Below, piece by piece: positions 1 to 17,357 of a DNA stretch of 17,357 nucleotides. The stretch spans positions 1-17,357 of the forward strand of contig JACPSX010000235.1 of assembly GCA_016193065.1 (NCBI GenBank). The letters are read 5' to 3'. Made by a program: the position numbers and the translations under genes. The notes beneath the pieces are model-generated. The model ran no database searches, was not told where the DNA came from, and saw nothing but the letters and a program-made list of their open reading frames with translations. The stretch is from Candidatus Tectimicrobiota bacterium. GTDB taxonomy: Bacteria; JACPSX01. How positions within the stretch are numbered: the stretch's first letter is position 1; each line of letters begins with the position of its first letter.

Positions 1-104
1 GCCGAGTTGGCCATCGCTAAACCACTCATATTCAGAGGGAAAGTCCAGACACTCGGCATAGCCCGGGACTCGGCATAGTGGCGCTTATGCCGAGCTCGGC
101 ATAA
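1..104. mobile_element. Right end of a tyrosine-recombinase-type mobile element (cut by window edge)
   Basis: The arm CTCGGCATAG occurs at 52-61 and again at 69-78, a 17-bp period. It is followed by the 6-bp spacer TGGCGC (79-84), the inverted arm TTATGCCGAG (85-94) and the arm CTCGGCATAA (95-104). Integron-integrase coding sequence resumes at 105/106 with Arg-His-Ser-Phe-Ala. This is the same end layout as the right end of the element at 204-952, with different arm bases, so I infer a related but distinct element whose body lies left of the window. The first 50 bases show no gene I recognise. Family assignment is uncertain; RIT-like (recombinase-in-trio) elements are one candidate. Confidence 0.55.
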
Positions 105-112
105 TCGCCACT
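77..112. repeat. 36-bp near-perfect palindrome at the element/integrase junction
   Basis: Arms 77-94 and 95-112 are reverse complements with one mismatch (C84 opposite T105). The inner 20 bp are the element's paired arms. The outer 8 bp on the right are target (integrase) sequence, while the matching bases on the left lie inside the element. The element end therefore holds a near reverse-complement copy of its own target. Confidence 0.85.
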
Positions 113-129
113 CCTTTGCGACCCAGCTA

Positions 130-783
130 CTACAGGACGGCTATGATATTCGGACAGTCCAGGAACTGCTCGTGCACCAGGATGTCAGTACGACCATGAT
201 TTATTATGCGCAGACAGTCGTTATGCGCAGTGAGGTGCCCTAACCCTTTGATTGCAAGGCCATGTGGTTGGCGGGACTGCACATAACAACCTAGGGTCTT
301 CGCTTTGGTCGAATTCAGAAAATCCAAAAAGATCGTGAGTTCTCTGGTGCGCCATTGAAGGGTCGCCGGCCGAAGCTGAAGTCGATCCTTACAGTACTGT
401 TCGTAGTCACGAAGTGCGTTCTTCATGGCTGGAAGAAGATGGATCTTTTCCATGTCGGTGAAGGCACGTTCGATGCAGCCGTGTTGAGCAAAGTCCGCAA
501 GCGCCTTTACACCAAACACGATATGCCGTCGCCATCCCTCGCCCGGCTTATCCACCTCCTCATCCCCCACGCGATACTCCTGCACAAAGCGCGCTGCCAG
601 ATCCCCGGAAAACTCATCTCCCAGTTTGTTCTGGCGGGAAAACTCGATGAGGTGTCTCCAGATTGCTCGATACCGACCCAGTGATCTCCTGCTGTAGCCT
701 AACTGCTCGATCTCGCCCAGGGCATTCCCAACAAGTCGGCCCAGTGGCAAGTTCCCTGAAACTAAACGATTGGATTGATCCAT
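130..783 (-). pseudogene. Tyrosine recombinase, N-terminal half only
   Basis: The start ATG at 783 is preceded by a strong ribosome site (gaggagg, about 7 bases upstream). The frame could open further upstream at 816 but without such a site. Residues 1 to about 155 look like the helical core-binding (SAM-like) domain of phage-integrase-family proteins, for example a block reading SLGRYRAIWRHLIEFSRQN and, near its end, TLQWRTRELTIFLDFL. No catalytic domain follows: no R...HxxR...Y set is present, and after about position 310 the frame runs into the element's left end and then antisense through the intI fragment to a chance stop at 130. The protein may still bind the arm repeats, and could compete with or assist a full-length recombinase. 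That is inference. Confidence 0.65.
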
Positions 784-952
784 GATCGACCTCCTCTGAA
801 AAGCGGCGACCCCCATGGCCGCCGAGAAGACCCATCATGAAATCTTATGTGCTGCATTCCAAGAGAAATGACCTGACCGGCAAGCACTTACCGAAGCGAC
901 TCTACATAACCCTCCGCTGCGCATAATAAATCTTATGTGCAGCTGCACATAA
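204..952. mobile_element. 749-bp tyrosine-recombinase mini-element inserted in intI
   Basis: GATTTA borders the element on both sides (198-203 and 953-958). The left end is arm TTATGCGCAG (204-213), 7 bp, then the same arm again (221-230). The right end is arm CTGCGCATAA (917-926), spacer TAAATC, inverted arm TTATGTGCAG (933-942), then arm CTGCACATAA (943-952). Subterminal arm copies lie at 277-286 (CTGCACATAA, identical) and 845-854 (TTATGTGCTG, 9/10). Joining the two ends would give a classic core site: CTGCACATAA, 6-bp GATTTA, TTATGCGCAG. The only gene inside is a truncated tyrosine recombinase, so the element is probably non-autonomous and mobilised in trans. RIT-type elements are my best family guess, by inference only. 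The boundaries are supported by exact restoration of the intI frame. Confidence 0.8.
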
Positions 953-957
953 GATTT
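928..957. repeat. 30-bp perfect palindrome at the right end of the mini-element
   Basis: aaatcttatgtgcag (928-942) is followed immediately by its exact reverse complement (943-957). The central 20 bp are the paired recombinase arms. The outer 5 bp on the right are target DNA (part of GATTTA), and those on the left are the TAAATC spacer inside the element, which is the reverse complement of the target duplication. It could form a cruciform. Confidence 0.9.
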
Positions 958-1203
958 ACACCCATGTCTTGAATCGGGGCGGGCGTGGGGTCTACAGCCC
1001 TGCGGATCGGCTCGGATTGGAGAGGCTTTCGCACGGCTCGCCCGGAAATAGGCTGCGGGCCGATAGCGGGATAGGCTGCCAGACTGGCCGTATTTTTCGG
1101 ACGAAAAATGGTTGAAACGGTTTTCGTAATTGACGGATACTAAACGCGCTTTCTGTTTTAAACGGATCGGGGATCTGTCGGGGATAGGCCGCCAGCAATG
1201 ACA

Positions 1204-1235
1204 CCGTCTAAGCGGCTCACTTAATAGTTAGACGG
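1204..1235. other. Integron recombination site (putative attI, or an attC remnant)
   Basis: gttagac (1227-1233) fits the integron core GTTRRRY. An inverted partner gtctaag lies at 1206-1212; ccgtctaa (1204-1211) and ttagacgg (1228-1235) pair perfectly over 8 bases around a 16-base gap. The site lies about 110 bases beyond the intI fragment's stop and immediately before the first cassette. No long imperfect palindrome typical of attC is evident upstream, so a simple attI-type site is the better guess. The cassette would start with TTAGAC at 1228. Confidence 0.55.
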
Positions 1236-2211
1236 CACGTGATGTTCTGGTTCACGTCGTGGAGCGGTAGCGGAGCCGCCGACCCGATTCCTAAGCAGAG
1301 TATTCCATCGAGGTATCCATGAACCCCTATTTCGAACTTGCAGAGCCACAGGTTATTGCGGACGTCGAGAGGCTGCTGTCTCTGAATGTGGAAAAGACGT
1401 ACTACCGCCCTGGTGACGAGGCTCAAGTCACCGACATCCTGAGTACCCATTCGTCGCCACACTCGACTCCCGGGATCTTTCGGGGCCAGCTACGTGACTG
1501 GCCACTGATACCAAAGAGTTTTCGCGGGATCAATGATCAGGAAGCGGAAGTCACAGGGGTGATACGTACGTATCGATGGATGCGGGCGACAAGCAAGTTC
1601 AGGAGTTTCTGCGAGCGCGCCGAGGTTCAGAATCCAGCGTTTCCATCGGGTGTCTCCGATCGAATGTCAATCGCGCAGCACTTCGGCGTACCCACGCCTC
1701 TTCTAGACTGGTCCCAGAACATCCTTGCGGCGGTGTTCTTCGCAATACGGGATGTCTTCGCGGACTCAGAGTTCGAGAAGTCGCTGAGGGTGTTCGTGTA
1801 CCACATCATTGATGAGCGACTTCTTCACGATGGGATTCCTGAGGATTTGAAACTCGCCGATTTCGGCCGTTCGGCGTTCATCAGGCCGTATCCCATAGAC
1901 CGTAGAATCGAGCGCCAGCGCGGTGTTTTCACTTACCATCCCCACCCGACCCATCGGCCGCCCAAGGTTTCGGCGAAGACGTACGTCTTGGAGTGGCCCG
2001 TGATCCACAAGCTGATCGCTCTGATGAAAGGATTCGGGTTTACGGAGGACTACTTCTTCCCTGACTACGCTGGCATTGCCCATGCCGTTATGTCGGATAC
2101 GAGTCTCTAGGGCACCAAGCTCGATGTCGCCGGTGTGCCGTCTAACAGGCCATTCGAGACGGACCTTCGCAAGTGGGCTTCGCCCGCTCGCTCGGCCGCT
2201 CAATGGCGACG
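1228..2211 (+). mobile_element. Integron gene cassette 1 (FRG-domain gene plus attC)
   Basis: The cassette runs from after the G of gttagac at 1227 to the G of gttagga at 2211. It holds one gene in the expected orientation and ends in an attC. The first 90 bases form a leader without a recognisable gene. Boundaries follow the known IntI cut between G and TT of the core site. This is standard single-gene cassette organisation. Confidence 0.75.
1319..2110 (+). CDS. FRG domain-containing protein
   Basis: This 263-residue soluble protein has no signal peptide or membrane segment. Residues near 50-60 read IFRGQLRDWPLIPKSFR, the defining FRG signature (Phe-Arg-Gly followed by a Pro-Lys and basic motif). 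A second conserved block, QHFGVPTPLLDWSQNILAAV, follows around residues 120-140, as in the family. A later ERQRGVFT segment is also typical. The biochemical role of FRG proteins is not firmly established; they occur often in defence islands and mobile DNA. ATG at 1319 is chosen for the gagg at about 1309-1312. The gene is the only one in a cassette: its stop is 30 bases before the attC, and expression probably relies on an upstream integron promoter or one in its leader. Family assignment is confident, function is not. Confidence 0.85.
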   Translation: MNPYFELAEPQVIADVERLLSLNVEKTYYRPGDEAQVTDILSTHSSPHSTPGIFRGQLRDWPLIPKSFRGINDQEAEVTGVIRTYRWMRATSKFRSFCERAEVQNPAFPSGVSDRMSIAQHFGVPTPLLDWSQNILAAVFFAIRDVFADSEFEKSLRVFVYHIIDERLLHDGIPEDLKLADFGRSAFIRPYPIDRRIERQRGVFTYHPHPTHRPPKVSAKTYVLEWPVIHKLIALMKGFGFTEDYFFPDYAGIAHAVMSDTSL

Positions 2212-2217
2212 TTAGGA
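2140..2217 (+). other. attC recombination site (78 bp)
   Basis: R'' is gtctaac (2140-2146) and R' is gttagga (2211-2217). Between them the two halves pair imperfectly: left gccattcgag matches the reverse complement of the right half as gccattgag, leaving one unpaired C like the extrahelical bases that orient attC strands. The centre holds a short hairpin, agtgggc-ttc-gcccgct (with one mismatch). Length and layout fit a folded single-stranded attC. R' ends in A where the consensus has a pyrimidine. Confidence 0.85.
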
Positions 2218-2224
2218 GGTTCTC

Positions 2225-2947
2225 ATGAGCAGATATGTCATTGGATGTTGCTTATTTCTGGCGATATCATTTGCTGGATGCGAATCTCAGGCTGATACGA
2301 TAGCCCGCGAGATTGGAAACCTTGGTCACACAGACGCTGCCGTTCGCGCACAAGCAGCGAAGTACCTCGGTTCTGTCAAGGCAACCCAGGCCATACCTGC
2401 CCTGATTAGAGCCTTGAATGACCGAGCCGAAGTGGAAATGAGAGGCCCCGTCAAACTTCTCAGGGGGGGCTATCCTAAGGTATACGTCCAGAATGTTGTT
2501 GCTATCGCTCTCTACGATATTGGACCCACAACCGTCGAACCGCTTTTTGCCGAACTTCAGCGATCCAGAAGTTCATGGCTGAAAAGGGGAATAATCTTGT
2601 CTTTATGTTATATTATCAATAAACCTTGCCACGACACGCGAATACGTTCCCTGATATTGGATTCTGTAAGAAGCCAAAATAGCGATGTACGAGTAGTTTC
2701 AGCCAATAGATTAGGTGCAGCCTGGTTAGGGGCACAGTCATCGCAGGAACGAGAGTCAATAATAAACACCCTGAAAAGTGCGTTAACAGATTCAGATTGG
2801 TATGTCAGATCACATGCTGTCGAGTCTGCGGAAATCATTGGTTCTTCGGATGCAGTTTCGTTATTGAAGACCAGGTTATCTGATGAACAAGACTCAGTTG
2901 TTAAGTCAAAAATCGAGAGTTCATTGAAGAAACTGCAAAAAAAATAG
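2225..2947 (+). CDS. HEAT-repeat lipoprotein (integron cassette 2)
   Basis: This 240-residue protein starts MSRYVIGCCLFLAISFAGC, a lipoprotein signal peptide with Cys19 as the likely lipidated residue, so it is predicted to be exported and membrane-anchored. The rest is built of HEAT-like helical pairs, visible as repeated blocks of the type DAAVRAQAAKYLGSVKATQA, SDVRVVSANRLGAA and DSDWYVRSHAVESAEIIGSS. Such repeats usually bind proteins; no enzyme motif is seen. The start ATG lies five bases after AGGAGG, which overlaps the attC core of the previous cassette. The 3' half is more AT-rich than its neighbours, fitting recent transfer. No attC follows: the cassette appears cut by the IS21-type end at 2964. 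Domain calls are confident, function unknown. Confidence 0.8.
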   Translation: MSRYVIGCCLFLAISFAGCESQADTIAREIGNLGHTDAAVRAQAAKYLGSVKATQAIPALIRALNDRAEVEMRGPVKLLRGGYPKVYVQNVVAIALYDIGPTTVEPLFAELQRSRSSWLKRGIILSLCYIINKPCHDTRIRSLILDSVRSQNSDVRVVSANRLGAAWLGAQSSQERESIINTLKSALTDSDWYVRSHAVESAEIIGSSDAVSLLKTRLSDEQDSVVKSKIESSLKKLQKK

Positions 2948-2963
2948 CGTCGACCAATAAAGG

Positions 2964-3578
2964 TGTGATTTTTCAGGAGTATTCCCCCACTTTTAGCTGA
3001 GTTTTTCAGGAGCTTTCCGCCACCCCTTTTCAGGACCATTCCCCCACCCCCCGTGCGTCCCGAGTCGGGGATTCTCACCTCCCAGGAAAGGAGGTGGGCA
3101 TGGCCTATCGGGAGATGGGGATGGTGGAGATTCGAGAAGTAGTCCGCCGCTGGATGGGGAGCCAGGGCAACCGCGCCATTGCCCGGGCCACGGGCATCGA
3201 CCGGAAGACGGTGGCCAAGTACGTACGAGCGGCCCAAACCCTGGGCTTGTGTCGCGGGGGGCTGGCGGCGACCGACGAGCAGATCGCCGCCGTGCGACAG
3301 GCGGTGCTCTCGGCTCCCGAGCGCCCACCGAGCCCCGAGTCCCAAACACTGGAGCCCTATCGGGAACAGATCCGCGCCTGGTTGTCCCAGGATGGTCTGC
3401 GCTTGACCAAGATCTCCCGGCGGCTGAGGGCTCTGGGAGTCACCGTCTCCTACAGCACTCTCTATCGCTTCGCCCGCGCTCACTGCGACTTTGGCAACCC
3501 CGCGATCACCGTGCGGGTGGCCGAGCCTCCGCCCGGGGAAGCCGCCGAGGCCGACTTTGGAGTGCTCGGGATGTGCGG
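2964..3578 (+). mobile_element. IS21-family insertion sequence, left end with truncated istA
   Basis: The left terminus starts TGTGATTTTTCAGGAG at 2964. Two further copies of the tttttcagga...ttcc.ccac unit follow at about 3002 and 3027, the multiple terminal repeats typical of IS21-family ends (transposase-binding sites). It continues into istA and stops abruptly near 3578, where REP-type transposase remnant sequence begins. istB and the right end are absent from the window. Confidence 0.75.
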
Positions 3579-3615
3579 AAGAAAAAGGGGTCAGGCTTGC
3601 GTAATTGCCTTTTGA
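3100..3615 (+). pseudogene. istA: IS21-family transposase IstA, 5' fragment
   Basis: The frame starts at ATG 3100 behind aaaggagg; GTG 3094 overlaps that site and is less likely. The first 60 residues hold the helix-turn-helix, including [20 protein letters not shown], and a second DNA-binding segment follows with KISRRLRALGVTVSYSTLYR. The block VRVAEPPPGEAAEADFGVLG leads to the first catalytic Asp (ADFG) of the DDE domain. Homology ends right after this, near 3576; the last dozen codons are read from foreign repeat DNA to a stop at 3613-3615. About 160 of the family's usual 400-500 residues remain and two catalytic acids are missing, so no transposition activity is expected. Confidence 0.8.
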
Positions 3616-3745
3616 TGTTTGAACAATGGTTTCGCCTCTAACTTGCCTGCGCTGTTGATGCGCTGCGATGCCCCCATCGCCCGACTCAGCGTTGAGACGT
3701 CCCGGTTGAACCGTCGGGCGACTTTCGTCAGCGGCGCCCGCATCG
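3585..3745 (-). pseudogene. REP-type tyrosine transposase remnant, 3' end (copy 1)
   Basis: Read on the minus strand this encodes APLTKVARRFNRDVSTLSRA, the DnaA-like C-terminal helix-turn-helix found at the end of many REP-associated tyrosine transposases (RAYT), then a short tail to a stop near 3591. The DNA is strongly similar to 7524-7735 over the same segment; both share the terminal aaggggtcaggcttgcg unit and the run gttgagacgtcccggttgaa. The catalytic HUH and Tyr domain is absent. It abuts the broken istA. Confidence 0.65.
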
Positions 3746-3836
3746 GTGTGTTCCCCACTCCTCCCTTCAGAGGCTGCTGACCGACCACTGACTGCACCTT
3801 CCTTGGGAGCCCTTCGCGTGATACAATCCCCACAAT

Positions 3837-3866
3837 TTGACAGGCGGTTTCGTTCAACAGTATCTT
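3837..3866 (+). promoter_or_regulatory. Candidate promoter of the restriction endonuclease gene
   Basis: TTGACA (3837-3842) is followed after 18 bases by TATCTT (3861-3866). It lies about 120 bases before the gene's GTG start. The region TTTGACA...TTCAACA contains half-sites resembling those of the operator before the methyltransferase gene (TGTTGAC...GTCAACA). Common control of both genes by the methyltransferase's helix-turn-helix is a possibility, by inference. Confidence 0.4.
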
Positions 3867-3923
3867 TCCGGAGTCTCTGGCTGCAGGCTGCCAAGAGTCA
3901 TTTCCGCGAGAGACTCCGGAAAG
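3864..3923 (+). repeat. 15-bp perfect inverted repeat in the leader of the endonuclease gene
   Basis: ctttccggagtctct (3864-3878) and agagactccggaaag (3909-3923) are exact reverse complements around a 30-base loop. The repeat starts inside the candidate -10 element and ends about 60 bases before the start codon. It could be an RNA hairpin in the leader or a protein-binding operator. There is no U-run directly after it, so a simple terminator is less likely. Confidence 0.75.
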
Positions 3924-3984
3924 AAATTTGTTTGTTAGCAGTATCCAGTGATCCCGATCTCGCACGACCAGAGAGGGCAAAGCA

Positions 3985-4869
3985 GTGACCGATCTCCCTG
4001 CAATCTCCTTTCTGCAATTGCGTCGACGGTTTTTTAGCGACGCCGGAGAACCCATCCCCTTCGTCCTGCGCGACAAACGCAACACCCAGGATGATCCATT
4101 CGACGAATTCCTTGCGGTTGATGTACTTGCCAACCTTGCCGCGATCTCGTGCGCCAGGGCAAGCGGTCCGCTTATCACGCCGGATATGGTCCTGTACCGG
4201 CCGGATCGGTGTGCCGGATCGGTGCTCGGCGACCTTGCCGACGACCCGGACCGGATTGTTGGGATCGAGGTGAAGAAGCTGGAACGGACGGCTCAAGGTG
4301 GTGTTGCCCGAGGGGCGGGCCTCGACTACAACACGACGCCGCCTTGCGGCCGAGTTCGCGTCTACGATGTGGCAGGAAGGGCTGTGGACATACGGGGGTT
4401 CTACCTCTTCGTGTGCTTGGAGAAGGCCCCTGCTGGCGCCCAAGGCGTTGTGGTCACGGCGCTGTGTCTAGTGGATGGGAACACCCTGAACGAAGACTTC
4501 AACTTGTACCTCAGCATCACCGGCGAGCGGGAGAAGCGTATCGGGCTCGGCACCTACGGGGACGGTGCCGACCGGGCGCGGCCAATGCTGATCTTCGCCA
4601 ATCCACTCGGTGCGGCTGAACTGGATCACTGTGCCACATTGATCCACCCCGACGCCAACCTCTCACAGAGCACGCCTGACCTGCTGCTCGCGTACCGTCT
4701 CCACCGGTCCGTTCCGGGCGATGGCATCCGGACCTTCTACTGCTACCGGATTAGCTCCGATCTGCCCCAGGATTGGCGGGTCAGCGACCTCCGGGATCCG
4801 CTTCCCATGCCAACCCGAGAAGCTCGGACCCGTCCACGGGGCCGCTTCAAGCTTCCCTTCCGCCTATAG
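3985..4869 (+). CDS. Putative type II restriction endonuclease (PD-(D/E)XK fold)
   Basis: This is a 294-residue soluble protein with a GTG start preceded by gagaggg. Residues 64-71 read ITPDMVLYR and residues 93-98 GIEVKK, giving the PD...ExK arrangement (Asp67, Glu95, Lys97) of PD-(D/E)XK nucleases. The stretch after it, GLDYNTTPPCGRVRVYD, looks like a conserved block, perhaps DNA recognition. I do not recognise a named enzyme. The gene is convergent with the adjacent methyltransferase gene and overlaps its 3' end by 23 bases, the arrangement expected of a restriction-modification pair. Cleavage of unmethylated DNA is therefore inferred from motif plus context. It has its own candidate promoter and a leader inverted repeat, which would let the nuclease be delayed relative to the methyltransferase. 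Recognition sequence cannot be predicted. Confidence 0.7.
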   Translation: MTDLPAISFLQLRRRFFSDAGEPIPFVLRDKRNTQDDPFDEFLAVDVLANLAAISCARASGPLITPDMVLYRPDRCAGSVLGDLADDPDRIVGIEVKKLERTAQGGVARGAGLDYNTTPPCGRVRVYDVAGRAVDIRGFYLFVCLEKAPAGAQGVVVTALCLVDGNTLNEDFNLYLSITGEREKRIGLGTYGDGADRARPMLIFANPLGAAELDHCATLIHPDANLSQSTPDLLLAYRLHRSVPGDGIRTFYCYRISSDLPQDWRVSDLRDPLPMPTREARTRPRGRFKLPFRL

Positions 4870-7372
4870 ACGCGGGCTCCAAGAGATCGAGCTGTACCGA
4901 CCCAGGCTGCGGTGCCACAGGGCCTGGCAGGGCACATATCTCTTGCTCGCGCCATGTCTTTTCGATAATTCCGCGAGTCCTGGGCAGGACAACCTCAAGG
5001 GCAGCACTCACCTCGTCCGCGGTCCGGCCTACGCTCATCTCCACGAGGAGCTGACTGAGTAGGACCACTCGCACATCGTTGCGGGAGAGCTGGCGCCCCA
5101 CCCCGTTGAATCGGCTGACCTTCTGACTGGTGCTTGCGACGGCGCGTTGCAGGGCTACGTTTTGCTCACTCCGGATGCGGTGATCTGAATTCCGCTTTCG
5201 GCAGACGAGAAGCACATCGAGGTCGATTGGCTCCTTCGCCTGACTCTTCGGAGCGGCTACTGACATCTCGGCCTTGACCGGCTGGCTCTGAACGATCGTG
5301 AACCCCGCGTCGCGAACGGCCCGCGCCAGGGCGGCCCACCCGTCCTCCCGCGAGTGGTGGTAGCTGAAGACGAGGAGACCTTCGTCCCGCAGCACGCGGT
5401 GGCACTCGGCAAAGACGCGCTTCAGCTTGTCCGCGAACGCATCGGCTTCCGTATCCTGGACTTCGGTGTTTCGCCGCGTCGTGGAAGCACCCTTCGAGCG
5501 ACCGTCACCGAAGTAGAGCTGCTGCCACACGAAGAAGAAGTCGGCGAGTTCGGAGAAGTGGACGTTGTAAAAGAAGGGCGGGTCCGTGATCACGAGGTCA
5601 ACGCTCCCGTCGGGAAGATCTGTGGCTGACGAGTCCCCGCAAGAGAGGTACGTGCTGCCAGGCTTCAGACCGCTTTTCGGACAGCGCTCGACGACAGGAC
5701 CACCCATTGGCGGGCTGATACCCACGACCTTCCTGCCTGTCTTCCGTCGGCCCGCGTACTCCACTGCGAGTTCAAAGGGGGCTTCACGGTAGTCGAGCGC
5801 GCGAAGCAGCCGAGACAAGTACAGCGTCGAGAAAGAGCCCGAGCTCTTCGGGGTACCCCATAGGTTGGCCTCGATGGGTGTTCGCTCCGGCTTCAAGATG
5901 TGATGCGAGAACATGTGCCGCACCGCGCCTGTGCCTTCCCCCTTATAGGACGCGAACATATTGTTAAACTCGAGTACGCCCGAGAATAGCACGGCAAGCG
6001 CTTCTCGGGCCGGGCCCTCCGGGAGATCCCGAATGGCACCAGCGAGCATCGACAGCGCAAGGAGCTGGCGCTCATTGAACAGCTCGTACCAGTTCCGATA
6101 CCCGTAGTTCAGGATCTGGCGCGTGTTGTGCCCGTCGGCGATGGGTACCCTCGGGAGCGGCGGATTGATGTTCCTCAGGCGCTCCCTTGCGGTATGGAAC
6201 GCGGCCAAGTCGTCGTCGGTAACGCGATGGTACCCTTTGGTTCCGTCCTTCCGAAGGACCAGCTTTGCGTATAGTCTGTGATCTGGAGGCTTACCAGCGC
6301 TCCGCGCCGTTTTCGCGATCGGGAACTCGTGTCCACACGAGCGGCAGACGGCTGTGGTTCGCTTCGCGGGCCCCTCCTGGGGATTGAAGCGCGTGCCACA
6401 CCGGCATATAGTCTCGGTATCGTCTTGTCGCCCCGAGAGCACATCGCTGCATTCTGGACAGGTGATCTTGGCCCCCGGGTTCCGCTCTTTATACGCGTGT
6501 GTCGCGAATACATAGCTTGTGAAGAGATCCACACTTGCCCTGCAGTGAGGGCACGGAATGACTTTGACCCAGAAGAAGTACAGTACGTCGCATGGTTGTC
6601 CCTCCCCGTCGACGGAGCGATAAAGCTTCTTGATCTCCTTGCCGACGGTGGACTCAAGCTTGCAGTAGAGAGCGTGGACCTCCCGGCGGTCCACTGGACC
6701 GAGTGCGACCCGGACCGCACGGTACGCCACGGCGTTGATGTCTCGGCCGATGACAGTGCACCCGAGCTTCTGCGCCTCGCCGACAGTAGTCCCGCTGCCC
6801 ATGAACGGGTCGAACACCACAACGCCTGGCAGGCGGACAGGTTCGTAGAAAAGGTCCGTGACCGACGAACCCTTGGGGGCCGCCGCCCCGAGGATTGCCG
6901 CTCGGAAGACAGATCCAAGACGTTGCGCCCACCACTTGTGGACGTGGTAAATGGGCCTGTAGATCTCCTTGCGCCAGCTCTCGACTTCGGCGATCTCACT
7001 GACCTCCTCGAAAGGGAAACCATCTTCGATCGCACGCTCGCCTTGCACGGCAAAGAGAGGCTTTCCGTAGGGCGCTCCGGGGTCAGCGGCGCACATCTCC
7101 GCAATTGTCCTCAGCGCGGCTGCCACCCGGTAGGGTTGCCTCACCACCATGGCTCGGATAGGTTCAGGAAGGCGCCCGGCAAGGAGCAGGATTTCGTCTT
7201 CTGGACACTCTAGAAACCTGGCGAGGCGGTGAATCAGTTGTTCCGAGGGAGGGACCTTGCCGGCTTCGACTCGGGACAAATAAGCGGGGTCGACACCTAG
7301 CTTCTGGGCAGCGAGGCGAAGAGAGATCCCTAGGGAAGTCCGTCGGTTCCGAATAAAAGTTCCAAAACTCAT
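4847..7372 (-). CDS. XRE-HTH / zinc-ribbon / DNA methyltransferase fusion (DUF1156-like)
   Basis: This 841-residue protein begins with an XRE-type helix-turn-helix (residues 1-65, with LRLAAQKLGVDPAYLSRVEA). Residues 140-165 (KWWAQRLGSVFRAA) precede the SAM-binding motif DPFMGSGTT (188-196). Four Cys pairs follow, CPHC 274-277, CPEC 305-308, CRC 323-325 and CRSC 343-346, likely zinc ribbons. The catalytic TDPPF motif is at 596-600, followed by LADFFFVW. The order SAM motif, insert, DPPF and the WWA and zinc blocks resemble DUF1156-type DNA methylases; amino-methylation (N6-A or N4-C) is inferred from DPPF. The tail (about 740-841) has no family I recognise. An N-terminal HTH on a methyltransferase usually represses its own promoter, as in the SsoII/EcoRII type, and a palindrome sits on this promoter. 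It is convergent with a nuclease gene. Confidence 0.8.
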   Translation of the reverse strand: MSFGTFIRNRRTSLGISLRLAAQKLGVDPAYLSRVEAGKVPPSEQLIHRLARFLECPEDEILLLAGRLPEPIRAMVVRQPYRVAAALRTIAEMCAADPGAPYGKPLFAVQGERAIEDGFPFEEVSEIAEVESWRKEIYRPIYHVHKWWAQRLGSVFRAAILGAAAPKGSSVTDLFYEPVRLPGVVVFDPFMGSGTTVGEAQKLGCTVIGRDINAVAYRAVRVALGPVDRREVHALYCKLESTVGKEIKKLYRSVDGEGQPCDVLYFFWVKVIPCPHCRASVDLFTSYVFATHAYKERNPGAKITCPECSDVLSGRQDDTETICRCGTRFNPQEGPAKRTTAVCRSCGHEFPIAKTARSAGKPPDHRLYAKLVLRKDGTKGYHRVTDDDLAAFHTARERLRNINPPLPRVPIADGHNTRQILNYGYRNWYELFNERQLLALSMLAGAIRDLPEGPAREALAVLFSGVLEFNNMFASYKGEGTGAVRHMFSHHILKPERTPIEANLWGTPKSSGSFSTLYLSRLLRALDYREAPFELAVEYAGRRKTGRKVVGISPPMGGPVVERCPKSGLKPGSTYLSCGDSSATDLPDGSVDLVITDPPFFYNVHFSELADFFFVWQQLYFGDGRSKGASTTRRNTEVQDTEADAFADKLKRVFAECHRVLRDEGLLVFSYHHSREDGWAALARAVRDAGFTIVQSQPVKAEMSVAAPKSQAKEPIDLDVLLVCRKRNSDHRIRSEQNVALQRAVASTSQKVSRFNGVGRQLSRNDVRVVLLSQLLVEMSVGRTADEVSAALEVVLPRTRGIIEKTWREQEICALPGPVAPQPGSVQLDLLEPASIGGREA

Positions 7373-7379
7373 GTTCTAC

Positions 7380-7410
7380 ATCTTAGGATGTGTTGACTTA
7401 TTCGTCAACA
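7380..7410 (-). promoter_or_regulatory. Promoter with palindromic operator for the methyltransferase; probably leaderless
   Basis: On the minus strand, TTGACG (7408-7403) is followed after exactly 17 bases by TAAGAT (7385-7380). Only 7 bases separate the -10 box from the ATG at 7372, so transcription would start at or next to the A of the start codon. No ribosome site is present. The perfect palindrome TGTTGAC-6-GTCAACA (7391-7410) covers the -35 box, as expected for an autorepressor operator. Confidence 0.7.
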
Positions 7411-7523
7411 CTTTTCTGTCAAACCGCTGTGAATGTATGCGAGACAGCATGATACGTCCAGAGTCTCTTTCGTTCAGCCGTCACGACAGGTATTAGCAGG
7501 AGGGGTCAGGAAGGGGTCACAGG

Positions 7524-7902
7524 AAGGGGTCAGGCTTGCGGAATTGCTTTGTGATGTTTGAAGAATGGTTTCGCCTCTGGCCTGCCTGTGCGCCTGCCCG
7601 CGCGGACACGCAGGCGGGGACACGCAGACAGGCCCGCCCGCGCTGGCGATGCGCTGCAATGCCCCCACCGCCCGACTCAGCGTTGAGACGTCCCGGTTGA
7701 ACCGTCGGGCGACTTCCGTCAGCGGCGCCGCACGGGTGCGCATTGTCAACCACCCGATCAAGGCGCGCGCCCGAGCCGCCTCGCGGCTTACCGCCCTCGC
7801 GAGACTCATCGCGCGGTTGCAGGTAATCCGTCCCTCCGGCGCGCAAGCGCGCATTGGGTCTGGCAGCTCAAGCCGCCGCCGCTCTCGGCACGAGATCATC
7901 AT
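7524..7902 (-). pseudogene. REP-type tyrosine transposase remnant, 3' part (copy 2)
   Basis: The minus strand reads from about 7902 with REAARARALIGWLTMRTR, then APLTEVARRFNRDVSTLSRA, the C-terminal DnaA-like helix-turn-helix of RAYT proteins. The catalytic HUH domain is missing. Compared with the copy at 3585-3745, it carries about 45 extra bases (roughly 7577-7636) with direct repeats of gacacgcag and G/C-rich self-complementary arms, resembling a small REP hairpin insertion. The end aaggggtcaggcttgcg (7524-7540) is preceded by two further partial copies of aggggtca at 7501-7520. The copy probably continued upstream before hicB was placed beside it. Confidence 0.65.
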
Positions 7903-7903
7903 C

Positions 7904-7933
7904 TTGCATGTGAGGTGGGATTCGGGATATGCT
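7904..7933 (+). promoter_or_regulatory. Candidate hicBA promoter
   Basis: TTGCAT (7904-7909), an 18-base spacer and TATGCT (7928-7933) lie directly upstream of hicB; TATAAA at 7933-7938 is an alternative -10. The ribosome site aggaag (7939-7944) is 8 bases before the ATG at 7953. Confidence 0.4.
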
Positions 7934-7952
7934 ATAAAAGGAAGATGATGCG

Positions 7953-8153
7953 ATGAAGATTGAGATCGAGCGTGAAGACGACGGTCGATGGATTGCCGAG
8001 GTACCCGACCTGTCCGGGGTCATGGCATATGGAGAGACGCGTGAAGAGGCCATCGCGAAAGTCCAATCCCTTGCCCTGCGAGTGATCGCCGACCGCCTTG
8101 ACCATGGCGAAGCTATTCCGCAGCTCGACGAACTCTTCACGGTACCCGCGTGA
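7953..8153 (+). CDS. hicB: HicB-family antitoxin
   Basis: This 66-residue protein begins MKIEIEREDDGRWIAEVPDL, then SGVMAYGETREEAIAKVQSL, the compact partial RNase H-like fold of HicB antitoxins: a beta hairpin with the conserved D-G-R-W-I-A-E-V-P pattern, then a G-x-T-x-E-E-A helix. No C-terminal DNA-binding domain is present, as in short HicB forms. It would bind and neutralise the HicA RNase encoded next; the genes overlap at 8150-8153. The antitoxin gene comes first, reversing the common hicA-hicB order. With the toxin gene frameshifted, it now looks like a solitary antitoxin. Confidence 0.85.
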   Translation: MKIEIEREDDGRWIAEVPDLSGVMAYGETREEAIAKVQSLALRVIADRLDHGEAIPQLDELFTVPA

Positions 8154-8366
8154 CCGAGTGGCCTTCAAGCAAAGCTCGGCGGGTGCTTGCCGCCCTTCTG
8201 CAAATTGGCTGGACCATCAAGCGTGATGGCCAAAGGGTCCCACCGGGTTCTCTCCCGCCCAGGGTGGCCGGACTATGTTTTCGCGTTTCACGATCGCGAC
8301 GAGATCGGACCATGCATGCTCAGGCGAATTGCCAAGCGGACTGGACTGAAACCGGAAGATCTGTAG
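8150..8366 (+). pseudogene. hicA: HicA-family mRNA interferase toxin, frameshifted
   Basis: The gene starts at GTG 8150, overlapping the hicB stop. The first frame reads VTEWPSSKARRVLAALLQIG followed by WTIKR, the HicA N-terminus. At about 8225-8235 the frame slips by one base (mod 3): the next frame continues KGSHRVLSRPGWPDYVFAFH, with the catalytic G-S-H block, and ends in RRIAKRTGLKPEDL at the stop 8364-8366. About 10 bases replace the 6 expected between Lys-Arg and Gly-Ser-His, pointing to a small insertion. The uncorrected frame runs out to about 8407 as nonsense. Without recoding the toxin should be inactive; a sequencing error is the main alternative. Confidence 0.75.
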
Positions 8367-8385
8367 AGCAGGGGGCAAGCGGTCA

Positions 8386-8430
8386 AGTAGGGGTCCGGCT
8401 TGCGTAATTGCTTTTTGGTGTTTGAACAAT
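8386..8430 (+). repeat. Terminal repeat of the REP-type transposase family (copy 3)
   Basis: aggggtccggcttgcgtaattgc and the following tttgaacaatg closely match 3586-3630 and 7525-7567, in the same orientation. No coding part of the transposase remains. The repeat ends exactly at the start of the ribosome-binding region of the first cupin gene. Confidence 0.75.
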
Positions 8431-8443
8431 GAGAGGAGATTTC

Positions 8444-8860
8444 ATGGGATACGTGTTTGACCAGGAGACGCTGCCCAAGCTGGTGGCGGTGGTTCCCGGG
8501 CGGGAGCGCATCTTCTTCGTGAGCCCGGAGCTGGCCGGACATGACGCTTTCCTGTCCGGAGTCCTCCGGTACAAGGACGGCCGCTCGCCGTACCATTATC
8601 ACTCAGGATGCGAGCACTTCTATTTGCTCTTGCAGGGGGAGGCGACCCTGGTCACCGAGAGCGGACAGCAGCATGTGCGGGCGGGTCATCTGGTGTTTAT
8701 TCCGGAGGAGAAGAAGCACCAGCTCGTGGCGGAAGGCTCCGACCCTCTGGTGTTCATGGAGTTCCAGGCCCCGAACCGTTTCAAGACCACGATCCTGGAG
8801 GGGGACGCGGACGACCTGCGCTGGTTCCGGGCGGACGGCAGCGTGTGGAATCAAAAGTAA
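8444..8860 (+). CDS. Cupin-domain protein with intact metal site
   Basis: This is a 138-residue single-domain cupin. ATG 8444 is chosen for gaggag at 8432-8437; an upstream ATG at 8429 lacks a ribosome site. Cupin motif 1 is complete around residues 45-65: Gly, then His-Tyr-His, then Glu four residues on (YHYHSGCEHFYLLLQG). Motif 2 is GHLVFIPEEKKH with the fourth His ligand. The three His and one Glu suit a mononuclear metal (Fe, Mn or Ni). No substrate can be assigned: similar small cupins include isomerases, dioxygenases and sugar- or amino-acid-binding forms. The C-terminus (DDLRWFRADGSVW) is not one I recognise. A second cupin gene follows after 22 bases, probably co-transcribed. Confidence 0.75.
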   Translation: MGYVFDQETLPKLVAVVPGRERIFFVSPELAGHDAFLSGVLRYKDGRSPYHYHSGCEHFYLLLQGEATLVTESGQQHVRAGHLVFIPEEKKHQLVAEGSDPLVFMEFQAPNRFKTTILEGDADDLRWFRADGSVWNQK

Positions 8861-8882
8861 GGAAAGATTGCGGAGGGTTACC

Positions 8883-9215
8883 ATGATCACCGTGGTGGAT
8901 ATCAACGGAGTTCCCCCTGTGCGCGAAGGCGGTGCCGAGGTCTCCCGCTTCTTGAATCACCAGACCGTGGGGGCTCGTAGCGTAGAGGGGATGGCTTACA
9001 GACTGGGACCGAACGGTTCGGCGGGCCCCTTTGTGGAGGCGGCCGGATACCAACTCTTTTATGTGACGGCGGGCCAGCCGGTGGCCGTGTATCAGGGGAA
9101 ATGCCATGAACTCGGGCCGGGTCGCGGTGTCTACTGCGAGCCGGGAGAATCCTGCGTCTTCGAGAACCCTGCTGGTGAGCCCGCGGCGTTCTACCGCTTC
9201 ATCGTCCCTGCCTAA
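8883..9215 (+). CDS. Small cupin-like protein lacking metal ligands
   Basis: This 110-residue protein starts at ATG 8883 behind gcggagg. The segment QLFYVTAGQPVAVYQGKCHE followed by LGPGRGVYCEPGESCVFEN has the beta-hairpin spacing and Gly-Pro-Gly turns of a cupin barrel. The His-x-His...Glu of motif 1 is absent (AAGYQLFY in its place) and motif 2 has Cys and Glu instead of His. It may therefore be a non-metal cupin or bind a ligand by other residues. It follows the metal-type cupin by 22 bases, so the two could form a heteromeric or sequential pair. Function unknown; the fold call is moderate. Confidence 0.65.
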   Translation: MITVVDINGVPPVREGGAEVSRFLNHQTVGARSVEGMAYRLGPNGSAGPFVEAAGYQLFYVTAGQPVAVYQGKCHELGPGRGVYCEPGESCVFENPAGEPAAFYRFIVPA

Positions 9216-9271
9216 TCCCGCCGGCTTAGAGCATTTCCGGACCGGTTTTACCTGCGATAAAGTTGCCGTCG

Positions 9272-9466
9272 TCACGCAAAGTCCTTCTTGCGCTCCTTCA
9301 GGAGCTTCCCGGCCAGAGAGGGCTTTTTCGGGAGGAATCCGGCTGCGGCTCCGATGGGGTCCTCCGCGGGTGGGATCAAGTGGATGATGCCCCCGTATTC
9401 AAGGAGTTGGATCTCCGAGCCGGGCTTGATGTGGTACTTCTTGCGGAGCTTTGCCGGATGAGCCAA
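9272..9466 (-). pseudogene. AbrB/MazE-type antitoxin, N-terminally eroded
   Basis: The 64-residue frame reads PAKLRKKYHIKPGSEIQLLE followed by YGGIIHLIPP, the SpoVT/AbrB swapped-hairpin fold of VapB- and MazE-like antitoxins, then a basic tail ending LLKERKKDFA. In intact members the fold opens with a Lys-Gly-Gln-Val-x-I-Pro strand; here only MAHPAK precedes the conserved part, so the first strand is lost and the ATG at 9466 may be fortuitous. No PIN-domain or other toxin gene follows on this strand before the cupin gene. It may be a degraded orphan. It is the only minus-strand gene between hicB and narG. Confidence 0.6.
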
Positions 9467-9601
9467 GCACCGAACATGAAACCCATGAGCTGGACCACGG
9501 TCAGGTGCCGGGTGATCCGGCGTGACGGCTCAGAGCCAGCTTTGGGCACAGTTTGGCATCCGGTCCATGGCCTTTCGAGAATTAGCTGGGAGAGGGTGAG
9601 C

Positions 9602-9659
9602 TTGACATCTGCTGGCCTATAATTATAATTCGTGTAACGATAGTATCACTTGGAGATAC
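9602..9659 (+). promoter_or_regulatory. abiE promoter and candidate operator
   Basis: TTGACA (9602-9607), 16 bases, then TATAAT (9624-9629), nearly perfect consensus boxes; another TATAAT lies directly before (9618-9623). A 10-bp palindrome aattataatt (9621-9630) overlaps the -10. An inverted repeat gtatc...gatac (9643-9659) lies between the start of transcription and ATG 9664 and includes the ggag ribosome site. AbiEi proteins are known to bind inverted repeats at their own promoters, so either could be its operator. Confidence 0.6.
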
Positions 9660-9663
9660 CTTC

Positions 9664-10491
9664 ATGGCACGAAATATAACTAGTCTTGGCGCCAAGGAAA
9701 GCGACTTTCTGACCAGTCTTGCTGCAAAGGGTAAGACAATCTTTACCGGGCGGGAAGTCCGAGAATTGCTAGGTCTTTCATCCACTCCGAAACTCTTACT
9801 TTCCCGATTGGAGCGAAAGGGGTGGGTCAAGCGGTTGGAGAGAGACCGCTACCTCTTGGTTCCCCTGGAAGCGGGACCCGAGCGTCTCTGGTCGGAGGAC
9901 GCTACGCTGGTCGCGATGGCCTTGGCACCGGAAGGGGCCCTGGCTTACTGGTCAGCTATCCGCCATTGGGGGTGGACCGATCAACTTCCGCGCACCGTTT
10001 TCGTTCAGATGATGCGGCGTCGGGCCAACTCGATCGTTGAGGCCCTCGGGGTGACCTATCGTTTCGTCACGGTCCGGCCGATCCGGTTCTTCGGGGTTAT
10101 CGAGGAGCGAGCCGATCATCGGACCTTCCGGGTCACCGATCGGGAAAAGACAGTGATTGATATTCTCGACCGGATCGACCTTTCCGGAGGGTCGGGACAG
10201 GTCATCCAGACCTTAGAGGAAGCTGTGGAAGAACTGCGTTGGGATAGGCTGGATGGCTACCTTCGCAGGTTCAGGAGCAGGACTGTACCGAAACGCCTGG
10301 GCTTCCTGGTAGAAGCCCTTCCCCTGAAGGTTCCCGACCGGGAACATCGACTGGCGGAATGGCAGAGGCTTATCGGTCGTGGGATCAGTCTTCTTGATCC
10401 GGGGGGCCCGGCACTCGGACCTATCATCACCCGATGGCGGGTGCGAGTGAATGTCCACGGGTTGATTCCAGAGTCCTTCACGTCCTTATGA
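9664..10491 (+). CDS. abiEi: AbiEi-type antitoxin / transcriptional repressor
   Basis: This 275-residue protein has an N-terminal winged helix-turn-helix (about residues 10-65, including REVRELLGLSSTPKLLLSRL and the RDRYLLVPLEAG wing). The middle part (YWSAIRHWGWTDQLPRTVFV) and the FRVTDREKTVIDILDRIDLS block are typical of AbiEi proteins. In type IV toxin-antitoxin systems AbiEi represses the operon and counteracts the AbiEii nucleotidyltransferase without binding it. ATG 9664 follows ggag by 8 bases. The stop overlaps the abiEii start as ATGA, implying translational coupling and the standard antitoxin-first order. The C-terminal domain is longer than a bare HTH regulator, as expected. High confidence in the family; the phage target is unknown. 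Confidence 0.85.
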   Translation: MARNITSLGAKESDFLTSLAAKGKTIFTGREVRELLGLSSTPKLLLSRLERKGWVKRLERDRYLLVPLEAGPERLWSEDATLVAMALAPEGALAYWSAIRHWGWTDQLPRTVFVQMMRRRANSIVEALGVTYRFVTVRPIRFFGVIEERADHRTFRVTDREKTVIDILDRIDLSGGSGQVIQTLEEAVEELRWDRLDGYLRRFRSRTVPKRLGFLVEALPLKVPDREHRLAEWQRLIGRGISLLDPGGPALGPIITRWRVRVNVHGLIPESFTSL

Positions 10492-11345
10492 TCCCCGATA
10501 GTGAGATCCGTCAGCGTGCTCGAAGTGATGATGTGGAGCCGGTCATCGTGGAGCGGGATTATGTGCTCGGGTGGGTTCTGGCAGGTTGTTTCCGACCGGA
10601 GATAGAAAAAGGATTATGGTTCTTTAAGGGAGGCACCTGCCTCAAGAAGTGCTATTTTCCGGACTATCGGTTTTCACAAGACCTTGATTTCACTCTGACG
10701 ACGCCGCTGGCCTCATCGGAAGTTGAAGGGATACTTGACGAAGCGATGCGATGGGCTGAAGAAGCTTCGGGCATTCGGTTCAGCGAGCGGCCCATTCGCC
10801 ACCAAGTCGTTTTCGAAGGGACACAGCAGGAGACTCACCGCTTTAAGGTTTATTACCGAGGCCCCCACAGACAGGTAGGGGACCAGCCGTCAATCAAGCT
10901 GGACTTGACGCTCAATGAGCGAGTCCTGATTCCTGCAGTGGAACGCCCTCTGGTTCACCCATATTCTGACCAGGAAATCCAAGGATCCATCGCTATCCGT
11001 TCGTATACCCTTGAGGAAGTATTGGCAGAGAAGATCCGGGCAGTGAGTGGGCAGCGCCGCTACGCGCTTTCTCGAGATCTGTTCGACATTCACCAACTGA
11101 TCCGGAGGGGGGCCGACATAATTCGAGTTGCTCGGATTCTGCGGGAAAAGTGCGCGCTCAAGGGAGTTCCTGTTGAAGCAGTCTCGGCGAAAACTCTTTC
11201 ACAGAGAAAGGAGTCGTTTCATCGGGACTGGGAGACCAACCTTTTCCACCTCCTGCCTCTCCATCTTCGTGTCCCCTTTGAGGAAAGTTGGGATGAGGCC
11301 ACCGCAGGGGTTGAGTCGGTTCGCCGAGAACTCAACGCACCATGA
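10488..11345 (+). CDS. abiEii: AbiEii/AbiGii nucleotidyltransferase toxin
   Basis: This 285-residue protein has the DNA-polymerase-beta-like nucleotidyltransferase signature: FKGGTCLKKCYF then YRFSQDLDFTL around residues 38-65 (Gly-Gly-Thr, then Ser...Asp-x-Asp, metal-binding). A third acid lies in IKLDLTLNE. The later block LEEVLAEKIRAVSG then SRDLFDIHQLI is also characteristic. The protein is expected to add nucleotides to an RNA target, blocking translation or growth when released from AbiEi control. ATG 10488 overlaps the abiEi stop by four bases; an upstream in-frame start at 10434 would overlap much more and is unlikely. All motifs look intact, so the operon appears functional. About 200 bases without a gene follow. 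Confidence 0.85.
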   Translation: MIPDSEIRQRARSDDVEPVIVERDYVLGWVLAGCFRPEIEKGLWFFKGGTCLKKCYFPDYRFSQDLDFTLTTPLASSEVEGILDEAMRWAEEASGIRFSERPIRHQVVFEGTQQETHRFKVYYRGPHRQVGDQPSIKLDLTLNERVLIPAVERPLVHPYSDQEIQGSIAIRSYTLEEVLAEKIRAVSGQRRYALSRDLFDIHQLIRRGADIIRVARILREKCALKGVPVEAVSAKTLSQRKESFHRDWETNLFHLLPLHLRVPFEESWDEATAGVESVRRELNAP

Positions 11346-11552
11346 ACTGTCTTTATTCCTGTCCCACACCCGCGTCGGGATGAGTTTCGGGAGGTGCAGA
11401 GGGGTGTACGCGGAAGGACCGGGAGCAAGGGGCCAAAGGCGGAAAGTGAAAGGTAAGACCTGGGGGCGGGAGGCTCAATTCGCCGGTGATCTTTGGGCTC
11501 GCTCATGGCATAATAGGTTAAAATAACTACATTAGACCGATAAGGAGGGAAA

Positions 11553-13526
11553 GTGCTCAAAGGAGTTAGCGCCCGCATCGGGATCGTGCTGGCGGGGTTC
11601 TTCTGCCTGGTGGTCGGATCCGTCTTCGTCACTCTGCGGGCCATCGAGACCCAGGCCAAGGACGCCCTGATCATCAACCTGGCCGGCCGCCAGCGTATGC
11701 TGATCGAGGGCATGACGGGGGTTGCCCTCTCTCCGGTCTTCCGGGGGAAAGGGGCCGCCCAGGCCACCCACAGCGCCGAGGCCTTCGATTCAACTCTCAA
11801 GGCTCTGCTGCACGGAGGGTCGGTCCCTTACGGCGGGGACGCCCGCCAAGCGGGCACCCGGGTGATTCTGCCGCTGACCGAGGACCCGGAGATCCGTAGC
11901 CGCCTCTTGTCGATCCAGGCTCTCTGGCAGCGCTTCCGTTCCTTGCTGGAGGAGGCGATGAATGCCCCGCCGGGCAGCCGGGCGCAGGCCGATGCGGCTG
12001 AGGGCGTGAGCCGGATTTCTCCGGGCTTGCTGGGGCAGATGGACGGGGTCGTGCGGCTTTTCCAGAACTGGTCGGAGCGCAAGCTCGGGCGCTTGCGCCA
12101 GATTCAAATGGCGCTGCTGGGGGCCGGTCTGCTGATGCTGGCCGGAGGGTTCCTGCTCTCCCATCGCATGATCGTGCGGCCCTTGCAGCTCCTGGAAGGA
12201 GCCGCCCGCCGCATCGGGCGGGGGAACCTGGCCGAGGGGGTGCCGGTGAGCGGACCGGGAGAGGTTGGAGTGCTGGGAGAAACTCTGGATGCCATGAGGG
12301 TCCAGCTAAATGCTTCCCGAGAGGCGCTTCTTCTCAGCCATCAGAATCTTGAGGAACGTGTGGCCCGCCGGACCCAGGAACTCGCGGCGCTTCACCAGGT
12401 GAGCAACGAGATTACTTCCCGGCTCCAGGTGGAGGAAGTATTGAATTCGGTGGTGGAGAAGGCACGCCAGCTCCTGCGTGCGGAGGTGGCAGCATTGTGT
12501 TTTTGCGATGAATCCGGCAGCCTGATGAAGGTTCAAGCCTTCAGCGGTCCGGAGGGAGTCATAACACAGCGTGTTGTCTCCGTACAGAAAGAGTCCGGTG
12601 GGGTTGCCCCTGCGGTGATGTCAACGGGGCATGCAATGGCTTGCGGGGACGAGCGGTGTCAGGAGGGATGCGGCGCCATCGACCCGGAATACCAGCGCTC
12701 CCATCTCGTGGCTCCACTCCGAATCGGAGGAGAAATGATCGGAGCGCTTTGCGTGGGTCACCGGGACCCGAACATGAACTGGAAGGATTCGGTGACATTG
12801 CTCGATAGGCTCGCCGCTTCCGCTTCCATTGCTCTGGAGAACGCCCGTCTCCACCGCCAGGCGGAGCGGCTCGCCGCTCTGGAGGAAAGGCAGCGGGTGG
12901 CCGCTGACGTGCACGATGGCCTGGCCCAGTCCCTCAGCGCTCTGAATCATCGCCTCGAGCGGACTGCGGAACTCATCTCCCGGGGGGAGGCAGACAACGC
13001 CCTGCTCGAGCTGGAGCAGGCGCACAGGGCTATGGAGAACAGCGCCGGCCATGTTCGCGAGTTGATTGCGGACCTCCGCAACGGCGGAGGGCAGAGCACT
13101 CTTCAGGACCTGCTCTGGAAAATCCGTGAGCGCTTTTCGCGTGAGGGGGGGCCAGCCTTTCAGATGTCCATCGAGGAGGATTCTGCAATTCTTCTGGATC
13201 CTGCCCTCGCTGCCGGGGTGGAGCGCATCCTGTGGGAGGCCCTCACCAACGTGCGAAAGCATGCCCGAACTCCCGAGGTCCAGGTGTCCCTCAAGAGGGA
13301 GTCGGGCCGGGTGCAATGTACGGTTTCGGACCGGGGTTCCGGATTTGATCCGCAGGCACAGCGCGAAGGCGGCACCCTCCATTTTGGTTTGCAGATCATG
13401 CAGGCCCGGGCCGCCCGCATCGGGGCTCACCTCGACGTTCATTCCCGGCCCGGAGAGGGGACCATGGTCGTCTTGTCCTGGCCTGAGGCCCGGGAAGTTT
13501 CCGTCGCGGGAGAACCGTCGAGATGA
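11553..13526 (+). CDS. narX: NarX-type sensor histidine kinase
   Basis: This 657-residue membrane kinase starts at GTG 11553 behind aaggagg. Domains in order: TM1 (about 8-30); a periplasmic domain with INLAGRQRMLIEGM (41-54), matching the nitrate/nitrite-binding P-box of NarX/NarQ; TM2 (about 185-207); HAMP (208-260); GAF (about 280-430); HisKA_3 with phospho-acceptor His454 in ADVHDGLAQSL; and HATPase with NVRKHA (565-570) and DRGSGFD (593-599). The GAF region carries Cys316, Cys318, Cys364, Cys369 and Cys373, echoing the cysteine cluster of NarX-like proteins. It should sense external nitrate or nitrite and phosphorylate the regulator encoded next, whose start codon overlaps by ATGA. The nitrate reductase genes downstream are the likely target. 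NarX versus another nitrate sensor of the family is not fully settled. Confidence 0.85.
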   Translation: MLKGVSARIGIVLAGFFCLVVGSVFVTLRAIETQAKDALIINLAGRQRMLIEGMTGVALSPVFRGKGAAQATHSAEAFDSTLKALLHGGSVPYGGDARQAGTRVILPLTEDPEIRSRLLSIQALWQRFRSLLEEAMNAPPGSRAQADAAEGVSRISPGLLGQMDGVVRLFQNWSERKLGRLRQIQMALLGAGLLMLAGGFLLSHRMIVRPLQLLEGAARRIGRGNLAEGVPVSGPGEVGVLGETLDAMRVQLNASREALLLSHQNLEERVARRTQELAALHQVSNEITSRLQVEEVLNSVVEKARQLLRAEVAALCFCDESGSLMKVQAFSGPEGVITQRVVSVQKESGGVAPAVMSTGHAMACGDERCQEGCGAIDPEYQRSHLVAPLRIGGEMIGALCVGHRDPNMNWKDSVTLLDRLAASASIALENARLHRQAERLAALEERQRVAADVHDGLAQSLSALNHRLERTAELISRGEADNALLELEQAHRAMENSAGHVRELIADLRNGGGQSTLQDLLWKIRERFSREGGPAFQMSIEEDSAILLDPALAAGVERILWEALTNVRKHARTPEVQVSLKRESGRVQCTVSDRGSGFDPQAQREGGTLHFGLQIMQARAARIGAHLDVHSRPGEGTMVVLSWPEAREVSVAGEPSR

Positions 13527-14203
13527 CGAAAGCCCGGGTTCTCATCGCCGATGACCACGGCCTGTTTCGGGAGGGACTGGCGAGCATCATTTCCTCACAG
13601 CCGGATCTGGAGCTGGTCGGAGTCGCCCACGATGGCGTCGAAGCGCTGGTGAAGGCCCAGACCCTCAAACCGGACCTGATTTTGATGGACATTCAGATGC
13701 CCGGCTGCGATGGAATCGAGGCCACGTTCCGGATCAAACAGGAACTCCCCGAGGCCAAGATCGTCATTGTGACCGTGTCGGAGGAAGACGACAACCTCTT
13801 CGAGGCCATCAAGAGCGGAGCCCACGGCTACATTCTCAAGAGCGTAAGCGCCAGGGATCTGCTAGCTCAGGTTCGCGGCGTCCTGCAGGGCGGTGGAGCT
13901 ATCCCTCCCAAGCTGGCGGGCCGCATGCTCGAGGAGTTCCGCCGCCTGAGTCGGCGACCGGACCCGGAGGGGTCCCGGGAGGAGACCAGTCTGAGCCACC
14001 GCGAACTTGAAGTCCTCGCCCAGGCTGCTGCCGGAGCAACGGACAAGGAGATCGCCCAGGCCCTTTCTCTGAGCGTCTACACGGTGAAGTCTCACATGCG
14101 CAACCTGCTGACCAAGCTTCAGGTCAGCAATCGCCGGGAAGCCGGCCGCTATGCTCAGGCCAAGGGTCTGGTCCCACCGCCCCGCCCTCCGCAAAAGAAC
14201 TAG
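13523..14203 (+). CDS. narL: NarL-type response regulator (LuxR/FixJ family)
   Basis: This 226-residue protein has a receiver domain at 1-120 with the acidic pair in IADDHGLFREG, phospho-acceptor Asp56 in LILMDIQMPG, and the conserved switch Lys in GYILKSV. A linker is followed by a LuxR-type helix-turn-helix (about 150-215) with LSHRELEVLAQAAAGATDKE and KSHMRNLLTKLQVSNRREA. It overlaps the kinase gene by four bases and forms a cognate pair with it. Phosphorylation should promote binding to NarL heptamers; a TACCCAT lies 8 bases after its stop, in the gap before the respiratory genes. The Pro-rich tail after the HTH is short. All residues needed for activity are present. Confidence 0.9.
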   Translation: MTKARVLIADDHGLFREGLASIISSQPDLELVGVAHDGVEALVKAQTLKPDLILMDIQMPGCDGIEATFRIKQELPEAKIVIVTVSEEDDNLFEAIKSGAHGYILKSVSARDLLAQVRGVLQGGGAIPPKLAGRMLEEFRRLSRRPDPEGSREETSLSHRELEVLAQAAAGATDKEIAQALSLSVYTVKSHMRNLLTKLQVSNRREAGRYAQAKGLVPPPRPPQKN

Positions 14204-14459
14204 GACAATCTACCCATAGGTCAAATGAACACGGGCACAATCTCCCCCGCGATTTTTCCGCGCGCGGTAACTGGGGGGGAATGGAAGCACTTCGGAGTTA
14301 GTGCGTTTGTCCTAGCTCTCGCACCCCCCTCGACTTAGGTCAGAAGCCCTCCAAAAACCGTCTCTCTTCCCTCTTCTTTCATTCTTGCGAGGGATTCCCG
14401 ACTGATTTTGCCCGCAGCCTTCCTTTGCCATATTTCCCTCTGTGAGAGGAAAGAAAGCT
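14204..14459 (+). promoter_or_regulatory. Intergenic control region before the nitrate-reductase operon
   Basis: No gene is seen. TACCCAT at 14211-14217 fits the NarL heptamer TACYYMT; I find no inverted partner at 2-bp spacing. A C-rich/G-rich pair (tctccccc 14241-14248 and ggggggga 14273-14280), with ccgcg and cgcgg (14247-14251, 14263-14267) inside, could form an imperfect stem-loop, perhaps a terminator for the regulator genes. No clear sigma-70 or FNR site was found. Confidence 0.4.
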
Positions 14460-14906
14460 ATGACGGTTTCGCGGGTTTTAATCGTGGGTCCTTCGAGCCT
14501 GCTGGCGGAGGGGGTCGCCACACTGTTTCGGCGGGAGCAAGGTTTTGAGGTCACCATCGTGTCTCCGGAAGAGGCGGTCTCCGACGGGGGGGAAGAGCCC
14601 GGATCTCACGGGAAGGATCTGGAAGCTCGGATTGCAAAACTCGGTCCCGATATTCTGGTTCTCGTGGACACCCCGGAAGGAAAACGGGGGTCAGGACTTG
14701 TTACCAGGCTCCTGGAGGAAGCAGTCGTGCCGATCGTTTTGTGCGTCAACCCGGACGAGTCCCAGGTGCGGATTTACAGTGAGCGTGAAGTCCCGGCCCA
14801 GGTCCCGGAACTGCTGGCCGCCGTGCGCGGACTCTTTCCGTCCGAGGACCGAGGTTCCCTGCCGGAGAGTTCCCGAAAGAGAGCAAAGAAGAGAGAGAAA
14901 ATATGA
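14460..14906 (+). CDS. Receiver-like protein without phosphorylation residues
   Basis: This 148-residue soluble protein begins MTVSRVLIVGPSSLLAEGVA, which aligns by pattern with the first strand and helix of response-regulator receivers. The acidic pair is replaced by Gly-Pro, and the phospho-acceptor position in PDILVLVDTPEG is a Val, with Asp displaced by one. A later strand, VVPIVLCVNPDES, lacks the usual Ser/Thr. The C-terminal 25 residues are highly basic (RKRAKKREK) with no DNA-binding domain. ATG 14460 follows gagaggaaag; GTG 14442 is an alternative with no site. It is probably a signal-independent interaction module, by inference. Being first in the presumed operon with cytochrome and narG genes suggests a role in nitrate respiration or its control. 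I do not recognise a named family. Confidence 0.6.
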   Translation: MTVSRVLIVGPSSLLAEGVATLFRREQGFEVTIVSPEEAVSDGGEEPGSHGKDLEARIAKLGPDILVLVDTPEGKRGSGLVTRLLEEAVVPIVLCVNPDESQVRIYSEREVPAQVPELLAAVRGLFPSEDRGSLPESSRKRAKKREKI

Positions 14907-14938
14907 AGGGGAATAGAGGGAGAAGGAAAGTGGAGAAT

Positions 14939-15850
14939 ATGCCGGAAAGGACGGATGTAGAGCCCATGCAACGGATGCGGATTTGCAGGCCCTATCTTAG
15001 TGTCGTCATTAGGGGCCTTTTCGTCCTTCTTCTGGCCGGCTTGCTGAGGATCGGGAACCTGCCTGAACCTGAAGCGGCTCCTTCAACTCAATTGGCGGAG
15101 AAAGGTGAGGCGATCTTCCAGCAGAAGTGTATCTCCTGCCACTCGATAGGCGGCGGGAACCTGGTCGGCCCTGATCTCAAAGGGGTGACCTCACGACAGG
15201 ATCGGGACTGGCTGAAGCGCTTTATCTTGGCCCCGGACAAGATGATTGCCCAGAAAGATCCCATCGCTGTGCAGCGGCTTAAGGAATTTAAAAACATCCC
15301 CATGCCCAACCTGGGACTCTCGGGTGGCGATGTGGAGGCGCTTGTGGCTTACCTTGAGACCCCCAGTGAAGCTCAACATGGAGAAATCCCCGGCCAGCCA
15401 CCGGCCGCGCAGGCCAAGCCCCTGCCTCCGGGAGATTCTCTCGTCGGCAAAGATCTGTTCACAGGTGCTCTCCCCTTCCAGAAGGGAGGGACGCCCTGTA
15501 TGGCCTGCCACGGCATTGCCGGCACTGGGGCTCTAGGGGGCGGCACCTTGGGGCCGGATTTAACTCACGTCTTCCAGCGCTTTGGCGAGAGCGGCCTGGC
15601 CAGCGCGCTGCAAGGCCTGCCCTTCCCCTCCATGCAGGGGATTTTCCAGGACAGGCCGCTGACGGAGACCGAACAGGCTCACCTGCTGGCTCTCTTTGCC
15701 CAGGTTGACCGGGAAAAAGTGGCTCCGACCGCCTGGAGCTTCATCTGGATCGGGCTGGGGGGATTTATCGTGCTGGCCGGCTTGCCGCAAGTCCTCTGGG
15801 GCAAGCGACTCAAAGGGGTGCGCAAGCGTCTGGTTGGAGGTAAGAAATGA
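14939..15850 (+). CDS. Membrane-anchored diheme c-type cytochrome of the nitrate reductase operon
   Basis: The start is uncertain: ATG 14939 has ggag upstream, while ATG 14903 overlaps the previous stop (ATGA) but has only a purine run. A hydrophobic export segment ([15 protein letters not shown]) precedes two cytochrome c domains. The first has CISCH and a likely Met ligand in [20 protein letters not shown]. The second has CMACH and a possible Met in [10 protein letters not shown]-terminal TM helix ([20 protein letters not shown]) with basic residues after it anchors the protein, hemes outside the cytoplasm. The position directly before narG, overlapping it by four bases, matches operons where a diheme cytochrome (such as NarC of Thermus) exchanges electrons with the NarI subunit. 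It could link the reductase to periplasmic carriers. The motifs are certain; the partner is inferred. Confidence 0.8.
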
Positions 15851-17357
15851 GCTGGATTAAAGATATCGTTGATCCCCAAACCCGTCAGTGGGAAGAGTTT
15901 TACCGCAATCGCTGGCAGCACGACAAGATCGTGCGCAGCACCCACGGGGTGAACTGCACCGGCGGCTGCTCCTGGCAGGTCTACATCAAGGACGGCGTCG
16001 TTACCTGGGAGATGCAGGCCACGGACTACCCGAAGCTGGAGGCAGGGCTCCCCCCTTACGAACCCCGGGGCTGCCAGCGCGGCATGTCCTTCTCCTGGTA
16101 CATCTACAGCCCGATCCGGGTGAAGTACCCCTACGTGCGCGGGGCGCTCGTGGACCTGTGGCGCGAGGCCCGGCGCAGGAACTCCGATCCGGTGGCGGCT
16201 TGGCAGTCCATCGTGGACAACCCGATCGCCCGCAGGCGTTACCAGCAAGCGCGGGGCAAGGGGGGCTTCCGCCGCGCCACCTGGGATGAAGTCTTGGAGA
16301 TCATCGCCGCTTCCACGATCCATACGGTGAAGAAGCACGGCCCGGATCGTGTGATCGGGTTTTCCCCGATTCCCGCCATGTCCATGCTGAGCTATGCCGG
16401 CGGCTCCCGCTTCCTGCAGTTATTGGGGGGCGTGAACCTGAGCTTTTACGACTGGTACAGCGATCTGCCCAACGCTTCCCCGGAAGTCTGGGGGGAGCAG
16501 ACCGATGTGTGCGAGAGTGCGGACTGGTACAACTCCAAGTTCATCGTCTCCATGGGCGCCAATCTCAACATGACCCGCACCCCGGATGTCCACCATGTGG
16601 CGGAGGCTCGCTACAACGGTGCCAAGTTCGTGGTTCTGGCCCCTGACTTCAGCCAGGTGGCCAAGTACTCCGACTGGTGGATTCCCGTCCACGCCGGCCA
16701 GGACGGGGCTTTCTGGATGGCGGTGAACCACGTTATTCTGAAAGAGTTTCACGTGGACCGCCAGACTCCCTACTTTGTGAGCTACCTCGGGCGCTTCAGC
16801 GATGCGCCTTTCCTGGTGGAGCTTCAGAAGAAGGACGGTGGATACGCCCCCGGCCGTCTCCTGCGCGCCAACCAACTGGCCCGCTACCGCGAGGTGGAGA
16901 ACGGCGACTGGAAGTTCCTGGTCGTGGATAGAGCAAGCGGACAGCCCAGGATGCCGCAGGGGACCGTGGGCTTTCGCTGGCAGAAAAAGAAAGGGCAGTG
17001 GAATCTGGAGATGAAGGACGGTGTGGACGGCGCGGAGATCGACCCGCTGCTCACTTTCCGGGACGGCCACGATGAGATCTGCCAGGTTGAAATTCCCGAA
17101 TTCTCCAGCGGCCGGATCTTCAAGCGTGGGGTCCCCGTCAAATACATTGAGACGGAGAAAGGGAAGGTGCCTGCAGCGACGATCTACGATCTCCTGATGG
17201 CCCAGTTCGGGGTCGGGCGCGGCTTGCCTGGAGAGTATCCCAAGGATTACGACGACGAGGAGGTGCCCTACACGCCGGCCTGGCAGGAGAAGTTTACCGG
17301 GATCGACCGCAAGACGGTGCTGCAATTTGCCCGCCAGTGGGCATCGACCGCGGAGAA
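15847..17357 (+). CDS. narG: Respiratory nitrate reductase alpha subunit, N-terminal ~503 codons (runs off window)
   Basis: The start ATG 15847 overlaps the cytochrome stop by four bases and follows ggagg. The N-terminus ([10 protein letters not shown]...) has no twin-arginine signal, so the catalytic site should face the cytoplasm. His33, Cys37, Cys41 and Cys76 ([10 protein letters not shown]...EPRGC) reproduce the spacing of the E. coli NarG FS0 [4Fe-4S] ligands. The block [20 protein letters not shown] holds the Asp region that ligates Mo, and [19 protein letters not shown] is also near-identical to NarG. The protein reduces nitrate with electrons from NarH/NarI; nitrite oxidation by a NarG-like NXR is possible only by analogy. 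About 500 of the usual ~1200 residues are visible, and narHJI would be expected beyond the window edge. It is the largest member of the presumed operon and the likely NarL target. Confidence 0.93.

Follow-up and report, generated by a model that had tools for sequence, protein, structure and literature searches.

The window (the whole stretch of DNA that was analysed, 17,357 bp) is an entire contig of a 2.9-Mb draft genome and opens with an integron-type integrase gene into which two mobile elements are inserted. The tyrosine recombinase gene fragment lies on the forward strand at 106-203, with matches to Pfam Phage_integrase and NCBIfam integrase_gron, and its frame resumes at 953 and runs to approximately 1014 (IYTHVLNRGGRGVYSPADRL), as judged from translation of the joined flanks and tblastn to intI1. 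With the flanks joined, at least 5000 plasmid records contain a matching integrase gene, of which intI1 is the best named match. This single frame (106-203 and from 953) is broken twice, by element 1 at its Arg-His codons and by element 2 at its Ile-Tyr codons.

Element 2 (204-952, 749 bp) is an internally deleted mini-RIT (recombinase-in-trio) and is probably non-autonomous. On the reverse strand at 780-241 it carries a fragment of ritA, the N-terminal part of the first RIT recombinase, identified by tblastn and alignment (approximately 50% identity over 157 residues with Cupriavidus ritA, E 3e-43), and it is without the adjacent overlapping ritA, ritB and ritC genes. Because a ritA fragment is all that it holds we filed it as a RIT-derived mini-element and not as an intact RIT. 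At its left end the hexamer GATTTA (198-203), the left footprint L, is followed by the repeat a1 (TTATGCGCAG, 204-213), a 7-bp gap and the repeat a2 (TTATGCGCAG, 221-230), an end that an earlier note on this DNA had overlooked. At the right end a1' (CTGCGCATAA, 917-926), the reverse complement of a1, is followed by the internal spacer I (TAAATC, 927-932, which is GATTTA in target orientation), a 20-bp palindrome (933-952) with the halves b (TTATGTGCAG, 933-942) and b' (CTGCACATAA, 943-952), and the hexamer R (GATTTA, 953-958) adjoining the 20-mer. Terminal inverted repeats a1/a1' and the overlapping palindrome are ordered as in full RITs. We take L to be the native target hexamer, as the same codons of uninterrupted intI1 read GATTTA; at this site uninterrupted integron integrase genes have GATTTA or GATCTA.

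The earlier note had claimed that the spacer of element 2 is the exact reverse complement of the hexamer at 953-958, which holds at 6/6 bases and extends to 198-203 at the other end, and L, R and the reverse complement of I all read GATTTA. The perfect palindrome described at this end is present with a length of 32 bp (927-958) instead of 30. In addition, the circle junction predicted below (943-952, GATTTA and 204-213) has its exact reverse complement at 917-942.

Element 1 (1-104) is cut by the contig start, which leaves its right-hand part with a visible RIT-type end at 52-104. This end shows the repeat a2' (CTCGGCATAG, 52-61), a 7-bp gap and a1' (CTCGGCATAG, 69-78), in the order seen in the RIT ends of the Rhodococcus copy L005, followed by the internal spacer TGGCGC (79-84; GCGCCA in target orientation), a 20-bp palindrome (TTATGCCGAG/CTCGGCATAA, 85-104) and the adjoining hexamer TCGCCA (105-110), which lies on the Leu-Arg-His codons of the integrase. 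As had been claimed, spacer and adjoining hexamer are reverse complements at 5/6 bases. GCGCCA inside and TCGCCA beside the 20-mer differ at one base, in the third position of the leucine codon, which is what two different integrase targets would give; uninterrupted integron integrase genes have CCGCCA or GCGCCA at this site, GCGCCA being a native variant of these codons in another integrase gene (L262).

The three hexamers of element 2 are equal, so the window alone does not discriminate between models and its relatives decide. The window's own genome holds a single copy of the element and a search of viral contigs gave no relative of its ritA fragment. Downstream of the integrase the window encodes an FRG-domain protein and then a HEAT-repeat protein (1319-2110 and 2225-2947), an 841-aa protein in which an HTH domain is joined to an N6/N4 DNA methylase, with a weak DUF1156 match (4847-7372, reverse strand), and an AbiEi/AbiEii toxin-antitoxin pair (9664-11345). 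It also contains three copies of the short repeat TTTTCAGGA (2970-3050) and a 48-bp direct repeat (7520-7567 and 8384-8431, 85% identical, spaced 864 bp).

RIT ends and their target hexamers

RITs are known elements (PMC3414803, PMC2864759, PMC8138268) whose transposition is listed as untested or never reproduced (PMC10214605). The available part of one description mentions a 28-9 bp inverted repeat with an overlapping palindrome and, in that part, no hexamer slots (PMC3414803), and an insertion in the tnpA gene of IS66 has been noted (PMC2864759). We scanned 86 RIT loci (6 from plasmids and 80 fetched with a RitA alignment) using the 20-bp palindrome and the arms as the only criteria, the hexamers never being used. 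The anatomy L-a1...a1'-I-b/b'-R was found in approximately 35 of these loci, with hosts among Proteobacteria, Bacillota, Bacteroidota, Actinomycetota, Acidobacteria, Planctomycetes and others, and the palindrome lies at the ritC end in some loci and at the ritA end in others. Element 2 is like the known RITs (ritABC of Cupriavidus metallidurans CH34, plasmid pHG1) in the ritA homology of its fragment, in an end anatomy identical to that of pHG1 and other RITs and in its insertion in a gene of another mobile element, and differs from them in its internal deletion to 749 bp, with part of ritA only.

Where the 20-mer is imperfect its orientation to the element body was fixed in 37/37 copies, which were opened on either side of it (forms A and B). 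Forms A and B are circular permutations, so either of two core sites in a circle would be usable. The site left unused would keep its hexamer inside the element, and this hexamer is the internal spacer of the earlier note. The fixed orientation also bears on whether the hexamers are equalised in place, by inversion between the inverted core sites giving heteroduplex spacers that replication would resolve, with I becoming L or R. Ordinary tyrosine-recombinase chemistry would presumably do so, and this would explain the identity of I and L in L104, a copy without a donor among those sampled; inversion of the body would however uncouple the orientation of the 20-mer, and I differs from L in the B-form copies L106, L167, L169, L171, L205 and L207. 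On the orientation lock we rejected in-place inversion as the main explanation and regard it as unlikely, while homogenisation may act occasionally.

Joining of the host flanks placed the RIT hexamers on codons of conserved motifs in proteins of other mobile elements (L103-L106, L164-L172, L204-L213, L037, L040, L069, L072 and L078; window 105-110 and 198-203). We take these motifs to be Q-G-G of group II intron reverse transcriptase, the P-loop G-K of IstB, G-R-K of IS66 transposase, N-E-K-G-x-V-E of an IstA-like transposase and the catalytic motifs of tyrosine recombinases. Variation within the hexamer falls, for most families, at positions 1 and 4, mostly third codon (wobble) positions. When hexamers were shuffled within target classes I resembled L and R beyond expectation (p approximately 0.002-0.009 in three motif classes, and 0/5000 in a mixed group of other targets which includes a few false matches), and the spacer-target match reported from the window is in this respect above chance across RIT loci. 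Individual loci variously have I equal to L, I equal to R, all three equal, or L equal to R with a different I.

Near-identical copies and the probable movement of hexamers

Copies of one family at different targets provided the comparison that the earlier note had proposed. In Neobacillus PS3-12 all four copies of one RIT lie in group II intron reverse transcriptase genes, three differing by 0-1 bases in 3443 and the fourth being one base shorter. R is GCCTCC in 4/4, L reads GCCTCC, ACCTCC, GCCACC and TCCACC, and I (in target orientation and the same copy order) reads GCCTCC, ACCTCC, TCCACC and GCCTCC; I is therefore neither fixed nor simply the adjacent or current target. In a relative genome, G187, one RIT is present six times and another three times, and genomes G280 and G604 contain four RIT copies each. 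The G280 hexamers are strongly divergent (GCCGCA, CCGCCG, ACGAAA and TGTGAG), which allows single hexamers to be followed between copies. ACGAAA, the target of L207, recurs in the I position of L205 and L206 and in the R position of L204; CCGCCG, the hexamer targeted by both L205 and L206, recurs as I of L204 and as R of L205 and L207. Across L204-L207 I equals the target of another copy in 3/4.

The earlier note had suggested that target DNA is copied or folded back at insertion, the reverse complement of the new target being written into the internal spacer. This would fit the window and approximately ten other loci in which I is the reverse complement of both L and R, as well as L104 and L166, where I matches L while R differs. 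It is contradicted by the near-identical copies at different targets, in which I does not track L: none of the four G280 copies has an I related to its current L, I differs from L in L167 and L168, and it equals L in 8/23 copies of multi-copy families against a shuffle expectation of 8.0 (p 0.61). Covariation of the spacer with the current target, as had been proposed, was not found among these copies, and target copying appears very unlikely.

A second possibility is that the spacer is fixed and that targets complementary to it are selected. Hexamers are indeed alike within one target class, being on the same protein motif, but I differs in L103 and L106 from L104, copies with 0-1 other differences, and the single fixed spacer that would have refuted the earlier note was not seen. 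In addition R and L share only 1/6 bases in L206 and 2/6 in L204, so insertion can proceed between dissimilar hexamers and hexamer identity is not the site selector; we consider selection by complementarity highly improbable.

The G280 copies also speak to a folded single-strand substrate resembling attC, in which a junction hairpin would select for pairing of I with the other hexamer. The window junction a1'-I-b/b'-N6-a1 is a perfect palindrome, from which a hairpin core site can be drawn; however, the recently moved families leave I and R unpaired (L204, L206 and L207), and therefore pairing of the hexamers is not required, although the arms alone may fold. Strict hexamer pairing was rejected as the main explanation on the G280 evidence, and there is little probability that it accounts for the match.

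Which of the two outer hexamers is native was judged from copies sharing a host site. At four such sites (L166/L169, L205/L206, L209/L210/L211 and L005/L256) the copies share L and differ in R, and at two of them uninterrupted relatives carry the exact L (TCCACC in 7 sites of G125, CCGCCG in G342). From these shared-host and empty-site comparisons we conclude that the native hexamer is L, which lies at the end away from the 20-mer, and that R is brought by the element. By comparison between sequenced copies we could establish the end anatomy, the constancy of L at each site, the occurrence of other copies' hexamers in I and R, and the A/B permutation.

We consider it very likely that RIT ends act as a two-slot register of earlier targets, in which a slot matches the present target only when the same codons are targeted repeatedly. 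A RIT circle would run from the body through slot S1, the 20-bp palindrome and slot S2 back to the body, and would have a1'-S1-b and b'-S2-a1 as its two core sites for tyrosine recombinase; the crossover in each would span 6 bp, and integration could proceed through either. On integration the target hexamer would become L, at the end distant from the 20-mer, R beside the 20-mer would be whatever hexamer the circle had carried in the used site, and I would be the hexamer of the unused site, kept inside the end. When a new circle leaves, L would become the content of the used slot and R would be dropped, so that I and R would record earlier targets. We infer the circle as intermediate, the strand chosen and the persistence of the donor (copy-out). 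In the window L, R and I would all be GATTTA through repeated insertion at the integrase Met-Ile-Tyr codons; R at 953-958 and TCGCCA at 105-110 would be carried hexamers, and the spacers at 927-932 and 79-84 the slots of the unused sites. Target copying or fold-back is not required; on this model the window match would stem from successive insertions at the same conserved codons of integrase genes. The internal memory of the target proposed earlier stands in so far as I holds target-derived sequence, with an earlier target recorded and not the present one.

In order to apply the register to individual copies we used a slot rule in which R is the used slot of the incoming circle, I its other slot and L the target, the used slot taking the value of L on leaving. 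We derived the rule from the Neobacillus copies and family A of G187 and then applied it to the remainder. It gives a donor in the same genome for 16/23 copies of multi-copy families, a statistic drawn from few families in which the copies are not independent of each other. Shuffling L, I or all hexamers pooled gave means of 9.8, 8.6 and 5.4 donor links, and 16 links were reached in 7, 11 and 0 of 20,000 shuffles respectively. Shuffling the A/B form alone reached 16 links in 427/20,000, and with form ignored 7 links were left. The chains run from L164 to L169 and on to L166 and L168, with L166 leading to L165 and L167; from L171 to L170 and L172; from L208 to L210 and on to L209 and L211; from L103 through L106 to L105; from L207 to L206; and from L205 to L204. 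Seven of the 23 copies have no donor in their genome, of which five can be required family roots, while for L104 and for one of L205/L207 the donor must have been lost or have gone unsampled. With the roles of L and R swapped 13 links remain, the same chain being read backwards, and the direction therefore rests on the shared-host and empty-site evidence.

The Rhodococcus pair L005/L256, added later, fits the slot rule. Two further genome surveys gave no new multi-copy families for an independent test, and few usable copies came from plasmid searches of Rhodococcus, Aromatoleum and Mesorhizobium that were aimed at high-copy families. In G635, 20 copies at one repeated host site have L, I and R all equal to GAAGGG in both forms, as the register predicts for an unchanging target. 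Along the donor-recipient links the core site was switched 13 times and repeated 3 times (two-sided binomial 0.02, the links not being independent). This tentatively suggests an ordered register, in which the next integration would prefer the core site not written last and the slots would alternate, a possibility that we consider rather less likely than not; if it is true, insertion genealogies could be read from single copies.

Relation to known systems

In SEs the left 6-bp hexamer of the donor passes into the circle junction and from there to the right of the new copy, with the target hexamer on the left and no empty donor site made (PMC10214605). The division of RIT hexamers into a target L and a carried R follows this rule (PMC10214605). 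SEs differ in their genes (intA-tfp-intB-srap, against the three tyrosine recombinases ritABC carried by relatives of the element, the window fragment being ritA-like) and in having one junction site with one slot, whereas RITs have two core sites around the 20-mer and a second internal slot; a RIT works like an SE without being one. The RIT rule for L and R also matches the 'att-brought-in' behaviour of Tn554/Tn552-II, in which the donor att moves to the right end of the new copy and the circle spacer is biased (PMC12486829). These elements differ from RITs in the 7-bp att of Tn552-II, in their tnpABC genes and in their one slot at the right end. For recombination of a folded single strand, as at the attC of integrons, the RIT palindrome would permit a fold, but the G280 copies do not maintain pairing between the hexamers. 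Circles of Tn916-type elements carry as coupling sequences the bases flanking the former site, as in the RIT model; they differ in carrying both flanks as a heteroduplex, in moving by cut-and-paste and in having no second internal slot.

One-slot carriage is known in SEs and Tn554 and the second slot appears to be new: neither it nor the chain reading of RIT copies was found in the literature searched, which excluded the main RIT paper (Ricker et al. 2013), where parts of the end anatomy may already be described. Under the register each copy would hold a written history of its present target (L) and the hexamers of two earlier ones (R and I), and sequence would suffice to tell in which order insertions took place and which copy gave rise to which. 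RIT, SE and Tn554 would be joined under one rule of crossover-hexamer movement, and the palindrome, previously noted but not understood, would be explained. The register also yields predictions that could be checked by a simple circle-junction and mating-out experiment.

At three loci, L225 (G635), L007 (Aromatoleum EbN1) and L008 (Polaromonas), inverted copies of the same host-gene half, or of related host genes, lie on both sides of the RIT, an arrangement that would look like the product of recombination between a form A and a form B copy.

Follow-up and report, generated by a model that had tools for sequence, protein, structure and literature searches.

Two convergent genes, here called R and M, are proposed to form a complete, mobile, Type II-like restriction-modification (RM) system in which an HTH domain at the N-terminus of the methyltransferase M, acting on an upstream operator, would let M repress its own gene. 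We assign this reading, which rests on sequence and model comparisons, a probability of about 0.8. The pair lies in a stretch of 17,357 nucleotides from a Candidatus Tectimicrobiota bacterium, the window, which is an entire contig (C188) of a draft genome of 294 contigs and 2.9 Mb. R, encoding a predicted restriction endonuclease of the PD-(D/E)xK type, occupies positions 3985..4869 of the forward strand (GTG start, 294 aa). M, encoding a predicted amino-DNA-methyltransferase (N6A or N4C), occupies positions 4847..7372 of the reverse strand (ATG start, 841 aa). The ORF calls bear out the coordinates, the convergence and the 23-bp tail-to-tail overlap that a first, sequence-only reading of this DNA had given for the two frames.

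The pair is flanked by two copies of a dispersed genomic repeat in the same orientation (left copy 3585..3738, right copy 7524..7729, both on the forward strand), which finds 14 matches within its own genome. Its neighbours in the window are a truncated IS21-type transposase fragment, an FRG-domain gene, a HEAT protein, a HicB-like ORF and an AbiE pair, so that the surroundings are a small defence island. Neither an ATP-dependent motor nor a separate specificity subunit belonging to the unit was found among the window neighbours, and the eight loci compared had no recurring third gene beside R and M, their flanks being variable.

The small nuclease had been proposed on account of PD...ExK residues, and the family alignment confirms these as conserved positions. 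E95 and K97 of the segment E95-V96-K97 (4267..4275, forward strand) are invariant, while P66, D67 and the segment D36-D37-P-x-D40-E41 are present in at least 90% of the sequences, the exceptions coming mainly from one N-terminally truncated member. P66-D67 (4180..4185, forward strand) is kept in every homologue that is complete at this point, and in a wider set including viral copies D36, D37, P38, D40, P66, D67, E95 and K97 occur in all sequences. The motif residues sit in the expected strands (predicted strands 68-71 and 91-99, the latter containing E95-V96-K97), and E41 (4105..4107, forward strand), inside a predicted helix spanning residues 38-47, is a candidate helix acid comparable to E45 of EcoRV. 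Searches with R against Pfam, NCBIfam, PADLOC, PHROGs and PDB sequences gave no match; for Pfam, PADLOC and PDB the family alignment was used in addition to the single sequence. A literature search, conducted outside most subscription journals and REBASE, found no paper on the R/M pair. The nuclease family, unnamed in every library searched, appears to be undescribed. Two weak matches, in G021 and G138, reach 37% and 30% identity along stretches of 60-69 residues and lie inside ORFs of ~700 aa.

An AF2 model of R was confident in its core (pTM 0.84). When the model was compared with known structures using VIA-align, rows 1-41 were all Type II restriction enzymes, the best Z-scores being obtained for SwaI (6.9), EcoRV (6.7) and HincII (6.2), followed by BglI and SfiI. 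These scores are modest, with every Z below 8 and a best Foldseek E-value of 0.038, and membership of the EcoRV/SwaI-like fold is therefore suggestive only. In the preferred reading, the fold is probably EcoRV/SwaI-like and the protein probably dimeric. The catalytic residues of EcoRV are E45, D74, D90 and K92; R shares the order helix acid, PD, E-x-K, but EcoRV has D-x-K where R has E-x-K. With the EcoRV, SwaI and HincII enzymes as a group, R has in common the order of catalytic residues and, tentatively, a similar predicted fold, whereas sequence similarity to them is not detectable and R carries conserved blocks of its own (GLDYNTTPPCG and RxRPMLIFANPL).

M starts with an XRE/434-type HTH domain at residues 3-61 (7190..7366, reverse strand; HTH_31, E 1.1e-12; HTH_3, E 1.1e-11), in agreement with the domain originally proposed. 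Structural matches of this domain include C.BclI (TMt 0.75), P22 c2 (TMt 0.85) and the 434 repressor (TMt 0.82). The Pfam-type domain N6_N4_Mtase was found in the window protein (E 1.7e-14) and in 18 of 18 M sequences, and the Rossmann core aligns with class I methyltransferases at a Z of about 16. The AdoMet-binding motif I, DPFMGSG (residues 188-194; 6791..6811, reverse strand), has D188, P189, F190, G192, S193 and G194 invariant, and the catalytic motif IV, TDPPF (residues 596-600; 5573..5587, reverse strand), is invariant in the 18 sequences. With N6_N4_Mtase and TDPPF, M contains no C5-cytosine methyltransferase catalytic domain. Between motifs I and IV, within the Rossmann core, lies an insert of ~350 residues that holds all four Cys pairs noticed at the outset (residues 274-346; 6335..6553, reverse strand), which are predicted zinc ribbons. 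The pairs 274/277, 305/308, 323/325 and 343/346 are indeed conserved across M homologues, the third having the form CxC in the window but mostly CxxC elsewhere. A survey of BREX systems describes a target-recognition insert in DUF1156 methyltransferases, and the motif order and insert of M agree with it (PMC12839542); by this analogy the insert with its zinc ribbons should hold the target-recognition region. DUF1156, to which the core had first been likened, stays below curated cut-offs: PF06634 reached 16.4 bits versus a Pfam gathering cut-off of 24, and the NCBIfam model DUF1156_antiphage (NF042963) 100 bits versus a cut-off of 1000. The likeness is a sub-threshold resemblance only.

Among some 85,000 species genomes scanned with R, 21 homologues were found. 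Their hosts belong to Pseudomonadota, Myxococcota/Thermodesulfobacteriota, Nitrospirota, Latescibacterota, Methylomirabilota, Chloroflexota, Actinomycetota, Bacillota and Planctomycetota, and one is a Thermoplasmata archaeon. An M gene adjoins R in 20 of the 21 loci, and at the sole locus without an adjacent M (L031) R is a truncated remnant. The two families thus occur together almost without exception, which was the co-occurrence check proposed alongside the sequence-only reading; together with the resemblance of the R model to Type II restriction enzymes, it upholds the pairing of nuclease and methyltransferase. The orientation is mostly convergent as in the window, with three tandem cases (L025, L026 and L027). 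In another draft genome (G086), R is frameshifted and an HTH-bearing M comes after it in tandem; a search of the phylum of G086 yielded no new loci. Both reading frames are conserved in distant organisms, at 42-69% identity over nearly their full length, and the pairwise distances of R and M are correlated (r = 0.94, Mantel p 0.0005), as expected if both move and evolve together.

Among plasmids, the four nearest relatives of M come from Tabrizicola, Acidiphilium, Rhodococcus and Tomitella, and each is immediately preceded by a gene whose product, of about 250-275 aa, bears the annotation hypothetical or DUF956. Profile comparison by hhalign showed this product to be distantly homologous to R (probability 95.8, E 7e-9), with its own version of the motif, YPDF...E(I/V)KGL. 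A search with this plasmid homologue retrieved exactly the four plasmid records, and window R itself found no match in the plasmid and phage record collections. Judged from these comparisons, R and M would make up a genuine restriction-modification unit, Type II-like and mobile.

Upstream of M we found an operator palindrome, GTGTTGACTTATTCGTCAACAC (7390..7411, no strand assigned), which in the window reads GTGTTGACGAATAAGTCAACAC 5' of M and is conserved in 13 of 13 HTH-bearing M genes and in none of seven HTH-less ones. The pattern shared by the HTH-bearing loci, TGTTGAY-N6-RTCAACA, was defined without L002 and L034. All 13 HTH-bearing loci score 10-14 of 14 positions, with the operator starting 37-42 nt before the M start codon (59 nt in the archaeon). 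Six HTH-less loci score just 7-9 of 14, and nothing comparable is present near M in the seventh (L034). The association of operator and HTH gave a Fisher p of 1.3e-5, a value uncorrected for relatedness, and the underlying counts are not fully independent because the HTH-bearing loci are partly close relatives. In shuffling, the operator reached the minimum possible p of 0.001 in the window and in L011, L012, L015, L016, L020, L021, L029 and L002, and a p of 0.018 in L024; the three Nitrospirota loci (L017-L019), at 10/14, are not significant alone (p 0.09-0.17). The window holds a perfect match, which is its sole site within three mismatches. In a phylogeny built from the M core, leaving out the HTH, the combined HTH and operator state needs three changes, at least two of them forced by well-supported branches. 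L013 and L014 lack both elements despite grouping with positive relatives. HTH remnants were absent from the HTH-less loci, save for a weak 29-residue match in L014 far from M, and a separate gene matching the HTH of M was found in none of the loci compared.

The geometry of the M promoter is consistent with control from this palindrome. The predicted promoter (7380..7408, reverse strand) has its -35 box, TTGACG, inside the operator, followed by a 17-nt spacer, a -10 box TAAGAT and 7 nt to the ATG; over 4.1 kb, three sigma-70-like sites including this one were detected, against 0.7 expected. In 12 of the 13 HTH-bearing loci the left operator arm provides the -35 hexamer, with a spacer of 16-18 nt and 6-10 nt between the -10 box and the start codon, the archaeon being different. 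As this distance leaves almost no leader, the M message is probably leaderless. For R, a candidate sigma-70 promoter (3837..3866, forward strand; TTGACA-18-TATCTT, 10/12) lies 118 bp upstream of the gene and carries no operator of the M type. Near R, no site scoring at least 12/14 was present, and degenerate TTGAC/TCAAC half-sites in its promoter region were rejected as an operator, their spacing being wrong.

Because the operator is conserved solely at loci whose M bears an HTH, this domain is very probably the built-in repressor that had been suspected. The 13/13 versus 0/7 distribution and the at least two forced joint changes point in the same direction, and we therefore regard the HTH as most likely an autorepressor of M. 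It is unlikely that the HTH instead serves recognition of the methylation target or regulates other genes, the palindrome being another regulator's site or a terminator. XRE domains are able to bind many sites, and a stem-loop followed by T's was flagged at 7390-7411 on the forward strand, but the palindrome keeps a near-constant distance from the M start, covers the -35 box in 12 loci and vanishes along with the HTH. A role in target recognition is further opposed by the seven relatives of M that presumably methylate without any HTH. Even less can be said for the pair having decayed or fallen silent, a reading prompted by its position amid dispersed repeats and a truncated IS21-type transposase. 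Both ORFs are full length, all invariant residues are kept and promoter and operator are intact, making decay very improbable.

Copies of R apart from M bear on whether the nuclease could work by itself. Scanning viral records with the single R protein returned nothing, whereas the alignment-based scan returned three loci. On two viral contigs (62.8 and 105 kb), R retains its catalytic residues and has unrelated genes on either side, and neither the M profile nor PF01555 detected a methyltransferase in these two records, which may be fragments. The phage-contig version of R had no match in phage records. These copies without a detectable partner suggest that R can act alone, with the reservation that the records may be fragments. 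They also count against the idea that R needs M as its specificity subunit, both proteins forming one complex, for which the unusual size of M, which would then provide target recognition, and the nearly constant company of the two genes could be cited. Alternatively, the nuclease might be methylation-dependent (Type IV-like); next to its own methyltransferase, however, such an enzyme would attack its host. Taken together, we consider a complex or a Type IV-like nuclease quite improbable.

Under the preferred reading of an autorepressed Type II-like system, M would methylate adenine N6 or cytosine N4 at its site, and R, as a PD-(D/E)xK nuclease of some 290 aa that needs no partner, would cut the same site when unmethylated. 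After entry into a naive cell, M would be strongly expressed early on from its probably leaderless message and protect the DNA. The XRE/434-type HTH of M would then bind the palindrome over the -35 box and repress M, which may prevent an over-methylation that shields incoming phage. With the capacity for methylation thereby kept sufficiently low, R, putatively transcribed from its own promoter convergent to M, could restrict incoming DNA.

The closest regulatory parallel is offered by SsoII/Ecl18kI, where an HTH at the N-terminus of the methyltransferase serves to repress the gene encoding it (PMC3978073, PMC3874152). These are two-gene Type II systems as well, and the 434-repressor-like HTH of M.SsoII recognises an inverted repeat within the promoter of the M gene; window M shows the same combination of an N-terminal HTH with an inverted-repeat operator overlapping the M promoter. 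M.SsoII differs in being a C5-cytosine methyltransferase of 379 residues, whereas M is an amino-methyltransferase of 841 residues with zinc ribbons. In SsoII/Ecl18kI, autorepression of M also indirectly frees the R promoter, since the M and R promoters compete (PMC3978073, PMC3874152); this cannot apply to the window pair, as R and M are convergent and have no common promoter region. Type II systems controlled by C proteins (C.BclI, PvuII) likewise use an XRE-type HTH regulator, C.BclI being among the closest HTH structures, and leaderless transcripts are discussed for them, comparable to the probably leaderless M message. There, the regulator is either a small protein of its own or joined to R, as in C-R fusions (PMC3850674), whereas here it is fused to M, and no operator was found near R. 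With the DUF1156 enzymes of BREX-related (DUF499) and other multi-gene systems M shares a related amino-methyltransferase core, but it scores far below the family cut-offs and is partnered by a single small nuclease; no DUF499 ATPase, helicase-nuclease or PglZ was found among the neighbours of window M.

The suggestion that the pair represents an undescribed RM type went too far. Two separate R and M genes without ATPase, helicase or specificity gene are an ordinary Type II layout, and autorepression through an HTH is known from SsoII/Ecl18kI. What appears to be undescribed is a family within a known RM type and under a known regulatory principle: the R family, together with its being paired with a DUF1156-related amino-methyltransferase that bears an HTH switch. 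More tentatively, and at somewhat less than even odds, we propose a widespread RM family composed of the new R family and a DUF1156-lineage M, in which the fused repressor and its operator were gained or lost jointly at least twice. Such a family would extend across bacteria, an archaeon and mobile elements, and R alone would have been taken up by large phages, perhaps for use against host or rival DNA.

Since the searched libraries do not recognise the R family, annotation and surveys of defence systems would miss it. The lone copies also pose the problem of how a phage that carries the nuclease could survive when no partner methyltransferase is visible; its DNA is possibly modified, or the site of R possibly missing. 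For the family itself, the principle of the autorepressing methyltransferase would be extended to an amino-methyltransferase lineage related to BREX-type enzymes, with the joint presence or absence of HTH and operator as a directly testable prediction.

Distant homologues of the predicted nuclease R were located on mobilizable or conjugative plasmids (plasmid loci L006:1543-2370, L007:5129-5947, L008:5199-5948 and L009:5228-6025), where they are annotated as hypothetical or DUF956 and their genes overlap the start of a methyltransferase gene lacking the HTH. Lone R homologues with an intact PD...ExK are encoded on two viral contigs, IMGVR_UViG_3300010413_002075 (L035:5001-5858) and IMGVR_UViG_3300027792_000015 (L036:5001-5855), and no partner methyltransferase was detected within either record. 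These contigs are large and phage-like, and their gene content includes functions in metabolism and translation; glutamine synthetase, EF-Ts, a GroEL fragment and peptide deformylase were recognized by eye.

The archaeal copy at locus L024 (Thermoplasmata) has kept the HTH-methyltransferase. A related palindrome, TTTGACTGATTAGTCAAA, is also retained, but it lies further upstream, at -59, and is without sigma-70-like geometry.

On each side of the RM pair lies one copy of a dispersed genomic repeat, both in the same orientation (window 3585-3738 and 7524-7729). The copies are 88-94% identical, and the source genome holds 14 matches to the repeat. Judged by eye, the fragment that the repeat encodes, APLTEVARRFNRDVSTLSRA, resembles the end of a REP-associated transposase. 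An N-terminal fragment of an IS21-type transposase (window 3094-3615) ends where the repeat starts. Together, the genes surrounding the RM pair, encoding an FRG-domain protein (window 1319-2110), a HEAT-repeat protein (2225-2947), a HicB-like antitoxin-type ORF (7953-8153) and an AbiEi/AbiEii pair (9664-11345), form a small defence island.
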